Shown here in pieces: positions 1 through 60,957 of a stretch of 60,957 nucleotides of DNA. The position numbers and the translations under genes are program-made. This DNA is from a virus. The stretch lies in IMG/VR virus record IMGVR_UViG_3300025012_000094, positions 1-60,957 of that record; one strand, written 5' to 3'. The notes under the pieces were generated by a model. That model did not search any database, was not told the origin of the DNA, and saw only the letters and a list, made by a program, of their open reading frames with translations. Position 1 is the stretch's first letter. Each line of letters starts with the position of its first letter.

Positions 1-86
1 GAAGGATTTCCGTATGCCTGATTCTTCGCCAGAAGGAAATCCTTCAGGGCCTCACACTCCTGCTCGATCAGTTCTTGCATGTTCAT
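1..86 (-). CDS. Hypothetical protein, 5' end only (runs off the window)
   Basis: Only the first 28 codons are visible. The reading frame begins at an ATG that overlaps the stop of the SbcC-like gene (TGATG), with a GAGGAG ribosome-binding site 8 bases upstream. The visible peptide includes KNQAYGNP, which recalls the K-N-x-x-Y-G signature of small phage proteins linked to nucleotide metabolism. That is too little to assign a function. Confidence 0.6.
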   Translation of the reverse strand, partial: MNMQELIEQECEALKDFLLAKNQAYGNP

Positions 87-1270
87 CAACAGCACTCCTC
101 AGTAAATTTGTTTCCACACACCGGGCAGACGCCGAGGTTGACTTTAAGGTCCTCATAGGCCTCTTCAGCATCGACCAGGGCAAGCTCGGCCGCCTTCAGT
201 TTGCCCTGCCATTTATCAACCGCGACCAAGGCGCCACGCAGGGTAGACCTACCGGCGATCAGGTCACGCCTCTTAATCTCAAAGCCCTCAACGTCTGGCA
301 TAGCGTCGACGTCGGGCAGGACGTCGAGTTTCTCCTGAAGTTGAACTATGCGTTGACGTATCTCAACAAGGTTCTTTCGAGTCAGCCCCGTTGCGACACG
401 AGTGTCGCACAGGTCAATCCCGACCTCGACGTCGGAGATGCTGATCTCCGGAAAGAGCCTCAAGGTGTCCTGCAGAGTCGTGACCTTCTCTGCCGCGGCA
501 ACTAAAGCGTTTCCCCGGGTGAAGAAATCGTCACGACGTTGCTGCCGGGTGATGACTTCCTCGATCTGTGTCAATCCTGACATATCCGGAAACTGGTTAA
601 GCTTGGTGCTGATATCAGTGATGTCGTCCATAACGCTGAGAAGCTGCCCTTTAGCTGAAAAAACCTTGCTATATGCCTCCTGCAGGCCAACCCCCTGGTC
701 AACCAGTTCTTTCGCTTCAGGGACCCAGGTCAGGCCCTCCAGTTGGTCCTTGATCCCAACGACCGACGTCTTGATGACGTTGACGTCGCCGTCGGCGTCT
801 CGCACAAGAGCGTTTACGGTCTTTAACGACTCATCCATGATACTCAGGTCAGCGACCTCGTTCAGCCGCTTGGCCACGTTTCCCCCAGTTTCATCCAGAA
901 GAAAATAGTGATGCAGCTGCCACTGGCAGTTGTCCAGAGTGACCCCGTGAAACTTACTGACCTCGGCCGGGACGTCGGTCTTCAGCGCCTTGAAGACGTC
1001 ACCGTTGAGCTGGTACTGGTTCACCTTTGGACCTCGCTCCCGAATCAAGACGTCGCCGGTGTCGTAGGTCAGAGTCACCCGCGTCGTGCCCTTGCGGTCC
1101 AGCATAAAGTTCCCTTTGGGCGCCCGGTTGAAGAACACCCACCGCAACGCCCGGACCAACGACGACTTCCCGGAGTCGCTCGACCCGGTGATCAGGGTGA
1201 TCGCGTCAAGTTCAATCTCAGTGTGCCGGTGCGCTTGAAAGTTCTCAAGCAGGATCTTGGTGAGTTTCAT
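86..1270 (-). CDS. SbcC/Rad50-like one-armed ATPase
   Basis: A 394-residue protein with an N-terminal ABC-type recombination ATPase half: a start like Rad50/SbcC, then a Walker A motif GSSDSGKSS near residues 29-37, then a long helical region. It ends with CPVCG, a zinc-hook-like CxxC, about 10 residues before the stop. Full SbcC/Rad50 proteins continue past the hook with a second coiled-coil arm and a Walker B half; both are missing. From memory, comparable ~400-residue one-armed ATPases occur in other phages, so this may be a natural short form rather than a broken gene. Expected role: DNA-end processing or recombination, normally with an SbcD-type nuclease, which is not visible here. It is co-directional with the RusA-like gene 9 bases upstream. 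Confidence 0.8.
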   Translation of the reverse strand: MKLTKILLENFQAHRHTEIELDAITLITGSSDSGKSSLVRALRWVFFNRAPKGNFMLDRKGTTRVTLTYDTGDVLIRERGPKVNQYQLNGDVFKALKTDVPAEVSKFHGVTLDNCQWQLHHYFLLDETGGNVAKRLNEVADLSIMDESLKTVNALVRDADGDVNVIKTSVVGIKDQLEGLTWVPEAKELVDQGVGLQEAYSKVFSAKGQLLSVMDDITDISTKLNQFPDMSGLTQIEEVITRQQRRDDFFTRGNALVAAAEKVTTLQDTLRLFPEISISDVEVGIDLCDTRVATGLTRKNLVEIRQRIVQLQEKLDVLPDVDAMPDVEGFEIKRRDLIAGRSTLRGALVAVDKWQGKLKAAELALVDAEEAYEDLKVNLGVCPVCGNKFTEECC

Positions 1271-1279
1271 TTGGAGGCC

Positions 1280-1675
1280 TCATTTAATACTTTCTATGTA
1301 CAGTTCAGCTCTAGGGGCTTCTTTATCCACGCCACCAAACCGATAAACAACTTCGCTAATAATTTTCATATTATCATCCTTAATGAGACCAAGTTCAACA
1401 AGAGCATCATCTGTAAATTTTTGGATAATAGAGCCCACATTGCCAAGATCAAACGCTCTACCAGTGGGAGGAAATATTGTGTAAATAAACCGAAATGGTG
1501 GGACAGGAGGATCGCCCCCAGGTAGCGCCCGCCGGACATGTTCTAACATCTCTTTCTTCGCAGCATTGAGTGTAAAATGATAAGAATTTCTGTAGATATT
1601 AAGATTGAGGATAATCTTCTTGTCCTCCCTCGTTTTCCTGGGGATCATTACTTCAAGGGGCAGTATAAGTTTCAT
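1280..1675 (-). CDS. rusA-like: RusA-like Holliday junction resolvase
   Basis: A 131-residue protein, the usual RusA length. It has a short N-terminal strand region followed by the acidic core: D76-L-G-N, K86, D89-D90 and K-D100-D101. This pattern matches the RusA layout of D-x-x-N, Lys and a later Asp pair in a homodimeric resolvase. One RusA core Asp position is Gly here (DLGN). The gene is clearly more AT-rich than the SbcC and polymerase genes around it and overlaps the 3' end of the HNH gene by 23 bases. It lies directly beside a truncated RuvC start and probably supplies the resolvase activity that RuvC lost. Confidence 0.68.
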   Translation of the reverse strand: MKLILPLEVMIPRKTREDKKIILNLNIYRNSYHFTLNAAKKEMLEHVRRALPGGDPPVPPFRFIYTIFPPTGRAFDLGNVGSIIQKFTDDALVELGLIKDDNMKIISEVVYRFGGVDKEAPRAELYIESIK

Positions 1676-2240
1676 CTATCACCTCATACTCCATAGTGGT
1701 TTTATTAAATTTTAACACACCCATCTGCAATAAACGTTTCACACACTTTTCCAATGACCCATGAGATATATTATGTTCTCTTACACTAGTAATTACTAGA
1801 TTATCTGGATCATTACTCTGCATATCACAATCAATGTGATGAATAAGTTCCGTTGGCAAAAGATATCTACCTATAACTTTCTCCATCACCAACCTGTGTT
1901 GTGCTACAAAACCCTTTCTTGCGTGTGGGTGATCCGGAGCATACTCCAAGAGATGCCCTCCGTTTTTACCTCTCTTTGGTTTCACGCCCCCAGCCCATTT
2001 ATAGTTCAATTCTCCAGTTCTACCAATTTTCCTGCATTCGGAACTGCAGTATCTTTTTTTATACTTCTTACCCGGCCCCTGCCGATATTTGAGTATCTCT
2101 TTCCCACAGGTTGCACAGTTTGTTTTTATGAAGTATTGATTACGCGATTTGCCCCGGTAAGGCATTCTTATTTTATAAATGTTATCTCGTACATGGGTTA
2201 ACACACCCAAAGGGACTATAGATGGCTTTCCTGGAGGCAT
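1653..2240 (-). CDS. HNH endonuclease with N-terminal zinc finger
   Basis: An AT-rich gene for an HNH homing-type nuclease. A zinc finger (CATCGKEI followed by CSSEC) near the N-terminus precedes the HNH core, seen as QHRLVMEKVIGR, then LIHHIDCDMQSNDPDNLVI and a terminal H-N-x-S-H. This is the usual arrangement of phage HNH_3-type enzymes. The start is uncertain. An ATG lies one base after the stop of the RuvC remnant, and a later in-frame ATG at 2165 is possible. The open frame extends upstream to 2297, but those codons look like displaced RuvC sequence. Its position inside a resolvase gene fits a selfish homing insertion. Confidence 0.75.
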   Translation of the reverse strand: MPPGKPSIVPLGVLTHVRDNIYKIRMPYRGKSRNQYFIKTNCATCGKEILKYRQGPGKKYKKRYCSSECRKIGRTGELNYKWAGGVKPKRGKNGGHLLEYAPDHPHARKGFVAQHRLVMEKVIGRYLLPTELIHHIDCDMQSNDPDNLVITSVREHNISHGSLEKCVKRLLQMGVLKFNKTTMEYEVIDETYTAP

Positions 2241-2241
2241 G

Positions 2242-2313
2242 CTATTTACCCCACTGGGTGAGAAGCCTAGCAAGGCAGCCGCTGATGCCCGGGTCAATCG
2301 CGAGAATAATCAT
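2242..2313 (-). pseudogene. ruvC-like: RuvC-like resolvase, N-terminal remnant
   Basis: An ATG at 2313 overlaps the stop of the upstream gene (ATGA) and reads MIILAIDPGISG, the N-terminal active-site strand of RuvC with the catalytic Asp in IDPG. The frame then closes at a TAG after 23 codons. Skipping one base at 2277 joins it to the frame of the HNH gene and continues as S-G-A-L-L-G-F-S-P-S-G-V, which is a plausible RuvC continuation. No RuvC C-terminal half (central Glu and C-terminal Asp pair) is found nearby. I read this as a gene cut off by an HNH/RusA insertion and then frameshifted; a sequencing indel is the alternative for the frameshift alone. Confidence 0.65.
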
Positions 2314-2513
2314 AGCTCGCCCTCCGGCATGTAGGTCGTCAGCATCTTGACCGAGGCCCTAATGGCGTGAGGTTTCTGTCCGATCGTCTCGACAATTGTA
2401 TACTCAAACTGGACGTTGTCGATCCTGACGCTGTACTCGTTGAAGATCTCCTTGGCGAGTTCGTGCAGTTTCTTGTTGATAACTGCTTCTACCGACGTTG
2501 GCGTTGTTGTCAT
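2310..2513 (-). CDS. Hypothetical protein, 67 aa
   Basis: A small soluble protein of unknown function, GC-rich like the polymerase. It is coupled on both sides by ATGA overlaps: its start overlaps the stop of the NUMOD4-HNH gene and its stop overlaps the RuvC remnant start. The conserved coupling to the RuvC ATG suggests it belonged to the original replication operon before the HNH genes arrived. Confidence 0.6.
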   Translation of the reverse strand: MTTTPTSVEAVINKKLHELAKEIFNEYSVRIDNVQFEYTIVETIGQKPHAIRASVKMLTTYMPEGEL

Positions 2514-3055
2514 GGGGTCTCCTCAAGGGTTACATGTTTCCAGTTTCTGCCTGTACTGATTTGGGTTATAGTTGTTTTCTTAACTCTATACTTTTCTGAC
2601 AATTGTTTATGAGAAAATTCGCCGGTGATTAACTGTTTTTTTATTTCAACAACTTGTTTATGTGTTAATTTAATATTTCCTTTTTTTAATACTCTAACAG
2701 AATGAATTCTGTTCTCTTCTGAAGTTACCCACTCTAAATTAGTTACATGATTATTTAGCTTATCTCCGTCGATATGATTAACTTCTCTACAACAATTTTG
2801 ATTTAATAAAAATAACTGGGCAACAAGTCTATGAATCCTGAACATCTGAGTGATGTTGTTTTTGCTAAGGTTAACAAATGCATATCCTGAGCCATTTACT
2901 CCTGGTGCAAGTATTTGGCCTTTTTGAACTCTCTCATACTTGGTCCCTTTGCAGCTTGTAAACTCAACAGATCGAAGCAAAGACTGGACTGTGCCATAAT
3001 TGCTTACTTGATACCAACCCTCGTATCCAGGAATGTCTTTCCACTCTTCAACCAT
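2510..3055 (-). CDS. NUMOD4-HNH homing endonuclease
   Basis: The start is the ATG at 3055, chosen because a GGAGG ribosome-binding site lies 6 bases upstream; it overlaps the polymerase stop by 8 bases. The 181-residue product begins with a NUMOD4 motif (W-K-D-I-P-G-Y-E-G-W-Y-Q-V-S-N-Y-G). An HNH core follows (HRLVAQLF, then VNHIDGDKLNNHVTNLEWVT), and a C-terminal helix-turn-helix-like region ends in KKTTITQISTGRNWKHV. This is the domain order of free-standing phage homing endonucleases. The gene is AT-rich relative to the polymerase, which fits a mobile insertion just behind an essential gene. Confidence 0.85.
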   Translation of the reverse strand: MVEEWKDIPGYEGWYQVSNYGTVQSLLRSVEFTSCKGTKYERVQKGQILAPGVNGSGYAFVNLSKNNITQMFRIHRLVAQLFLLNQNCCREVNHIDGDKLNNHVTNLEWVTSEENRIHSVRVLKKGNIKLTHKQVVEIKKQLITGEFSHKQLSEKYRVKKTTITQISTGRNWKHVTLEETP

Positions 3056-6000
3056 TGACAACCTCCCGCTCTGGCCACTCATATTTCTTACAGGACCCAA
3101 AGTTCGGCCCGACTTCCGGGGTACTCTCTGTAGGAATCTCCATCCCGTCATAAGGCTGGCACACACACTCATGGAGAATCGGAACGACAACGCCGACGTC
3201 TTCCTTATGGATCCTTGTGACAATCTCATCATGTACTGAGGTCACCGACGAACATCGATACTTGAAAAACACCTCTGAACGCCACATAGCTGCCATGATT
3301 AACTTTGTTTGTTCAGCGGCACTACCTTGAATTTTGAAACTCCACGCCCACCGGCCGGCCTTGGCTCTGTAGAATTTGTCATTCGTTGAGAACGGGACAT
3401 GAAGGTGTCGGCGCCCTCCGAGAAACGTCAACGAGTACTTCTGCTTCTCGCATTCAGCGATGTATTTTTCGACCGCTGGCATCAGTCCTGGGAACGCCGC
3501 AGCTTTGGCGTCCATGAATGCCTGAGCCTCTTCTTCCGGAACACAGAGCATGTTGCCCAACTTCTTCGCCATGCAGAGATATGACGTGGAGAAGTTGGTC
3601 TCTTTGCCTTGGTGTCGGATTCGACTCGCAAGCGGATCCTTAGCTTCGACAGCTGCCTCAAAAGCTTCATAAGTTTCCCAGTTCTGACCTTTCTTCTGGT
3701 CTATCCCAAACCCAGTCAGAGAATGCAGGTCTTTCTTAACATCCCCGAGATAGCAAGAGAGAAAGTTTGGGTCCTGGCTCGCCCAAGCTTGTAAACGAAG
3801 CTCCTGCCCAGAGATATCCTGAGTACACAGAACATGATTCTCGTCGCCCGCGGTAACCATTTCTCTAAGCTCGCGACCTTTCTTCTTGGGCATTTGAGCC
3901 AGGTTGGGCGCCCCATGGGAGAAACGTCTTGTTGACGTCGACGACTGATTGAGGTGGTGGTGAAGCTTGCCGTCTTTCCAGTGTACAAGTACTGGATACC
4001 GTTCATAAAATAAGCTAAAGCGGGTGATGATCTTCTTCAACTCCAAGAGCGTCTTAAAGGCGTCTTCGTACTGCCCGACGTCACCAAAGGCAATGGCGTT
4101 CTTGATGGCCTCTTCGTCGGTCGAAGGTGTGCCGCCTTTACCTTCTTTGCGCATCTTGTCCGTGGGTTTGTTCCTGATCCGGATAGGCATATTCAGGGCG
4201 TCGTACATCAGCCGAGTGGCGTCCATCGGGCTGCCGGGGTTGAAGACAGGGTCGGGCACCCACCGGGCCTCGTACTCAGCGTTGACCTTGTCCAGGTCGC
4301 CGGAGGCAATAGCCTCGGCCAAAGGCTCTTCAGTGAAGAACTTCGCCAACTCTTCCAGCTTCCGAGCTTGGCACTTGAATGGCTCGCCGTAGAGAACACC
4401 GTACATCCTCTTGATCTGGACGCCGTTGAGTTCGGTCAAGGCGTCGAAGTAGGTTCCCGGCCACCTGTGGACCTCGACGTTGACCTTGCCGTCAGGAGTT
4501 CTGATGTTGGTCTTCCACTCCAGATCCATCAGGAACTGCCGGAACTTCCACCAGTGTTGATTGTAGGCTTCCTGGTCCCGGGCGGAAAGTTCTTCAACTT
4601 TGTCAAGGTCGCAGTCGACGCCGCGGTGCATAGCCAGGGCAGCAGTGTATTGGCAGTCCTGCTCGACTTCGACGAAGACGTCCAAAGTACGTTCATACTC
4701 CATTATGGCCGTGAACAAGTTCCACAATGCGTCCGTACAGAGGGTGTCGTCAAGGCCGTAATTGAGGACCTCCTGCCCGGTTACTTCAAACATGCCGGAC
4801 TTGCCGGCCAGGGTCTCTTCGTAAGTCAACTGGGTGTAATGTAACCACTTTTTCGACAGTGACTTCAGGCCGGTGATCGGCGTGTTCTCATCTACGTAGT
4901 TGGCAGCAATCTTGGTGTCATGAACATTCGGGAGAAATCCGTGATCGCCAAAGGTCTGATCTTCGCCGAACTCCCGGAACAGCACAGGCAACTCGAATCC
5001 CCCAGCCCGATGGCAAAGTATTGGGGTCGTCTTCGGGATCCATCTGAGGACCTCCTTCAGGTCGTCAAGCAGGACGTTGTCCGTGTCCTTGTGCCGGATC
5101 GGGAAATAAAAACTGTGGGGCCCGGCCGTCAAACCGCAGCCGGCGAGTTCAGAGCCGAAGACGTCGATCTTCTCACCGTTCTTTGCCAACCACTCTTTCG
5201 ACTCCGGCGGGGTGTCGGTCTCGATGTCGAGCGCGACGTGCTGTGCAGACTCCAGGGCCTGGCGAATCGTCGCGGCCCTGGTCTCGATGTTGCTGTCGGT
5301 AATCAGTCGACGAGACGGCCACCACTTCTCCATGCCCTCCTCAAACCGAAGCTTCTGCACACCACCTTCCCACTTGATTCTGTGTGCCGGCACGTGCTGA
5401 AAAGAGAACAACGCCCAGGCCGTGTACGCCGTCTGCATGTCGTCAAGGATCAACTGCAGGCATGGCAGGTCAGCAACGTCTTCCTCCAGCCGGTGCAGTT
5501 CGTCATTCTCGAGCAACTCAGCCATCATGTCCAAGCCCTCGGCGCCAAAGGCCTCGATCAGCTTCATAAACTTCTGCGGGCCAAACCCCTTCACCGAGGG
5601 GACGTTGTCAGATTGATCGCCCTTGACCAGGACCTTCCAGACCTTGATGTGGTTGGGCTCGATCAATCCGGAGGGGTGAGGAGGGTTGAGTTGGCCCTCA
5701 AGAAAGATGTCGCCGTCAAGGCACTGGAGGTCCCGGTCCCGCGTCCAGATAATCGTGTGCCGGAACCTGTTTGAAATCTCGGCGACTAAGTCGTCAGCCT
5801 CGTAGCCTTCCTTGGGCGTGGCTACGATTCCACCGAAGTCCTTGATCAGGGCTTCAGCCTTTGCCATCGCCGCGGAGTACGCCGCATACCACTCCGGCGG
5901 CCGGGGCTCACGGTTGGCTTTGTATTCGGGATAGATCTTGATCCTGTTGCCGCGGGAGTTCACCGGGTCCTTGACAAAGATCACGTCGGCCGGGCTGAAC

Positions 6001-6197
6001 TTCAGATCCGTCAACGTCTTGACCAGCGTCCCTTTAAACGTGTCGTAGATGTCGGCGTCGGTCTGGACGTAGTACTTGCGGCCCTCAAAGACGATCTCAG
6101 TCTCGTCTTCTTCGTGACGAACGTATGCGCAGGCAGTCATAATCGACGAGGCGTCGATCACGAGTCGGGCCTTGTGCACTCCGGGAAGGTCAAGCAT
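3048..6197 (-). CDS. polA: Family A DNA polymerase with 5'-3' and 3'-5' exonuclease domains
   Basis: A 1049-residue replicative polymerase with three domains, which is large for a phage. Residues ~1-290 are a FEN/PIN 5' nuclease (VIDAS, YPEYKANR, EADDLV, TRDRDL, GDQSDNVP). Next comes a DEDD 3'-5' exonuclease (LDIETD; the second motif reads HRAGGFEL, with Glu in place of the usual Asp; then YGLDDT). The C-terminal third is the polymerase: STRRFSHGAPNLAQMP, motif A DISGQELR, O-helix R-HQG-K-ETN-F-STS-Y, motif C SVHDE. The residue equivalent to E. coli Pol I 762 is Phe, a state reported mainly in lytic virioplankton. The start at 6197 is preferred because the VIDAS strand should lie near the N-terminus; it overlaps the upstream stop by 8 bases. 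Confidence 0.95.
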   Translation of the reverse strand: MLDLPGVHKARLVIDASSIMTACAYVRHEEDETEIVFEGRKYYVQTDADIYDTFKGTLVKTLTDLKFSPADVIFVKDPVNSRGNRIKIYPEYKANREPRPPEWYAAYSAAMAKAEALIKDFGGIVATPKEGYEADDLVAEISNRFRHTIIWTRDRDLQCLDGDIFLEGQLNPPHPSGLIEPNHIKVWKVLVKGDQSDNVPSVKGFGPQKFMKLIEAFGAEGLDMMAELLENDELHRLEEDVADLPCLQLILDDMQTAYTAWALFSFQHVPAHRIKWEGGVQKLRFEEGMEKWWPSRRLITDSNIETRAATIRQALESAQHVALDIETDTPPESKEWLAKNGEKIDVFGSELAGCGLTAGPHSFYFPIRHKDTDNVLLDDLKEVLRWIPKTTPILCHRAGGFELPVLFREFGEDQTFGDHGFLPNVHDTKIAANYVDENTPITGLKSLSKKWLHYTQLTYEETLAGKSGMFEVTGQEVLNYGLDDTLCTDALWNLFTAIMEYERTLDVFVEVEQDCQYTAALAMHRGVDCDLDKVEELSARDQEAYNQHWWKFRQFLMDLEWKTNIRTPDGKVNVEVHRWPGTYFDALTELNGVQIKRMYGVLYGEPFKCQARKLEELAKFFTEEPLAEAIASGDLDKVNAEYEARWVPDPVFNPGSPMDATRLMYDALNMPIRIRNKPTDKMRKEGKGGTPSTDEEAIKNAIAFGDVGQYEDAFKTLLELKKIITRFSLFYERYPVLVHWKDGKLHHHLNQSSTSTRRFSHGAPNLAQMPKKKGRELREMVTAGDENHVLCTQDISGQELRLQAWASQDPNFLSCYLGDVKKDLHSLTGFGIDQKKGQNWETYEAFEAAVEAKDPLASRIRHQGKETNFSTSYLCMAKKLGNMLCVPEEEAQAFMDAKAAAFPGLMPAVEKYIAECEKQKYSLTFLGGRRHLHVPFSTNDKFYRAKAGRWAWSFKIQGSAAEQTKLIMAAMWRSEVFFKYRCSSVTSVHDEIVTRIHKEDVGVVVPILHECVCQPYDGMEIPTESTPEVGPNFGSCKKYEWPEREVVNG

Positions 6198-6405
6198 TTT
6201 CGAGGATCTCCAAGGCATCCTTAATCGTTGTCGAAATGAAAAAGTCCTCATCATTCCAGCGCACCGGGATGCTCATCTTAGGGCAGCGCAATTCACTGCA
6301 CATTTTTCCGATCATTTCTTGAGCTTGTTTGAGCCTCTCGGTTAGGGGGATCTCCCTCACTTTGGCCTCAAGCTCTGCTTTTCGAGCCTCACCAACTTTC
6401 ATCAC
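6190..6405 (-). CDS. Hypothetical protein, 71 aa
   Basis: A charged, helical small protein with two Cys residues (C-S-E-L-R-C). Function is unknown. It overlaps the polymerase start by 8 bases and its own start overlaps the upstream stop (ATGA), so it is translationally coupled to the polymerase. Confidence 0.6.
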   Translation of the reverse strand: MMKVGEARKAELEAKVREIPLTERLKQAQEMIGKMCSELRCPKMSIPVRWNDEDFFISTTIKDALEILENA

Positions 6406-6599
6406 TCAGCCTCCTCAGCTTCGACAGACAGCCAAGCCCCCTGGGCATAGACTACAAAGGGTGAGGCATCATTTTTTCGTTTATAAAACAGCAGGCTGCC
6501 CTCAGCATCAATCTCCAGTACGGTGGCTTCGATTGTTCTGTAGCTATTACCAGTTCGCCCCATCAACAGGGCAGAAAAAGTTACCAGATATCTATTCAT
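6402..6599 (-). CDS. Hypothetical protein, 65 aa
   Basis: A small protein with alternating hydrophobic residues suggesting a beta-barrel-like fold. No family is recognised. It sits between two coupled genes: its ATG overlaps the TGA of the gene at 6599 by one base, and its stop overlaps the next ATG. Confidence 0.55.
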   Translation of the reverse strand: MNRYLVTFSALLMGRTGNSYRTIEATVLEIDAEGSLLFYKRKNDASPFVVYAQGAWLSVEAEEAE

Positions 6600-6838
6600 C
6601 AGCGGCTCCTCCGAGAATCCTTACACACGAAATCGTCCAAAATCCTGAATGCTTCGTCGAGTCTTGGGTCAATTTTCTGTTGCCGAATATGTCTCATCTC
6701 GTAGTTTATACTAGCAAGAACGCAGGCTTCCCTCAATTCTGAGGGAGAAAAATGGGCTCTCTCAATAAGTTGTTCCAAAGTATTGACCAAGTTATGATAC
6801 TCAGGGTCATTCATGTATTTTTCTTTCGGTGTTTTCAT
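6599..6838 (-). CDS. Conserved phage protein, 79 aa
   Basis: The sequence (KYMNDPEYHNLV, then SPSELREACVLASINYEMR) resembles a small protein family I recall from many proteobacterial phages and prophages, of unknown function. It is the first gene after the terminator at 6866, so it opens the polymerase operon. A GAGGAG-type ribosome-binding site precedes the ATG. Confidence 0.65.
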   Translation of the reverse strand: MKTPKEKYMNDPEYHNLVNTLEQLIERAHFSPSELREACVLASINYEMRHIRQQKIDPRLDEAFRILDDFVCKDSRRSR

Positions 6839-6865
6839 CTGTTTCTCCTCTCAAAAGTAAAAGCT

Positions 6866-6885
6866 GGAGCCCCCAAGAGGGCTCC
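6866..6885 (-). terminator. Rho-independent terminator
   Basis: A seven-base stem GGAGCCC/GGGCTCC with a six-base loop. On the minus strand it is followed by the T-rich stretch AGCTTTTACTTTTG. It would end the short transcript made of the 278-residue gene and the tRNA-like gene. Confidence 0.65.
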
Positions 6886-6920
6886 GTAACTCCTTCCACA
6901 CATGGTGAATGAGCTAAAAT

Positions 6921-6983
6921 TGGGCGGGCAGGATTCGAACCTGCGCCTGCTAGGCCTAGCTGCTCTCCTTGAGCTACCGCCCA
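6921..6983 (-). tRNA. tRNA-like gene with a loopless anticodon arm
   Basis: A 63-base cloverleaf-like sequence. The seven-base acceptor stem TGGGCGG/CCGCCCA is perfect, the D stem is GCTC/GAGC, and the T arm GCAGG-TTCGAAT-CCTGC is canonical. The anticodon arm is GCTAG-GC-CTAGC, a perfect palindrome that leaves two bases where a seven-base loop should be, so no anticodon can be assigned. The D loop is also short (five bases) and CCA is not encoded. It may be a tRNA remnant or a tRNA-like structure with another role. Confidence 0.55.
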
Positions 6984-7001
6984 ACGGTTAAAGATTAAAG
7001 T

Positions 7002-7838
7002 TTATTCAAAGTTGTAGCAGGAGAACGTGTTGCCACTGTAGGTCTTGACGACGACGTTGGCAGTGACGACCCGCATATCTTCCGGGTTCATCCGCCCCAT
7101 CTTGATCTGGACCGCGGCCTGGACCTTGAAGCCGTTCCAGGCCTTGACCGACTCCGGCGACAAGGACAACATCGCCAGCTTGTTCATCGCCGGGCTGTCG
7201 TCCTGGAGCTTCTCGGCGCTGAGGACGATACCAAAGAGCTCGATGTACTTCTTGATTGCGGCCTTGTCGTAGCCGGCTTCCTGAGCTTCCTTGAGCGCCT
7301 GCTGCAGAGTCATCGACCCGTCGGTACACATTTCGCCGTCGTAGGAGAATTTCAAATACTCCTTGGCTTCCTCATCGTTCGATCCCGGGGCCATCATGTA
7401 GGTGTAGTTCCAGGACACCGGTTCGATCTGGATCCAAGACCCGACCGGTTTCTTGTCCCCGTCCATAACCTGGCCGTTGCTGGCGGTATACCGCGGGATA
7501 CTGCCGAAGGTCAACTCGCCCGGAGGGATGTTACCTTCGAGGGAATCCAACGGGGATACCAGGCCCAAGCCACCGGACGTTGCCGGCGGCTTCGCAGCCG
7601 GCCGAGCAGCAACAGCAGTCTCGACGACGGGCTCGACCTTGGAATCCTCTGGAAGCAGGACCTCGGGAGTGACTTCCTTTACAGGCTCGGACGTTGGCAC
7701 TGCTGCCGACGGCGAGGCACCTTTCCGCAGCCGAGTATTGGGCTTGCCGGTGGGGGTGTCAGTCGCCAGAGGGACGTCGGGCTCGGCGTTGGTGTCATCA
7801 GCAGGGGGCGGGACAGGGGTGTTTCTTTTCAAAGCCAT
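7002..7838 (-). CDS. Conserved phage protein, possible ssDNA-associated factor
   Basis: A 278-residue protein. The first ~95 residues are low complexity (Pro, Ala, Thr, Val). A conserved globular part follows with a WIQIEPVSWNYTYMMAPG segment and an Y-D-K-A-A-I-K-K-Y motif. I recall similar proteins beside phage polymerases and primases but cannot name the family. It has its own strong promoter (7895-7923) and a terminator shortly downstream, implying high dosage, as expected for a DNA-binding structural factor. The single-stranded-DNA role is inferred from context only. Confidence 0.55.
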   Translation of the reverse strand: MALKRNTPVPPPADDTNAEPDVPLATDTPTGKPNTRLRKGASPSAAVPTSEPVKEVTPEVLLPEDSKVEPVVETAVAARPAAKPPATSGGLGLVSPLDSLEGNIPPGELTFGSIPRYTASNGQVMDGDKKPVGSWIQIEPVSWNYTYMMAPGSNDEEAKEYLKFSYDGEMCTDGSMTLQQALKEAQEAGYDKAAIKKYIELFGIVLSAEKLQDDSPAMNKLAMLSLSPESVKAWNGFKVQAAVQIKMGRMNPEDMRVVTANVVVKTYSGNTFSCYNFE

Positions 7839-7894
7839 TTTCTTACCTCATTTTCATTTTGTTAATCAGAATCAAACGCATCATCATTATCAGT

Positions 7895-7923
7895 TTTATA
7901 TTAGCTTTTACTGTCTAAGTCAA
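7895..7923 (-). promoter_or_regulatory. Sigma70-type promoter
   Basis: The minus strand reads TTGACT, 17 bases, TATAAA, ending about 50 bases upstream of the 278-residue gene. This is a near-consensus vegetative promoter. It lies between the primase stop and that gene, so it drives the 278-residue gene and the tRNA-like gene as a separate unit. Confidence 0.75.
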
Positions 7924-7946
7924 GTGTTTTTCAATCACCTCCTCAA

Positions 7947-10628
7947 TTAATTGTGACCAATCAGTTTGATCCCTTCAAAGGACCAATCCCCTTTATGTTT
8001 GACCATGCTGTACCGCTTGCACATGGCTTCAGTGAACGACTGCTTCTGGATTTGCCGGTTGTTGGTCCGGGTACACCACTCGCTGTAGGCCTGGAACACG
8101 ACGTCGCGGCTGACGAAAGTATTAGGAATGTGCAGGACGTAGTCCTCGTCAGAGACAAAACCTGTAACAGGGTTGATCCGGATCTGCCACTGATCCATTA
8201 TCCGATTGTGGGTCTGGGTATGAGTGAAGTGATTCTGTTCCAGAAGCCGGGCAGCACCCTCCAGCGCCCAGTTTAATATCCCGGGGCCCTCGGTCTCGGC
8301 GATGACCCGGCCGTAATCACTGACCCGGTCCTTCTCGCTGATCACGGAGTCGAACCCAAGAAATAGCCATCGGCGAAGCATGCCCTCGGAAGCGTCGTCG
8401 GAGTCGATAAAGTAGTTGGAGGAGAAAATCTGGGAGCAGATCGGGATGAACGAGAACGGCGGCTCATACAGGCGCCGGGCGGAAACGAGTGAGCTGTCAA
8501 CGATCTGTTTGAAAATATCCCCAGGAATCTTTCTGTTTGCCGGCAGCTCCGGCACGAGGTTGAGCAACTTCCCGGCCAACGTCGCCCGGTAGGCCCCCTC
8601 TTTAAGATCAAAGGGAGAGATCACGCAGACATAATCCTCAGGGACGATGTGCCGGATAATATTGAACATAACGCCCTTGCCGTTGGCGCCCGGCCCTTTG
8701 AACAGAACCGCCTTGTGAAATTGGTAGTTCAGGATCCCAAATAAGATCGCACCGAAGATCTCCTGCATCAAGGGGATCTGCGTCGGGTCATTTTGAAACG
8801 CCCATTGCAGGAACCCGTCAAACATCTGAATCGAGCACTTGGGGTCAGCGTCGAACTTGAACATGTGCCGGATCTTGTACTTGGAGTCGTGCTTGACCTC
8901 GTTGATGTTCTTACCCTCAATCACATAACAGGCAGAGGGGGTGGCGAAACAGGGTTGATGATTGATAAAGAACGATTCATCCCTGAGTTTATCATAAATG
9001 TGAGAAGCAATTGCCTTGTAATCCTGCTTCCGAGAGCACCTGGCGACCCCGTCAAACTTGGCGACCATCAACTGCTGCACGGTGTTGAGGTCCAGCCCCT
9101 CCCAGACGCATTTCCCGTTATACTGGTAGACCTCGCCTTCGGCGCCGACGGCGTTCTTGGGCAGTTGCTTGATATAGAGTTCAGCAATCTGGTCGTGAGT
9201 GAGATCTTCGTCGTCGTCAGGAGGAACAAGACCGGCAAGGTAGCCGTTCTCACCAGCCTTGTTCTTTTGCTCTGCAGCCTCCTTTTCCGCTTTCTTGAAC
9301 TTGCTCAGGTCCTTGCGCAGGATCGTCGCACTGACGCCCAGAGCGACCTTCAGCTTGTCCAAGAGTTTCGCCTCGGCCACCGCGGAGTCTGCCGCGGACG
9401 TCACCATCCGCAACCAGTTCTCCTCGATCTCGGCGTCCGAGGCATTCTTCAGCCAGTTGTCAAACGTCTCATCATCGTGTTTGAGCCTGAACGTCCGGCC
9501 ACCATGAGCAAACGAATTGCAAATGATGCTGCCGTCTTCGTTGACGAAAATCTTGGCCTTTGACTTACCGTACTCCGGTTCCAACGGGTCCCGGAATGAC
9601 ATCCCGACATACGACTGAGGGTCGTTGAGGATATCCTTGACGGCGACGTAGTCGTCTTCGTCGGTCTGGAGCAAGTCCTGTGACAGAAGAAGGCCTTCGT
9701 ACCGACCGTTGATAATCTTCTTGGCCGCAGGCATCGCCAGTCCTCCGGCTTTTGCCAACGACTCTGACTGCTTCTGGATGTAGATGCTCCTGACTTTGGC
9801 AATCTCATTACTGAGTTCGGCCTTCTTCTTAGCAATCAGAGATTTGACCGGCGCCAAGAAACTCGGATTGAGGATCTCGACCTTCCGCAAGTCGATTGTC
9901 TTCCCCGGGTAGAACTCTGTCTTCGGCAACCTCTGCGTCAGGCCCGACGTCAATTGGGCGCCGGCCTCAAAGACAAGCCGCTCGGGAGAGAATACCGCGG
10001 TATCGAATATCACCCGCTCCAGGGCAGTGCCGGCTGCCGAGATCATGATCCAGCCCAACTCCTTGAACCAGCACTCGCACTTCAAGGTGGTGATGAAAGC
10101 CTCGAGCCCGTCAGGGTGCTGGCAGGGAACGTAGACGTGTTGCCCGGTCAGACCTGTGAGTTCCTTCTCCCTGTCGTAGATGAACGACGATGACGACGGG
10201 CGCCACAGCATCGCCGCGTCACTCAGCGCCGGATGCAACGCCCTGAGCTTGGCGATCAGACCCTCTTTAGACAAAGGTTGTTTCTCCGGCGGGGGGTCAT
10301 AATCGAAGTAGATCATGAACTCGCTGGCGAACTTGAACTCGCCTTTTGTCCTAGTAATGGCCCCGGGGTGCTTATCCTGCATCCCGGCAGCCACCAATTC
10401 TCCACTCGAAACCGACGGCACTCCCAACGTTATGGCCTGGTTCAACGCCAGGCCATCCAAGATCCCCGCAACATCCTCGAAGTCGACGTCAACGCGCTTG
10501 ACGGAACCCTCCGTCAATTTGCACTTGCTTGAGTCTTTCTTCAGTGCTCCTTCGGCTGTCAGCGAGAACTCTTTTGTCAGGATGCCTTGGTTTTTCGTGA
10601 CAAGCGAAAAACTTATTGCACCTGACAT
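7947..10628 (-). CDS. PrimPol (AEP) - SF3 helicase primase-helicase
   Basis: An 893-residue replicative primase-helicase. The N-terminal domain has archaeo-eukaryotic primase signatures: metal-binding D109-Y-D111 in FDYD, then S-S-S-S-F and G-L-T-G-Q-H164 as the second motif. A middle region leads to a D5-type superfamily 3 helicase with Walker A GPGANGKG near residue 647 and a downstream SSNYFIDSDD sensor-like segment. The last ~80 residues form a winged-helix-like tail (KRYSMVKHKGDWSFEGIKL). It would prime and unwind for the family A polymerase. The start overlaps the helix-turn-helix gene by 16 bases. Confidence 0.88.
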   Translation of the reverse strand: MSGAISFSLVTKNQGILTKEFSLTAEGALKKDSSKCKLTEGSVKRVDVDFEDVAGILDGLALNQAITLGVPSVSSGELVAAGMQDKHPGAITRTKGEFKFASEFMIYFDYDPPPEKQPLSKEGLIAKLRALHPALSDAAMLWRPSSSSFIYDREKELTGLTGQHVYVPCQHPDGLEAFITTLKCECWFKELGWIMISAAGTALERVIFDTAVFSPERLVFEAGAQLTSGLTQRLPKTEFYPGKTIDLRKVEILNPSFLAPVKSLIAKKKAELSNEIAKVRSIYIQKQSESLAKAGGLAMPAAKKIINGRYEGLLLSQDLLQTDEDDYVAVKDILNDPQSYVGMSFRDPLEPEYGKSKAKIFVNEDGSIICNSFAHGGRTFRLKHDDETFDNWLKNASDAEIEENWLRMVTSAADSAVAEAKLLDKLKVALGVSATILRKDLSKFKKAEKEAAEQKNKAGENGYLAGLVPPDDDEDLTHDQIAELYIKQLPKNAVGAEGEVYQYNGKCVWEGLDLNTVQQLMVAKFDGVARCSRKQDYKAIASHIYDKLRDESFFINHQPCFATPSACYVIEGKNINEVKHDSKYKIRHMFKFDADPKCSIQMFDGFLQWAFQNDPTQIPLMQEIFGAILFGILNYQFHKAVLFKGPGANGKGVMFNIIRHIVPEDYVCVISPFDLKEGAYRATLAGKLLNLVPELPANRKIPGDIFKQIVDSSLVSARRLYEPPFSFIPICSQIFSSNYFIDSDDASEGMLRRWLFLGFDSVISEKDRVSDYGRVIAETEGPGILNWALEGAARLLEQNHFTHTQTHNRIMDQWQIRINPVTGFVSDEDYVLHIPNTFVSRDVVFQAYSEWCTRTNNRQIQKQSFTEAMCKRYSMVKHKGDWSFEGIKLIGHN

Positions 10629-10825
10629 TCCCCGGTCTCCTTAACCCAGTCTTCAAAATTGCCCACGGCACCGCCGGTAGCCTTCTTGATCTCAATCAGT
10701 ACAGGAACTTCAGGAACTCGGGTTAGGTTACACCAACGAAAGACAGTCACCCGGGATTTCCCGAGCTTCCGTCCGAACTCTGATTTAGAAATATCCTGCG
10801 ATTGCAGATACTCGGAAAGTCTCAC
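10613..10825 (-). CDS. Small helix-turn-helix DNA-binding protein
   Basis: A 70-residue Cro/YdaS-like protein: SEYLQSQDISKSEFGRKLGKSRVTVFRWC contains the HTH (SKSEFGRKLG turn KSRVTVFRWC). It begins at GTG 10825 with an AAGGTGG ribosome-binding site and sits directly behind the promoter at 10868-10897, ahead of the primase. It may autoregulate this operon. It is not obviously the lysogeny repressor. Confidence 0.7.
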   Translation of the reverse strand: MRLSEYLQSQDISKSEFGRKLGKSRVTVFRWCNLTRVPEVPVLIEIKKATGGAVGNFEDWVKETGECQVQ

Positions 10826-10867
10826 GGGTGGCCACCTTTTGAAGAGATTTATGGAGCGAGATGATTT

Positions 10868-10897
10868 ATTCTAGGGGAATTGATACCATAAAGTCAA
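10868..10897 (-). promoter_or_regulatory. Sigma70-type promoter for the HTH-primase operon
   Basis: The minus strand reads TTGACT, 18 bases, TAGAAT, about 40 bases upstream of the helix-turn-helix gene. It lies in one of the few non-coding gaps of the left arm, which supports it. Confidence 0.65.
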
Positions 10898-10900
10898 CAG

Positions 10901-11344
10901 CTATTTCTGATTTTTTAAATAGCTGGGTTTCCCCGAGTACTTAGCCAATGCTTTGTTCGCTTTCTGGGCGATACGGCGCAGCTGAGCGACAAATCCCTCT
11001 GGAGACAGCAGCAGGTGGTGCGCATTATGAAGGGCGATGTGGTGCTCAAAGGCATCATAGACCCGGCGCATGACCTCTTTATCCTGCAAGACAGCCATCA
11101 ACCCGGGCTTTGACAGGAGAAAGTTCCGGACCAAGGCCTCCTCAGAGGCCCCCTCGTCGGCTGACATCACCATGTGGGTCGTCAAGAACATCCTGATTGC
11201 ACGTTCCTTCGTCTTGGGGTCCTTGGTGGAGATGAACTCATCTTTACATTGCCGGTTGATCTCGTCCAACCTGTCTGAAGACGTTTCTATCTCTGCCGGG
11301 AGGTCCTTGTCAAACGGAATCAAGTCTGTGTTATTGTTTGCCAT
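10901..11344 (-). CDS. Hypothetical protein, 147 aa
   Basis: A helical, soluble protein with a His-rich patch (EHHIALHNAHHLLL) and a basic C-terminus. No family is recognised. It lies upstream of the primase promoter, at the end of the preceding transcription unit. Confidence 0.6.
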   Translation of the reverse strand: MANNNTDLIPFDKDLPAEIETSSDRLDEINRQCKDEFISTKDPKTKERAIRMFLTTHMVMSADEGASEEALVRNFLLSKPGLMAVLQDKEVMRRVYDAFEHHIALHNAHHLLLSPEGFVAQLRRIAQKANKALAKYSGKPSYLKNQK

Positions 11345-11365
11345 GTGGTTATCACTTTTTAAATT

Positions 11366-11806
11366 TTACATATAATCATACCGATGACTCTTACTGAGTT
11401 CATCCACTATTGCATCCCACTCCTTAGCTGGTAACGTTTCATAACATTTTTCACAAAGACGATCCGGAGGATCTCCAAAACTTGTCTCAATTTCTGATGT
11501 AGGCCGTTCTTGGTTACACGCAACACAGAAGAATGTGCTTCTTCCTGCCTTAGCACATGTATTACAAATACGCCGACCTTTGGAGTCAGTCGATGTTGAT
11601 TCAATAACTACACCAGCCCTCTCACATTGGGCTGCTATTGTGTTTCCTCCAGAATTATTAAAAACTCCAGAACCAACTATAGATTCACATCTTTTTAATG
11701 ATGCTTCTGGAACTTCAATCATAGGTTTATTACACAATGGGCAACCGCCGACATCAAAAGCTAAAGTTATAAAGCCCCCTGTAATAACTGGTGTGTGTAA
11801 ATACAT
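11366..11806 (-). CDS. Multi-zinc-finger protein, 146 aa
   Basis: Four CxxC pairs are visible (CPLC near the N-terminus, then CNTC, CVAC and CEKC), giving two probable zinc-binding modules of the ribbon type. The gene is AT-rich and has different codon use from its GC-rich neighbours, suggesting recent acquisition. Function is unknown; nucleic-acid or protein binding is likely. Confidence 0.6.
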   Translation of the reverse strand: MYLHTPVITGGFITLAFDVGGCPLCNKPMIEVPEASLKRCESIVGSGVFNNSGGNTIAAQCERAGVVIESTSTDSKGRRICNTCAKAGRSTFFCVACNQERPTSEIETSFGDPPDRLCEKCYETLPAKEWDAIVDELSKSHRYDYM

Positions 11807-11831
11807 AATTATCCCCCTAAGCTACAGATTA

Positions 11832-12071
11832 CTATTTTTCACGCTCTTCCATAACCTCGTTCAGTCTATCAATAGCAGTCTGAAATCTCATCATTGCGTA
11901 GATCTCGTCAGTATGAACGAGTTCCTCAGTAGAAAAAACAATCGTAGAGCCGTAGATCCCTTTGAGCAATTGGATCTGGACCTCACCACGAAAGATACCC
12001 ACGGTCATTCTGCAGTCGTCACCGAAGTTATCCTGCAGCAGCTGCAAAGCATCAAACAAATCAAGTTTCAT
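11832..12071 (-). CDS. Hypothetical protein, 79 aa
   Basis: A small acidic protein with predicted helices at both ends and no recognisable domain. It lies between the zinc-finger gene and the winged-helix gene, all on the same strand. Confidence 0.55.
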   Translation of the reverse strand: MKLDLFDALQLLQDNFGDDCRMTVGIFRGEVQIQLLKGIYGSTIVFSTEELVHTDEIYAMMRFQTAIDRLNEVMEEREK

Positions 12072-12086
12072 TATTGATCTCCCATT

Positions 12087-12623
12087 CTATTGTTCGTCAT
12101 CCCCAATCTCCTTGATATCTCTCGTCAGCATCAACCTCTCGAGGTCCCCAAGTTCTTGACGTCGACGTTCTTCTTCGACGGAGAACTCCGGCCGGAAATT
12201 AGGCAGTCTGAATTCCAGATTATTACGGTTTTCCTCGATCAATTGATTGGCCTCTTCCAGGGTGTTAACCGTGAGCTCGACGCCCTCAAAACACCAACGT
12301 CCCTTCGACCTCACCATCTCGTAACGCTTCTGCAACTGCTGGACGAGAACCACTTTCGGCGGGGCATAGCTGGCGTGGTACGTTGAGTTGCACTCGTACC
12401 AGGCGTAAAAGATATTGATGAGGTCTTCCTGGGCCAAGACCGCGCCCGGCCGCTCCTTCAACATCAGCCCCATGAACATCTCAGTGATCTCGACATCCGT
12501 CCGAAATCCGTTACTGCCAATGGGCTGGATCAGGGCGTTGTGACTATGCAAAGCATACTCCTTGATGAACTTCTGGAGCCACTTGTTGAACGGCTCCTGC
12601 GCCAGGAGCTTGTCGAGGTTCAC
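12087..12623 (-). CDS. Stand-alone winged-helix protein related to the primase C-terminus
   Basis: A 178-residue protein whose middle (FYAWYECNSTYHAS, then QLQKRYEMVRSKGRWCFEGVEL) closely parallels the C-terminal tail of the primase-helicase (FQAYSEWCTRTNNRQ, then AMCKRYSMVKHKGDWSFEGIKL). It looks like a detached copy of that DNA-binding domain with its own N- and C-terminal extensions. Translation starts at GTG 12623, overlapping the stop of the RHH gene (GTGA). It may modulate origin binding or helicase loading; this is inference from homology. Confidence 0.6.
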   Translation of the reverse strand: MNLDKLLAQEPFNKWLQKFIKEYALHSHNALIQPIGSNGFRTDVEITEMFMGLMLKERPGAVLAQEDLINIFYAWYECNSTYHASYAPPKVVLVQQLQKRYEMVRSKGRWCFEGVELTVNTLEEANQLIEENRNNLEFRLPNFRPEFSVEEERRRQELGDLERLMLTRDIKEIGDDEQ

Positions 12624-12808
12624 GCCCCCACCCTCACCTTGCTGGCTCTGTTCTCTTCCCGGGCACGGATCCCGAGCTTGACCAAGGTCGCAATCATGCT
12701 CGAGATCGTTCTGTCTTCCGCATCTGCCAATTCGCGCACCTGTTTATAGAGTTCCCGGTGCAACGACACTGACGACGTCACCCTTGTACTTTTTTCAAAC
12801 CCAGACAT
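12620..12808 (-). CDS. Ribbon-helix-helix protein
   Basis: A 62-residue protein. The start at ATG 12808 is preferred over longer frames because the RHH core begins directly: T-R-V-T-S-S-V-S-L-H forms the strand and ELYKQVRELADAEDRTISSMIATLVKLGI gives the two helices. Such proteins are dimeric transcription regulators. It is separated from the zinc-ribbon gene by a one-base gap and coupled to the winged-helix gene. Confidence 0.7.
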   Translation of the reverse strand: MSGFEKSTRVTSSVSLHRELYKQVRELADAEDRTISSMIATLVKLGIRAREENRASKVRVGA

Positions 12809-12809
12809 T

Positions 12810-12959
12810 TCAATCGTTCTCCGTAAAGCTTTGAGGTTGCTCTGAAATTTGCTGCAGACAATCGGCACACAAGGTGTCAAGGTCCTCGTCAACAGCCTTG
12901 ATCCACTTCCCGCAGCCGGCGCAGCGGATCCTGGCGACACGCAGATCCTCGTCACTCAT
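12810..12959 (-). CDS. Zinc-ribbon microprotein, 49 aa
   Basis: A short gene starting at ATG 12959, overlapping the upstream stop (ATGA). It encodes a single zinc ribbon, CAGCGKW followed 14 residues later by CADC. It is fully packed between the RHH gene and the next gene with no gap, which supports it being real. Confidence 0.7.
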   Translation of the reverse strand: MSDEDLRVARIRCAGCGKWIKAVDEDLDTLCADCLQQISEQPQSFTEND

Positions 12960-13264
12960 CCTGCCACCTCCTCAATCTCCACAAATTCAACCACTCTTGG
13001 ACCCTGCAAACATTTTGCTTCCCACTGAAAGTCGGGCCCGACGTTGACGTCGACGTTGCGGTCCTGAAGGAACTGCATAGTGGCATCATACGATATCTTG
13101 TGCGCTCTGGCAAATTCCAGCAAGGCGCCGAGCAGCAGTTGGGTATTTTTTCGTTCGACTACCGGCCCGGACGACAGATACTCCGTCCGCTTGTTCCTCC
13201 GTAACAACCTCGCTGTCTGCAACCAGCTTGAAAATCCGGTTAAGGTCTCTTTAAAATCTTTCAC
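12956..13264 (-). CDS. Hypothetical protein, 102 aa
   Basis: A basic N-terminus and acidic C-terminus, with no recognisable motif. Both ends are coupled to the neighbours: its start overlaps the upstream stop by one base, and its stop overlaps the microprotein start. Confidence 0.55.
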   Translation of the reverse strand: MKDFKETLTGFSSWLQTARLLRRNKRTEYLSSGPVVERKNTQLLLGALLEFARAHKISYDATMQFLQDRNVDVNVGPDFQWEAKCLQGPRVVEFVEIEEVAG

Positions 13265-13512
13265 TATTTTTCCTCCTCAATAAACTGGGCAACACTCTCG
13301 TCATACGGCGGCACAGAGACGTTCCAAGCCGCACAGAATTTCAGACTAATTTGGCTCAAAACATCTTCCACCTTTGTCTGGCAGATCTGGGAGTGCAAGG
13401 TTTTCTCCTCTGCCAAGATTCTTTCATAGTGATTCGTCGTCAGTATCAACCCGAACCACGTCCCCAAGCCGAACACGCCACAGATAGACAGGAACTTCAG
13501 CCACCACTTCAT
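13264..13512 (-). CDS. Small membrane protein, 82 aa
   Basis: One N-terminal transmembrane segment (LSICGVFGLGTWFGLILT) preceded by MKWWLKF, then a soluble helical part with two Cys residues. The topology is that of an inner-membrane-anchored protein. It resembles an inner spanin in size, but no outer spanin overlaps it, so I do not assign lysis. Confidence 0.6.
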   Translation of the reverse strand: MKWWLKFLSICGVFGLGTWFGLILTTNHYERILAEEKTLHSQICQTKVEDVLSQISLKFCAAWNVSVPPYDESVAQFIEEEK

Positions 13513-13889
13513 TGGTCGTCCTGATACCTCTGAAGAAAATCACACACCCGAGCCCGGGCCGCCGGAGTCAATTGGCTGATGCAATCGCTGGGCAGATCAT
13601 AGGCCCAAGATTCATCAAGGTAGTCTCTCAAATTGTCCAGAACAGCCCCAAACCACCACCCGTTAGGAAAGAAGTGTTCAATAAGATCCTGACAAACCGG
13701 GCAGACCTTATAATTCTGAGCGGTACCGCCGCCGAAAACAACGTGCAAAGCATAACCCGAACCTTTCTCAATCGCAGACCCACACTCGAAGCACTTGTAG
13801 TCCTTGCCGGCGCGTTTGATATGTCTGACGCCCCAGTGGCAGTCCTCTGACTCTTCCATACAGCCGATAGCAGCACATGAGCAGTTCAT
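13509..13889 (-). CDS. Zinc-binding hypothetical protein, 126 aa
   Basis: It is Cys-rich in the first half: CSC, C-M, then CFEC followed by CPVC, consistent with a treble-clef or ribbon zinc site. The C-terminal half is helical. A phage-type hypothetical of unknown role. Start ATG 13889 has a GAGGGA ribosome-binding site. Confidence 0.58.
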   Translation of the reverse strand: MNCSCAAIGCMEESEDCHWGVRHIKRAGKDYKCFECGSAIEKGSGYALHVVFGGGTAQNYKVCPVCQDLIEHFFPNGWWFGAVLDNLRDYLDESWAYDLPSDCISQLTPAARARVCDFLQRYQDDQ

Positions 13890-13902
13890 TTGGGTTCCCT
13901 CA

Positions 13903-14133
13903 TCACGACTCGAACTTCGTGAATTGTAAGCTTATTCCTGTTATTCTTGTAGCAGTTTGAATAATAAGATTCATATCAGTATCAATCTGGGCCGGCGTTG
14001 GCTTGTTGAAGCCATAGCTTTTCATACACCAGTCAGAGGGTTCCCCACCAATCTTCCCCATCAACACCCACTCGAAACCGCCACGGGCATAGTTATTTTC
14101 ACGCCTCTTCAAATACATCGAAATTGTTTTCAC
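13903..14133 (-). CDS. Hypothetical protein, 76 aa
   Basis: GTG 14133 is chosen because AGGAGGC lies 7 bases upstream; the longer open frame overlaps the helicase 3' end and has no support. The product is a small mixed alpha/beta protein without recognised motifs. Confidence 0.6.
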   Translation of the reverse strand: MKTISMYLKRRENNYARGGFEWVLMGKIGGEPSDWCMKSYGFNKPTPAQIDTDMNLIIQTATRITGISLQFTKFES

Positions 14134-14179
14134 TCTCTGAGCCTCCTTTTTATAGATTGTAACACAAATAACATTTCTA

Positions 14180-15598
14180 TTACAAGAGAAAATCCTGCAA
14201 CGACTTCTTGTCGCCGATGACCTCGGACAGAACTTTGTCCTTGACAATCAGATTGTAGTAGATCCTTTCCTGGATCGTGCCGGCGGCCAGGAATATGGTC
14301 ACGAACTGGTTCCTGGCCTGGCCACTCCGGTGAACCCGCCCTACTGCCTGTTTAAACGTCGGCGGATCGGGCGGGATCTCGACAAAGATCTCGTGCCGGG
14401 CATGCTGTAAGTTCAACCCGATCCCCCCCGACTTGCAGTGCGCGACCATTCTGTTGACGTCGGCCTTAAAAGCGTCCTCGCTCTTGTTCTTTTGCACTTG
14501 CGAGAAATCGCTCCAGAGCCCAACCGCGGTCTTGCCCAGGTGCTTGAGAATCCTCCTGTTCGTATCAACAAAGTGGGCGTAGATGATGATCTTCTCCTCA
14601 GCCCCAAGTTCCTCAAGACGTTCATCAAGCATCTCCAAGTACATCGGCGGAAACTCGGCGCCGAACATTTCAGGGTTCGTCACCATCTGCTGCAGCCGGG
14701 TAAACAGCGAATCAATTTCCTTCCCGTTCCTGGCGGCATAGGCCGGGAACTCGGAGACCGCGGTCTTGGTCATCTTGTTGTACAGCCGCAGATGCTTGGG
14801 GTCCAGGTCATACTTGATCGGGATGTAGGTGATTGCCGGGATGTCCAGCAACTCGTCGGCGTTGGCGTCGAACCTCCGCAACTTGAAGTTCTCTTCCAGC
14901 AGGTCAAGGTTCTTAAATGCCTTAGGCTTCTTGTACTGGTCGAACTTCAGCACGTGAAGACGGTTGAACTGCTCCTCAGTCTTGTAGACGATCGGCGTCA
15001 ACGTCTTGATGTAGCCATACGCCTGCGCCGGATTCGACACCGGTGTCGCGTTCAACAGCGTGAACGGTTTCACAGGGTCAATATCAAGCGGCCCGAGGGC
15101 GTTCAATTGCTTGACCGTTTCCACGTTGTAAAGAAGCTGCCGCAATCTCTTATACGTCTGAGACTTTGGGCTCCGGAGACTGACCTCGTCACAGATCACA
15201 AACACTTTACGGTCCTTGACCTGATGATAGATCTTATCAAAGTCCTTGAGAAATATCTGGTATCCCATTATAATAACCGACTCGGTCAAGTCCATCTTGG
15301 CCCGCTCCCCCGGGCTGCCTTGATAGGCACAGACCGAGGGGATCCCGTCGAACTCTTGAATAAACTCATACCATTGCCTGATCAGTGTCGGCGGGCACAA
15401 GATCAGGATCTGGCAGACGTCAGTGTTGATCGTCGAGCCCAAGGCCAAGAACCACGACACGATTGTCTTCCCGGTCCCAACGTCCATCTTCAAGAGCGAC
15501 ATCAGGTCCTTGCTGGCGTCGAAAATAACCTGACGTTGGAAGGGGTATGGTTCATAACGTGAAGGGAATAACGACCTCACCGTGTTGATGATGTCCAT
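14180..15598 (-). CDS. SNF2/DEAD-like superfamily 2 helicase
   Basis: A 472-residue ATP-dependent helicase or translocase. Motifs run in order: Q-like YPFQRQVI, Walker A MDVGTGKT (~38-45), LILCPPTLIRQW (Ia), CDEVS in place of DEAH (~135), LLNATPVSN (III), IIIYAHFVDTNRRIL (IV), GGIGLNLQHA (V) and QAVGRVHRSGQ (VI). These are SNF2-family signatures found in many phage helicases next to the replisome. It probably acts in fork restart or recombination. Confidence 0.88.
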   Translation of the reverse strand: MDIINTVRSLFPSRYEPYPFQRQVIFDASKDLMSLLKMDVGTGKTIVSWFLALGSTINTDVCQILILCPPTLIRQWYEFIQEFDGIPSVCAYQGSPGERAKMDLTESVIIMGYQIFLKDFDKIYHQVKDRKVFVICDEVSLRSPKSQTYKRLRQLLYNVETVKQLNALGPLDIDPVKPFTLLNATPVSNPAQAYGYIKTLTPIVYKTEEQFNRLHVLKFDQYKKPKAFKNLDLLEENFKLRRFDANADELLDIPAITYIPIKYDLDPKHLRLYNKMTKTAVSEFPAYAARNGKEIDSLFTRLQQMVTNPEMFGAEFPPMYLEMLDERLEELGAEEKIIIYAHFVDTNRRILKHLGKTAVGLWSDFSQVQKNKSEDAFKADVNRMVAHCKSGGIGLNLQHARHEIFVEIPPDPPTFKQAVGRVHRSGQARNQFVTIFLAAGTIQERIYYNLIVKDKVLSEVIGDKKSLQDFLL

Positions 15599-15604
15599 AT
15601 CAAA

Positions 15605-16153
15605 TCACTTAAAGATTACTTCATTCAGTGTCTTCACCTGCACCATCGGCAGCAGCTGCCCCGAAGTTTCTAACAGACCTTTAAGAAAGATTTCACTCTC
15701 AGGCCAGGCCTCCAGAAGCTGCTTTGTTGTATTCACCGAGTTCAAGAGCGCCCTAACCTCCTTGGCCAGTTTGTTTTTCTCGGCTAGTAGATCATATTCT
15801 CTGTTCTGCTGGGCATCCCACTGTACCGTGAGTTTATGATCAGCAGCCAGCTTTGTTTTTGATTCCATGTCCTTATACAAGAACAGTCGAGGCACACTCA
15901 TGGCCAGGCTGGCATGCCTCCCACCAAAATACATATAGATAGCCTCCTTATTTGAGAAAGCCCGGTTGTTTGTCTGCAACTGCAATTCTTGGATCATACC
16001 AAGCTCTTTCTTGGTGTAACGGAAAGCATAACAGGCGTCAGCCAGTGCCATCTTTTGTTTCTTCAGTTCCTCCAGACGTTCACCAAATACTTTGGCCAAA
16101 ATTCTTTCAACGATTGTGTCCTTCATACTGTTTGTAAGCTTCTGTGATTTCAT
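15605..16153 (-). CDS. Nmad5-like protein (nucleotide modification associated)
   Basis: A 182-residue protein beginning K-L-T-N-S-M-K-D-T-I-V and ending with a T-T-K-Q-L-L-E-A-W-P-E segment. I recognise both as features of the Nmad5 family, linked by genome context to modified bases in phage DNA. Its biochemical role is not established. It sits 7 bases upstream of the SNF2 helicase, inside the replication block. Identification is from memory of the family. Confidence 0.55.
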   Translation of the reverse strand: MKSQKLTNSMKDTIVERILAKVFGERLEELKKQKMALADACYAFRYTKKELGMIQELQLQTNNRAFSNKEAIYMYFGGRHASLAMSVPRLFLYKDMESKTKLAADHKLTVQWDAQQNREYDLLAEKNKLAKEVRALLNSVNTTKQLLEAWPESEIFLKGLLETSGQLLPMVQVKTLNEVIFK

Positions 16154-16323
16154 TTTTTGATCTCCTGCAATTTTTGTTTATCCACACACTCAAACCAAAA
16201 GAGGCCCCGGACGAGTGTTCCGCCCTGCCGCTCACAGCTGGAATAAGCTAGCCAAACGACCGTAGCAAATATTATCACCACCCAAAGCGACCCAACGACA
16301 TAAAACCAGTTAGTCCTGCTCAT
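16150..16323 (-). CDS. Small membrane protein, 57 aa
   Basis: It starts at ATG 16323 (overlapping the upstream stop) and ends at TGA 16150 (overlapping the Nmad5 ATG), so it fills the gap exactly. One N-terminal transmembrane helix (WFYVVGSLWVVIIFATVVW) is followed by a C-x-x-Q-G-G segment and a WFEC motif. This layout recurs in small phage membrane proteins of unknown function. Confidence 0.68.
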   Translation of the reverse strand: MSRTNWFYVVGSLWVVIIFATVVWLAYSSCERQGGTLVRGLFWFECVDKQKLQEIKK

Positions 16324-16859
16324 TCCTCCCCCTCCCGGACGTGGGCCTCAAGTTTCTCAAACGCCCGGGTAGCATCGTCACCAAACATCTGGTGAAAATC
16401 AGCCAAGCCCAGGCAGTAAACATAACCTGTATTTTTGAACGCCGGCTTCGACCGATGCCTGAGCAGCAGGCCGGCAGACAGGCCGACGTCAAGGACGTGG
16501 CCGGCGTCACTCTCCTTGAGGATCTTGGTGACCATACATTCGCTGGGCACCATCGCGAAAACATCGTAACCGCAAAGCTGCTCAGGAATATAAGAAACCT
16601 GGCACGTCTTGCCGGTCTTCAAGTCCAGAAAGTCCAGGACCACGTCCTTATTGACGATGTCGATACCGGTGACCCTGAGGTTCGTCAGGATGTTGGGGAC
16701 CTTGCTCCCGGAGAGGACGTTGTACACGACCAAGAGCTTGCCGTGGAACACTCTGACTATCGAGAGATCGCCAAACTGCTCGAAACGGCGTTGCTCATCG
16801 AAGCTCATCTGCTCCGCGTAATAGTTACTGATTTCGTTTCGTTCCAAAAACTTTGTCAT
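16320..16859 (-). CDS. Hypothetical protein, 179 aa
   Basis: A soluble mixed protein with a D-F-L-D-L-K-T-G-K core and a conserved-looking GLADFHQMFGDDATRAF segment near the end. The family is not recognised. Its start overlaps the stop of the lipoprotein gene. Confidence 0.55.
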   Translation of the reverse strand: MTKFLERNEISNYYAEQMSFDEQRRFEQFGDLSIVRVFHGKLLVVYNVLSGSKVPNILTNLRVTGIDIVNKDVVLDFLDLKTGKTCQVSYIPEQLCGYDVFAMVPSECMVTKILKESDAGHVLDVGLSAGLLLRHRSKPAFKNTGYVYCLGLADFHQMFGDDATRAFEKLEAHVREGEE

Positions 16860-17107
16860 TTGATTCTCCTGTCGTAAACTTCGACGTCAACGTTGCCGTT
16901 AGGCCAACGGTTAATATAATAGGTTTTGAGCGTCCTGCCCGCGGTGTCCTTGATGTCGACCGTAGACCGGTCCGCGGTCACGCTGTGGAAATTTTCCCAC
17001 TCACCTCTCAGCATGTAACAGAGTTCAGTCTCATATGTGAGCGTCCCAGGCGGGCCACAACAGCCGGCGGGCAGCAGAAGTATAGTCAGCCACAAATACT
17101 TCGTCAT
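16856..17107 (-). CDS. Putative small lipoprotein, 83 aa
   Basis: The N-terminus M-T-K-Y-L-W-L-T-I-L-L-L-P-A-G-C has a signal peptide and lipobox-like P-A-G-C, so the mature protein would be a ~67-residue lipid-anchored periplasmic protein. Such phage lipoproteins can serve in superinfection exclusion or lysis; no evidence selects one. Confidence 0.6.
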   Translation of the reverse strand: MTKYLWLTILLLPAGCCGPPGTLTYETELCYMLRGEWENFHSVTADRSTVDIKDTAGRTLKTYYINRWPNGNVDVEVYDRRIK

Positions 17108-17643
17108 CCCCCCACCTCCGCAGGATCCTTGAAATCCTTATGATACGGATTCATCTTGAGCAGGAACGATTCCTCACCCTGCTCCAACAGCGATCCGAAC
17201 CTGCCTTGGATCACGTTACCTTCTCTGGATAGAGATCCACGCTGATATTTTTTCCACTGCAACGTCCGCGCCAGGACAACGTCAAGGACAAGGTCGACGT
17301 CGCCGTACCAATATTCTGTGATTCCGAGTCCCGGAAGGTCTTCAGGGTGACTCCGAAAAAACTCCAGCATCTGGATCGGGCTCAACTCCGAGCAGAGCCT
17401 ATCCACGGTCCTGCCGCCAACCGTCTGCGTCAGCGTCTTTTCGTACAGATGATCTTTGTCGATCGTGAAGAACCTCGACTTGCCATCGGCCCCAGGTTCA
17501 AACTGGAATGGCACCAGACACGCCCGGGTAATAAGGTTGAATAACACAGGGGACCTGCTGAAGTATGTGCTGTAGATCCCGACCTTGACCCCGTTGACGG
17601 TCGCGTCGTAGTCCTCAAGTGGTTGGGCTGTCGCAAAAATCAT
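17104..17643 (-). CDS. Hypothetical protein, 179 aa
   Basis: A soluble protein with several aromatic-rich strands; no domain is recognised. It is coupled by a four-base overlap to the lipoprotein gene downstream. Confidence 0.55.
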   Translation of the reverse strand: MIFATAQPLEDYDATVNGVKVGIYSTYFSRSPVLFNLITRACLVPFQFEPGADGKSRFFTIDKDHLYEKTLTQTVGGRTVDRLCSELSPIQMLEFFRSHPEDLPGLGITEYWYGDVDLVLDVVLARTLQWKKYQRGSLSREGNVIQGRFGSLLEQGEESFLLKMNPYHKDFKDPAEVGG

Positions 17644-17653
17644 GCTGTTTCTC

Positions 17654-17962
17654 CTATTTACTTCGTTTCAGGTGAGGCGGAAGGTCCTTGACGACCTCGA
17701 CGTCAGGCCAGCCATAGGCTCTCTTGTAATCCTTGACCAAGAAGTCCTCCGGAGGAACCGGGCCTGTGACCAGTTTATTCCTGGGAAACTTAACCCACTC
17801 ATCTTTCTTGGCGCCAAAGATGAACGGAATCAACGCCGCCATCAATTGCCCATTCTGATTCTGTTGTGGCACCACCCGGGCAGCGTTCTTGATCATGATG
17901 TAGTCCTCGTCGTAATACACGACCTCGGCGATAACGCTGACGTAGCCGTCAACAAGAAGCAA
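17654..17962 (-). CDS. Hypothetical protein, possibly interrupted by an early stop
   Basis: As an intact frame this starts at TTG 17962 (102 residues) with no ribosome-binding site. A much better start, ATG 17989 with GAGGAG 7 bases upstream, is in the same frame but meets a TAA (17971-17969) after six codons. So either the gene carries a nonsense mutation, or translation re-initiates at the TTG. The product has a C-terminal Pro-rich, basic tail. Function is unknown. Confidence 0.45.
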   Translation of the reverse strand: MLLVDGYVSVIAEVVYYDEDYIMIKNAARVVPQQNQNGQLMAALIPFIFGAKKDEWVKFPRNKLVTGPVPPEDFLVKDYKRAYGWPDVEVVKDLPPHLKRSK

Positions 17963-18009
17963 CTGAATTTATGCAACTTTTTCTGTCATACTGGTTCTCC
18001 TCTTGAATT

Positions 18010-18591
18010 TTAATGTAAATCAAAAACGACGTCATAACCAAGGTCAACGATATCCCAACATTTGTAGCACTCGTCACACCGGCCCGGGCATTTGAAGTAA
18101 AAATTCGGTTTCCGCTTGTCGCTCGACAGCCAAGCTCTGGGAAAATCCTCAAACCCTTTTGGGTTCCGGAGCCCGGGCCACATCGACAAGATGACCGCCA
18201 GATTCTCCGGCGGCGGCTGATCCGGAAGTAGATCCCAACGTTTTGTGAACATCATGAACTTGACGTCGGGGAAAATCTTGGCGATCTGATAAACCAAGAC
18301 AGCGTAAAGAGTGCTCGGCGTATCCCCGCTGACATGCCACCGAAAATGGGTGGGTTTGTTTTCCGCCAGCCACTCACTCACTTGGGTAAAGAACTCTGCC
18401 TCACCAGAGAGTTCCAAAAAATCCAAGTTCTCCGTCCAGGCCTTCCTGGTCTGCGGATACAGCCTCATCGCCTTCTGCGCGTAGCACTGCTTGGCGCAGG
18501 GCACCCTCGGCCGGCAGGTCGTCACCGGTGGCAGGCTGATGTTCGGGATCTTGCCCAACTTCATGTTTCCTTTTGAGATGTGCAGCCTCAT
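18010..18591 (-). CDS. Gp88-like protein
   Basis: The 193-residue product resembles the phage Gp88 family: K-L-G-K-I-P-N-I-S-L-P-P near the start, Cys motifs C-R-P-R-V-P-C-A-K-Q-C-Y-A, then F-R-W-H-V-S-G-D, a KFMMFTKRWDLL segment and a late cluster C-P-G-R-C-D-E-C-Y-K-C. The Cys-rich layout suggests a metal or Fe-S site. Function is unproven. ATG 18591 is chosen by its GGAGGT site; it overlaps the upstream stop (ATGA). Confidence 0.6.
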   Translation of the reverse strand: MRLHISKGNMKLGKIPNISLPPVTTCRPRVPCAKQCYAQKAMRLYPQTRKAWTENLDFLELSGEAEFFTQVSEWLAENKPTHFRWHVSGDTPSTLYAVLVYQIAKIFPDVKFMMFTKRWDLLPDQPPPENLAVILSMWPGLRNPKGFEDFPRAWLSSDKRKPNFYFKCPGRCDECYKCWDIVDLGYDVVFDLH

Positions 18592-18782
18592 TCTTCCAAC
18601 CTCCACTGATGGCATGAGTCTGGAACAAAGCACATAGCAACTCGGATATCATAGCCACTCTCCATGCCTCTGCCTGACTCCATCATGTTGTGGACTACTT
18701 CCTCGTAGGCTTTGACAAGCCAGCCCCCGGGCACCCGGGCTCTCTGATGATAGTCGTCAATCTGTTCCCACTCCAATTTCAT
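18588..18782 (-). CDS. Conserved small phage protein, 64 aa
   Basis: The sequence has a striking Q-R-A-R-V-P-G-G-W-L-V-K-A-Y-E core followed by R-V-A-M-C-F-V-P-D, a pattern I recall from small hypothetical proteins in several phage groups. Function is unknown. It is tightly coupled to both neighbours. Confidence 0.62.
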   Translation of the reverse strand: MKLEWEQIDDYHQRARVPGGWLVKAYEEVVHNMMESGRGMESGYDIRVAMCFVPDSCHQWRLEE

Positions 18783-19021
18783 TTCTGGTTCTCCTCATAA
18801 CATTCTGTTTCGGGATTCCAAGAGAACCCCAGTTTTGCTGCTTCCTCCGCCTCAAGATCATCCAGCGTCGCAATCACGTCAGCCTTCAACTCAGCCAGGA
18901 CAAGGTCGACGTCTTCGTCGGGCACGACCTCGACCTTCATCCAGAATTCAGGGCCGATAATAACGTAGGGTTTGAGGCGCACGGAGCGCTTCATCCCCAG
19001 GGCCATCTCGAGGATCTTCAC
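18779..19021 (-). CDS. Hypothetical protein, 80 aa
   Basis: An acidic C-terminal half predicted to be helical; no recognised motif. Translation begins at GTG 19021, overlapping the stop of the tandem-repeat gene pair's second member (GTGA). Confidence 0.52.
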   Translation of the reverse strand: MKILEMALGMKRSVRLKPYVIIGPEFWMKVEVVPDEDVDLVLAELKADVIATLDDLEAEEAAKLGFSWNPETECYEENQK

Positions 19022-19296
19022 AGCAGCGTACTCTCAAGCTTGGCGTCAAGGCTGGCAGCAAACTTGGTCAAGGCCCTGCCCCGAGTGAAGGCCTTCGTGA
19101 CAGCCTCTCTGACGGCGTCTTCCCGAGTTCTGCCGACGCCAGAGATCGACAGCCCCAAGTAGGCCAAGAGCGGCGGATTAAGCCGGCACTGGAAGGCGCC
19201 TTTCGCCACCCAAATCAACCCGACGTACTCGCCGTTAACGAGCACGGCGTGATGCGACATCGCTTTGTCGCCAGGGATTTTTTCAAAGGTTAGCAT
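19018..19296 (-). CDS. Hypothetical protein, tandem paralogue B
   Basis: The start at ATG 19296 is supported by GGAGGA 9 bases upstream. The 92-residue product shares a fold-length pattern with the next gene upstream: V-L-V-N-G-E-Y-V-G-L-I-W, F-Q-C-R-L, then L-G-L-S-I-S-G-V-G-R-T and a C-terminal helix. The two are diverged tandem duplicates overlapping by 14 bases. Function is unknown. Confidence 0.6.
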   Translation of the reverse strand: MLTFEKIPGDKAMSHHAVLVNGEYVGLIWVAKGAFQCRLNPPLLAYLGLSISGVGRTREDAVREAVTKAFTRGRALTKFAASLDAKLESTLL

Positions 19297-19567
19297 GACG
19301 GTGTTCCTCCACTGCTTTTTCCACGAAGTCCGCCGCGGCATTCAGCAGCCGAGCATTCTCCCTCGCGTTGATTACTGCCTTGATTATTGCAGTCATCGGC
19401 GTGTTCCCCACCCCGTTCAGCGACATCGCGCTCAACCGCAAGTTCTTGGGCACCAACTGACACTGGTACCCGAGAGACATCCGCCAGACCTCGCCGACGA
19501 CGTCGCCGTCGATAACAATCTGCTGTCTTGGGGCCTTCGGGGGGCCTTCTTCCTTGATCTCGATCAT
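19283..19567 (-). CDS. Hypothetical protein, tandem paralogue A
   Basis: A 94-residue protein with I-V-I-D-G-D-V-V-G-E-V-W, Y-Q-C-Q-L and M-S-L-N-G-V-G-N-T segments that match the following gene position by position, then a helical tail. Function is unknown. A GGAGGTC ribosome-binding site precedes ATG 19567. Confidence 0.6.
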   Translation of the reverse strand: MIEIKEEGPPKAPRQQIVIDGDVVGEVWRMSLGYQCQLVPKNLRLSAMSLNGVGNTPMTAIIKAVINARENARLLNAAADFVEKAVEEHRHANL

Positions 19568-19592
19568 GTTCTGGACCTCCTGTTTGATGTTG

Positions 19593-20129
19593 CTATTTTT
19601 CCTGGATCAGCTTTCCGAGGTCAATGTTCTTCAACATCGATGCTGACAGGCTCGCCTTCAGTTTCTCATTGAGTGCCCCCTTGAGTCTCACGTCAAAGTC
19701 AGCCTGCGTTTTTTGAACAAAGTCTTTTGTATAGGCCTCGATGCGGGAGTCAATAAGCCAATCCAGCTTGGGCTTGGCGTTATAGGGGCAGGGGGTAGTC
19801 TTGACGACCTTACCGGAAGAGTCAACACGCTCGTTCAGAAATCGGTCCAACCTGGCCTTGAGCATGTCCTTGATCGTGTCGTGGGATTCCACCGGGTCAC
19901 CGTACTTGTCAGTAATCGTCACGCGCTTCTCCATAAAATCCGTCCACAAGCTGTCAATCAAGACGTCAACCCGCTGATTGATCTCTTCAGCAGCCCGGGT
20001 TTCGATCTGAGCAGCGACGTCTTTCTTCACTGTGTTGATCACTCCGGAAACAACGGCTTCACGGATTGTATCGTCAATACTGCCATCTTCACGAAGCCAA
20101 TCGATGTCTACTTTGATATCAATTATCAC
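19593..20129 (-). CDS. Hypothetical helical protein, 178 aa
   Basis: Mostly charged helices with several Arg/Lys-Glu patterns suggesting coiled-coil assembly; no enzymatic motif. It starts at GTG 20129 behind AGGAGA and lies directly downstream of the second tRNA-like gene. Confidence 0.55.
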   Translation of the reverse strand: MIIDIKVDIDWLREDGSIDDTIREAVVSGVINTVKKDVAAQIETRAAEEINQRVDVLIDSLWTDFMEKRVTITDKYGDPVESHDTIKDMLKARLDRFLNERVDSSGKVVKTTPCPYNAKPKLDWLIDSRIEAYTKDFVQKTQADFDVRLKGALNEKLKASLSASMLKNIDLGKLIQEK

Positions 20130-20160
20130 TGTCTGATTCTCCTTTTGACGTTGACGTTAT

Positions 20161-20264
20161 TGGTGGGGCGAGCAGGATTCGAACCTGCGTAGAGGGTTTA
20201 ACGTGGATTTTGATCTGCAGTCATCCCCCTGCCACGAACGCGGCTACCATTACGCCACCGCCCC
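20161..20264 (-). tRNA. tRNA-like gene with an abnormal anticodon region
   Basis: A 104-base sequence including an encoded CCA. The acceptor GGGGCGG/TCGCCCC and the T arm GCAGG-TTCGAAT-CCTGC are clean. The best anticodon-stem pairing, CGTGG/CCACG, encloses 25 bases rather than seven, and 13 bases rather than about five separate it from the T stem. I cannot assign an anticodon. The T arm is identical to that of the tRNA-like gene at 6921. It may be a tRNA carrying an insertion, or a structure no longer used in decoding. Confidence 0.55.
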
Positions 20265-20275
20265 ACACGTTTCAG

Positions 20276-20626
20276 CTATTTCTTGGGTTCCCTCAAGCTG
20301 TAGTACTGGGAAACACCGGACAGCTCCACGGCGCCTTTCGATTCCAGAGCCGTGACCAAAGCCGCACCGCCGAACTCCTTGATCTTGCCGAAGGCAATCG
20401 TCGCCCGGGCGATGAATTCATCCTTGCCCATCTCGTCGACGACGGCGTTCTTGTCGACGACTTTCCAGTTCTCGCGCTCGTTGAAGATGAGGGTCCCGTA
20501 CTTGGTCTCGACCTTGCCCGGAGTGCCGTGATCCTTGATGCACTTGGCCTGGGCCGTGGCAGCTTGCTCTTCCAGTTTCTTGATCTCGACTTTGATTCTG
20601 GCCAAATCGGCAAAGCATCTGTTCAT
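20276..20626 (-). CDS. Conserved phage protein with N-terminal coiled coil, 116 aa
   Basis: The N-terminal helix (ARIKVEIKKLEEQAATAQAK) is coiled-coil-like. A compact part follows with T-K-Y-G-T-L-I-F-N-E-R-E-N-W-K-V and ends in S-Q-Y-Y-S-L-R. It is similar in layout to small phage proteins I have seen called nuclease-inhibitor-like, but this is not secure. AGGAGA precedes the ATG. Confidence 0.5.
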   Translation of the reverse strand: MNRCFADLARIKVEIKKLEEQAATAQAKCIKDHGTPGKVETKYGTLIFNERENWKVVDKNAVVDEMGKDEFIARATIAFGKIKEFGGAALVTALESKGAVELSGVSQYYSLREPKK

Positions 20627-20690
20627 AGTGATTCTCCTGTTAATAGTGATTTACTTTCTACGTTGATGTTACTGTCTTGTTACCTTCTTG

Positions 20691-20999
20691 TCAACTGTTT
20701 CTGTCTATCTCTTCACTTGAATAAGGTTCAATCTCAGCACCACACCGAGGGCACCTGTCATTGCACATGCAATCCCACTCACCCTCCCATTCAGTGACAC
20801 ACTTCGGGCACCGATAATAATTCCGATACCACTCAGACCCCTCAGAATTCATGATCATGTTCGACACCCAGTGCCAATAGCCGGCCCGAGTATCATTGTT
20901 ATTCACCTCGTACTGCCAGTCACAAAGCGGAAACTGCGGATGCTCTCCCCAATTCCCATACTCGGTGATCAGGTCCTGCTCAGAAACAAATTCTCCCAC
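20691..20999 (-). CDS. Zinc-ribbon protein, 102 aa
   Basis: A Trp-rich N-terminal half is followed by a zinc ribbon: CPKC, then a C-M-C-N-D-R-CPRC cluster. It starts at GTG 20999 with GGAGGT upstream. Function is unknown; many phage proteins of this type bind host factors or nucleic acid. Confidence 0.6.
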   Translation of the reverse strand: MGEFVSEQDLITEYGNWGEHPQFPLCDWQYEVNNNDTRAGYWHWVSNMIMNSEGSEWYRNYYRCPKCVTEWEGEWDCMCNDRCPRCGAEIEPYSSEEIDRNS

Positions 21000-21011
21000 G
21001 TCACACCTCCT

Positions 21012-21242
21012 TCATTTATCTCGCCAGACCCGGATGCCACCATCTACTTTACGGGAACTGAATCTTTTCGGAGCATGCCTCTTGGTAGCCGCCGCGGTTG
21101 CCCCTCTAATGCCTTTGAACTCCTCGCCTGTGGGTACAAAAAACGAGTCACCAATCTTCATTGCTTTCCAAGGGTACTTATCAGGTCGGCCACGTCCCCG
21201 ACCTCTCTCAGGTTTAGTGACCCCTTTATCAATTTTAAACAT
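21012..21242 (-). CDS. Conserved small phage protein, 76 aa
   Basis: ATG 21242 is chosen by GGGGAGGT five bases upstream. The basic protein contains K-Y-P-W-K-A-M-K-I-G-D-S-F-F-V-P and ends with D-G-G-I-R-V-W-R, a pattern common to small phage proteins with a possible DNA-binding face (GRGRGRPDK is AT-hook-like). Function is unproven. Confidence 0.6.
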   Translation of the reverse strand: MFKIDKGVTKPERGRGRGRPDKYPWKAMKIGDSFFVPTGEEFKGIRGATAAATKRHAPKRFSSRKVDGGIRVWRDK

Positions 21243-21243
21243 C

Positions 21244-21435
21244 TCAAACCTCCCCAAAAAATTTGTTGATATGCCAGCCAATAAAGACCCCTGCGACAGT
21301 GTCGACCAGGTCCTTATCCCCGGTGATCTTGTCAATTGCTTGTTTAGCCGCTTCCTTCGGGGACTGGGCCTGGACGCAGAACGTCAACGGCCCCTTAACC
21401 CTGTGCATCAAGACGACTGTGAATTTTTGGTTCAT
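21244..21435 (-). CDS. Hypothetical protein, 63 aa
   Basis: A small mixed protein (F-T-V-V-L-M strand, then a helix K-E-A-A-K-Q-A-I). No family is recognised. It is one base from the downstream start. Confidence 0.52.
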   Translation of the reverse strand: MNQKFTVVLMHRVKGPLTFCVQAQSPKEAAKQAIDKITGDKDLVDTVAGVFIGWHINKFFGEV

Positions 21436-21443
21436 CAGACCTC

Positions 21444-21953
21444 CTATTTAAAGTTAATCTTGATAACAACGTCGCCGTTGACGTCAACGGAGACGACACC
21501 CTCGGGCCCGGTAGCAACTTGGATCTTGTCCCGGTATTCCTGCGCAGAAATAATCTTTTTGAGGTCAAAGATCATCTTCGCCATTCGTTTCCGTGAATCC
21601 CTCAACCGAGAAACTTCCGACCGAAGATCCCGGGCTTCCTGCCGGGCCTGCTCCAGATTAAATTCAGTAATAGCTAGGGACTCGTCCCGCTCCTCCTTGT
21701 AGATCTCGGCCAGGTTCCGGGCCTCGTCCAGGTCCGTTTCGTATTGCGAACATGCCTCCTGCAGCCGAGTCACGGACTCCTGCAGGAAACGGTTCTTGTT
21801 CTCAAGGTCCTGGACCCTGTGATACAGCCCAAGCTCGTTTTCATATCCCACGAAGAAGTGGCCGTGGACGATCTTGTCTCCGGTTTTGACGCCCTCGGTC
21901 GAGTACAGCGCCGGAATCGATTTCAAATCTTTTTTCGTCGGTTTTGCCCACAT
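21444..21953 (-). CDS. DUF2958-like N-terminus fused to a coiled coil
   Basis: The first ~45 residues (MWAKPTKKDLKSIPALYSTE, then V-H-G-H-F-F-V-G) match the start of DUF2958 proteins common on plasmids and phages. The rest of that domain is replaced by a long coiled coil (residues ~48-125) and a short strand-rich tail. So it is a chimeric or truncated-domain protein. The ribosome-binding site AAGGAGA supports ATG 21953. Confidence 0.55.
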   Translation of the reverse strand: MWAKPTKKDLKSIPALYSTEGVKTGDKIVHGHFFVGYENELGLYHRVQDLENKNRFLQESVTRLQEACSQYETDLDEARNLAEIYKEERDESLAITEFNLEQARQEARDLRSEVSRLRDSRKRMAKMIFDLKKIISAQEYRDKIQVATGPEGVVSVDVNGDVVIKINFK

Positions 21954-21979
21954 AGCTGATCTCCTTTATGTTGTTGATT

Positions 21980-22444
21980 TTACCTGATTATTTTCACTTT
22001 CCCGCGATAACCCATCGCCCGGCAAATGGCCTTGAACGCAGCTTCCACCGCGGAATCCCCGACGCCATGGATACTGCACTTCTTGTTCATGTTGACCTTT
22101 TTCTCCTCACCGTTGGTGTAAGGAGTACCGTACAGCTCCACGCCGGCCGACCTCAGAGCCATTCCGACTGCCGCACTGACTCTGTGGTACCCGTAGCCAC
22201 CAGCCTGGCCCGACCCTGACAACGACAACCAGTCATCCTTGACCTTGCCGTGGATCCAGACGTTGCAGTAGACCGTACTTGAATTTAAACTCCGACCCAT
22301 ATAACAAGTGGCTGACACCGGGTTGTGGATCTCGCCGTCTTTACAGACCACGGCGTTGAACGAGGCCACGACCTCTTTCTTGTCGTAACCAGGCTTCACA
22401 TTATGAAGTTCTTTGGCTGTGAATTTTGCTTTCATTGTGTGCAT
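21980..22444 (-). CDS. Hypothetical phage protein, 154 aa
   Basis: It contains Y-C-N-V-W-I-H-G, G-S-G-Q-A-G-G-Y-G-Y-H-R and C-S-I-H-G-V-G-D-S segments, giving a Gly/His-rich profile typical of a conserved small phage family of unknown function. GAGGAGGT lies 5 bases before ATG 22444. Confidence 0.58.
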   Translation of the reverse strand: MHTMKAKFTAKELHNVKPGYDKKEVVASFNAVVCKDGEIHNPVSATCYMGRSLNSSTVYCNVWIHGKVKDDWLSLSGSGQAGGYGYHRVSAAVGMALRSAGVELYGTPYTNGEEKKVNMNKKCSIHGVGDSAVEAAFKAICRAMGYRGKVKIIR

Positions 22445-22554
22445 CGCTGACCTCCTCTAAGTTTCTGATTTTAATACGGATTGTCCCAATTTTCATAGGC
22501 CCACTCGCTGATCTCACCGTCCTTACACAACCCGTCCGTATAATCGTTCCAAGC

Positions 22555-22720
22555 TTGAACCTCCCCACCAGCAACCTTGGGGATTCCGGACGAGACTCAT
22601 ATTTGACACAAGCCTCTTTCGAGGGCCGTCCCAGCCCCAAAATTGAGTACGTTGATCGCAGCATTCTGATCACGATCATGCAGAGATCCACACTCTTGAC
22701 ATACCCAATTTCTTACCGAC
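22555..22720 (-). ncRNA. Candidate omega RNA of TnpB
   Basis: In IS200/IS605 elements the guide RNA overlaps the 3' end of tnpB and finishes at the right end. Here the TnpB 3' end and the 42 bases after its stop include a six-base hairpin TCCCCA/TGGGGA just before the TCAA end. The guide would be read from phage DNA beginning GCTTGG. The 5' limit is a guess; this is inferred from position and one hairpin. Confidence 0.4.
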
Positions 22721-23652
22721 AGTCCTGCCCAACCTGTAGGTCCTGACAGGCACCCACAATTTGAACAGATCCTGGTGGAATTTTTGCTAGCAGGCTCGTC
22801 ATACTGCGTACCGCCGATATGGCTACTCTTGTAAGCAAGCATTGCACGAAGCTGCCCGTGACCTGAACTTGTCACGCTTTTTCCAAATTTCTTAGCAATC
22901 CCTTTAATGTTATCTTTGCTGAAACGGATCACAGTATTTTCAGCAACAAGTTTCCTGGAAAGTTTGTGATTCCGGTCTTTCCGTTGATTGGCAATTCGTT
23001 CATGGATTCTTGCCACGAGTTTCTTATCCTTCCCCCGCTGCGCTTGTGCCAGTCGTTTTGCTGAAGCTTCCAGTTCTCTGGGGTGCTCAACTTTCTCCCC
23101 TGTTGAGAATGTCAAGAGGCTTTTAAACCCGGGGTCAATCCCGATTTTTCCAAAACCAACCCGCTCAATTTCTTTCGGGGCAGCATCAATAAAAAGACAC
23201 AAATGCCACCCGCTTGCCCTTTTTATGAGTCGCCCACATTTGATCCGCCCTTCGGGCAAGAACTGTTTGTGGAACCGGACCAAGCCCAGTACCGGCAACT
23301 TGACGTGGCTGCCCTCCGGGCATCGGATTGGATCAGGAAAAGGGATCGACACCAGCTTGTTTCTCTGTCCTTTGAGTTTAGGTCTGCCGCCCTGTTTTCT
23401 GAAACACCGCTGCCAAGCTGCATGAACAGTGGAAAGCACCCCCTGAATACAATGCCCTGGAACCCCAACTTTTTTGGCATGGCCTGCCAAAAGATTCTGG
23501 AAATTCATGGGTGAATGATAAATCTTATCATCAGCATCTAGTTGGATCTTTCGCACTGCCCAGTTATAGACCCCGGTCAAGTGCCAGAGCCATTCGTCAA
23601 GTCTTTTTTCAAGCTTTACGTTTGGCCTGAGTTTGAGTTGTACTTGAATCAC
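22597..23652 (-). CDS. tnpB: TnpB-family RNA-guided nuclease
   Basis: GTG 23652 is chosen because GGAG lies 7 bases upstream and the protein then begins with the normal V-Q-L-K-L-R strand; longer frames add unrelated residues. The 351-residue product has RuvC-I I-G-I-D-P-G-F-K-S-L-L, the SGHGQLRAMLAYKS bridge, a C4 zinc finger (CSNC then CQEC) and RuvC-III DRDQNAAINVL. The RuvC-II region reads R-F-S-K-D-N-I-K-G, lacking the usual Glu, so this may be a rearranged-site TnpB. It would cut DNA guided by the element's RNA and help the element persist. Confidence 0.85.
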   Translation of the reverse strand: MIQVQLKLRPNVKLEKRLDEWLWHLTGVYNWAVRKIQLDADDKIYHSPMNFQNLLAGHAKKVGVPGHCIQGVLSTVHAAWQRCFRKQGGRPKLKGQRNKLVSIPFPDPIRCPEGSHVKLPVLGLVRFHKQFLPEGRIKCGRLIKRASGWHLCLFIDAAPKEIERVGFGKIGIDPGFKSLLTFSTGEKVEHPRELEASAKRLAQAQRGKDKKLVARIHERIANQRKDRNHKLSRKLVAENTVIRFSKDNIKGIAKKFGKSVTSSGHGQLRAMLAYKSSHIGGTQYDEPASKNSTRICSNCGCLSGPTGWAGLSVRNWVCQECGSLHDRDQNAAINVLNFGAGTALERGLCQI

Positions 23653-23779
23653 GCTTCCGCTCCTTGTCCCAGTAGGCACTCTTGCATTTTGGACAGATGC
23701 GGACATCCAGTTTCCGGGGAAACCACCTGTGTCCACACCTCTTGCAAGTCAATTTTAAATCCTCAGTTATCATACTCAT
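23609..23779 (-). CDS. Zinc-ribbon microprotein of the TnpB element, 56 aa
   Basis: It starts at ATG 23779 with AGGTGA 6 bases upstream and overlaps the tnpB start by 44 bases. It encodes a single ribbon: L-T-C-K-R-C-G-H-R-W-F-P-R followed by I-C-P-K-C-K-S-A-Y-W. Small ribbon proteins of this pattern are common; here it lies inside the element boundaries and may be part of its cargo. Confidence 0.65.
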   Translation of the reverse strand: MSMITEDLKLTCKRCGHRWFPRKLDVRICPKCKSAYWDKERKRDSSTTQTQAKRKA

Positions 23780-23815
23780 AAAGTATCACCTATTAAGTAA
23801 GAAGTCAAGAATATT

Positions 23816-24007
23816 TCACTCATTATCTAAATCTGAAATTGTTATTGGATACCCCATCCCATCAACGGCGGGAGCCTCACAGCAATTGGAGACTGCTTCA
23901 GGTCTAGAATCAAATCCCGTCGCGCCCCAAAATTCGTAGGGCCCGACGCCGAAGTCGACGACAACGACCTCACAAGGCTCCAAGCAACGGCTGCAGATGC
24001 CGACCAC
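23816..24007 (-). CDS. Zinc-binding protein, 63 aa
   Basis: GTG 24007 is chosen by GGAGGT six bases upstream. The product starts V-V-G-I-C-S-R-C and ends with S-N-C-C-E-A-P-A-V-D, giving four Cys for one zinc. Similar small proteins occur in other phages. The longer frame from 24046 overlaps the lipoprotein gene and lacks a ribosome-binding site. Confidence 0.6.
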   Translation of the reverse strand: MVGICSRCLEPCEVVVVDFGVGPYEFWGATGFDSRPEAVSNCCEAPAVDGMGYPITISDLDNE

Positions 24008-24011
24008 GATG

Positions 24012-24230
24012 TCACCTCCGGAGCCTGGCTTCTTCAGCCGGCACATACCCGGCTTTTTTGAGATTACTCACACAATTGCTGTGGGCTGCCAGCGCCAGTG
24101 GCGCTCCAAGCCAGCCAAAACCCCAGGCATGGCAGGGTTGCATATCATTGGTTCTTGGGTTGACCATCGACGTGTTCATACTGACGCAACTGGTCAGAAA
24201 AAGCAGACTGATAATCACAATAGTTTTCAT
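24012..24230 (-). CDS. Putative small lipoprotein, 72 aa
   Basis: ATG 24230 begins a clear lipoprotein signal (M-K-T-I-V-I-I-S-L-L-F-L-T-S-C). The mature part contains C-H-A-W-G-F-G-W-L-G-A-P-L-A-L and N-C-V-S-N-L-K-K-A-G-Y-V. This small-lipoprotein pattern is seen in Gram-negative phages, often of unknown function. Confidence 0.65.
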   Translation of the reverse strand: MKTIVIISLLFLTSCVSMNTSMVNPRTNDMQPCHAWGFGWLGAPLALAAHSNCVSNLKKAGYVPAEEARLRR

Positions 24231-24234
24231 TTGA

Positions 24235-24618
24235 TTACTCCAATTTTTTGATTGTACCGTTCGTTGCCCGATAATAAATCCTGCCGGCATTGTGGAGGTC
24301 GGCGACAAGGTCGATGAGTTCCTTAATCTCAACGCTGCCAGCGGTAGCCTTACAGGAATTCACCCATTCCCGGACCTTGTTGACCCTGGAACTGATCTCT
24401 TTTGCGATCTCTTCCACCGGGGGAGTAAAGGAAAGGTAGTGCCCGAAATGGATCACAGTTGAGAACTCTCCCCAGACGAAATTATCTTGGTAATTATTAA
24501 TAAAGAGGTTCCCACACTGACAGCCGGTCAGCTTCCGGGTCGTCTCCGCATTGATACTCTCGCCGTCGACCTTGACCTCTACCTTGCCGTCGGCGTCTAT
24601 AATTTTCTCGATTTTCAT
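24235..24618 (-). CDS. Hypothetical protein, 127 aa
   Basis: ATG 24618 follows AGGAGGATCAAA. A short beta-rich start (D-A-D-G-K-V-E-V-K-V-D-G-E) leads to C-Q-C and a helical C-terminal half. The family is not recognised. Confidence 0.55.
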   Translation of the reverse strand: MKIEKIIDADGKVEVKVDGESINAETTRKLTGCQCGNLFINNYQDNFVWGEFSTVIHFGHYLSFTPPVEEIAKEISSRVNKVREWVNSCKATAGSVEIKELIDLVADLHNAGRIYYRATNGTIKKLE

Positions 24619-24836
24619 TTTGATCCTCCTGTTTTGAATTTTGCGATCTTGCGCAAGCCGTCGTACCGGATCAGGACCTCGGCGCATTCGTTGGCCAAGT
24701 CCGCTTTGTTGGCATATTTGCCTACATATCGATGGGACATGTCAGTGATGATGAAATCTTTATTCAGATCCCAGTCCTTCTGAACCGCAGCCTTTGACTT
24801 GTAATCCCGTTGATATGCTGGTGTTAACGTGATCAT
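24615..24836 (-). CDS. Conserved small phage protein, 73 aa
   Basis: The sequence L-T-P-A-Y-Q-R-D-Y-K-S-K-A-A-V, then W-D-L-N-K-D-F-I and D-L-A-N-E-C, matches a small phage family I recall, of unknown function. Its leader AGGAGGATCAAA is identical to that of the next gene. Confidence 0.62.
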   Translation of the reverse strand: MITLTPAYQRDYKSKAAVQKDWDLNKDFIITDMSHRYVGKYANKADLANECAEVLIRYDGLRKIAKFKTGGSK

Positions 24837-24858
24837 TTTGATCCTCCTGTTTTAAATT

Positions 24859-25047
24859 TTAATACCCACACTCCGTGCAAATGATTTGGAGCCTCTTGCC
24901 GTTATGAATGATGAGGTTGTTGCCTAAGGATTGGTTGAAGGTCACATGATGACCGCAATCCAAAGTGAATTTCTGCCCTTTGAGGGCCTCCAACGCCCAG
25001 CGAAGTTCACTCGCCGGCTGATATTTTGCTGTCTGCGTCTTCGTCAT
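24859..25047 (-). CDS. Zinc-ribbon protein, 62 aa
   Basis: L-D-C-G-H-H in the middle and I-C-T-E-C-G-Y at the end give three Cys and two His for a possible zinc site. Function is unknown. A GGAGG ribosome-binding site precedes ATG 25047. Confidence 0.58.
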   Translation of the reverse strand: MTKTQTAKYQPASELRWALEALKGQKFTLDCGHHVTFNQSLGNNLIIHNGKRLQIICTECGY

Positions 25048-25059
25048 TTTGGTCCTCCT

Positions 25060-25251
25060 TTACTCTAAGATTTGCTGCCCGTTTCCGGCCAAGACCTCCG
25101 CCGCGGCTATCGCCTCCTCTTCCGTAGGGTACTCCCCGTAAAGGATGGGTATCCCGATGTCTTCGTAAATATCCCGAACTTCATCAATGCATTCGACATG
25201 AATCCAAATTTTATACACCCGATCCGGTGATTTCTCCAACTCATACCCCAT
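25060..25251 (-). CDS. Hypothetical protein, 63 aa
   Basis: A small acidic protein with helix-rich C-terminal half (E-E-E-A-I-A-A-A-E-V-L-A). Not recognised; possibly a short regulatory or inhibitor protein given its size and acidity. Confidence 0.52.
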   Translation of the reverse strand: MGYELEKSPDRVYKIWIHVECIDEVRDIYEDIGIPILYGEYPTEEEAIAAAEVLAGNGQQILE

Positions 25252-25275
25252 TCTAAAATCCTCCTCTTTCTGAGT

Positions 25276-25467
25276 TTAAATTTTGACCCTCTCCAAGACC
25301 CACTCCCGGTCCGGGTTGTTGCGCATCCGCTGCAACGCATAGTCCTTTGGGAACCCCCTGTAATTCCCGTTCAACCACGCTTCGTGGACGTCCGCCCGCC
25401 AGTGGCGCCCGAAGTAGGCCTTGGCCTCCCTCAAAATTTCCTTTTCAGATTCTGTTGGGGACTTCAT
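25276..25467 (-). CDS. Hypothetical protein, 63 aa
   Basis: ATG 25467 is preferred because GGAGG lies 8 bases upstream and it overlaps the previous stop (ATGA). The product is helical and basic at its end. Function is unknown. Confidence 0.55.
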   Translation of the reverse strand: MKSPTESEKEILREAKAYFGRHWRADVHEAWLNGNYRGFPKDYALQRMRNNPDREWVLERVKI

Positions 25468-25688
25468 GGATGATTCCTCCATGCCGGTTTACAGAGGCAG
25501 CAATAATATGGTGCCTTCGTACCGTCCAGCTTGGTCAGGAATGAGCCGCAGGGCATTTTGCCCCCGTTGGTACCCTCGACGTTGGTCGGCGCACCACAAC
25601 CCCCGTTTTGCCCCGGGATAAGCCTTCTGCTTTTGATTACAATCAAGGTCCCTCCGGATTCCTGGCAAGCCTTTGTGAGATTGTTCAT
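25464..25688 (-). CDS. Zinc-binding protein, 74 aa
   Basis: The Cys layout is C-G-A-P-T-N, then C-G-S-F and C-C-L-C near the end, which suggests a zinc ribbon with a Gly/Asn-rich loop. The start could also be ATG 25706; 25688 is chosen because it avoids overlap and follows a G-rich weak ribosome-binding site. Confidence 0.52.
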   Translation of the reverse strand: MNNLTKACQESGGTLIVIKSRRLIPGQNGGCGAPTNVEGTNGGKMPCGSFLTKLDGTKAPYYCCLCKPAWRNHP

Positions 25689-25692
25689 GTTG

Positions 25693-25920
25693 TCACCCCA
25701 CGTCATACGGATAAGGTTCGGCCATGATGTGGCCTTTGAAAATGATCAGGACCGCGTAGTCTTTCGAGTCGCCTTCAAAGTCATCAACCTTCCGAACTTC
25801 GTCTCTTGCCGCCGCTACAGCGAAGTTGATGTTGGCTTCATCCACGAAAGCGGTATAGATGTCGAATCCGAAGTCGTCCGTGACGTAATCAGGACGTTGT
25901 AAAATTACTGTGTATTTCAT
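25693..25920 (-). CDS. Hypothetical protein, 75 aa
   Basis: An alternating strand-helix pattern with no recognised motif. The palindrome at 25941-25955 lies 21 bases upstream of its start, so its expression may be controlled there. Confidence 0.52.
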   Translation of the reverse strand: MKYTVILQRPDYVTDDFGFDIYTAFVDEANINFAVAAARDEVRKVDDFEGDSKDYAVLIIFKGHIMAEPYPYDVG

Positions 25921-25940
25921 ACTGTTGCCTCCTTTTTCTG

Positions 25941-25955
25941 GTAGTTTTAGACTAC
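25941..25955. repeat. Palindrome copy 1 (GTAGTTT-N-AAACTAC family)
   Basis: It reads GTAGTTTTAGACTAC, with one mismatch in the second arm. It starts 4 bases beyond the stop of the 58-residue gene and 21 bases upstream of the next start. Confidence 0.8.
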
Positions 25956-25958
25956 TTT

Positions 25959-26135
25959 TCAGTTTCTTCTTTTCTTCTCTGCCTCAAAAAATTGGGCAAC
26001 CGTCGCATGCAGATCCTGTTTGAGGTACATTCCAGAGGCTATAGGCAGGCCCTTCATATACAGATCGAACATCAGGTTATTGACCAGAGTATGTGCGACC
26101 TTTTCAGTGTTGCTGAGATCTTTGACGGTGGTCAT
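25959..26135 (-). CDS. Hypothetical protein, 58 aa
   Basis: A short gene starting at ATG 26135 with AAGGTGA upstream and overlapping the previous gene by 32 bases. The product is helical with a basic end (E-A-E-K-K-R-R-N). It fills an otherwise empty stretch in a gene-dense region. Confidence 0.6.
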   Translation of the reverse strand: MTTVKDLSNTEKVAHTLVNNLMFDLYMKGLPIASGMYLKQDLHATVAQFFEAEKKRRN

Positions 26136-26310
26136 TGGTCACCTTCTTTTCTTTGTTGAGATATTTCCTGAGTCGATTTGCAGCTTCAACCATTGCCCAG
26201 GCAACGGCGTCTTCTTCGAAGTCTTCATGACGCTCTTCATAAGGCTTTTTCATCTGCCGAGCACAAGAGCGCAGCATTTTGATGAGTCTGTCAGTCGGAA
26301 TTGGTTTCAT
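26104..26310 (-). CDS. Hypothetical protein, 68 aa
   Basis: ATG 26310 is chosen by GGAGG 7 bases upstream. A helical, Arg/Glu-rich protein containing D-A-V-A-W-A-M-V-E-A-A-N-R-L, a pattern seen in small phage proteins of unknown function. Confidence 0.55.
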   Translation of the reverse strand: MKPIPTDRLIKMLRSCARQMKKPYEERHEDFEEDAVAWAMVEAANRLRKYLNKEKKVTNDHRQRSQQH

Positions 26311-26464
26311 ACCTTGCCCTCCTTGCATTCATCACGGCAACCATCACGGCGCCGGCTTCGATCCACCGCTCACTCATCCAAAGCTGCGGCCGGTCATACC
26401 ACTGGGCCAGGATCCTGACCGCGAGCTGGATTTTGTTTTCATGCTGACGTCGGTAGAGCTTCAT
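26291..26464 (-). CDS. Hypothetical protein, 57 aa
   Basis: ATG 26464 follows GAGGAAGGT. It shares the helix-W-helix layout of the next gene (W-I-E-A-G-A-V-M-V-A-V-M-N-A-R-R) and may be a distant duplicate of it. Function is unknown. Confidence 0.52.
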   Translation of the reverse strand: MKLYRRQHENKIQLAVRILAQWYDRPQLWMSERWIEAGAVMVAVMNARRARYETNSD

Positions 26465-26694
26465 ACCTTCCTCGCTTTCAAAAAGGCCTGCAAGACCTTG
26501 TCCAGGTCCCCGGCGTTGTTCCTGAGCCAAAGAAGCACCTCTGCCACCCCTTTGGCGCCCTTAATTTGATGGTCGGCGTACCAGCCGTCGAAATCGAGCA
26601 CGGCCTGGTGCTGATCAGCAGCCTCTTTGAATTGGAATTGCCGGCCGTCTGACGTTTGCCACAGGGACAGCCTTAATACATTGGATTTGTTCAT
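26461..26694 (-). CDS. Hypothetical protein, 77 aa
   Basis: It contains L-W-Q-T-S-D-G-R-Q-F and H-Q-A-V-L-D-F-D-G-W-Y, reminiscent of a small phage family of unknown function. It is coupled to both neighbours. Confidence 0.55.
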   Translation of the reverse strand: MNKSNVLRLSLWQTSDGRQFQFKEAADQHQAVLDFDGWYADHQIKGAKGVAEVLLWLRNNAGDLDKVLQAFLKARKV

Positions 26695-26888
26695 GATTTA
26701 TCCTTCTCAGGTTGCTTACCCAGAACATAATCGTCAGAGAGTTTTCTTCTCAGATCCTGAATTTCAGTTATTGTCTCTCGATCACGACGAGAATGAGTCT
26801 TATTGAATGCCCTCTTCTCGACCTCTTTCTCATAGCAATTGAGAGCGTTGAGAGCTGTCAAAATCTCTGTCTTTGTCAAGTCGCCCAT
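26691..26888 (-). CDS. Hypothetical helical protein, 65 aa
   Basis: Almost entirely charged helix (Lys, Arg, Glu) with one Cys. No motif. It starts at ATG 26888 and overlaps the next gene by 4 bases. Confidence 0.5.
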   Translation of the reverse strand: MGDLTKTEILTALNALNCYEKEVEKRAFNKTHSRRDRETITEIQDLRRKLSDDYVLGKQPEKDKS

Positions 26889-26900
26889 TTCAGACCTCCC

Positions 26901-27569
26901 TCAGATTGTCAGTTTTAACCATTCTCCAAACCCCGCCAGCGTCAATTTAGCCGCAACTTGCCGGCGCCACTCTTTGACCTTAAGCTCGTGAGGATCAGCG
27001 TGTTCGACGTGATAATCAACGGCACTCTTGGCTTCGGAAATGACATAGTCCATGTCACCGACGTAGCCCCAGCAGGAATCAATATCCTCGCCGTCGACGT
27101 CTTCAGCGACGTAGCCGTAGCAGTCACCGTTGGCCCAGGCGGAGAACTGCTCGGTAAGGGACTCCAAGTAGTTCAAAGCTCCCTGCCGTGGATCCTTTGC
27201 CCATTCCTGTTTCGCCGTCGATTTCGGAATCGCTACCATGCCTACCAGCCCCGAGTCCCAGGGGTCATTGAAGGGCTCGTTCCGGTAAGCGACGCCGCCG
27301 TGTTCAAACTTGTAGATCGGAAGCCAGTAGTGAATCTTTTCAAATTCGTGGTCAGATTCTTCGTTGTTAGCAAAACGAATCAGAAACTGGTTAATACCAC
27401 ACTCCGGCTCCTCCCCTCTAAGCCAGTATCTGTTGTGATCCCTTCTCGTCGACGTGAAGAACAACGTCCCCGCGGGCTGGTCGTCTTCAGTGATCGGGTT
27501 CTGGGCGTCTTCATCTTGAAAAATCTTGATCTTGTGATTTCGGTAGTCAATGGTTTCGATTGGGTTCAT
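26901..27569 (-). CDS. Conserved hypothetical protein, 222 aa
   Basis: A soluble acidic protein with Y-W-L-P-I-Y-K-F-E-H-G-G-V-A-Y and N-D-P-W-D-S-G-L-V-G, a combination I have seen in hypothetical proteins of phages and conjugative elements. A second conserved stretch is Y-G-Y-V-A-E-D. Its acidity and family context would fit a DNA-mimic or antirestriction role, but that is speculation. Confidence 0.55.
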   Translation of the reverse strand: MNPIETIDYRNHKIKIFQDEDAQNPITEDDQPAGTLFFTSTRRDHNRYWLRGEEPECGINQFLIRFANNEESDHEFEKIHYWLPIYKFEHGGVAYRNEPFNDPWDSGLVGMVAIPKSTAKQEWAKDPRQGALNYLESLTEQFSAWANGDCYGYVAEDVDGEDIDSCWGYVGDMDYVISEAKSAVDYHVEHADPHELKVKEWRRQVAAKLTLAGFGEWLKLTI

Positions 27570-27721
27570 GCCCTGGCCCTCCTCCCAGTTCCGGATACTG
27601 AAAAGACTTGGAATTCGACGACTCGCCGGCCCTCAGGTCTAAACGTGGTGACGGCCTTGACCGGGCGCTTTTTCTTGTCCTCGAAGTATTGCACTGCACA
27701 AACTTGACGTTGCTTTTCCAT
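27566..27721 (-). CDS. Hypothetical protein, 51 aa
   Basis: It starts at ATG 27721 with AAAAGGAGAATCAAA upstream and its stop overlaps the next ATG (ATGA). The product is a small basic protein. It is too short for most gene callers but occupies the gap exactly. Confidence 0.6.
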   Translation of the reverse strand: MEKQRQVCAVQYFEDKKKRPVKAVTTFRPEGRRVVEFQVFSVSGTGRRARA

Positions 27722-27754
27722 TTTGATTCTCCTTTTTATCTGACTGATTTTAGG

Positions 27755-27769
27755 GTAGTTTTAAACTAC
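27755..27769. repeat. Palindrome copy 2 (GTAGTTT-N-AAACTAC family)
   Basis: It reads GTAGTTTTAAACTAC, a perfect palindrome around one base. It contains the TAG stop codon of the gene at 27766-28035. Confidence 0.85.
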
Positions 27770-28035
27770 TCTTTCTTTGCAAACCTCGGCACGAAGCAGT
27801 TCCCCAACTCGCCGGTAACATGGTCGAGGTAGCGGTTGATGCCTGTGATGTCGTGGATGAAGTTGAAGTCGTCGGCATTCAGGAGCTTCTCCAGGTCCAA
27901 CGGGCAACCGTTCATGTGGCATGCGGTGACGTCCATAATGGAGTCGAAGACCTCATAGCCTTCGAACATTTCCGCGGCCCGGGCCGCGGTCTTTTTGATC
28001 AGCACGCTGTCTTTCTCGTTTGAATTCCAGTTCAT
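27766..28035 (-). CDS. Conserved phage protein, 89 aa
   Basis: The pattern D-V-T-A-C-H-M-N-G-C-P-L-D-L, N-F-I-H-D-I-T-G-I-N-R-Y-L-D and C-F-V-P-R-F-A is a recognisable small phage family (DUF-type, unnamed function). ATG 28035 overlaps the upstream stop. The stop codon lies inside the regulatory palindrome. Confidence 0.68.
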   Translation of the reverse strand: MNWNSNEKDSVLIKKTAARAAEMFEGYEVFDSIMDVTACHMNGCPLDLEKLLNADDFNFIHDITGINRYLDHVTGELGNCFVPRFAKKE

Positions 28036-28223
28036 ATTTGGGCCCCCTTTGCATAGCATTTTTCTGCCTCGTTTCTTTGGATCGCAGTCAACATCCGTTT
28101 AGCGAGCTTGGGGTCATGGTGAATTCTGGTTTCCAGTTCCCAGCATCGGTCACAGAGCTTTGTCCCGAGCATTGTTGTTGGCTTTCCACACCAAGTACAG
28201 GGGACTGTTTCTTCTTTGGTCAT
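28032..28223 (-). CDS. Zinc-finger protein, 63 aa
   Basis: The motif C-T-W-C-G-K-P-T-T then C-D-R-C-W-E-L gives a four-Cys zinc site, a pattern shared by small phage proteins. Function is unknown. It is coupled on both sides. Confidence 0.65.
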   Translation of the reverse strand: MTKEETVPCTWCGKPTTMLGTKLCDRCWELETRIHHDPKLAKRMLTAIQRNEAEKCYAKGAQI

Positions 28224-28384
28224 TTACAGACCTCCTCCAAGTTAAAGTTCCCGGCAACGTACTTGACGTCTCCGTCGTCGCAGACGTAGGCGTTGACGTT
28301 GACGTCGGCGTTGACGTCGGGCTCGAGGTAGTTTAAAACTACCGCCAATGACACTCCCAAGACCAAACTAATAATGATTCTCAT
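28220..28384 (-). CDS. Small exported or membrane protein, 54 aa
   Basis: It starts at ATG 28384 and overlaps the next ATG at its end (ATGA). The N-terminus I-I-I-S-L-V-L-G-V-S-L-A-V-V-L is a signal or membrane anchor, followed by an Asp/Val-rich acidic part. Palindrome copy 3 lies inside the coding sequence and encodes V-V-L-N-Y. Confidence 0.6.
   Translation of the reverse strand: MRIIISLVLGVSLAVVLNYLEPDVNADVNVNAYVCDDGDVKYVAGNFNLEEVCK
28328..28342. repeat. Palindrome copy 3 (GTAGTTT-N-AAACTAC family)
   Basis: A perfect copy, GTAGTTTAAAACTAC, flanked by G and C so the symmetry extends to 17 bases. It lies within the 54-residue gene. Confidence 0.85.
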
Positions 28385-28529
28385 GACTTAGCTGCCTCCT
28401 CTTGCTGAATTCAACGGCTTGCCGGATTTTCTCCTCGGTTTTGATTTTGGGATCTTCCGGTTTGTATGCCCTTCTGAATGCCCTGGCTTCCCGATGTTCT
28501 TTGGACGGGAATTTTATTAAAGTTCCCAT
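28368..28529 (-). CDS. Hypothetical protein, 53 aa
   Basis: ATG 28529 is selected by GGAGA 8 bases upstream. A basic helical protein (H-R-E-A-R-A-F-R-R-A-Y) overlapping the membrane-protein gene by 17 bases. Function is unknown. Confidence 0.52.
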   Translation of the reverse strand: MGTLIKFPSKEHREARAFRRAYKPEDPKIKTEEKIRQAVEFSKRRQLSHENHY

Positions 28530-28560
28530 GTGGACGTTCTCCTTTTTCTGATTTGGTTTA

Positions 28561-28902
28561 TTACAAGGCGTCAAGAAGACGTTGAGCCCCATCGCGGATC
28601 TCAGCCGCTTTGAGTTTCAAGTGCTCTCTATCAAGATGGTCCCAGGCCCAAGCTCGATATGGAGATCCCTCTCCCAGGCAGCCGTTGCTGTTACCCCAAA
28701 CTTCTTTCATGGGGCAGACGTCGGCGCAGACGGCGACGTCTGCCTGGTCATACCCAACTTCACCATAACTTTCCTTGACATAACTGCACATTGGACAACC
28801 AAAAAGATATTGGTCTGCGCCTGCTGGCTTCCTCTGGTTGCCAGTTTTGGCGAGTTCCGCCCACAGATCCACGCATGCTTTCAAAGCTTCTTTGAGTGTC
28901 AT
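28561..28902 (-). CDS. Cys-rich paralogue family, member 1
   Basis: A 113-residue protein. A helical start (L-K-E-A-L-K-A-C-V-D-L-W) leads to a Cys core: CPMC, then V-C-A-D-V-CPM, G-C-L-G-E-G-S-P-Y and a C-terminal helix ending R-D-G-A-Q-R-L-L-D. Two further members with the same plan follow upstream at 29115 and 29484. Probably zinc- or Fe-S-binding. Function is unknown. Confidence 0.65.
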   Translation of the reverse strand: MTLKEALKACVDLWAELAKTGNQRKPAGADQYLFGCPMCSYVKESYGEVGYDQADVAVCADVCPMKEVWGNSNGCLGEGSPYRAWAWDHLDREHLKLKAAEIRDGAQRLLDAL

Positions 28903-28920
28903 TTTTTGATCTCCTTTAAA

Positions 28921-28935
28921 GTAGTTTTAGACTAC
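28921..28935. repeat. Palindrome copy 4 (GTAGTTT-N-AAACTAC family)
   Basis: It reads GTAGTTTTAGACTAC, identical to copy 1. It supplies the TAA stop of the 62-residue gene and lies 19 bases upstream of the next start. Confidence 0.8.
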
Positions 28936-29115
28936 CTCTACAAAATGCTTGAGTTTTCCACATTTTGTACAGGTTAAATTTTGGATTACTTTCTGATCTA
29001 GAAAGTAATAAGGAATAGTTTCTCCTGGAGTAATGCCTATGATCTTCTTTAATCGTTCAAGTTTAGACTCTGTAATGGTTTCTGAAATGAGTTTCCAGTC
29101 GTGTTCGCAAAACAT
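28927..29115 (-). CDS. Zinc-ribbon-like protein, 62 aa
   Basis: It begins C-E-H-D-W-K-L-I-S and ends L-T-C-T-K-C-G-K, giving Cys/His pairs at both ends of the chain that can meet in one zinc site. It interrupts the tandem Cys-rich family between members 1 and 2. Function is unknown. Confidence 0.6.
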   Translation of the reverse strand: MFCEHDWKLISETITESKLERLKKIIGITPGETIPYYFLDQKVIQNLTCTKCGKLKHFVEVV

Positions 29116-29474
29116 CAGCGGTCCTCCAGTTCATCTAATTCGTCGAGAAGACGTTGAATTCCGTCACGGATTTCTTGTGCGTAATATTTTTTGTCTGAAG
29201 TTGTCACGGCAATCTTCCGCCAGTATGCATAAGGCGACCCCGGCCCCATACAACCTTTATTCGTTGTCCAAATTGTCTTTAACGGGCAGACCTTGCCGCA
29301 GACGTAGTCGTTGAGGTGGTTCTTGTGCACGGGCCGGCCCAAGCTGTAGACGTAATGGCATGCGGGATTACCTTTAAAATATACTGCAGCCCAATCAGGT
29401 ACAGTCAGACGTTTGGTAATCATCAACTCATTCCACAGTTTAAGACTCAATTCCAGAGCTTCTTTTAGTTCCAT
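29115..29474 (-). CDS. Cys-rich paralogue family, member 2
   Basis: A 119-residue protein with the same plan as members 1 and 3: helical start (K-E-A-L-E-L-S-L-K-L-W), Y-V-C-G-K-V-C-P-L-K-T-I-W, G-C-M-G-P-G-S-P-Y, and a C-terminal helix Q-E-I-R-D-G-I-Q-R-L-L-D. Its first CxxC is reduced to a single Cys. Function is unknown. Confidence 0.65.
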   Translation of the reverse strand: MELKEALELSLKLWNELMITKRLTVPDWAAVYFKGNPACHYVYSLGRPVHKNHLNDYVCGKVCPLKTIWTTNKGCMGPGSPYAYWRKIAVTTSDKKYYAQEIRDGIQRLLDELDELEDR

Positions 29475-29483
29475 ATTTAATCC

Positions 29484-29867
29484 TCAATAGCTATCAATTA
29501 TGCGGATGATCCCTGAAATAATTTCTTCCGCGGCGAGTTTCCGTTCGTTATCCGTTTTGGCATGGGCATAACGATAATACGGGGACCGCCATTTATTTCC
29601 CCAGCACCCTTTGGAATGGTATCGTTGGGGACGTTGACGTGGTGGGAATGGCGGATCCCATATGGACCTCATGGGGCAGATGACGTCGCAGTCGCAGTGT
29701 TTTTGATTCGAACCAAGGTCAACTTCGGGATAATGTTCCAGGACAAATTCACAAGCGGGGCAGGAGTTGCAGTAAATGGCAGCCCAAGAAGGTTTTTCCT
29801 GGGCTGCCGTGCTGGCCATTTCTTTCCAGATTTTCAATGATTCCAAGAGGGCTTCTTCCTTATCCAT
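29484..29867 (-). CDS. Cys-rich paralogue family, member 3
   Basis: A 127-residue protein with helical start (K-E-E-A-L-L-E-S-L-K-I-W), CPAC, C-D-C-D-V-I-C-P-M-R-S-I-W, an extended Pro/Arg-rich loop, K-G-C-W-G-N and S-P-Y-Y-R-Y. The Cys positions match members 1 and 2. Function is unknown. Confidence 0.65.
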   Translation of the reverse strand: MDKEEALLESLKIWKEMASTAAQEKPSWAAIYCNSCPACEFVLEHYPEVDLGSNQKHCDCDVICPMRSIWDPPFPPRQRPQRYHSKGCWGNKWRSPYYRYAHAKTDNERKLAAEEIISGIIRIIDSY

Positions 29868-29910
29868 GCGGTCCCAGTGTGCAGAATTTTGACGTTATTC
29901 AAGTTCTGGT

Positions 29911-30642
29911 TCAAGTCAGAGTTTTGATTTTCTTTCTTCTCCCGGCGTTACCTCGGTACAATGAGAGGTGACAATTTGCTGGTGAAAATCCTTGATTGCA
30001 GTCTTTTCTGATCACATATTTCTGACCTAAATAAGCTGGGTCAAACACCTCTTTGTAATTGGGTTCTGAAAAGACCCAACCCAGGAACCAGACAAAATCT
30101 TCTGCCCAGAGTTTATCAATAGGAAGTTTTCCTTGTTTTGCTTTCTTTTTTATGTTGGTCCAGACGTGGAACATTTCATGTCTATATTTTGCCGTACCGA
30201 AAAGTTCTTTTGGCCAGGGCTTTCCTGGAGAAATGCATCCACAGGACAGCACGGAATGGGGGTTGTTTGTGGTAGTTTTAAACTGCTTGCCACAAAGGCA
30301 ACGCCCGACAAATTTCTTGCCCTGACGATGGACCTGAGTCCAGAAATTATATTTGATCCCAAGTTTGAAGTTTTCGTCGTATTCTTTTTGGTTCTGGATC
30401 CACTCTGGGTGGTATAGGCATCCACAACTTTTTGGCTTTCCAGCGGTCAAATTATGTTTCAGAACTGGAAACGGTTTTGAAAGTCCGCACTCACATGTAA
30501 CCAACCAGGTACTTTTTCCGAGGTATTTTTCAACAGTGAGCTTGCCAAATTTTTGGCCAATGATGTCTTTGGGTGGTCTACCTTTGCGTTTTAAATTGTA
30601 AGATTCTGAGAGATCGATGACAGGTGGCCTCGGATGTCCCAT
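29911..30642 (-). CDS. HNH/AP2-type zinc-domain protein, probable homing endonuclease relative
   Basis: ATG 30642 has GGAGG 8 bases upstream; the longer frame from 30822 is unsupported. The 243-residue protein has two copies of a zinc module common in phage homing proteins: F-G-K-L-T-V with CECG and S-C-G-C-L, then F-V-G-R-C-L-C-G with S-C-G-C-I. A C-terminal domain ends in G-F-S-P-A-N-C-H-L. The AT-rich composition fits a mobile gene. No complete HNH triad is evident. Confidence 0.62.
   Translation of the reverse strand: MGHPRPPVIDLSESYNLKRKGRPPKDIIGQKFGKLTVEKYLGKSTWLVTCECGLSKPFPVLKHNLTAGKPKSCGCLYHPEWIQNQKEYDENFKLGIKYNFWTQVHRQGKKFVGRCLCGKQFKTTTNNPHSVLSCGCISPGKPWPKELFGTAKYRHEMFHVWTNIKKKAKQGKLPIDKLWAEDFVWFLGWVFSEPNYKEVFDPAYLGQKYVIRKDCNQGFSPANCHLSLYRGNAGRRKKIKTLT
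30272..30286. repeat. Palindrome copy 5 (GTAGTTT-N-AAACTAC family)
   Basis: It reads GTAGTTTTAAACTGC, one mismatch from the consensus, inside the zinc-domain gene. Confidence 0.65.
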
Positions 30643-30685
30643 AGGTGCTTCCTCCAGGATTGTTAAAGGTTGTTCTATACCTCTG

Positions 30686-30713
30686 AGTATATCACAGATA
30701 ATAAAAATAACAA
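30686..30713 (-). promoter_or_regulatory. Probable promoter for the zinc-domain gene
   Basis: The minus strand reads TTGTTA, 16 bases, TATACT, about 45 bases upstream of ATG 30642. The -10 is good and the -35 moderate. Confidence 0.5.
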
Positions 30714-30996
30714 GAAAAATGGTGTCGCCTATGGTTGGATGCTTTCTCACATGAGGTGAAATTTTCAAGGATTCTTTTTGTGAATTTTTTGCCTCGCGAT
30801 AGCCATTTCCAACTCTAAGCACAACAAAATGAATGTTACAAAAGTTATCTCATTGAAAGAACGTTTGTTATTTTAGTCGTATTTTTTATCTTCACAAAAA
30901 ACAGGTTCTTTCAGGTATTTAGTTGTGAATTTTTTTCTTTTCAGGTTTGTCGGAAATAGCTGGTTTTATTAGAACTTATTTTTGAGTGTGGCAATC

Positions 30997-31034
30997 TTGA
31001 CACAGTGGGTGTGTCATTTTTGACACAGTGGGTG
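30997..31034. repeat. Direct repeat TTGACACAGTGGGTG with internal inverted repeat
   Basis: Two identical 15-base copies at 30997-31011 and 31020-31034, spaced 23 bases start to start. The junction also forms GTGTCA-TTTT-TGACAC. This combined direct and inverted symmetry, two helical turns apart, is typical of protein-binding sites. Confidence 0.7.
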
Positions 31035-31332
31035 AAAATTGGCTCTTAGATGAAAAAATGGTTAAAAAGGTATCTGAGGTAGGCTAAAGGCCTGAAAGTT
31101 GACCTGGAGCTGATTTGGACGTCTTGTGGACGTTGTTTTAGGTAGGCTATCGCGGTTTTATGGCATGGGGGCGGGCTCCAGCTCCCCTAACCAGGAGAAA
31201 CTTTCTGCAGGTCAAGGTCAAGGCCATCATCAACAGCCCCATTCGTACGTCTAATTTGACTCCAGTTGGATTTTTAGCCCTCCCCCCTGCCCACGGTATT
31301 CACTGACCTACTTTTTTGAATACAAGTCAAAT

Positions 31333-31665
31333 TTACCCCTCTTTACGTCGACGTCGTTTATAACATCCTCCATTCATCCAAATAACGCCGGGCGAATCGT
31401 CCGGTGGCATTGTCTGTTTGGTACCGGAACCTGTCCATTGGTACCGCGTTTCATCTCTCTTGAGGGCCAGGTACTCTTCAGAAACGCCAACGTAATGCCG
31501 GACGATACCTCCATGTTGCCGTCGATATGCTTTGCATTGCAGCTCATCCCCTTCGAAAGTGGTTACCCCGGCATGATCGACAAACCATCGTTCTTTGGTA
31601 GGTTTGGATTGCTTAATATTCTCATCCTTGAATGGCCAATTTGTTTGCAGTAAATTCCAGGTCAT
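31333..31665 (-). CDS. Hypothetical protein, 110 aa
   Basis: It contains W-F-V-D-H-A-G-V-T-T-F-E and a highly basic end (Y-K-R-R-R-R-K). Not recognised. Palindrome copy 6 lies 17 bases upstream of its ATG. Confidence 0.55.
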   Translation of the reverse strand: MTWNLLQTNWPFKDENIKQSKPTKERWFVDHAGVTTFEGDELQCKAYRRQHGGIVRHYVGVSEEYLALKRDETRYQWTGSGTKQTMPPDDSPGVIWMNGGCYKRRRRKEG

Positions 31666-31681
31666 TTTATCCCCCGTTTTG

Positions 31682-31696
31682 GTAGTTTAAAGCTAC
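31682..31696. repeat. Palindrome copy 6 (GTAGTTT-N-AAACTAC family)
   Basis: It reads GTAGTTTAAAGCTAC, with one mismatch. It lies just upstream of the ribosome-binding site of the 110-residue gene. Confidence 0.75.
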
Positions 31697-31762
31697 TTTT
31701 TGGATATCTAAACGTCCCTTCTTAGGGCATTTTTAACGTCCTGCCCGACGTCTTGCTGGCGT

Positions 31763-31848
31763 CCCTCCCCGCTTTGCGTACGCTCTACAGCGGCTTTTTC
31801 TGTAGACCAAACGCAAAGCGGGGAGGGTGATTAATCACCCTCCCCGCT
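31763..31848 (-). other. Three-arm set of mutually exclusive hairpins
   Basis: A central arm (31811-31827) pairs over 17 bases with a left arm (31763-31779), which also encloses a seven-base stem TCTACAG/CTGTAGA. The same arm takes part in a 32-base perfect palindrome (31816-31847) with a right arm. Only one pairing can form at a time. It lies between two genes, as an attenuator, terminator or recombination site would. There is no T tract. Confidence 0.7.
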
Positions 31849-31858
31849 CCCCTGCCGG

Positions 31859-31873
31859 GTAGTTTAAAACTAC
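31859..31873. repeat. Palindrome copy 7 (GTAGTTT-N-AAACTAC family)
   Basis: A perfect copy, GTAGTTTAAAACTAC, starting a few bases beyond the stop of the 193-residue gene and adjoining the three-arm hairpin set. Confidence 0.85.
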
Positions 31874-31876
31874 TTG

Positions 31877-32458
31877 CTACATTGTCGCAACCAACAGGTT
31901 AATGTTAGCCTCGTTCACGTCCAGGCCCTTCTGGGAAAGAATAGCCTTCGCCCGGTCCTTCTTCTCAGTGTGGGCGATATTGTCAGCCTTTGCTCGCAAT
32001 TCTTTGGTAGCTTCACGGAGGGCAACAGCGGCCTTGGCATGGATAGCCTTCATCTCATCAATGGTATGAGCCGGCACGGACTCCCCAAGGACGTCCCATG
32101 CATCGGACAGTTTATCGCGCTCAACCCGTGCCGTGTAAGCGATGACCGTGCAGTTATCCCCGGCGAAGTGAAGGCTGTAGGTCTCATTGGTGGCCTTGAC
32201 CATGGCAAGGCCAAGAGACCGTTTAAGGGACTGCTTTGCGGCCTTTGTTCCAGTGAATACCGCCATGGACAGGGACAGGTGATCCACGAGACGGGCGTGG
32301 TCCTTTCCGTATTCCTGGACCATGGCGACACGTTCAACCGACAGCGCCTTGTTACTGGCGGTCACGGCCTCTCTGTTGACTAGGTTTGCGGCGGTGCGGC
32401 TGAAGTGGTTCAACCAGTCGATTGTGGTCAGATCTGTTGCTGTTGCTTTCTTTTTCAT
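31877..32458 (-). CDS. Hypothetical helical protein, 193 aa
   Basis: Ala/Lys/Glu-rich helices through most of its length; no recognised motif. As one of the first genes of the leftward operon it is probably expressed early. GGAGAA precedes ATG 32458. Confidence 0.58.
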   Translation of the reverse strand: MKKKATATDLTTIDWLNHFSRTAANLVNREAVTASNKALSVERVAMVQEYGKDHARLVDHLSLSMAVFTGTKAAKQSLKRSLGLAMVKATNETYSLHFAGDNCTVIAYTARVERDKLSDAWDVLGESVPAHTIDEMKAIHAKAAVALREATKELRAKADNIAHTEKKDRAKAILSQKGLDVNEANINLLVATM

Positions 32459-32493
32459 TGTGGTTCTCCTTTTGTCTGATTGTTTGGTGGCTG

Positions 32494-32754
32494 TTACGGT
32501 ATTGAGATTTCTTCCACTCGGAAGGTATCTCCATCATTGGACTCTACATGGTGCAGGGTAAACGTTACTGTTACCTTGTCGCCTATCTCGTAGTGTTGTT
32601 GGCTACTGGTCCCCCATACCTCTGTGCCGACCTGCAAGCACACCACGTTGGTTGCAGCTTGAGGGAGACAGGGGCGAACCGTTGCCGTACCAGTTAATGT
32701 CATTCCTTGTTGCATTGATGCAATCATCACGGCAGTTAATAACAGGTTGTTCAT
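32494..32754 (-). CDS. Putative exported protein, 86 aa
   Basis: The N-terminus (M-N-N-L-L-L-T-A-V-M-I-A-S-M) resembles a weak signal peptide, and the rest is beta-rich (V-G-D-K-V-T-V-T-F-T-type strands) with two Cys residues. It may act in the periplasm. It is an early gene by position. Confidence 0.52.
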   Translation of the reverse strand: MNNLLLTAVMIASMQQGMTLTGTATVRPCLPQAATNVVCLQVGTEVWGTSSQQHYEIGDKVTVTFTLHHVESNDGDTFRVEEISIP

Positions 32755-32757
32755 TGT

Positions 32758-32919
32758 TCACGCTCCCAATGTTAAACTATAGATTGATTGATAACCTTGT
32801 GCGACAATACGCGCAAGGAACTTACCTAAGAGTGGCCGTAACCAGGCGCGGACATTAAGCGGGTTCAAGTAGTGTCGCCACTTGTCCGCTTGTGTCTTAT
32901 GATTGGTCGAGCTGGTCAT
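32758..32919 (-). CDS. First gene of the leftward operon, 53 aa
   Basis: It starts at ATG 32919 with AGAGGA 6 bases upstream, 18 bases after the expected transcription start. The basic peptide contains K-W-R-H-Y-L-N-P-L-N-V and Y-Q-S-I-Y-S-L, a layout I recall from small prophage proteins of unknown function. Its leading position suggests an early host-takeover or regulatory role. Confidence 0.65.
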   Translation of the reverse strand: MTSSTNHKTQADKWRHYLNPLNVRAWLRPLLGKFLARIVAQGYQSIYSLTLGA

Positions 32920-32943
32920 GGTAATCCTCTTTCTGATACCTTT

Positions 32944-32972
32944 ACTTTATTCGATTAACCAGGGAACGTCAA
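32944..32972 (-). promoter_or_regulatory. Leftward early promoter
   Basis: The minus strand reads TTGACG, 17 bases, TAAAGT, giving a start near 32937, just upstream of the first left-arm gene. An AAGTACTT palindrome (32971-32978) overlaps the -35 edge and could be an operator. Confidence 0.65.
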
Positions 32973-33280
32973 GTACTTTTAATTGACTTCCCTTCACTCT
33001 ATACATAGCAAGTAACGTGCCAGTTCGTAAGTACTTGATCTTGTGTACTTTTAATTTTCGGAGCGGGGGGAAGTGACACTCTACGTCACTATTTTGTGAC
33101 GAAAAACGTCAATGTGACAGTCTACGTCACCGTGAACGATGACGTATTACTTAATGTTAAGACGTACAACCTTATAACGTTAAGACGTATACCGACCACA
33201 ACGTAGGACACCGGCCAGGCACGCGCACGAGGCACCCCCTTAAACCTGACAACTTTTTCTGCAGAATGTAATGTAAAATT

Positions 33281-33304
33281 ACGTCAACGTCAACGTCAAC
33301 GTCA
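33281..33304. repeat. (ACGTCA)x4 tandem repeat
   Basis: Four perfect six-base units directly upstream of the rightward promoter. The same hexamer also occurs singly across the region, so this looks like a clustered protein-binding site rather than simple slippage. Confidence 0.85.
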
Positions 33305-33318
33305 GAGGAAACGTCCCC

Positions 33319-33347
33319 TTGACGCCAACGTCCAATCCTAATATAAT
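33319..33347 (+). promoter_or_regulatory. Rightward promoter with a consensus -10
   Basis: TTGACG, 17 bases, TATAAT. The -10 ends seven bases before ATG 33354, so transcription should begin at or next to the start codon, giving a leaderless message for the terminase operon. Confidence 0.8.
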
Positions 33348-33353
33348 GCCGAT

Positions 33354-33659
33354 ATGAACGTCGATATCAACGCCGAAATCAACACCCAGCTCGACCGATG
33401 CAAAGCCCTTGCCGATGACGCCGCTGAGGATAGCGAGAGTCCGTTATCGCAAAGAGCGGCGGCAATGACGGCGTTGAACAATCTCCTGAAAGAGATCACG
33501 AAGTCGCAGTTGGAAGTGATCAATATGTCGAGATTGCAGTTGCTGGAACAAACGCTGATCGACTTGCTGCCGGAGTTTCTGTCAGACACGCAAATAACTG
33601 ATTTTATGGCAGAATACGAACGGCGACTCTCTGTCTTGGAACGCCGGGACACTGATTAA
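33354..33659 (+). CDS. terS: Putative small terminase subunit
   Basis: A 101-residue helical, acidic protein immediately upstream of the large terminase; size and place fit a small terminase that recognises the packaging site. The call rests on position, as no clear HTH motif is seen. There is no ribosome-binding site because the promoter -10 sits at -12 to -7, so translation would be leaderless or start later. Confidence 0.6.
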   Translation: MNVDINAEINTQLDRCKALADDAAEDSESPLSQRAAAMTALNNLLKEITKSQLEVINMSRLQLLEQTLIDLLPEFLSDTQITDFMAEYERRLSVLERRDTD

Positions 33660-33661
33660 TA

Positions 33662-35413
33662 ATGTTGGATCTTTACTCCCGGCATCTGACACGCCTTTCA
33701 GCTGGCCTCTCCAGAACAAAAACAAGTATTTCCGAATATATCACCCGCTACACCTACCTTGGCGTCAGGCGATTTTCCTACGTCAACCACGAGTACCAGC
33801 CCTATATTATCAGCAAGATCGAGGCCGACCCCGACATCAACCTCTTGCTCTACAAGTGCTCGCAGTTAGGTGTTTCAGAGGTGTTTCACCGGATGATCCT
33901 GTCGATGATGGGAATCGAACCGGGCTTCGCCACACTCCTGGGCATGCCATCGCAAACTTTTTCTCAAGAAGTAATGAAGACTCGAATCTCACAGATTATT
34001 CGGTCGAGTAAAGTACTTCGAGAGTTATCGGACCCGAAAGTGGACTCGTCATCGGTCAAGCAGTTTATAAACGGCTCAATCTTGTACGCGCTGGGCGCCG
34101 GCGAGCAGTCAGGCGCCAGTTCACTGATCAACCGACCGATCAAGCTTGTTTGTATTGATGAACTGGATCGGTGCTCAATGGATATCGTGACTGGTTTCCG
34201 CTCCCGACAAACCCACTCTGTCCACAAACCGCGGATCTATATATCAACACCGACCTATGAGGGCCTGGGAATTGATGGTGAGAGCGACGACGCCGAGGTC
34301 CATCGCAACGTCGTCAAGTGTGAGCACTGCGGGCACCATTTCTTTCCTGACTATTACGAAAACATCAGGCTGCCGGGCTTTGATCAGCCCTTGGAGCTTC
34401 TCACAAAGTCCGAGATCGACGCCAACGGCAACATCAACATCGACGAAGCCTATTTATTCTGCCCAAAGTGCCAAAAAATCCCCAGTTTGGCCCCGAAACA
34501 TCGTGAATTTGTGATAGAAACCCCCCAGAAATCAACGATTGAGCGGAAAATTTGTATCAAATTAAGCCCTTTTGACGCCCCAGGCTTCATCACGGTGCCG
34601 GATTTAATCCGCTCCAGCTTCATTTACTCTGACAATAACGAGTTCAGGAACCAGGCCTTGGGGCTGCCGGTGAAGGCTTCAGACAGCTCTATCGACAGAA
34701 GCCTCCTCAGATTTGAGAACATCGAAGTGCCCCAGGACTCGGTCAACGTCATCGGCTTGGACATGGGCAAGCTCTGTCACTTGATCAGGCTGTCGATGAC
34801 GCCCAGCAACCACATCATCATCCACTCGCCCGAGATAATTCCGTTGGAGTTGATCCCGGAAGAGGTCCAGGACGTGTTCCACGGCGTGAACGCGGCCCAC
34901 GTCGCTTCCTTGGTCGTGGATAGCCAGCCGTACACGGACACGGTCAACAAATTAGTCACGCTCCACCCGCAAGTCTGGTCCGCATTATACACTGTTCCTG
35001 TCCAGCCCAAGCCGGAACTCTATTGGTTGAAGACTGAAGAGACTGAAGAAGGCGACAACAACCCCTACAAAATTGCCAACCGTGTCGCCGATTACAAGGT
35101 CAGGCAAATCACCATCAACAAAAATCCCTTTTTCGACTACACCGCGGGCCTTCTGCAGTCAGAACAACTCAAATTCAAATCAGGTCCCTATGATCTCCAG
35201 GTCCTTAACCACATCCTTGATATGCGCAGGATCCGGGACCATAGATACGCCGAGATGAGATATCGATGGGTAAAGAGTAAGAAGGGAGCAGATCACTTTT
35301 TCCATGCAATCAACTACGGCGTCGCCGCGTTTAAACTGATTGATACCATTTCAACCGCATCGATCCTGCCTCGAGTTCTGCTTCATAAGGTAAAATTGCA
35401 GAAGCAAGTGTGA
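33662..35413 (+). CDS. terL: Large terminase subunit, GpA-like
   Basis: A 583-residue packaging ATPase-nuclease. The ATPase half has a Walker A-like L-Y-K-C-S-Q-L-G-V-S-E and Walker B V-C-I-D-E-L-D-R. A zinc pair CEHC/CPKC follows, then an RNase H-fold nuclease with I-G-L-D-M-G, V-V-D-S-Q-P and a late G-A-D-H-F-F-H. This is the lambda GpA-like family layout. It would power headful or site-specific packaging with the portal downstream. Confidence 0.9.
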   Translation: MLDLYSRHLTRLSAGLSRTKTSISEYITRYTYLGVRRFSYVNHEYQPYIISKIEADPDINLLLYKCSQLGVSEVFHRMILSMMGIEPGFATLLGMPSQTFSQEVMKTRISQIIRSSKVLRELSDPKVDSSSVKQFINGSILYALGAGEQSGASSLINRPIKLVCIDELDRCSMDIVTGFRSRQTHSVHKPRIYISTPTYEGLGIDGESDDAEVHRNVVKCEHCGHHFFPDYYENIRLPGFDQPLELLTKSEIDANGNINIDEAYLFCPKCQKIPSLAPKHREFVIETPQKSTIERKICIKLSPFDAPGFITVPDLIRSSFIYSDNNEFRNQALGLPVKASDSSIDRSLLRFENIEVPQDSVNVIGLDMGKLCHLIRLSMTPSNHIIIHSPEIIPLELIPEEVQDVFHGVNAAHVASLVVDSQPYTDTVNKLVTLHPQVWSALYTVPVQPKPELYWLKTEETEEGDNNPYKIANRVADYKVRQITINKNPFFDYTAGLLQSEQLKFKSGPYDLQVLNHILDMRRIRDHRYAEMRYRWVKSKKGADHFFHAINYGVAAFKLIDTISTASILPRVLLHKVKLQKQV

Positions 35414-35451
35414 CATCATTGGTAACATTGCAATAAAAGTTACTGCAGCGC

Positions 35452-35480
35452 TTGACTTTTTACCCGCATTCCTCTACACT
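35452..35480 (+). promoter_or_regulatory. Promoter for the portal-capsid operon
   Basis: TTGACT, 17 bases, TACACT, in the 143-base gap between terminase and portal. Start expected near 35487, just before the inverted repeat. Confidence 0.7.
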
Positions 35481-35497
35481 TAGATAAGAGTACATTG

Positions 35498-35521
35498 AAG
35501 TACTGAAGAAGTTCAGTACTT
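35498..35521 (+). repeat. Perfect 10-base inverted repeat in the portal leader
   Basis: AAGTACTGAA and TTCAGTACTT around GAAG. The AAGTACT arms echo the AAGTACTT sites at the leftward promoter. It could be an operator or a weak attenuator; the T run after it is short. Confidence 0.75.
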
Positions 35522-35556
35522 TTACTGCAACTATCTGGGAGTGAAGAGACTGCGAC

Positions 35557-37053
35557 GTGGCGATCAAGAACCCCTTCAGCGGGATGCTGACGTCGATTAA
35601 GAAAGTAAAGACCAAAGGGCTGGCGCTGCCATCCTATTTACGTTCTGCCACCACCAAAAGCAACGCCGACATCAACAACACGACCCCTGATGTCACCAAC
35701 GTCGACCTTACTCAATACCGCAACCTCGCGACCAAACTCGACGTCATCAAGTCGTTGTCGTATGCGTCGCCGGATTGGTCCCAAGCGATCAACTCGCTCC
35801 TCAGGTTCGCCATTACCGACGTCTACCAAATCACTGCGTTTACTTTCGACGGCAAGGTCGACGTCAACGCCACCAACTATATGCAAGCCCTGGCCGCACG
35901 GTTTGACTGTCTCCCTCCTGATTATGACGGATTCCACACCCAAACAGACCTGAGGTCAACGTCCGAGTCTTTACTTCGCCAACTTGTGACCTACGGAGCT
36001 ATGTCGAGTGAACTGGTCCTCTCCCAGTCCCGGGACGCCTCCCACATCCGGGCAATCTCCGTAAAAGATCTCAAGTTCGAGAATAAAGGCAACAGAGCGG
36101 TGCCGTATCTCCAATTGAACACCGGAGGCGCCGACAACAAATTGTCGTTGGATTCGCCGTTGTTCTTCTACACCTCGCTTGACCAGGACCTTGACGAAGC
36201 CTACGCAATATCCCCCATGACGTCGGCCGTGCAACCAGTGCTTGCCAATGAGGAATTCAAAAACGACCTGCGGCGGGCGTTTAGAAAGGCCGCGTTGCCC
36301 AGGATCAAGGCCACGATCCAGACCAAAGAATTTCAAGAGTCCCTGCCGGCAGCCGTCCGTTACGACGAGACCAAGCTCAAGGCCTACATGGACAACCTGA
36401 TCACAGACCTCGAGAACAAACTCAACAGCCTGAACCCTGAAGACGCCTTGGTCTTCTTCGACATCCTGACCGTGGAGCACCACTCTGCCGGCAACATCAG
36501 CTTTCACGAGAACATTGAAGCCTACAAGAACCTCATCGACGCCAACGTCGCCGCCGGCGTCAAGACCCTGCCCAGCGTCTTGGGTCGGGGCGAGTCCCAG
36601 AGCGTAGCTTCCACAGAATCAATGCTCTATCTGCGGTATGTCGAGGGCATTCAAGAGAAACTGAACACCCATTACTCAAAGAAATTCACCTTGGCAGCAC
36701 GTCTTGCCGGGTTCGACGTCTACTGCCACTTCAAATATGCGGACCCGGAACTGCGGCCGAAGTCGGAGTTGGCCACATTCGAGTCCATGAAACAAAGCAC
36801 GGTCCTGGAGCGGCTCAGTCTCGGGTTTGTTTCCGACGAAGAAGCCTCGATCAACCTTACCGGCAAGCTCCCGTCAGGACAGTTTACGCCACTGTCCGGG
36901 ACCGGGTTCTTCGAGAAGAAGGCTGAGGTGGAGAATCCATATTCCAATACCTCTGTCTCCGGTGACGGCGTGACCGCGACCAAGAGCCAGAAAGACACCA
37001 AATCCAACGCCCCGACCGGGAACAAGCGCACCGGCGGGCAGCAGGGGAGATAA
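35557..37053 (+). CDS. Portal protein
   Basis: A 498-residue protein starting at GTG 35557 and recognised by position between terminase and protease and by portal-like features: I-T-A-F-T-F-D-G-K, E-S-L-L-R-Q-L-V-T-Y-G-A, a central helix N-D-L-R-R-A-F-R-K-A-A-L-P-R and G-V-K-T-L-P-S-V-L-G-R-G. The last ~50 residues are disordered (Ser, Thr, Lys, Gly). It forms the capsid-vertex channel. The ribosome-binding site before GTG is weak. Confidence 0.82.
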   Translation: MAIKNPFSGMLTSIKKVKTKGLALPSYLRSATTKSNADINNTTPDVTNVDLTQYRNLATKLDVIKSLSYASPDWSQAINSLLRFAITDVYQITAFTFDGKVDVNATNYMQALAARFDCLPPDYDGFHTQTDLRSTSESLLRQLVTYGAMSSELVLSQSRDASHIRAISVKDLKFENKGNRAVPYLQLNTGGADNKLSLDSPLFFYTSLDQDLDEAYAISPMTSAVQPVLANEEFKNDLRRAFRKAALPRIKATIQTKEFQESLPAAVRYDETKLKAYMDNLITDLENKLNSLNPEDALVFFDILTVEHHSAGNISFHENIEAYKNLIDANVAAGVKTLPSVLGRGESQSVASTESMLYLRYVEGIQEKLNTHYSKKFTLAARLAGFDVYCHFKYADPELRPKSELATFESMKQSTVLERLSLGFVSDEEASINLTGKLPSGQFTPLSGTGFFEKKAEVENPYSNTSVSGDGVTATKSQKDTKSNAPTGNKRTGGQQGR

Positions 37054-37055
37054 TC

Positions 37056-38504
37056 GTGGACAAAAAACACCTCTTACGCCGCAAGATCTGCCTGATAGCC
37101 GAGGGTTCGGAACAGGACCTCCTCAGCCTAGAGAACCGGATCTTCGAATTGCAGGGTGACAGTGAGGCCCTTGCGGCGTATTCCCTTCAGCAGGCCGGGG
37201 CCGACGAGAAGAGAGAGCGCCCGTACCAGGTCCACGACGGGGTTGCCATTATCGAGATGAAGGGGCCGTTGGTAGCAAGAACGACCTGGATGTCGAGGTG
37301 GATGGGGGCGATGTCCTATGAAGATCTCCGGGCCCAGTTCGTCGAAGCGGTTATGGATGACGAAGTCGAGAGCATCCTCATCGACGCCGACACCCCGGGC
37401 GGGCAAGTGAATGGGCTGGGGGAACTGTCCGGGCTCTTGGACAAGATCAAGACCATCAAGCCGGTCGACACCTACGTTGCCGGCGGACTTCTGTCCGCGG
37501 GCTATTGGGTAGGGTCGGCGACTCGGAAGATATACGCTTCCGAGACTGCATTCGTGGGTTCGATTGGGGTCGTCATTACCCATACGTCCTACGAAAAGGC
37601 CTACGAGAATGCTGGGATCAAGGTCACCAAGATCAAATCCGGCGAGAAAAAGCAAGTAGGGTCGTCCGAAAAAGACCTTTCCGCCGATGACAAAAAGTAC
37701 CTCCAGGGCCAGGTCGACGACCTGTTCACCCTGTTTAAGCGGCATGTGCTTTCGCATCGGCCGCAGGTCAACGCCGACACGTTTGACGGGTCGGAGTATG
37801 TAGCGGATAAAGCCTTGGCAATGGGGCTTGTGGACAAGGTCATGACGTTTGACGACGTCTTGACCCATATTGTTAACCAACGTGAATCCAATGGAGGTTC
37901 AAACATTATGAAGAAAGGTTTTACAGCAGAACAGGTAGCGGCGGCGGCAGCCTCCGGTGCCAAGCTGGAGGATCTCGAGCTTGCCGGCGGAGGAACGGAA
38001 CCCGACGCCGAGGCTATTGCCAAGGCCGAGGCTGAAGCCACCGCTAAGGCTGCCGAAGAAGCGGAGGCGAAAGCCAAAGCCGACGCGGAAGCCGCTGCAG
38101 GCGCCGAGAATACCCCCGCTCCCAAGGCTGAAGGCGAGTCGGTAGCAACCTATCTCGAGTCCCAGCTCGCGAAGGCTTCCGACAAAATCACTGACCTCAC
38201 GGTCGAAAACAAGGAACTCAAAGCGAAGCAGGCCAAGACCGAAGAGGTTCTACCCAAGCTGAAGACCATCGTTTCTGAAGCCATTAACCGGATGCACGTC
38301 GCCCTGGGCATGACCCGGACCGATCTGTCGGCAATGGACGAGGGAGCGCTGATCAAGCAGTATGAGGCGACTTGTGAGCACTTCAACAAGACCTTCAAAC
38401 CCGGGGGCCTGACCGGCGGGGCGGATAATCCCGATCCCAACAAGGCCAAGGCTGCCAAAGTCACGAACATCGACGACGCTCGTTGCAAGTCCGTCGGGCT
38501 GTAA
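37056..38504 (+). CDS. S49-type capsid maturation protease fused to scaffold
   Basis: A 482-residue protein. The N-terminal ~270 residues are a ClpP/SppA-fold S49 peptidase: a G-V-A-I-I-E-M-K-G-P-L strand, nucleophile Ser in G-G-L-L-S-A-G-Y-W, and general-base Lys in I-K-S-G-E-K-K. The C-terminal part is Ala/Glu/Lys-rich coiled coil, typical of scaffold. GGGGAG lies 6 bases before GTG 37056. It processes the procapsid; the scaffold is also made alone from an internal start. Confidence 0.88.
   Translation: MDKKHLLRRKICLIAEGSEQDLLSLENRIFELQGDSEALAAYSLQQAGADEKRERPYQVHDGVAIIEMKGPLVARTTWMSRWMGAMSYEDLRAQFVEAVMDDEVESILIDADTPGGQVNGLGELSGLLDKIKTIKPVDTYVAGGLLSAGYWVGSATRKIYASETAFVGSIGVVITHTSYEKAYENAGIKVTKIKSGEKKQVGSSEKDLSADDKKYLQGQVDDLFTLFKRHVLSHRPQVNADTFDGSEYVADKALAMGLVDKVMTFDDVLTHIVNQRESNGGSNIMKKGFTAEQVAAAAASGAKLEDLELAGGGTEPDAEAIAKAEAEATAKAAEEAEAKAKADAEAAAGAENTPAPKAEGESVATYLESQLAKASDKITDLTVENKELKAKQAKTEEVLPKLKTIVSEAINRMHVALGMTRTDLSAMDEGALIKQYEATCEHFNKTFKPGGLTGGADNPDPNKAKAAKVTNIDDARCKSVGL
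37908..38504 (+). CDS. Nested scaffold protein (internal start)
   Basis: An in-frame ATG at 37908 has a perfect GGAGGT 9 bases upstream, inside the protease gene, giving a 198-residue product equal to the scaffold half. This is the lambda C/Nu3 strategy. The protein has an Ala-rich coiled-coil core and a basic Gly-Asp tail. Confidence 0.78.
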   Translation: MKKGFTAEQVAAAAASGAKLEDLELAGGGTEPDAEAIAKAEAEATAKAAEEAEAKAKADAEAAAGAENTPAPKAEGESVATYLESQLAKASDKITDLTVENKELKAKQAKTEEVLPKLKTIVSEAINRMHVALGMTRTDLSAMDEGALIKQYEATCEHFNKTFKPGGLTGGADNPDPNKAKAAKVTNIDDARCKSVGL

Positions 38505-38535
38505 TAAACACTTAATTCCCAGGAGGAGTTGAATC

Positions 38536-38982
38536 ATGGCAAAGTTTACTTTCAAAGCGATGGTCGATGAACGCGACCTGACAACCGCCAAGCTCGGGAC
38601 CGGGACTGTTGCAGCCTCTGGTGACCTGAACGGCAATGACATTGGCAAACCGGTAAAGCTGACCGCGGCTGACACCTATGGTCTGTGCGCCGATGGCGAT
38701 CAGATTGATGGCTTTCTGGCCTCTGTCGAGTCCTACACTGCTGACGGTTATGCCGTAGGTACCGTGCAGCTGGGCGGTCGGCGTCGAGTGGAACTGGACG
38801 GCGCTTCTGCCGTCGGCACCATCGTCGAAGCCGCGGCCAACGCTGCTCGGACTGTGGCCCCGACCAATGGTCTCGGGGTGGTCTCTACTCACACTCACGT
38901 AACTGCAACCCGTAAAGTCTGGCGCGTAATCTCCGGGACAGGACAGTCCGGCGACACCACCTGCATCATCGAAAAACAGTAA
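38536..38982 (+). CDS. Capsid decoration protein
   Basis: A 148-residue beta-rich, Gly/Ala/Thr-rich protein between scaffold and major capsid, the usual place of gpD-like head-stabilising proteins. It contains I-G-K-P-V-K-L-T-A-A-D-T-Y-G-L-C, resembling known phage decoration proteins. AGGAGGAG precedes the ATG. Confidence 0.7.
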   Translation: MAKFTFKAMVDERDLTTAKLGTGTVAASGDLNGNDIGKPVKLTAADTYGLCADGDQIDGFLASVESYTADGYAVGTVQLGGRRRVELDGASAVGTIVEAAANAARTVAPTNGLGVVSTHTHVTATRKVWRVISGTGQSGDTTCIIEKQ

Positions 38983-38998
38983 CCCACTGGAGGGAAAA

Positions 38999-40198
38999 AT
39001 GGACAAGACAAAGGTATACTTTACTGATGCTGCAGGGCTTCGTCAGGAGGCGTCCTTCGGCCCCAGCCTGTACCGGGCGGCCATGGATAAGAACATGACG
39101 GTACGGCAGTACATCAACAGCGAGTTCCCGACTGAGAACGGAGCCAAGCACGATACCTTCGTGCAGATGTGCGCCTCGGCCGGCCTGCAGTTCAAGCAGG
39201 ACAAATCCCTGGGCGTTAACAGCGCTCCGCTCCGTGTCGTTCTCGACGGCCCGGTCAACGTTGACGCTGCCGGCATCACCGGCAACACCAACCCGGTACA
39301 GTCACGCATCCTGTTCCCGGCCGCAATTCTCGAGTACATCGAGAACGCAATGGCGGTTGACCGCACCTCGGTCATCTCGGCATTTGACCAGACCGTGGCC
39401 CTGACCACCACCGTGCCCAATGCTCGTATTGAGCGTCCGGTGATCAACTACGCCGGCAAGGATGGCCCGCAGGACTCCCGTTCTCAGGTCATTTCCCAGC
39501 TGACCCGGCCGCCGGCGATGTTGTCCATCACCGCGTCCGACGTCACCAAGAAGATCCCGACCCGGTCGATCGGCCTCGAGGTCTCTGATGAGGCCCTGCA
39601 GTCGACCACCCTGGATCTGGTTGGGCTGGCCCTGCGCCGGCAGACGGAAGTCGAAGGCTATGCGATGGCGGGCGAGGCTCTCATCGACATGCTCAGCGGT
39701 GACGTCGACAACGGGCAGTCGGCCCTGTCTCAGGTCAAAGCCAATACCCTGGACTCGACTATCGTCGCTGCCGGGGCACTGACTCAGTCTGCCTGGGTGC
39801 AGTGGCTCTACACCAACTTGCAGTCCCGTCAGATCGATTGGGTCTTCACTGACCTGGCCGGCGCCCTGGCGATCGAGAACCGGACCGGCAAGCCCACCAT
39901 CACTGGGGATGACCCGAACAGCCCGCGGATCGACACCATCTTCAACATAGCCTTCCCGCAGCTGGTGAAGAATGTGAAGATGTTCATCGTTCCTTCCGAC
40001 TGGGGCTGGACGGCCAACACCATCATGGGCATCCACAGTGCTTATGCCATTCACAAGTTCGTGAACTCCTCAGCCGAGTATGCGGCCATGGAGCGATTCG
40101 CACTGCGGAAGGGCCAGGGCCTGCGGTTTGACTTTGGCAACATGTACGAGAGGATGTTTGACGACGCCTTCTCGGTGCTGAGTCTGACCTTGACCTAA
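38999..40198 (+). CDS. Major capsid protein
   Basis: A 399-residue HK97-fold candidate, identified by position after decoration and scaffold, by length, and by an N-terminal arm, E-loop-like middle and a conserved R-S-I-G-L-E-V-S-D-E-A-L segment. The end (F-G-N-M-Y-E-R-M-F-D-D-A-F-S-V-L-S-L-T) resembles the axial domain tails of related proteins. A terminator follows at 40211. Confidence 0.82.
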   Translation: MDKTKVYFTDAAGLRQEASFGPSLYRAAMDKNMTVRQYINSEFPTENGAKHDTFVQMCASAGLQFKQDKSLGVNSAPLRVVLDGPVNVDAAGITGNTNPVQSRILFPAAILEYIENAMAVDRTSVISAFDQTVALTTTVPNARIERPVINYAGKDGPQDSRSQVISQLTRPPAMLSITASDVTKKIPTRSIGLEVSDEALQSTTLDLVGLALRRQTEVEGYAMAGEALIDMLSGDVDNGQSALSQVKANTLDSTIVAAGALTQSAWVQWLYTNLQSRQIDWVFTDLAGALAIENRTGKPTITGDDPNSPRIDTIFNIAFPQLVKNVKMFIVPSDWGWTANTIMGIHSAYAIHKFVNSSAEYAAMERFALRKGQGLRFDFGNMYERMFDDAFSVLSLTLT

Positions 40199-40210
40199 TC
40201 CAAAACCTGA

Positions 40211-40236
40211 AGGGGCCCGGGTAACTGGGCCCCTTT
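40211..40236 (+). terminator. Terminator or attenuator after the capsid gene
   Basis: An eight-base stem AGGGGCCC/GGGCCCCT with an eight-base loop and a short TTT. The weak T run suggests partial termination, lowering expression of the neck genes compared with capsid. Confidence 0.7.
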
Positions 40237-40253
40237 ACTGAGGAGATCCTACG

Positions 40254-40505
40254 ATGGCATTGATTAAGAAAAACGCGGACCCCAAGGTCGAGCCTGAAGC
40301 TTCTCCGGTTGAGGTTGAAGAGGCCCCGGTTGAAAAGGCAGTGAAGAAGGGCAAAAGCGAGGTCCGGCGGTTTGTCGGCAAGAAGTTTTCCTACTATCAC
40401 CCGTTCCAGAACAAGGCAATTCCTCTGGGCGGTGATGGCGTTGTGCTGGAGCTTGACAACTGGCTTGAGTGCCAGATTAAGGCTGGCTATATCGTTGAAG
40501 TTTAA
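40254..40505 (+). CDS. Hypothetical head-associated protein, 83 aa
   Basis: A charged Pro/Glu/Val-rich N-terminal half and a compact C-terminal half (R-R-F-V-G-K-K-F-S-Y-Y-H-P-F). By position between capsid and neck genes it is probably a minor head protein. AGGAGA lies upstream of the ATG. Confidence 0.58.
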   Translation: MALIKKNADPKVEPEASPVEVEEAPVEKAVKKGKSEVRRFVGKKFSYYHPFQNKAIPLGGDGVVLELDNWLECQIKAGYIVEV

Positions 40506-40525
40506 CTGATTTCAAGGAACTCTCC

Positions 40526-41179
40526 ATGTTGATCACGACCTACACCAGCTATGCGGAAGTCAGGGCAGTCCTGGGCGTGTCCGCCTTGGAGTTGACCGAC
40601 ACTCAACTGGCACTGGGGATCTATGGAGAGTTCCTTTTTCAGGAGTTGTCAGGGATCAGCGGCACCCTGGCGCCGGACACTGTAGAGCGGGATCTGGCAG
40701 GGCATTTTGCTTACCTTTCGGCACTAATTAACCCGAGCAGCAGCCCGAGTTCCTCAGTTTCAGCGAGCCCAAGCTCGTCTGTTTCTGCGAGCCCGAGCGA
40801 GTCGAACAGCGCCAGCCCCAGCGCCTCGGTTTCGGCAAGTCCGAGTGCTTCGGCTTCGACAGCCCCGGTGGCGCAGCCGACGACAAACCAGAGCCTGCTG
40901 TTGAGCTACATCAAGACCTTCGCCACCTACACGGTTGCTGCAAACGTCGCTGGGACAGTCTCGCTCTTGGCGCCGAAGTCGATTTCCGACGGGAAAGCTT
41001 CGATGACTCGTTTTTCTTCCGAGCGGACTTTCGAGGCAGTGGTTGCAGATGCCAATTATCGAAAGTCCGATCTGAAGCGAAAGATTCAGGAACTGTTTGG
41101 AACTTCCCAGGCGGACAAGAGCTACCTCGGGACGGTGGTCCCGGCGATCGACGTCGTGACCGGCGTCGCTTACGAGTAA
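40526..41179 (+). CDS. Head-tail connector with an inserted Ser/Pro tract
   Basis: The N-terminal ~68 residues (Y-T-S-Y-A-E-V-R-A-V-L-G-V-S) and C-terminal ~100 residues are globular and helical and resemble small head-tail adaptor proteins. Between them is a tract of about 46 residues (69-114) made of S-P-S-S-S and S-A-S-P units. The tract splits the protein, so it should form a surface loop on the connector. Adaptor assignment is by position and size. Confidence 0.6.
   Translation: MLITTYTSYAEVRAVLGVSALELTDTQLALGIYGEFLFQELSGISGTLAPDTVERDLAGHFAYLSALINPSSSPSSSVSASPSSSVSASPSESNSASPSASVSASPSASASTAPVAQPTTNQSLLLSYIKTFATYTVAANVAGTVSLLAPKSISDGKASMTRFSSERTFEAVVADANYRKSDLKRKIQELFGTSQADKSYLGTVVPAIDVVTGVAYE
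40730..40865 (+). repeat. Ser/Pro-rich coding repeat, tract 1
   Basis: It encodes S-P-S-S-S-V-S-A-S-P-type units inside the connector gene. Codons vary between units (AGC, TCC, TCG, TCA, TCT), so the peptide pattern is better conserved than the DNA. Confidence 0.85.
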
Positions 41180-41187
41180 GGGCTGAG

Positions 41188-42021
41188 ATGGATCTCAGGG
41201 ATGCTGCCAAGTTCTTTGACAAGGAAATTTTTAAGGACTACTTCGGTTCGGCGACGTTCTACGGCCAGGTAGGGCCGTTTGCCGAGAGCACCCGGTCAGG
41301 CCCGGCCACTCCGCGGAGAGTCTTATCAGTGGCGCCGGATGTGACGATCCCCTCCCGTAGGGTCATCAAGATGGTCGACTCCGGTAGGAACTATGTCGTC
41401 GGGAGCCTCAACGAGGACTACTGGCAGGACACAGTTATCAGGAAGAAATACCCAATGATCCCGGTAGAAACCCAGGCCAGGGTCGGGAACGTTGGAACGC
41501 ACCTGGCTGGCTCCGGATTCTCTACTGACATCTTCATGTTTCTGATGTATGTCCGGCGGATCCCGCTGGAAGAGGAGTCCTCGCTGTTTTATGCCGGCCA
41601 CGAAGTGTATTTCTCGTCGTATGACACGATCGCCAACGACAGTATCATCAAGTTTGGCAATGACTATTTTCGGGTGAAGGTGGCTTCGTCGATCGACGGC
41701 GCCGGGTTTGGTATGTGCGAGGCAGTCAAACTGGACTCGCCGCTGACCACGGTCACCTACACGAAGAAGGGCACTGTCTACGACTCAGCGACGGACACGT
41801 ATCCGTCAACAGTGATTACGGGAGTAACGGTGTTCATCGAGCCGACAAGGTTCAACTTTCTGTTCACTTACCCGGCGTTTGAGAAGGTGGAACCGGGTGA
41901 CAAGACGATCTCGGTTCTGAAGACGGCCGTTGACGTGGCCAAGGCCGGGGACACGGTCGGCAGCCGGAATGTTCTGGCGGTCCGTGACGGCTCGACGTAC
42001 TGGATCCTTCACTGCAGGTAG
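41188..42021 (+). CDS. Neck / head closure protein
   Basis: A 277-residue protein downstream of the connector, rich in beta strands; it contains Y-V-V-G-S-L-N-E-D-Y-W-Q and G-H-E-V-Y-F-S-S. Position matches head closure or stopper proteins. No sequence family is certain. Confidence 0.6.
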   Translation: MDLRDAAKFFDKEIFKDYFGSATFYGQVGPFAESTRSGPATPRRVLSVAPDVTIPSRRVIKMVDSGRNYVVGSLNEDYWQDTVIRKKYPMIPVETQARVGNVGTHLAGSGFSTDIFMFLMYVRRIPLEEESSLFYAGHEVYFSSYDTIANDSIIKFGNDYFRVKVASSIDGAGFGMCEAVKLDSPLTTVTYTKKGTVYDSATDTYPSTVITGVTVFIEPTRFNFLFTYPAFEKVEPGDKTISVLKTAVDVAKAGDTVGSRNVLAVRDGSTYWILHCR

Positions 42022-42025
42022 AGAG

Positions 42026-42550
42026 ATGGGCGGCGTCAACCTGACCATAACGGCGGACTTCAGCGCTCAGGTAAAGCGTGAGTTGAAGGCAATGGAAATG
42101 AAACTGGGCAGGGTCTTTGCCGGGATCGTCGAAGAGGCTTTTGTCAAGCTTGTGCTGGAGACCCCGCAGTATTCCGGGACGATGGCGGCATCGTGGAACA
42201 TGACCGTGAACCGGTCGAGTTTTAGGGTCTCCGGAAACTTCCCGTTCCCGGACAATCCTTATCAGAAGGGGGACCTGCCGGCGGTGATGGAAGCGCTGTC
42301 CAATGCCCACGGGAAGTCACACTCGTTCAAGGACCGGTTCGAGGCCCACGGTTGGACGATTCAGGTGGCCAACGGCGTGGACTACGCCATGGACGTGAAT
42401 GAGGGCCGGGTCAAACTGCGGTCACAGTTTGGCCACAGCCCTGGGTTTGTTGAGCAGTTTATGATGCGGGTTGACGCCGCGGTGGCCAACACGGAATCGG
42501 AGTGGAACTACTACGCCAACACTGATTTTCTCGGGGTAGGTGCGGCATGA
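42026..42550 (+). CDS. HK97 gp10-like tail completion protein
   Basis: ATG 42026 follows GAGAG. The 174-residue product has a helical start, then V-L-E-T-P-Q-Y-S-G-T-M-A-A-S-W and V-A-N-G-V-D-Y-A-M-D-V-N-E-G, both typical of gp10-like neck proteins. It lies in the expected place before the tail terminator. Confidence 0.75.
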   Translation: MGGVNLTITADFSAQVKRELKAMEMKLGRVFAGIVEEAFVKLVLETPQYSGTMAASWNMTVNRSSFRVSGNFPFPDNPYQKGDLPAVMEALSNAHGKSHSFKDRFEAHGWTIQVANGVDYAMDVNEGRVKLRSQFGHSPGFVEQFMMRVDAAVANTESEWNYYANTDFLGVGAA

Positions 42551-42954
42551 CCTTTGAAGAGTTGCGGGAGACAATCATCGACCTCTTCAAGACGGCACAT
42601 GATGCCGCGTATCCGACGACCTTGGTCGATTACCCGAATAAGCCCAAGGTCGACATCGAGACTCAGGTCGATCCCTGGGTCAAGGTCGAACTGGCGATCA
42701 ACAACCAGCGGCAGTTGTGCCTGGGGAGTAACTTCACCCGGGTGAGTGGGTGGCTGTATGTCGTTGCCAATGTTCGGACCGGAGACGGGACGAAGTGGCA
42801 GACGCAGTACACTGATTTTTTGGATACCAATTTCTCTTTGGAGGTGCTCGATGACATCACCTTCAGAGAGCTTGTCCCATTGCCAGGGGTGAGTTATCCG
42901 GCTTGGCACACGGTACGAAACGTGTTGCCATTCACTTTTGAAAAATACAATTAA
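42547..42954 (+). CDS. Tail terminator-like protein (DUF4128-like)
   Basis: A 135-residue protein with F-E-E-L-R-E-T-I-I-D-L-F, E-T-Q-V-D-P-W-V-K-V-E-L and C-L-G-S-N-F-T-R-V-S-G-W-L-Y, matching the DUF4128/gpU tail terminator pattern. It overlaps the previous gene (ATGA) and precedes the tail tube gene. Confidence 0.72.
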   Translation: MTFEELRETIIDLFKTAHDAAYPTTLVDYPNKPKVDIETQVDPWVKVELAINNQRQLCLGSNFTRVSGWLYVVANVRTGDGTKWQTQYTDFLDTNFSLEVLDDITFRELVPLPGVSYPAWHTVRNVLPFTFEKYN

Positions 42955-42965
42955 CGGAGGGTCTT

Positions 42966-44273
42966 ATGCCTGCTTCTGCAAGTGCTGCTCAAATCCGGTA
43001 TCTCGAGGAAACCGTCCGCGGGACGACTCCTACTGGGAACCCGACTGAGCTCAGGGTTACTGGTGAATCCTTAAACCAGAGCATCGAGTCCGCCGCCAGC
43101 CAGGAGCTCCGCGATGACCGGATGACTCCTGACAGTATTCTGACTGGCGGCCAGGTTGGTGGAGCGCTAAACTTCGAGATGTCGTTTGAAACTTACGACC
43201 CATTTCTTGAAGCGCTGCTCGCCGGAACTTTTACCACGATTGGAACGGATAGCACTGCCGAGATCTCGGATGCTACGCTTTCCTCGGTGGATAACAGCAT
43301 CAACTCTGTGGCCGGGGATATCCCTCACACCTTGATCTCCAAGGGGCAGTGGGTCCGGATCGCTTCCGCACGGACTGCTGCAAACGTGGGTATTTACCGG
43401 GCGTCGACGTCTACCGCGGCGACGGCGAATAAACTGATCTTCGAGACTGCGGTCAAGACGGTCACCACGGATGCCACTGCCCATATGACAACCATCTCTT
43501 CATCCAGGTTGAAGAATGGGGTTGCTGATCTGCGGACGTTCTCGATCGAGAAAGAGTTCACTGACGTTGACCAGCACTTTATGTACACCAGTTGTGGCGT
43601 TGAGTCCGCCAGCTTTGACTTCTCGACAGGGTCGATGCTGACTGGTTCGCTGAACTTCCTCGGACAGACCAGCGAGCGGGACACTGACACGATGTTTCCG
43701 TCCGGGCTGGGTTCGGTTGTTGCAGCGACGACTTCGCCGGTTATGAACTCTGTGCAGGGAACTACGGTTCTTCTGGATGGGGCTTCTCTCGGGGAGTCTT
43801 GTGCTGAGTCTTTTTCTCTGAACATCGGGACCGGGCTCCGAGGCATTCGGTGTCTGGGTAGCGGGCTCGGGTTCTCTGACCTGATCCAAGGCACCTTTGA
43901 GATCACAGCCAACCTCAACATCTTCTTCGGCGCGGACTCCTCGGCATCTGTCTACGACAAGATGCTGTTGAACCAGTCGCTGTCGTTCTCGATCGCTGTG
44001 TCCGATGCGAATGGAAAGGGTTATGCCTTCAACATCGATCGGGCGAAATTGACCAGCTCCGAGATTGTGGCCGGCGGGATCAACACCGACGTTATCATGA
44101 ACTTGGGCCTGACGGCAACGATTGACACGGTCTCCAACGCGATGATTAGTATCGATCGCTTTGGTGACACCGGTCCGAGCAGTGTTGCCAGCGCCAGCCC
44201 GAGCTCCTCGGTCTCTTCGAGCCCAAGCTCCAGTGCCTCTTCGAGCGCTTCTTCCAGCCCAAGTGCTTCCTAA
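42966..44273 (+). CDS. Major tail tube protein with C-terminal Ser/Pro tail
   Basis: A 435-residue protein of the phage tail tube family: R-Y-L-E-E-T-V-R-G-T-T-P, then G-G-Q-V-G-G-A-L-N-F-E-M-S-F near the start, with long beta-rich repeats after. The last ~33 residues (403-435) are S-S-S-P-S-S-S-A-S units and would project from every tube ring if the fold is conventional. The largest surface of the tail would thus be decorated. Confidence 0.82.
   Translation: MPASASAAQIRYLEETVRGTTPTGNPTELRVTGESLNQSIESAASQELRDDRMTPDSILTGGQVGGALNFEMSFETYDPFLEALLAGTFTTIGTDSTAEISDATLSSVDNSINSVAGDIPHTLISKGQWVRIASARTAANVGIYRASTSTAATANKLIFETAVKTVTTDATAHMTTISSSRLKNGVADLRTFSIEKEFTDVDQHFMYTSCGVESASFDFSTGSMLTGSLNFLGQTSERDTDTMFPSGLGSVVAATTSPVMNSVQGTTVLLDGASLGESCAESFSLNIGTGLRGIRCLGSGLGFSDLIQGTFEITANLNIFFGADSSASVYDKMLLNQSLSFSIAVSDANGKGYAFNIDRAKLTSSEIVAGGINTDVIMNLGLTATIDTVSNAMISIDRFGDTGPSSVASASPSSSVSSSPSSSASSSASSSPSAS
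44173..44270 (+). repeat. Ser/Pro-rich coding repeat, tract 2
   Basis: A C-terminal tract of the tail tube gene, S-P-S-S-S and A-S-S-S units, ending at the stop codon. Confidence 0.85.
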
Positions 44274-44290
44274 CAGCCAACCTCAGTGTA

Positions 44291-44324
44291 ACCCCAAGAG
44301 GACGTCAGTCCTCTTGGGGTTTTT
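44291..44324 (+). terminator. Strong Rho-independent terminator after tail tube
   Basis: A perfect 13-base stem ACCCCAAGAGGAC/GTCCTCTTGGGGT, four-base loop GTCA, then TTTTTC. It closes the head-tail tube operon. The stop codon of the opposing small gene lies in the loop. Confidence 0.9.
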
Positions 44325-44481
44325 CTTCGGCCATCTTCCCGAACAAATCGTGCCCTTCGATCAGTCTCTGGATCACTGCGGAGTTATTCAAGCCTGACTT
44401 GCTGCGGATCATTGCCAGTTTTCTCAGATGGAACGGAGTCAGGGTAATCTGCAGCATCTTGTTGCCTTTCTTAATCGCCAC
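44305..44481 (-). CDS. Antisense ribbon-helix-helix-like protein, 58 aa
   Basis: It reads leftward against the surrounding operon. GTG 44481 has GAGGT 5 bases upstream. The product I-T-L-T-P-F-H-L-R-K-L-A-M-I-R-S-K-S-G-L-N-N has a strand then two helices like RHH or MetJ/Arc regulators, with an acidic tail (E-E-K-P-Q-E-D). Its 3' end encodes one arm of the terminator. It has its own promoter overlapping the tail-chaperone promoter. Confidence 0.68.
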   Translation of the reverse strand: MAIKKGNKMLQITLTPFHLRKLAMIRSKSGLNNSAVIQRLIEGHDLFGKMAEEKPQED

Positions 44482-44521
44482 GTTGTACCTCTTCAGTAAA
44501 AGTTAATAACCTAATGATCTT

Positions 44522-44550
44522 CTTATATACGATTCTGCTTGATATTGCAA
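44522..44550 (-). promoter_or_regulatory. Promoter of the antisense RHH gene
   Basis: The minus strand reads TTGCAA, 17 bases, TATAAG. It is divergent to, and overlaps, the promoter at 44539-44567. Confidence 0.5.
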
Positions 44551-44567
44551 GTTTCTTAGGGTATCTT
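44539..44567 (+). promoter_or_regulatory. Promoter for the tail chaperone-tape measure operon
   Basis: TTGATA, 17 bases, TATCTT, start near 44574, 30 bases before the chaperone ATG and downstream of the strong terminator, so this operon needs its own start site. Confidence 0.6.
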
Positions 44568-44603
44568 TAAAATAACTTTAAACCTTCTACAGGAGAACTA
44601 ATT

Positions 44604-45014
44604 ATGCTGGACATCGACAAGGTATTCGGTTTTGACAAGAAGATGGCTGAGGACGGCGTGAAGATGATTCTCGACGTCAAGGGGGAGCAGTTCTTTCTGG
44701 TGCGCCGGATACCCAATCCGGATTACGAGCGGCAACTGGGCCAGGAGTATCGTCGGTGGGAAAAGGTCCTCAAGATGAAGACGCCGGAAGCCGAAGAACT
44801 TTCCCAGAAGCTGATGGCTGAGGTACTGGCCCGAACCGTGCTGATCGGCTGGAGCGGGATTTCGAACAAAGGCAAGAAGCTGGAGTTCAACGTCGAGAAC
44901 GCCACCAAGCTGATGCTTGAGTATCCGGCTCTGCGTTCTGCCGTGGTCGAGTTCGCTCAGGAGCCCAGCAACTATCGCCCAACTGACGACGTGGCCGAAG
45001 TAAAAAAGCCCTAA
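44604..45014 (+). CDS. Tail assembly chaperone (gpG-like)
   Basis: A 136-residue helical protein directly before the tape measure gene, where the lambda G/T pair lies. It contains R-R-I-P-N-P-D-Y-E-R-Q-L and N-V-E-N-A-T-K-L-M-L-E-Y. AGGAGA precedes the ATG. The 3' end carries the slippery site A-AAA-AAG, followed within two codons by the stop. Confidence 0.8.
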   Translation: MLDIDKVFGFDKKMAEDGVKMILDVKGEQFFLVRRIPNPDYERQLGQEYRRWEKVLKMKTPEAEELSQKLMAEVLARTVLIGWSGISNKGKKLEFNVENATKLMLEYPALRSAVVEFAQEPSNYRPTDDVAEVKKP

Positions 45015-45391
45015 TCCCCTACATTGATTGGTCTGTTGAGTGGGGGGAACATATAGCCGTGCTTGAGAATGTTGCCAAATCCGGCAGCATTCCTCAAGCA
45101 CTTCGAAACCGTCCAACAGTGGAGTGGTGGCACATTTCACTGGTACTGGACTTTTCCAGGCTTCACCAATCAAGAACTTATGGTATGTCAGGGGCTAATC
45201 CGCTTGACTTGCCTTCTATTATTGCCTACAATGAAGCAGTCAGTAAAGAACCAATGGAGTTCTTTATTGACATCATGCAGGAGTTGGACAGCACTTTTCT
45301 CAAAGCTGAGAGAAAAAAGGCAGAAAGAAAAGGCAAAACGACAAAAGTACCGAACTCTTCAAGTACCAAGGGTCGGAAACCTGGGCGGTAA
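44604..45391 (+). CDS. Tail assembly chaperone fusion (gpGT-like, -1 frameshift)
   Basis: Shifting back one base at 45002-45008 joins the G frame to the frame ending at 45391, predicting a ~262-residue fusion. The T part has a helical core (L-D-S-T-F-L-K-A-E-R-K-K-A-E-R-K) and a basic end. No usable independent start with a ribosome-binding site is seen for the T frame, as expected for a frameshift product. Both forms chaperone the tape measure protein. Confidence 0.8.
45002..45008 (+). promoter_or_regulatory. -1 programmed frameshift site A-AAA-AAG
   Basis: The classic X-XXY-YYZ heptamer in the correct phase, three bases before the zero-frame stop. No strong downstream hairpin is evident by eye. 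Confidence 0.82.
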
Positions 45392-45394
45392 TTC

Positions 45395-48300
45395 ATGGGC
45401 CAGATAGATATCGGCGTTTCCGTTTCTCAGAGGGCCCTTCAGGACATTGACAAACTTGCTGCTGGTCTGCAGAAGACTGGTAAAATCACGGATAAAACCG
45501 CAGCCAGCTTCAAGGCCGGCAGCAAGACTATTTCCGAATTTCTTCAGCAAGTAAAAGCTCTTCAGACAGGGTTTTCTGGGGTACTCAAGATGCTCCAAGC
45601 TGGAGGAGCCGGGTTTTCTGAGTATTTGACTCAGGTTCAAAAAGCTACCCGAGAATCAGCAGCACTCCGATCAGAATTCAAAAAGCTCACAGTTGACGGT
45701 TTTTCATACAAAAAATCTCTTGATGGGGTTCTCTCAACCCAGTTAGAGTTAATTCTTAACCAGAAGGCTGAGACCATCGCGTTGGGGAACCTGAGTTCCC
45801 AGATGAGTAAAGCTGCGGCACTCCGGGCCAAGACTATTGCGTTACTCGATGGGACTGCCCTGGCCTCCGCTAAGGTTGTGGCTGTTAAAGAAGCTGAGCT
45901 CGCCATTGCTGAGGCCACGACTGTTTCAATAGCTCGTGAAGTTTTGGCTATGAAATCTTTGGTGATTGCTGAAGCTCAGTTAACAGATTCACAACGTTTG
46001 GCAGCACTGGTAACGGCCGGGCTGGCAGTTGAATATGATGCAGTAGCTGTAGCCACTGCAGCTCAAGCGAAGGCGGCGTTAGCAGCTGGGGCTGCTTCGG
46101 CAAAGAATGCTGCTCAGAATAAAGTTGAATCTCTGGGGCTGAGAGAATTATTTGATGCCAGGGTCAAGATGAATGTGGCTACCGCAGCATCGATTCGTGC
46201 CAGAGAGATGGAAAATGCTGTGGCAGCCAAGTCAGTTGCATCAAAGACTCAGTTATTTAATATAGAAGCAGAACTAGCCTATCTTCAGGGGGCAGAAGCA
46301 AAGGCAGTTGCTGCTACGACAATCACACTTGAGCGAAAACTGGCTGTTGAGAGGTATTTATTCGAGACCGAGGCTCAGGTAACCGCAGGGACAATCGGGT
46401 TGACTCGGGCCGTAATTGAACAGACTCGGGTAGAAGCAGCTAACCAAGCTGTGGCTTTGGGCCTCGCGGTTGCCTATGATGCCCAGACTGTGGCTTATCA
46501 AGCAGCAACCGGGGCGGTGAATGCTAATCTAGGTGCGCAGTATTCAGCGGCTAAGGCTGCCAGCACTAATGCAGTGGCAAACAGTCAGTCAGCGGCAGCG
46601 ACGACCCAAGCAGGTCGGGCAGCCGCAGGGGCCTCAGGGGCCTTCACGACCTACGGGTCGGCTGTCAGAGGCGCGGCCGGCGCTATGAGCATGCTCTGGT
46701 TTGCCTATGGACAGTTGCTGCCGTTGATGGCTGCGTTTGCCGGGGTCCGGGCAGCGAAGGAAGCAATGAGCCTGGGCGTGGCCTTCGAGTATGCCACGAC
46801 CTCCATCCAGTCGTTGTCCAAGGACGTTGAAGGGGCGTTGATGCCTCTTGACGAGATCCAGCAGCGGTTGATGGCAATGGAGGGGTTGCGTCATACGCCG
46901 ACGGAACTCGCCGCGGGGATGCGGGAATTTGCCAAGGCTGGTGTGGCCCCGGCCGAGGCCCTGCGTGATCTGGCAACGATGAGCAAGTTTGCCACGATTG
47001 CTGATATGGAACTTGGGGAAGCAATCAAGGACGTGATCGGGCTCACCTTGGCGTTCCAACCGACGATGAAAGCAGCGACTGGGAAGTTGTTCACTTTTGC
47101 AGATGCCGCAAATATGGTGGCTGCGGCCGCAATGCTGTCTATCACTGAAGTTGATGAGATGAGCAATGCATTCTCGCATGCGGCGGAACTTGGGATCGTT
47201 TCTAAGATGCGATTCGAGGAAGTTGCCGCATCTCTGGCGATTATGGCCAATGCCGGGATCAGAGGGACAAAAGCAGCAACATCTCTCAGGACTGGTATGC
47301 TGAAGTTGCAGACGGCCGGCGACCCTGTTCATAAGATGTTTGAGAAGCTTGGTCGTAAGTTCAATGCTTTTAACGAAGATGGGAGTGTTAAGAACGTTGT
47401 TGAGACTTTCAAAGAGTTGAATAAGGCTTTGGCAGGGGTTGCTGACGAGAAGCGGATTGCGATTTTTACCAAACTCTTTACTGCCCGATCGATGAAGGCC
47501 GGGGCAGTGCTTTCTCAGCAGGTCAAGGAGCTCGACGCATTTATTCTGAAGCTTCGTCAGGCTGCGGAAGGGGTTGGGTTCATTGAGGAAAAGTATCAGG
47601 ATCTTGCGCATACAGCCAGGGCTGAACTCGATTACTTGAAAGTTGCTCTGGAGAAAATGCTTCTCAAACCAGTCAATGTTGAAGGGTTGTCCGAAGCTAT
47701 ATCATCAATTAGAATGGTTGTTACTGATATCAGCCCAATATTTGCTGTTTTCGCTTCGGTTATCGGGGCTATTGGCCATGACTTCATTAATTTGATTGAG
47801 TTGGCAATAAGTTTTGTTAAACAACTGTGGGATTTGGTTGATGGTGGAATTTCGTTTGCAGAAGTTGTAGATTTGCTGAAGACCAGGTTTACTGACCTTG
47901 TAGGATTTATTTCAAATCTTAATATTGTAAATCTGTTTAGAGAACAGTTTTATTCAATTGATGTATTATTCATAAATTTAGGCGCGACAGCAAAAACAGC
48001 CGCTGTAACAATCCAAGGAGTTTTTGAGTCTTTGGGTTCTATGCTGATGGTTATCTTTGGTAGCGCAATCAATTGGGTCATTGACAAAATCTTCTACATT
48101 CCTGACGCGATCAATCGAATGATTACGATGATCGGTCAGGCGACGAAAGATATTCCACTGTTGTCAAGTTTTTATTCTCCGGCAATGTCGGCTATTGGGG
48201 ATAACCTCACTCAAGCGGCCTCGGCAGTAAAAGAAGCCTTTAAGATTGATCTTTCTGCTGAGAATGCTCAACTCAAAGAGTCTGGGGATCTTTATGCTTC

Positions 48301-51300
48301 AAGGATTGCGGCTATCAAAGCGTCCACAGATGCCTTGTTGGCAGAAAAAGCGGCACATTATGAAGCTTCCATAGCGGTTGACCGACTGGCCTCTTCTTAT
48401 GGTGTTCTAGCTGATCAACAGCAGAGACTCCCATCTTTGGGGAATCCAGCCGCGGGTGGAAATCTAGCATCAAAAACTCTGGGGTATTACTTTGGCGCAG
48501 GCTCTTCAGGTATGTCTCAAGGATCTGCAGAATCTCCAGACTGGTTGAAGGACAGCGAGCAAAAACTACTGGATAATCTGCTGCCAATGCGGAAGGCTCG
48601 GGAGGAGTATGAGAAAGGTGTAGAAGCAATTCTAGCCCTGCAAAAGAAGCTCGAAGGGACTGCACAGGCTATATCAAAGGCTGATGTTGGCACGATGATG
48701 AGTAACCTGGCAGCCAAAACTATTGGCGCTGGCAAAGCGTTTAAAGGTTCTGCTGAGAGTATTAGAGACTTTAATACTAGAGTCCGTGAAGCTTTTGGGG
48801 ACACTTCTCAGTCGTATCTTTCTGAGTATCAAAAGTTACAGGAGAAGATATCAGACACATCTTCAAAGTTAAAGTCTGCTGCTGAGAAGGAGTTTGGTAT
48901 TGGCACCCCTGAAACAGCTGAACGGATGAAGGTCATTAACTCTGAGATGGTCAAAGCCTACGAGAATGCTGATAATCTTGAGAAGGTTGCTCTTGATGAT
49001 TTCAGTAAAAAGATGGAGGAGGCTTTTGGTGATGCCTCTACTGGAAAGCTCTCTGCTTTTGATAAGATGATGGAGAAGATCGATGACACCGTTATTAAGA
49101 TGGAGTCTGAGATCAAGAAAAAGTTTGAGGGAGACGACAACGGTCTGGCCCGGATGAGAAAAGAGCTTGGGCTCTTAAAAACTGAAGCTCAGGAAACGGC
49201 TGAAGAACTCCGGAAATCAGATTTGAAGAATAACCTAGAGGAGATTGAAGCGGCTTTTGGCAATCATGCCCAGCGCAATATGTCAGAGTTTGACAAAGAA
49301 CTGGCAAAGATTAATAAAACTTATACAGACCAGAAAGACGCGATTGCCAAGAAATACCCACTGGAACAGGCGACCAATGCCACGATTGAAGATCGAGCCG
49401 CAGCAATGGCAAAGCTTGATGAGCAGTATCAATTGGCAATCCAGAATTCTGACATCCTTATCAAAAAAAGTAATAACCTGTGGGACGGATTTGCTCTCGG
49501 GGTCAAGGACGCGATCGCAAGCACCAAGACTCTGGGGGAAGTCGGCTACGAAGTGGCTGGGGAACTGAAGAATGCTTTTCACGACACCTTCGTCGCCGCA
49601 ATCAAAGGTGACTTCGAGAGCATCGGCGACCTTTGGGACAGCCTTCTTGACCGGATGCTGGACCTGTTCATCAATTGGATCGCTGATCTTATTGCTCGCT
49701 GGGCTATGGCCCAGATAGGCAACGTGATCATGGGCGCTTTCGGGAGCGGCGGAGGCAGCGGCTTTGGTGCAGTTCTTGGCTCCTTGGGGGCGGCTCTGGC
49801 TGGGAATCGGGGCGGCAGTAACGGTGGCGTTGGCGCAGTTGGTACACTGGGCACCGTAGCAGGCACCGGTTATCAGATGTACACTGGGGAGAGTCTTTCG
49901 GCTGCGATTGCCAAGGGGCTGTATAATTATGCCTTCCCGAGGTCAACCATTGCTCCATACACTCCAGGGTCAGGGCAACCGTTGGGCAGTACAGGTTCTC
50001 CTTCTGGGGCTTCTCCAGGAGCAGCTAGCGCTTGGCAGACGAGTCAGAATACCTATGGAGTTTTGTCTTCACAGGCGGGGTCTCTGGCGCCTCAGGCGAC
50101 CACGGCGCTGGGTTGGACCTATGGGGCAACCCCGACTGTGGCCAGCCAAGTGGCCCAGTATGGTTCCTATGGCGTACTGCAATCTCAAGCTGCTGCGCCT
50201 GTAGCTCAGTCAGCAGCCCCCGCGGCGTCAAGTTTCAGCTCCTACGCAGGCATTATCGGGGCAGTTGTTTCCATGGCAATCATGGCGTACAGCAGTCAGA
50301 AAAAGAAGATGATGCCGGACGAAGCCGACATGTTCAACAAGGCTGGGTTCCGGCCGGAGACCTTTGCTTCGCTGATCGGTAACGAATTTCAGAAGACGGT
50401 CATCCCTTATTTCGGAGAGACGAATGCGAAATGGGACCAAGCCTCGAATTCACTGATCATGCTGGCAGACGCCGATAAAGCAAAGTCCGCCCGGGAGGAT
50501 AACTATTTCAAAAAAGACCCCTATGTGACGCCCGGTGCCCTTGGTATGCAGTGGGATGAGACTGCTCCTACTTGGAAAAAGAGTAACTCGGCAATACGAG
50601 AAGCGCTGCAGTTGTTGTTTGATGATGCTCAGTCTTTGGAGCGCATGGCGCTTAATATTGGGAAGCCAGAGACATTTGAGGAATTTGCGGTAGCCCTCGA
50701 GAAGCTGAATGTCGCTATTGACCCGTCTACGGCCGAAGGGCTGTGGGAGTGGGCCGAGGCCTCGACTCCGTCCTTTGACAAGATGAAAAAGTCTTTGACG
50801 GACCTTAACCTGAGCAGTGGTGAAATGCATCGAGCACTGATCCTGCTCGAAGATGCAGCCGGCTCGGCGTCAGGTTCCTCTGAAGAACTCGAGAAGTATT
50901 TGCGATCGCTGGGAAAAACACAAGAAGAAGTGTCCCAAGTTATGGCCGATTACACCGGATCGGCAATCAGCAGGATGAGGGCTGCCGGGGAAGAATACCT
51001 GGCGGCTACAAATCCGGTGCTTTATTCTTTGTCTATGATTTCTCAGCAGATGCAGGAAGTCTATACTGACACTTCGATGCTGACCAGCGCCGTGGGCGTG
51101 TTTGGGGACGAAGCCAACACAGCGAGCAATGCAATCTACACGTTGAACTCCGTAATGGGGTCTTTGGACTATTCTCTGCAGGATTTGGATTCCTCGGCTA
51201 CTCAGGCGGGGAATGCCATCGGCGACGCCGCCTACGATATTCAAGCAGCGCTTCGCGTGATCACTGAGGGCAGCATATCGACCGGCACCACTGGGGTCGG

Positions 51301-52684
51301 GACTGCTGAAGGTTCGGCTACAGGAGGACTTCTCCGCGGCGGGTCCGGGGTCAGGGATGATCTGTACATCGGGACAATCGCCGGCCGGCCACAGATCGCA
51401 ATGGGCGGTGAGTACGTCATCAATCAGCGCTCTACTCAGAAACACCTCTCGCTGCTGGAAGCGATCAACGCTGACAAATATCTGATTGGGGGCCCAACCC
51501 CGCCGGCAAGTCCGCCCGGGAGCACTCCGAAGCCGGGATCCCTGCTGAGCGGTGTCAGATCATCAAAGACTCCGGAGGATCTGCAGTCGCTGGTTGATAT
51601 GCTGGATGATGTGACCCGGTCCATGCGCTTGATGAGTGGCACAGACCTGGCTAAGGAGATCTTAGAGATTCAGTATCGTTTCTACGATATGATCGAGGAG
51701 GCGAAGAAGCTTGGCGCCTCGGAGCAAGATCTGGCAAAGATCCGACGCCTGCAGGCGATGGAGATCGAGGAAGCAAACAAGAAGGTGGCCCAGGCCCGGT
51801 TCGAGTTCATGCGTGGGATCAACGACGAGATCAACAATTTCGGGATGACTGATCTTGAGATTGCTCTGCGCGGGACTCGTCGAGAGATGCAGGAGCAGAT
51901 CGCTGCAGCGAAAGCTCTGGGGCTCGGTGAGTCTGAACTGATGAAGATCAGGCAGTTGCAGCAGCTTAAGGCCGCTGAGCTTATTGAGGCCCATCGTAAA
52001 GAACAGGCAGAGTTCATGCTCAACATCACTGACCAGATCAAGATGATGGGTATGACGGAGTCAGAGAAGTCCTTATTCCAGCTTAATCGTGAGATGGAGG
52101 ACATGATCCTTCAGGCGAAAGAGCTTGGTCTGGGTGAGTCTGAACTGGCAAAGATCCGGGAGCTCTACGGACTCAAGTCTTTGGAGGTGATGAACCAAGG
52201 ATTGCTGGAGGCGGTCACGGCGATTGGATCGTTTAAGGATTCCATGGGTGGGATCGAAAGTGCTGCGTTGAAGTCGTCCACAGCGCAACAGAAGCTCTTC
52301 GACATCCTGACTCAGGCCAAGGCCGGCGACTTTAAAGGCGTTGAGACTATCGGCGAGGTCCTGAAAGATATCTCGATCGATAAGTCGAAATATGCTACGG
52401 CTGCGGACTACGCTCGGGATTATTGGAAGACGATGGGCGCGGTCAACCAGATCGAGAAGTTGACGAATAACAAGATCGCAGGCATCAACACAGAAGTTCC
52501 AACGATCAGCAGCCGCGACGCCGAGGCCAACCGCAAGAGCCAAGACGAGGTCAATACCAGGCTGGACGACCTCAGGGCGTCAGTAGTTGCCGGCAACGTC
52601 CAGAACTTGAAGAATACCCAGAAAACTGCCCGGATGCTTGACCGATGGGAATCCATTGGTATGCCGGCAACCAGGGTGGCGTAA
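45395..52684 (+). CDS. Tape measure protein
   Basis: A 2429-residue, mainly helical protein that sets tail length; at roughly 0.15 nm per residue it predicts a tail around 360 nm. Residues ~430-760 form the conserved TP901-type core (L-A-A-G-M-R-E-F-A-K-A-G-V, F-A-T-I-A-D-M-E-L-G-E-A-I). A Gly/Ser-rich segment and a G-G-L-L-R-G-G-S-G motif lie near 1978. Three diverged repeats of ~60 residues containing L-G-L-G-E-S-E-L fill ~2080-2270. The part around 47640-48560 is AT-rich compared with both sides, suggesting mosaic origin. Confidence 0.93.
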   Translation: MGQIDIGVSVSQRALQDIDKLAAGLQKTGKITDKTAASFKAGSKTISEFLQQVKALQTGFSGVLKMLQAGGAGFSEYLTQVQKATRESAALRSEFKKLTVDGFSYKKSLDGVLSTQLELILNQKAETIALGNLSSQMSKAAALRAKTIALLDGTALASAKVVAVKEAELAIAEATTVSIAREVLAMKSLVIAEAQLTDSQRLAALVTAGLAVEYDAVAVATAAQAKAALAAGAASAKNAAQNKVESLGLRELFDARVKMNVATAASIRAREMENAVAAKSVASKTQLFNIEAELAYLQGAEAKAVAATTITLERKLAVERYLFETEAQVTAGTIGLTRAVIEQTRVEAANQAVALGLAVAYDAQTVAYQAATGAVNANLGAQYSAAKAASTNAVANSQSAAATTQAGRAAAGASGAFTTYGSAVRGAAGAMSMLWFAYGQLLPLMAAFAGVRAAKEAMSLGVAFEYATTSIQSLSKDVEGALMPLDEIQQRLMAMEGLRHTPTELAAGMREFAKAGVAPAEALRDLATMSKFATIADMELGEAIKDVIGLTLAFQPTMKAATGKLFTFADAANMVAAAAMLSITEVDEMSNAFSHAAELGIVSKMRFEEVAASLAIMANAGIRGTKAATSLRTGMLKLQTAGDPVHKMFEKLGRKFNAFNEDGSVKNVVETFKELNKALAGVADEKRIAIFTKLFTARSMKAGAVLSQQVKELDAFILKLRQAAEGVGFIEEKYQDLAHTARAELDYLKVALEKMLLKPVNVEGLSEAISSIRMVVTDISPIFAVFASVIGAIGHDFINLIELAISFVKQLWDLVDGGISFAEVVDLLKTRFTDLVGFISNLNIVNLFREQFYSIDVLFINLGATAKTAAVTIQGVFESLGSMLMVIFGSAINWVIDKIFYIPDAINRMITMIGQATKDIPLLSSFYSPAMSAIGDNLTQAASAVKEAFKIDLSAENAQLKESGDLYASRIAAIKASTDALLAEKAAHYEASIAVDRLASSYGVLADQQQRLPSLGNPAAGGNLASKTLGYYFGAGSSGMSQGSAESPDWLKDSEQKLLDNLLPMRKAREEYEKGVEAILALQKKLEGTAQAISKADVGTMMSNLAAKTIGAGKAFKGSAESIRDFNTRVREAFGDTSQSYLSEYQKLQEKISDTSSKLKSAAEKEFGIGTPETAERMKVINSEMVKAYENADNLEKVALDDFSKKMEEAFGDASTGKLSAFDKMMEKIDDTVIKMESEIKKKFEGDDNGLARMRKELGLLKTEAQETAEELRKSDLKNNLEEIEAAFGNHAQRNMSEFDKELAKINKTYTDQKDAIAKKYPLEQATNATIEDRAAAMAKLDEQYQLAIQNSDILIKKSNNLWDGFALGVKDAIASTKTLGEVGYEVAGELKNAFHDTFVAAIKGDFESIGDLWDSLLDRMLDLFINWIADLIARWAMAQIGNVIMGAFGSGGGSGFGAVLGSLGAALAGNRGGSNGGVGAVGTLGTVAGTGYQMYTGESLSAAIAKGLYNYAFPRSTIAPYTPGSGQPLGSTGSPSGASPGAASAWQTSQNTYGVLSSQAGSLAPQATTALGWTYGATPTVASQVAQYGSYGVLQSQAAAPVAQSAAPAASSFSSYAGIIGAVVSMAIMAYSSQKKKMMPDEADMFNKAGFRPETFASLIGNEFQKTVIPYFGETNAKWDQASNSLIMLADADKAKSAREDNYFKKDPYVTPGALGMQWDETAPTWKKSNSAIREALQLLFDDAQSLERMALNIGKPETFEEFAVALEKLNVAIDPSTAEGLWEWAEASTPSFDKMKKSLTDLNLSSGEMHRALILLEDAAGSASGSSEELEKYLRSLGKTQEEVSQVMADYTGSAISRMRAAGEEYLAATNPVLYSLSMISQQMQEVYTDTSMLTSAVGVFGDEANTASNAIYTLNSVMGSLDYSLQDLDSSATQAGNAIGDAAYDIQAALRVITEGSISTGTTGVGTAEGSATGGLLRGGSGVRDDLYIGTIAGRPQIAMGGEYVINQRSTQKHLSLLEAINADKYLIGGPTPPASPPGSTPKPGSLLSGVRSSKTPEDLQSLVDMLDDVTRSMRLMSGTDLAKEILEIQYRFYDMIEEAKKLGASEQDLAKIRRLQAMEIEEANKKVAQARFEFMRGINDEINNFGMTDLEIALRGTRREMQEQIAAAKALGLGESELMKIRQLQQLKAAELIEAHRKEQAEFMLNITDQIKMMGMTESEKSLFQLNREMEDMILQAKELGLGESELAKIRELYGLKSLEVMNQGLLEAVTAIGSFKDSMGGIESAALKSSTAQQKLFDILTQAKAGDFKGVETIGEVLKDISIDKSKYATAADYARDYWKTMGAVNQIEKLTNNKIAGINTEVPTISSRDAEANRKSQDEVNTRLDDLRASVVAGNVQNLKNTQKTARMLDRWESIGMPATRVA

Positions 52685-52685
52685 T

Positions 52686-54266
52686 ATGAAAGTCATAAAG
52701 CCTATCGCGGTTACGGATGCAACCCTGTATGGGTGTTCAGAGCCTGAAGATGACTATGCTGCCTGGGCAATTGGGACGACCTATGGTGCCGGGGACAAGG
52801 TTATAGTTCTCAGTACGCACAAGATCTATGAGTCTCTGCAGGCGGCAAACACCGGAAACGATCCGACGACCGCAACAGACTGGTGGCTGGATCTGGGCCC
52901 GACGAACCGCTGGAAGATGTTTGACAAATCAGTGGGGTCGGTCACTGCCGCGAATAACTTCCTGATCGTGATGGTCAAACTGACCGATGCTGATTTTGTG
53001 GACTCTCTGGCTCTGCTGGATATCGTTGCCAATCACGTAGTAATTGAACTCTTGGACGATGCTGTTTATGGGACGATGAGCCCAAGTGCCTCGGCCTCAG
53101 CAACAGCGAGCCCGTCAGGGGCAGCAAGTTTGAGTTCTTCTGTGTCGTCTAGCCCGACGACAAGCCCCTCGAGTAGCGCGTCTTCGAGCCCGAGTACATC
53201 AGCGTCTTCGAGCCCAAGCTCTTCGCCATCGTCCAGCCCGACGACGAGCCCGAGTACATCAGCGTCTTCGAGCCCGAGTTCTTCACCTTCGTCCAGCCCG
53301 ACAACGAGCCCGAGCGCTTCAGTATCAGGGAGCCCGACGACTAGCCCAAGTTCGTCAGAAAGCGCAAGCCCGAGTTCTTCAGCCAGCAGCAGTTTGAGTG
53401 CTTCAACCAGCCCGTCTGGAGGACCAAGTGTCAGCGCCTCTGGGGGGCCCAGCACCAGCTCCAGCCTGTCAAATAGCCCATCAGCATCGCCGAGTGCCAG
53501 CGGGGGCAACTATCTGACCGACGGTGACGGGAACTTCTTGGTTGATGGGGCGGGCAACAGGTTGAAAGACGGCGGCGTCGGGGATGACGGTGGGGCCTCG
53601 TCTTCAGCTTCGTCGAGCGTATCCTCAAGCCCGACGACAAGTTTGAGTTCTTCTGTGTCGTCTAGCCCAACAACAAGCCCGAGCTCGTCAGAGAGTGCAA
53701 GCCCAAGTTCGTCAGCCAGCGCCAGCCCTTACCCGGTTGGAGTGCTCTGGCACTATGAGACTGATTTGATATCTGCTCCGGATGAGACTGACAATGACTG
53801 GTATCAATATTTCTTCTCAGCACTGGAGAATCTCGAAGATTATTTGCTTCTGAATATGCCGACTTACACCAATGCAATCCTTAAAGTTACTCTAACCGGG
53901 ACGACTGTAGAGGTGGGGACGTTCGCATTTGGAAAGTCAGTTTACATTGGGGAGACTCAGTGGGGGCTGCAGTTGGGTATACTGGACTATTCGACAAAAG
54001 AGACTGACGACTTTGGGGTGACTTCTGTTGTTGAACGGGTTTATGCCGACAAGATGGAGTGTGATCTTTTTCTGGAACACAGCATGGTGAGGATGGTTAA
54101 GAAATTCCTTTCAAGTGTCAGGGCTACCCCCTGCGTTTGGATGGGCACCGAGGTCAGTACATTTTCCGAGTTAACAATTGTTTATGGATTCTATAAGAAT
54201 TTTGATATAGTACTACAAGATTACGGTGGGAGTATCTGCTCTCTCGAAATCGAAGGTTTAACTTAA
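52686..54266 (+). CDS. Distal tail protein with carbohydrate-binding-like domain and Ser/Pro tracts
   Basis: ATG 52686 overlaps the end region of the tape measure gene. A 526-residue protein: residues ~25-75 (W-A-I-G-T-T-Y-G-A-G-D, N-T-G-N-D-P, W-W) resemble a chitin-binding CBM5/12-like domain. Residues 131-273 and 303-348 are Ser/Pro/Thr tracts split by a D-G-D-G-N-F-L-V-D-G-A-G-N insert. The C-terminal ~175 residues (Y-G-F-Y-K-N-F-D near the end) resemble the second half of a phage tail protein that, from memory, normally lacks the tract. So the repeats appear inserted into a loop. Confidence 0.68.
   Translation: MKVIKPIAVTDATLYGCSEPEDDYAAWAIGTTYGAGDKVIVLSTHKIYESLQAANTGNDPTTATDWWLDLGPTNRWKMFDKSVGSVTAANNFLIVMVKLTDADFVDSLALLDIVANHVVIELLDDAVYGTMSPSASASATASPSGAASLSSSVSSSPTTSPSSSASSSPSTSASSSPSSSPSSSPTTSPSTSASSSPSSSPSSSPTTSPSASVSGSPTTSPSSSESASPSSSASSSLSASTSPSGGPSVSASGGPSTSSSLSNSPSASPSASGGNYLTDGDGNFLVDGAGNRLKDGGVGDDGGASSSASSSVSSSPTTSLSSSVSSSPTTSPSSSESASPSSSASASPYPVGVLWHYETDLISAPDETDNDWYQYFFSALENLEDYLLLNMPTYTNAILKVTLTGTTVEVGTFAFGKSVYIGETQWGLQLGILDYSTKETDDFGVTSVVERVYADKMECDLFLEHSMVRMVKKFLSSVRATPCVWMGTEVSTFSELTIVYGFYKNFDIVLQDYGGSICSLEIEGLT
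53076..53505 (+). repeat. Ser/Pro/Thr-rich coding repeat, tract 3a
   Basis: About 143 codons of S-P-T-T-S-P-S-S-S units. A 60-base unit is tandemly duplicated (53186-53245 and 53246-53305) with few differences, showing growth by duplication. Confidence 0.88.
53594..53730 (+). repeat. Ser/Pro/Thr-rich coding repeat, tract 3b
   Basis: A second tract in the same gene. A 41-base segment (53640-53680) is a near-identical copy of 53127-53167, two mismatches. Confidence 0.88.
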
Positions 54267-54277
54267 AGAGGCCCAGC

Positions 54278-55078
54278 ATGACTATCTCAGCCCTTCCATC
54301 AGCCCCAAATAAAAATACTGACAGTGCTTCAGCGTTCAACACAAAAGCGAATGCCTGGGTCGCAGCATTATCAACGTTCGTGACCGAGGCCAACGCCTTG
54401 GAGGCCAACGTCAACAGTCGAGAGACTCTGGCGACTGCCGCGGCGGTAACTGCTTCGGCAGCCTCAGCGACGGCGACGACAAAAGCCGCAGAATCGTTGG
54501 CCAGTGCGGCGACGGCTGTGGCTGCTCCGGGGACGAGCGCGACGAGTACGACCAGCCTGACGATTGGTACCGGGTCGAAGTCACTGACGATCCAAGCAGG
54601 GAAATCTCTGGTCGTCGGGATGAAGGTTATCATCGCCTGGACAAACTCTCCCACGTATTATATGTATGGGACGATCACAGCCTACAATTCTACCACTGGG
54701 TCACTGGTGGTCATGTCTGAGGCATTCAGTGGCGCAGGGACAACTTCAGCGTGGACGATCTCCTTGACGGCGCCGGCAGTTGGTCTTGGCCTCGGGCAGA
54801 CTTGGCAGGAAATGGGGAGTGCCAGGGCTTTTAATACAACATATACAAACACAACAGGCAAACCACTTGTGGTCTCTGTTACTGGGTACACAACAGATGA
54901 AAATCCATTAGCCGGGTTGTCTTTGTATGTTGATTCTACGTTGCTTGGAATATCAGCACAAGTAAGTACTATTACAACACACTATGTAGTGATTTCAGGT
55001 ATAGTGCCAATTGGGTCAACATATAGAGTAACAGCTTTAGGTTCTATATTCAAGACTTCTTGGGCCGAACTGCGATAA
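54278..55078 (+). CDS. Tail fibre-like protein, 266 aa
   Basis: An N-terminal ~90 residues of Ala/Thr-rich helix (T-E-A-N-A-L-E-A-N-V and T-A-S-A-A-S-A-T-A), typical of fibre shafts, then a beta-rich end with W-T-I-S-L and V-V-I-S-G-I-V-P-I-G-S. The start V-S/I-S-A-L-P-S-A-P-N is fibre-like. It lies between the distal tail and spike genes. Confidence 0.62.
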   Translation: MTISALPSAPNKNTDSASAFNTKANAWVAALSTFVTEANALEANVNSRETLATAAAVTASAASATATTKAAESLASAATAVAAPGTSATSTTSLTIGTGSKSLTIQAGKSLVVGMKVIIAWTNSPTYYMYGTITAYNSTTGSLVVMSEAFSGAGTTSAWTISLTAPAVGLGLGQTWQEMGSARAFNTTYTNTTGKPLVVSVTGYTTDENPLAGLSLYVDSTLLGISAQVSTITTHYVVISGIVPIGSTYRVTALGSIFKTSWAELR

Positions 55079-55113
55079 CAATGAAATCTACAACAAATAG
55101 TCGGAGAACCGCT

Positions 55114-55977
55114 ATGAAGAGATTTTTAATAACAGCAATACTCTTGCTGACGGCTTGCAGCACAGCCCGGGCCGACTTTGACATCACGGCCTTGCCTGAT
55201 CACACGGCGCCGGCGGCAGCAACTGACGGGCTGGTGGTCTACAAGTACTCTGCGGCAGAGGGCAGCCGAGTGCAGGAGGTCAAGGCCTCGGCCGACGCCG
55301 GGCAGTGTCTGTCGGGGACGTGGACCTGGGTTGATTTTCAACCGCTTGACACTTCCCTGACTCAGATCTCCGGGTTGACGCTTTCTCAAGGCGACATCCT
55401 TTACTATGACGGATCAGCGATCACGAACCTTGGTCCGGGGGACGCCGGCAAGCTGTTGCAGACAAACGGGGTTGGGGCCAACCCCACTTGGACAAGTGCA
55501 ATCGCCTTGGATGTTTTTGGTTTGCCAAACGGTGTGGCCCCGACGGTTGACGAAACGGGCGAAACCGCGATCGACACCACCAGCGATCAACTTCTTTATT
55601 ACGGTGGGGCGAAGCGAGTACTGACGTATAAAGAGCCACTATGCATCACCGTTGAAAATCTCGCTGCTGCCGATGATGATTATGCCTATTTTTCCTGGCC
55701 TTATGCAGTGACCATCACTGGGCTGTGGTGCCATTATCGAGGTACTGGTTCAACTCCGGCGACAATCACCTTGGAAGACGGGGCCGGGAATGCAATGACT
55801 ATTACCGATACAGCCGCGACTTGTGCGGCATCAACAACGACTGCAACACCAAAGACTGTCACAGCGGCAAATGGGCTTACGGCATATGAGATGCTGGCTT
55901 TTAACGTAACAAATGCAGTGAGCCCGGAGACAGACGAATATACGATATGTGTCAGTTATACTGTGGATGCCGACTGA
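55114..55977 (+). CDS. Fibre-like protein with an N-terminal export signal
   Basis: ATG 55114 has GGAG 7 bases upstream. The N-terminus K-R-F-L-I-T-A-I-L-L-L-T-A-C is a signal peptide with lipobox (or cleavage at A-R-A). The rest has fibre character (I-T-A-L-P-D-H-T-A-P-A-A-A-T-D). An export signal on a phage fibre is unusual. 287 residues; its stop overlaps the next ATG. Confidence 0.6.
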   Translation: MKRFLITAILLLTACSTARADFDITALPDHTAPAAATDGLVVYKYSAAEGSRVQEVKASADAGQCLSGTWTWVDFQPLDTSLTQISGLTLSQGDILYYDGSAITNLGPGDAGKLLQTNGVGANPTWTSAIALDVFGLPNGVAPTVDETGETAIDTTSDQLLYYGGAKRVLTYKEPLCITVENLAAADDDYAYFSWPYAVTITGLWCHYRGTGSTPATITLEDGAGNAMTITDTAATCAASTTTATPKTVTAANGLTAYEMLAFNVTNAVSPETDEYTICVSYTVDAD

Positions 55978-56720
55978 TGAAGTATTTATTGGCAGCAGTC
56001 CTTATACTGCTCACATGGTCAGACAGTTTTGCGGCGAGCGGTATTCTCGTGCGCAGGAGTACCGCTTGTACTACTCCTGCGAATGGGGATGAGCTGAGTG
56101 AGGGCTTTGAGGGAGGCTACGAAGCCGCGGGTTGGACAGAGACAGTAGGCACAGGCGGGACGCTGACCGAGAATTACACTCTGACGGGAACTGCGCCGGC
56201 AGGGTCATGCCTTGTGGGCCTTTATTCTGCAGCCATCGCCGGTGCAAGTAACATGACTTACGCCACCTGGGACGCAGGAGCACCAATATCTAGGGCCGGA
56301 AGTCTTGATATTACCGGGAGTATCAGGGTCAACTCAAGCACACTCCCCGCCAACGACGATGCACTTACTGTTCTGCACTGGAGTAACTATAGCACCAGTG
56401 ATGCTGCTGGCTTGGCAATGGTTAAACTCATCGACGATAACGGAACGTTGATGATTAAAGCTCAAGGCGCAGGGAATAGCGCCGAGGTTGCTATCACAAC
56501 TGGAATTTGGTACAGTTTTGTTCTGCACCTTGATGGTACCGCGGCAAGTTCGTATTTTCAGATAGACGCCGGAACAACTTGCGATGCTGCTAGCGAATGT
56601 ACTTTCGCCAGATTTGATTCTGCTGATGGGCAGTATTTGCACACTGGGCCTGGATATCAACTCGATACAGACGAAGCAGCCGCAATAGAATGGGGGGGCA
56701 TATGGGTAAATACGCCGTAA
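55977..56720 (+). CDS. Exported beta-rich protein, lectin-like
   Basis: 247 residues with N-terminal signal K-Y-L-L-A-A-V-L-I-L-L-T-W (cleavage after S-F-A likely) and a jelly-roll-like domain (E-G-F-E-G-G-Y-E-A-A-G-W-T-E, then W-Y-S-F-V-L-H-L-D-G). This concanavalin-type pattern fits a carbohydrate-binding fibre or accessory protein. Confidence 0.6.
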   Translation: MKYLLAAVLILLTWSDSFAASGILVRRSTACTTPANGDELSEGFEGGYEAAGWTETVGTGGTLTENYTLTGTAPAGSCLVGLYSAAIAGASNMTYATWDAGAPISRAGSLDITGSIRVNSSTLPANDDALTVLHWSNYSTSDAAGLAMVKLIDDNGTLMIKAQGAGNSAEVAITTGIWYSFVLHLDGTAASSYFQIDAGTTCDAASECTFARFDSADGQYLHTGPGYQLDTDEAAAIEWGGIWVNTP

Positions 56721-58774
56721 TTTTTCTGATACTCCTTTTTCCATCATTGGCTCTGGCCTATTCGCCTGTTGCCAGGTTCGACGTAGTTCCATACCAGCGG
56801 ATTGAGTATGGGGCTTCACTTAATGTCGGAGTTGCGGCATTTTCTAAGCCAGGGATTGCATCAGTTGACTTTGTTGCATCTGGCCAGGGGTATAGTGGAG
56901 GAACAAAGACAGCAACCTCCATGACCTTGAATTCGACCACGGATACCTGGGAATACTGGGTTAATTTCCCCGCCTCTGAGTTTACCGGAAACGGGGCTAT
57001 TACTATCACCGCCACCGTTACCGACAACGAGGCCAATGAAAGAGTATTGACCCTATCTTTGCTGGTCTATGGGGCCTCTGCTTTCACTCCAGTGACAGCT
57101 TGGGTTGATCCAGCGGGCAACAATACTACCTGCATGGTAAACGATGAAGGGGCACCATGCTTGACCGTAGCCGGGGCAATAACCAAAATCCAAGCGGCAA
57201 ATGGCGGCGTTTCGGACGGTGCGATTATCTATCTCGAGGAGGGCACTTACTCGGTAGCCTCTACATCAGCAAGCACGTCAAGCCAATGGTTAACAATCAC
57301 GAAAGACGATACTGCGGCAGTTGCAAATGTAATAATCAATACTGGACAGATAACAACCGGGTATCTCAAATATGATAGCGTGACTCTGCAAAGTCTGGGC
57401 AGTGCCCTGTATGTCGCCAATAGTAGTTCAACACGGTTATGGACGAATAGTTGTAGAAGAATTGGTTCTGGAAGAGGTACTGTCAATACAAACCCAGTGC
57501 ATCTCAGCGACGAGAACAATCATTATAGTACTAATGACTACACCTATGATGCTGACTATGCCTATAGGAAGGCAGCATTGGTCAGAGGTGCCACAATCTC
57601 GTTTATTGGTAATGATGTATTTGAGAATACACCTTTTATTGTCAACTGTACTGCTGATGATGTCGATAATATTGACAACCCGTCATGGCACGCAGATGCA
57701 TTTCAAACTTTTACAGGGACAACGCTTGCCCCTCCGGATAACAGAATTGTCTATAATTACAAGGCAACAGACTTACATTATGAAGCTATTTTTATGCGGT
57801 CTGATACTGGAACTGCAACGGACAACGCATTTGTAAATGTATTTCTTGAGATGCGCGATCCTTGTACAGTTAATGAAACTGGCAGCTGTGTTTTTACTGA
57901 TTTTCAGCTTTATTACAACTGGGATCACCTGATAATGTGGAACAATACATTTATAGGTGGACATAGCACAATATCACCAACATCAACCCTTACAAATGTT
58001 TCCTGGGTTGGTAATGTTTTCTGGCAGTTTGCTCAAGACACAGACATCAGCAACCTGGCTATTACTCAACTTGCGAATGGGAATGCTGGTGGGAACGAGG
58101 TTTTGTATAACCATTATGAGTATGTAAAACTTGAGACAGGTGAGTGCACACCAAATAGTAAATTTACACAAGCGGGGTATACCTGCCCAAAAAATTATAC
58201 AAAACGTCCTGACTCTGGAGCAACCGCTACCTATTCAACAGGCGGGGGGGTAACTGACGGCGACTATACATCGGAAACCTTTACTTATCCTGTTGGTGAC
58301 ACCCTGACATATAAATTCTCTCCACGAGTTCCAGTTGATATTTACAACGTAGCTCGCGGAACCTTGTCCAGCATTGGGGCCGTAGAGCCGGTGTTTTCTG
58401 GGCCCGTTCGTTCAGCCGGTGCCCCGTCTTCGACGGTCAGTTATGCGGCAACGACTACGATATCATTGTTTACTGCAACAACCGCAACATGCAAATATGG
58501 GACTGTAGCAGAGACTGACTATAGTTCAATAGCTAACACGTTTGAGTCTACTGCATCTCAGTGGCATACTCAAACAGGGGTGGCTGTGTCTCCAGGAACT
58601 AACACCTTTTATGTAAGATGTACTGATGGATCTCATGAAAATCTTACTGACTATGTTATCAGCTTTAATATGTTGAGTCAAAGTTCTGCCCGAGTGGGAT
58701 TAAGTTTGACTGGTACCGGGAAGTTTACTCCCTCAACGATAGGAACCGGGAAGTTGATAATCTCAGCGCCTTAA
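56702..58774 (+). CDS. Beta-helix protein, probable polysaccharide-acting spike
   Basis: 690 residues, ATG 56702. An N-terminal signal (V-I-F-L-I-L-L-F-P-S-L-A-L-A) is followed by a beta-sandwich, then a right-handed beta-helix (I-Y-L-E-E-G-T-Y-S-V, H-A-D-A-F-Q-T-F, W-D-H-L-I-M-W-N-N-T-F). The H-A-D-A-F-Q motif is typical of polysaccharide lyase-like helices. AT-rich relative to its neighbours, so likely acquired. A depolymerase role is inferred. Confidence 0.65.
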   Translation: MGKYAVIFLILLFPSLALAYSPVARFDVVPYQRIEYGASLNVGVAAFSKPGIASVDFVASGQGYSGGTKTATSMTLNSTTDTWEYWVNFPASEFTGNGAITITATVTDNEANERVLTLSLLVYGASAFTPVTAWVDPAGNNTTCMVNDEGAPCLTVAGAITKIQAANGGVSDGAIIYLEEGTYSVASTSASTSSQWLTITKDDTAAVANVIINTGQITTGYLKYDSVTLQSLGSALYVANSSSTRLWTNSCRRIGSGRGTVNTNPVHLSDENNHYSTNDYTYDADYAYRKAALVRGATISFIGNDVFENTPFIVNCTADDVDNIDNPSWHADAFQTFTGTTLAPPDNRIVYNYKATDLHYEAIFMRSDTGTATDNAFVNVFLEMRDPCTVNETGSCVFTDFQLYYNWDHLIMWNNTFIGGHSTISPTSTLTNVSWVGNVFWQFAQDTDISNLAITQLANGNAGGNEVLYNHYEYVKLETGECTPNSKFTQAGYTCPKNYTKRPDSGATATYSTGGGVTDGDYTSETFTYPVGDTLTYKFSPRVPVDIYNVARGTLSSIGAVEPVFSGPVRSAGAPSSTVSYAATTTISLFTATTATCKYGTVAETDYSSIANTFESTASQWHTQTGVAVSPGTNTFYVRCTDGSHENLTDYVISFNMLSQSSARVGLSLTGTGKFTPSTIGTGKLIISAP

Positions 58775-58878
58775 AATAATATTGGTGACCCCTTCAATAA
58801 CGTTCGAAAAAGGGGTATATAGAAATATGGGAGCAATCCTAATGCCCATGGAAGAAACGTAATCACAGGAGAAAAGCA

Positions 58879-59550
58879 ATGGAACTTCAAGCCCCGTATC
58901 ACTTGTTCGGAAATGTCCGAGGCAACAGCTATGTCAGGGTCGACCCGGTCACCGGCCTTGTGACGTTCAAAGGGCTGGCCAGGCCTTATCTCGGGCTGTG
59001 GATTCCATTGACAGCCATGGAGCCGACGTCGGCCCCGGATTACGACGCGACCAACTTCGGGTACCTTTTCCCGAACAACAGCACCACAGAGTTCCTGACC
59101 GCGAACATTGCCCTGGACCATGACTACGCCCCCGGGACGTCGCTTTATCCCAGGATACTCTGGCACCAGGCTGCAGCGACGCCCCCGGCGTGGAAGATCT
59201 CCTACCGGTGGTTGAATCCTGGTGAACAGGTGGGCGCCTTCACCACGGCGACGGCAACCGGGCAGGAGTACACCTACATCCAAGGCACAATCCTGCAGAC
59301 ATCATATTTCCCGACTATCCCGGGCGCGGGCAAGAAGATGGGCAGCATTCTGCAGGTCAAGCTCTACCGCGACGACGCGGTATTGGCCGGCGATGCTCTG
59401 GCGATCGCCTTTGGCGTGTTCAAAAAGGTCGACAGCCTGGGGTCGCAGACGTTGACGTTGAAGAGTGTCCCGGGCGCCCAGGTGTCGTCGTCACCGTCAG
59501 CTTCAGCTAGCGCCAGCCCGAGCGCTTCACCATCAGCTTCAGCTTCCTAA
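58879..59550 (+). CDS. Virion protein with short Ser/Ala/Pro tail
   Basis: 223 residues, mainly beta-rich (P-Y-H-L-F-G-N-V-R-G-N-S-Y-V-R-V-D-P) with a Gly/Tyr-rich body and ~22 tail residues (202-223) of S-A-S-P units. Likely a fibre or tail-tip accessory protein by position and tail type. AGGAGA precedes the ATG. Confidence 0.58.
   Translation: MELQAPYHLFGNVRGNSYVRVDPVTGLVTFKGLARPYLGLWIPLTAMEPTSAPDYDATNFGYLFPNNSTTEFLTANIALDHDYAPGTSLYPRILWHQAAATPPAWKISYRWLNPGEQVGAFTTATATGQEYTYIQGTILQTSYFPTIPGAGKKMGSILQVKLYRDDAVLAGDALAIAFGVFKKVDSLGSQTLTLKSVPGAQVSSSPSASASASPSASPSASAS
59484..59547 (+). repeat. Ser/Ala/Pro-rich coding repeat, tract 4
   Basis: A short C-terminal tract of the previous gene, 22 codons. 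Confidence 0.8.
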
Positions 59551-59561
59551 GGGGGTAGCCA

Positions 59562-60299
59562 ATGAGTCAAGTATTGATTGCGCCGACAACGGCGGCAGCG
59601 GAATACAAGATGAAGATTCCGCAGAACCGGTTCAACATGACGATCCAGGTCGACGCCAGCATCGGCGCCGCGGAGGTGGTTGAACTTAAGCAGTTGGATA
59701 CGGATCAGCAGTGGCGGGCGATTGTTCTCGGCGGGGCACCCCTGGTCCTGTCAGCGTCCAACACTCAAATCAGCTTCACCGCGACGAATCTGATCAAACT
59801 GGTGAAGCCCATAACTGTTGCGGCCGTCGGCGTTCAGTTGCTGTCTGATCTTGGGTTTGGTGAGAACGAGGCATCTGATAGTGCCAGCACGTCAGCATCG
59901 AGCAGCGCGTCCTCGAGCCCGAGCTCAAGCGCGTCCTCAAGCCCGACGACTTCAGCTTCGTCCAGTCCGACGACTTCGCCGTCCTCGAGCGCTTCTTCAA
60001 GCCCGAGCGCTTCGCTGTCCGGCAGCGCTACGACAAGTCCGAGTTCGTCTGCGAGCGCAAGCCCGAGCGCTTCACTGTCCGGCAGTGCTACGACGAGCCC
60101 GAGTGCTTCAGCTTCAGGCAGCCCGACGACCAGTGCGAGCTCAAGCCCGACGACAAGCCCAAGCTCTTCGGCATCGTCCAGCCCGACGACTAGTGCGAGC
60201 TCTTCAGCTTCTTCGAGCCCGACGACTTCAGCTTCAGGAAGCCCGACGACAAGTCCGAGTTCTTCGGCGAGCGCTTCTCCGTCAAGTTCACCGTCTTGA
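59562..60299 (+). CDS. Virion surface protein with long Ser/Pro/Thr tail
   Basis: A 245-residue protein: residues 1-~101 form a compact, beta-rich head, and 102-245 are pure S-P-T-T-S and S-S-S-A-S units. More than half the chain is mucin-like. It immediately precedes the glycosyltransferase, with a GAGGAG ribosome-binding site for that gene just after its stop. Confidence 0.62.
   Translation: MSQVLIAPTTAAAEYKMKIPQNRFNMTIQVDASIGAAEVVELKQLDTDQQWRAIVLGGAPLVLSASNTQISFTATNLIKLVKPITVAAVGVQLLSDLGFGENEASDSASTSASSSASSSPSSSASSSPTTSASSSPTTSPSSSASSSPSASLSGSATTSPSSSASASPSASLSGSATTSPSASASGSPTTSASSSPTTSPSSSASSSPTTSASSSASSSPTTSASGSPTTSPSSSASASPSSSPS
59866..60297 (+). repeat. Ser/Pro/Thr-rich coding repeat, tract 5
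   Basis: The longest C-terminal tract, about 144 codons, with units of 9 to 18 bases such as AGCCCGACGACAAGC recurring with synonymous changes. Confidence 0.88.
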
Positions 60300-60314
60300 T
60301 GAGGAGAGACTCTT

Positions 60315-60957
60315 ATGCTGAGCGTGGTTATCCCATCCCGCAATGAGCAGGGATATTTGGAGAAGACTATCGAATCCCTCTTGGCCAACGCCGAGGGGGA
60401 GATCGAGATTATCGTTGTGCTCGACGGCTGGCTTCCTGAGAAGCCAATTGAATTTCCAGTGAACGAGCGACAGCAAGTTCACTGGATTCACAACCCGGAG
60501 GCGATCGGGCAGCGGCAGGCGATCAACCAGGCAGTCCGGACGGCTAAAGGCAAGTACATAATGAAGCTGGACGCGCACTGTGCGGTCTCGAAGGGCTTTG
60601 ACTTGATCTTGGCCAGAGACTGCGAGTACGACATGACGATGATTCCCCGGATGTACAACCTGGACGTCGTGACTTGGCAGCCGAAGCTGCACAAACGCAC
60701 GGACTATATGTACATCGGCCTGGTCGACGGCAATCTCCGGGCCTGCTATTACAAGAAGCAGCCTGACAACAACAAGATGATCGACGACACCATGTGCTGC
60801 ATGGGGCCCGGGTTCTTTCTGCACTTGGAGAGGTTCTGGGAACTCGGCGGCTGTATGGAGGAACACGGCGGCTGGGGGCAGCAGGGCGTGGAAGAGGCCT
60901 GCAAGGCAGCACTCAGCGGGGGCCGGATGGTGGTCAACAAGAACTGCTGGTTCGCTC
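60315..60957 (+). CDS. Glycosyltransferase (GT2/GT27-like), 3' end missing
   Basis: ATG 60315 follows GAGGAG. The visible 214 residues form a GT-A fold: L-S-V-V-I-P-S-R-N-E start, I-V-V-L-D-G, G-Q-R-Q-A-I-N-Q-A-V and K-L-D86-A-H88-C-A-V. The metal site is D-x-H, as in polypeptide GalNAc-transferases, rather than the usual D-x-D. W-E-L-G-G-C-M-E-E-H-G-G-W-G follows, resembling the acceptor-side GG-x-W-G motif. It adjoins genes for Ser/Thr-rich virion tracts, so modification of those tracts is plausible. It runs off the window. Confidence 0.8.
   Translation, partial: MLSVVIPSRNEQGYLEKTIESLLANAEGEIEIIVVLDGWLPEKPIEFPVNERQQVHWIHNPEAIGQRQAINQAVRTAKGKYIMKLDAHCAVSKGFDLILARDCEYDMTMIPRMYNLDVVTWQPKLHKRTDYMYIGLVDGNLRACYYKKQPDNNKMIDDTMCCMGPGFFLHLERFWELGGCMEEHGGWGQQGVEEACKAALSGGRMVVNKNCWFA

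Follow-up and report, generated by a model that had tools for sequence, protein, structure and literature searches.

The put RNA of phage HK022 modifies RNA polymerase so that the enzyme resists termination without a phage protein. Like the element described here, put consists of two adjacent stem-loops, about 70 nt in all, in a phage early transcript (PMC9378689). However, put sites are similar in sequence and lie near early promoters, whereas the present element follows genes and often occurs with boxA. Intercistronic hairpins provide a second parallel: a stem-loop at the 3' end stops 3'-5' exonucleases, and puf mRNA is made more stable by several hairpins (review PMC7509114). The puf operon hairpins and REP-type stabilisers are strong, GC-rich, placed right after a stop codon and free of a U-tract, as is the element; unlike them, it has two hairpins that share an arm base (arm A repeats arm C), with unrelated sequences across a wide phage group. 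The boxB-boxA leaders of rrn and lambda nut are also similar, in that many relatives have hairpins and then an rrn-like boxA on the same strand, but there is no significant boxA in the window, and two overlapping hairpins take the place of one boxB. Attenuators and riboswitch expression platforms share with the element the use of alternative, mutually exclusive pairings; in contrast to them, the element has neither a terminator U-tract nor a conserved sensor core, and it sits 3' of a gene.

The stretch of DNA analyzed, referred to as the window, is 60,957 bases long (positions 1–60,957 of IMG/VR virus record IMGVR_UViG_3300025012_000094) and contains terminase, portal, major head protein and tape-measure genes. 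Contig G001 is collinear with the window at 99.98–100% identity and is circularly permuted relative to it, indicating a genome of ~76.4 kb. A DNA similarity search against known phages gave no match, and the terminase is only ~25% identical to those of cultured phages such as Lana, Seuss and EAb13. From a candidate promoter near 32,950, a leftward early run encodes proteins of 53, 86 and 193 aa, followed by a gap, a 110-aa gene and many more. Searches of Pfam and PHROGs with the 193-aa protein and its counterparts in other phages returned nothing informative. The gap (31666–31876) holds the element and, in agreement with the earlier note, is 211 bases long and has no T run. Since both adjoining genes are on the minus strand, the minus-strand transcript is the one to consider.

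Several other features of the window were recorded. Three adjoining paralogous genes of 113–127 aa, 30–42% identical, occupy 28561–28902, 29115–29474 and 29484–29867 (minus strand). Ser/Pro/Ala-rich repeat tracts in several late-region genes (40736–40864, 44190–44269, 53111–53716 and 59892–60295) are low-complexity linkers common to several proteins. A perfect GC palindrome of 18 bases at 27972–27989 lies antisense to early genes and, on the plus strand, leads into a T-rich run. A tandem array of CGTCAA hexamers lies between early genes of a relative, and only a few copies are present in the window (L005 ~8900–9000; window 33281–33303; G002 ~6795–6888).

The element consists of a perfect 17-bp inverted repeat (31763–31779 with 31811–31827) and a perfect 32-base palindrome (31817–31848). 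The former exceeds every other short-loop hairpin of the window in length, and the latter every other palindrome. On the minus strand, the TAG stop codon is followed by a palindromic box, hairpin 1 (14 bp, UUAA loop) and hairpin 2 (17 bp, enclosing a 7-bp apical hairpin); coordinates are given in Table 1. The folding z-score is -7.35, and none of 200 dinucleotide shuffles was equally stable. The three-arm inverted repeat proposed for 31763–31848 is therefore real and far beyond chance. Forcing full A:B or full B:C pairing gives nearly equal energies (-66.8 vs -66.2 kcal/mol). As 11 of the 17 central bases (31817–31827) are common to both pairings, the stems are mutually exclusive at their bases only and their upper parts can coexist, so mutual exclusion holds for the stem bases and not, as first described, for the whole 17-base central arm. 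Because the base of arm B serves both hairpins, the 5' end of arm A equals the 3' end of arm C, AGCGGGGAGGG. No U-tract follows hairpin 1 or hairpin 2 on either strand of the window, and terminator scans gave no match at the element.

Table 1. Positions of the element and neighbouring features in the window.
Feature	Position	Strand	Remark
Candidate sigma-70 promoter of leftward run, TTGACG-17-TAAAGT	32944..32972	-	consensus match only
193-aa gene upstream of element; its stop (TAG) precedes element	31877..32458	-	no Pfam/PHROGs match
Palindromic box between stop codon and arm A, GTAGTTTTAAACTAC	31859..31873	-	also in relative
Arm A, 5' arm of hairpin 1, AGCGGGGAGGGTGA	31835..31848	-
First 11 nt of arm A, repeating the end of arm C	31838..31848	-
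Tetraloop of hairpin 1, UUAA	31831..31834	-	relative: UUGU
Arm B as used in hairpin 1, TCACCCTCCCCGCT	31817..31830	-
Shared 11-nt base	31817..31827	-	partner is arm A (hairpin 1) or arm C (hairpin 2)
Arm B as used in hairpin 2, CCCTCCCCGCTTTGCGT	31811..31827	-
Apical hairpin of hairpin 2, 5' arm, TCTACAG	31800..31806	-	relative: TATCGG/CCGATA
Apical hairpin of hairpin 2, 3' arm, CTGTAGA	31784..31790	-
Arm C, 3' arm of hairpin 2, ACGCAAAGCGGGGAGGG	31763..31779	-	no U-tract after
Weak boxA-like sequence, GGACGTTAAAAAT	31729..31741	-	20 nt past hairpin 2; 9/13 match, p 0.24 (not significant)
Second palindromic box, 5' of next gene's ribosome-binding site	31682..31696	-	1 mismatch
Next gene of leftward run, 110 aa	31333..31665	-	77% identical in relative

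Palindrome copies do flank the element on either side, as had been noticed earlier. The box GTAGTTTNAAACTAC occurs at 25941, 27755, 28328, 28921, 30272, 31682 and 31859; with up to 3 mismatches there are 11 matches compared to 1.5 expected, clustered in the early region at 26–32 kb, and several copies sit just 5' of ribosome-binding sites. The box is possibly an operator or a start-associated hairpin.

Both hairpins are kept in the closest relative, a single genotype represented by IMG/VR contigs L005 and L006, in which the 193-aa protein is 84% identical. Compensated changes, whose absence from relatives the earlier note had given as grounds for refutation, are found in both stems: a G-C pair has become C-G in hairpin 1 and a U-A pair C-G in hairpin 2. 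The apical hairpin has been rewritten with its stem rebuilt (CUACAG/CUGUAG to UAUCGG/CCGAUA). At the level of the window, this covariation rests on one comparison between two genotypes of close relatives. In the relative, the outermost pair of hairpin 1, A-U in the window, is A opposite C, and arm C is without its outer extension, so that 5 nt of shared base are strictly paired there, compared to 11 nt in the window. Since the loop of the relative is UUGU rather than UUAA, what is conserved is a hairpin with a tetraloop and not the perfect palindrome; this non-palindromic loop also ruled out a protelomerase-like perfect palindrome. Searching IMG/VR with the DNA pattern CCCGCYTTGCGTTTGG recovered the structure in three close contigs only, the other matches being chance, and the 99 matches to GTAGTTTNAAACTACC are by estimate about the chance expectation.

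An alignment of terminases, including those of cultured phages, gave 80 loci at 26–100% identity. Among the more distant phages (terminase 26–45% identical), most loci with sufficient upstream sequence have tandem hairpins just past the stop codon of a 180–270-aa leftward gene, 1.7–3.7 kb upstream of terminase and in the same orientation. A scan for the three-arm form, with overlap required, gave 28 matches in 1.09 Mb compared to 0 in three shuffles; these lie 1.7–3.3 kb upstream of terminase in the same orientation, save for the repeat-rich L156 and L212 and for the L224/L225 pair. A more tolerant version found ~25 members upstream of terminase compared to 2 matches in shuffled upstream sequence, and 8 matches in 433 kb of downstream sequence. 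Without the overlap requirement, and with tandem hairpins sought no farther than 36 nt past the stop of leftward ORFs of 150 aa or more, 31 of 87 loci and named phages were positive compared to 0 of 222 shuffled 3' ends. Of these, UAntarctica, JWF, L226, L173 and L187 lie at other distances from terminase and may be unrelated; the 31 also include three near-duplicate pairs. Tandem hairpins are present in 30 of the 46 loci with more than 3.4 kb of sequence upstream of terminase. Many distant phages thus show the same three-arm design.

About 20 of the 31 tandem-hairpin loci have a shared base of at least 4 nt, for which the chance in neighbouring hairpins is ~1/256. The shared base is 4–13 nt in most members and is lacking in L184, L201 and KB12-38. 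Its sequence is wholly different by lineage (for example TCGGCA, GCCTAGCCC, CAAGAG, TAAGTG, GCATAC, CTTAG). Hairpin 1 begins 4–12 nt past the stop in nearly all members and 28 nt past it in the window, where the GTAGTTTTAAACTAC box intervenes. Orthology of the upstream gene between the window and distant phages was assigned by position and size, not sequence; a profile comparison of the upstream proteins joined several distant groups and did not join the window's protein to them. Strong covariation is seen within one genus for hairpin 2 and for a third hairpin with loop CANAACGC, with 18 double-change pairs and 94% of cells paired; there were 41 double-change cells compared to 14.8 in shuffled data, and 0 of 500 shuffles reached either value. 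The element is also present in the cultured Xylophilus phage Lumi, 7 nt past the stop of Lumi_003 (z = -7.97), and the Lumi genome paper makes no mention of hairpins, terminators or non-coding RNA (PMC9959647). Elsewhere around the element, L206 has a gene at 5307–6041 (plus strand) with counterparts in 7 loci, a conserved ~245-aa gene on the opposite strand 1.5–3.9 kb beyond the element. From these sequence comparisons, tandem hairpins kept in shape, not sequence, at the same place after an early gene are a real RNA element that is apparently undescribed. The element probably influences how that early message ends or is transcribed further.

Because inverted repeats are symmetric in DNA, a role at the DNA level was also considered: protein-binding dyads, a replication or packaging signal, or a by-product left when the template is switched between quasi-palindromes. 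Such switching can produce perfect repeats and is thus a conceivable source of those in the window, which are in a region near the divergence of early and packaging genes. However, the two strands are not equivalent. GNRA sequences account for 8 of 28 four-base loops on the minus strand and for 0 on the plus strand, and under symmetric scoring G-U outnumbers A-C by 24 to 9 (p = 0.014). Together with the gene context, the loops and G-U bias indicate that the leftward RNA is the functional form. The fixed orientation and position after a stop codon, and the non-palindromic loop of the close relative, also argue against a DNA-level feature, which we regard as very improbable.

The 3' end of this early gene therefore carries a conserved RNA double hairpin, in which an arm base is usually shared. 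The earlier note had called the alternative pairings a hallmark of attenuators and riboswitches, and our data do not support that assignment. There is no ligand-like conserved core, as arm sequences differ completely between lineages; the element lies 3' of a gene and not in a 5' leader; and Rfam searches of the window and seven relatives returned only tRNAs at the gathering score, while low-threshold searches with the element itself gave only chance-level matches such as miRNA hairpins. An attenuator or terminator switch acting co-transcriptionally, in which one pairing would stop transcription and the other allow it, perhaps depending on the ribosome as it completes the upstream gene, would make use of the mutually exclusive stem bases and their nearly equal energies. 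Arm A, at 4–12 nt past the stop in most relatives, could be covered by a terminating ribosome, and true terminators are present at the same place in some related phages. In the window, however, the 28-nt spacing places arm A outside the footprint of a terminating ribosome, and a U-tract after either hairpin is absent in nearly all members. We consider such a switch quite unlikely.

Processive antitermination is the strongest rival, because of the association with boxA. Here, tandem hairpins and boxA would load NusB/S10 and other factors on RNA polymerase, which would then read through the untranslated stretch and, farther along the long leftward operon, (Rho-dependent) terminators. In 10 of 23 members, the same strand carries a CTTTAACAA-type boxA no more than 200 nt 3' of the element, and weaker forms occur in several more. 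This motif has 14 matches in 4.4 kb compared to 29 in 880 kb of background, a ~100-fold enrichment, with 0 on the opposite strand, and its full form CTCTTTAACAAT, present in L206 and L208, matches the E. coli rrnB boxA exactly. The boxA of L174 is 10 nt past hairpin 2 and a boxA-like sequence in L184 follows immediately; a separate promoter would not fit there. HK022 put, too, is built of two stem-loops (PMC9378689), and a place after the first genes of a run resembles that of nutR. On the other hand, no significant boxA follows the element in the window (p 0.24) or the closest relative (p 0.85), and in Lumi the next gene begins too close for one. In all three a gene begins soon after the element; boxA-bearing members have a long untranslated stretch there. 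In addition, put RNAs are similar in sequence and these hairpins are not: no sequence is common even among members. Put sites were not recognised in the HK022 stretch examined. A terminator scan found no strong intrinsic terminator on the leftward strand within the window's operon. On balance, antitermination as the main role seems somewhat unlikely.

A conserved non-coding stretch of ~400–500 nt follows the element on the minus strand in L203, L205, L206, L208, L213, L214 and L216. Besides the third hairpin (loop CANAACGC) and boxA, it includes GTGAATTCGT and additional hairpins that covary, and is a candidate for a larger structured ncRNA not in Rfam.

The reading we prefer, with a probability of roughly 0.4 and drawn from sequence comparison, is that the element is an intercistronic 3'-end element of the leftward early mRNA, serving immediately 3' of the 193-aa gene as a decay barrier or processing site. 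As in an mRNA stabiliser, a stable intercistronic hairpin lies near the upstream stop without a U-tract. Related phages vary at this gene position: a single hairpin is present in PMBT3 and Lana, and hairpins with T-runs in JWF, EAb13, L156 and L162; the three-arm form was absent from the whole genomes of SHOU24 and PMBT3. This suggests that a strong 3' hairpin is the common denominator. The lack of sequence conservation between lineages is expected of a generic barrier or double-stranded RNA substrate and, with this common denominator, favours a generic 3'-end role over a put-like, sequence-specific RNA that binds RNA polymerase.

In such a role, the double hairpin would cap or process the 3' end of the upstream gene's mRNA, as a barrier to 3'-5' exonucleases and/or a double-stranded RNase III substrate, and this would uncouple the upstream gene from the rest of the operon. 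As A begins (5') with the sequence in which C ends (3'), the base of B always has a partner. Arm C would take the base of B once transcribed; if C were removed from the 3' side, A could reclaim that base and rebuild a full-length hairpin 1 as a second barrier. Alternatively, the shared arm may keep the two hairpins stacked without a gap. Against a plain barrier, the shared base would be superfluous, and L184, L201 and KB12-38 do without it; the 28-nt spacing after the stop in the window, outside the usual 4–12 nt, also counts against the barrier model, and the boxA motifs downstream in many members suggest a further role or another one. A 3'-end role and antitermination may both apply, with the hairpins ending or protecting the upstream message and boxA escorting onward polymerases.

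A broader proposal is that the element represents a new class of phage RNA device, in which two hairpins undergo three-strand exchange over a shared arm base and selection acts on complementarity alone across many lineages. Often coupled to an rrn-type boxA, this device would act in protein-independent or host-factor antitermination or as a 3'-end switch of the early operon. We think this unlikely.

An RNA conserved in shape and not in sequence escapes homology-based RNA libraries, and this element occurs widely among a large group of siphophages; even in the cultured phages examined it is not annotated. As Lumi is cultured and carries the element, its function is directly testable. If coupled with boxA, the element would add a type of phage antitermination leader that uses host Nus factors, and if the shared arm is a working strand exchange, it would be a simple natural example of three-strand RNA switching.
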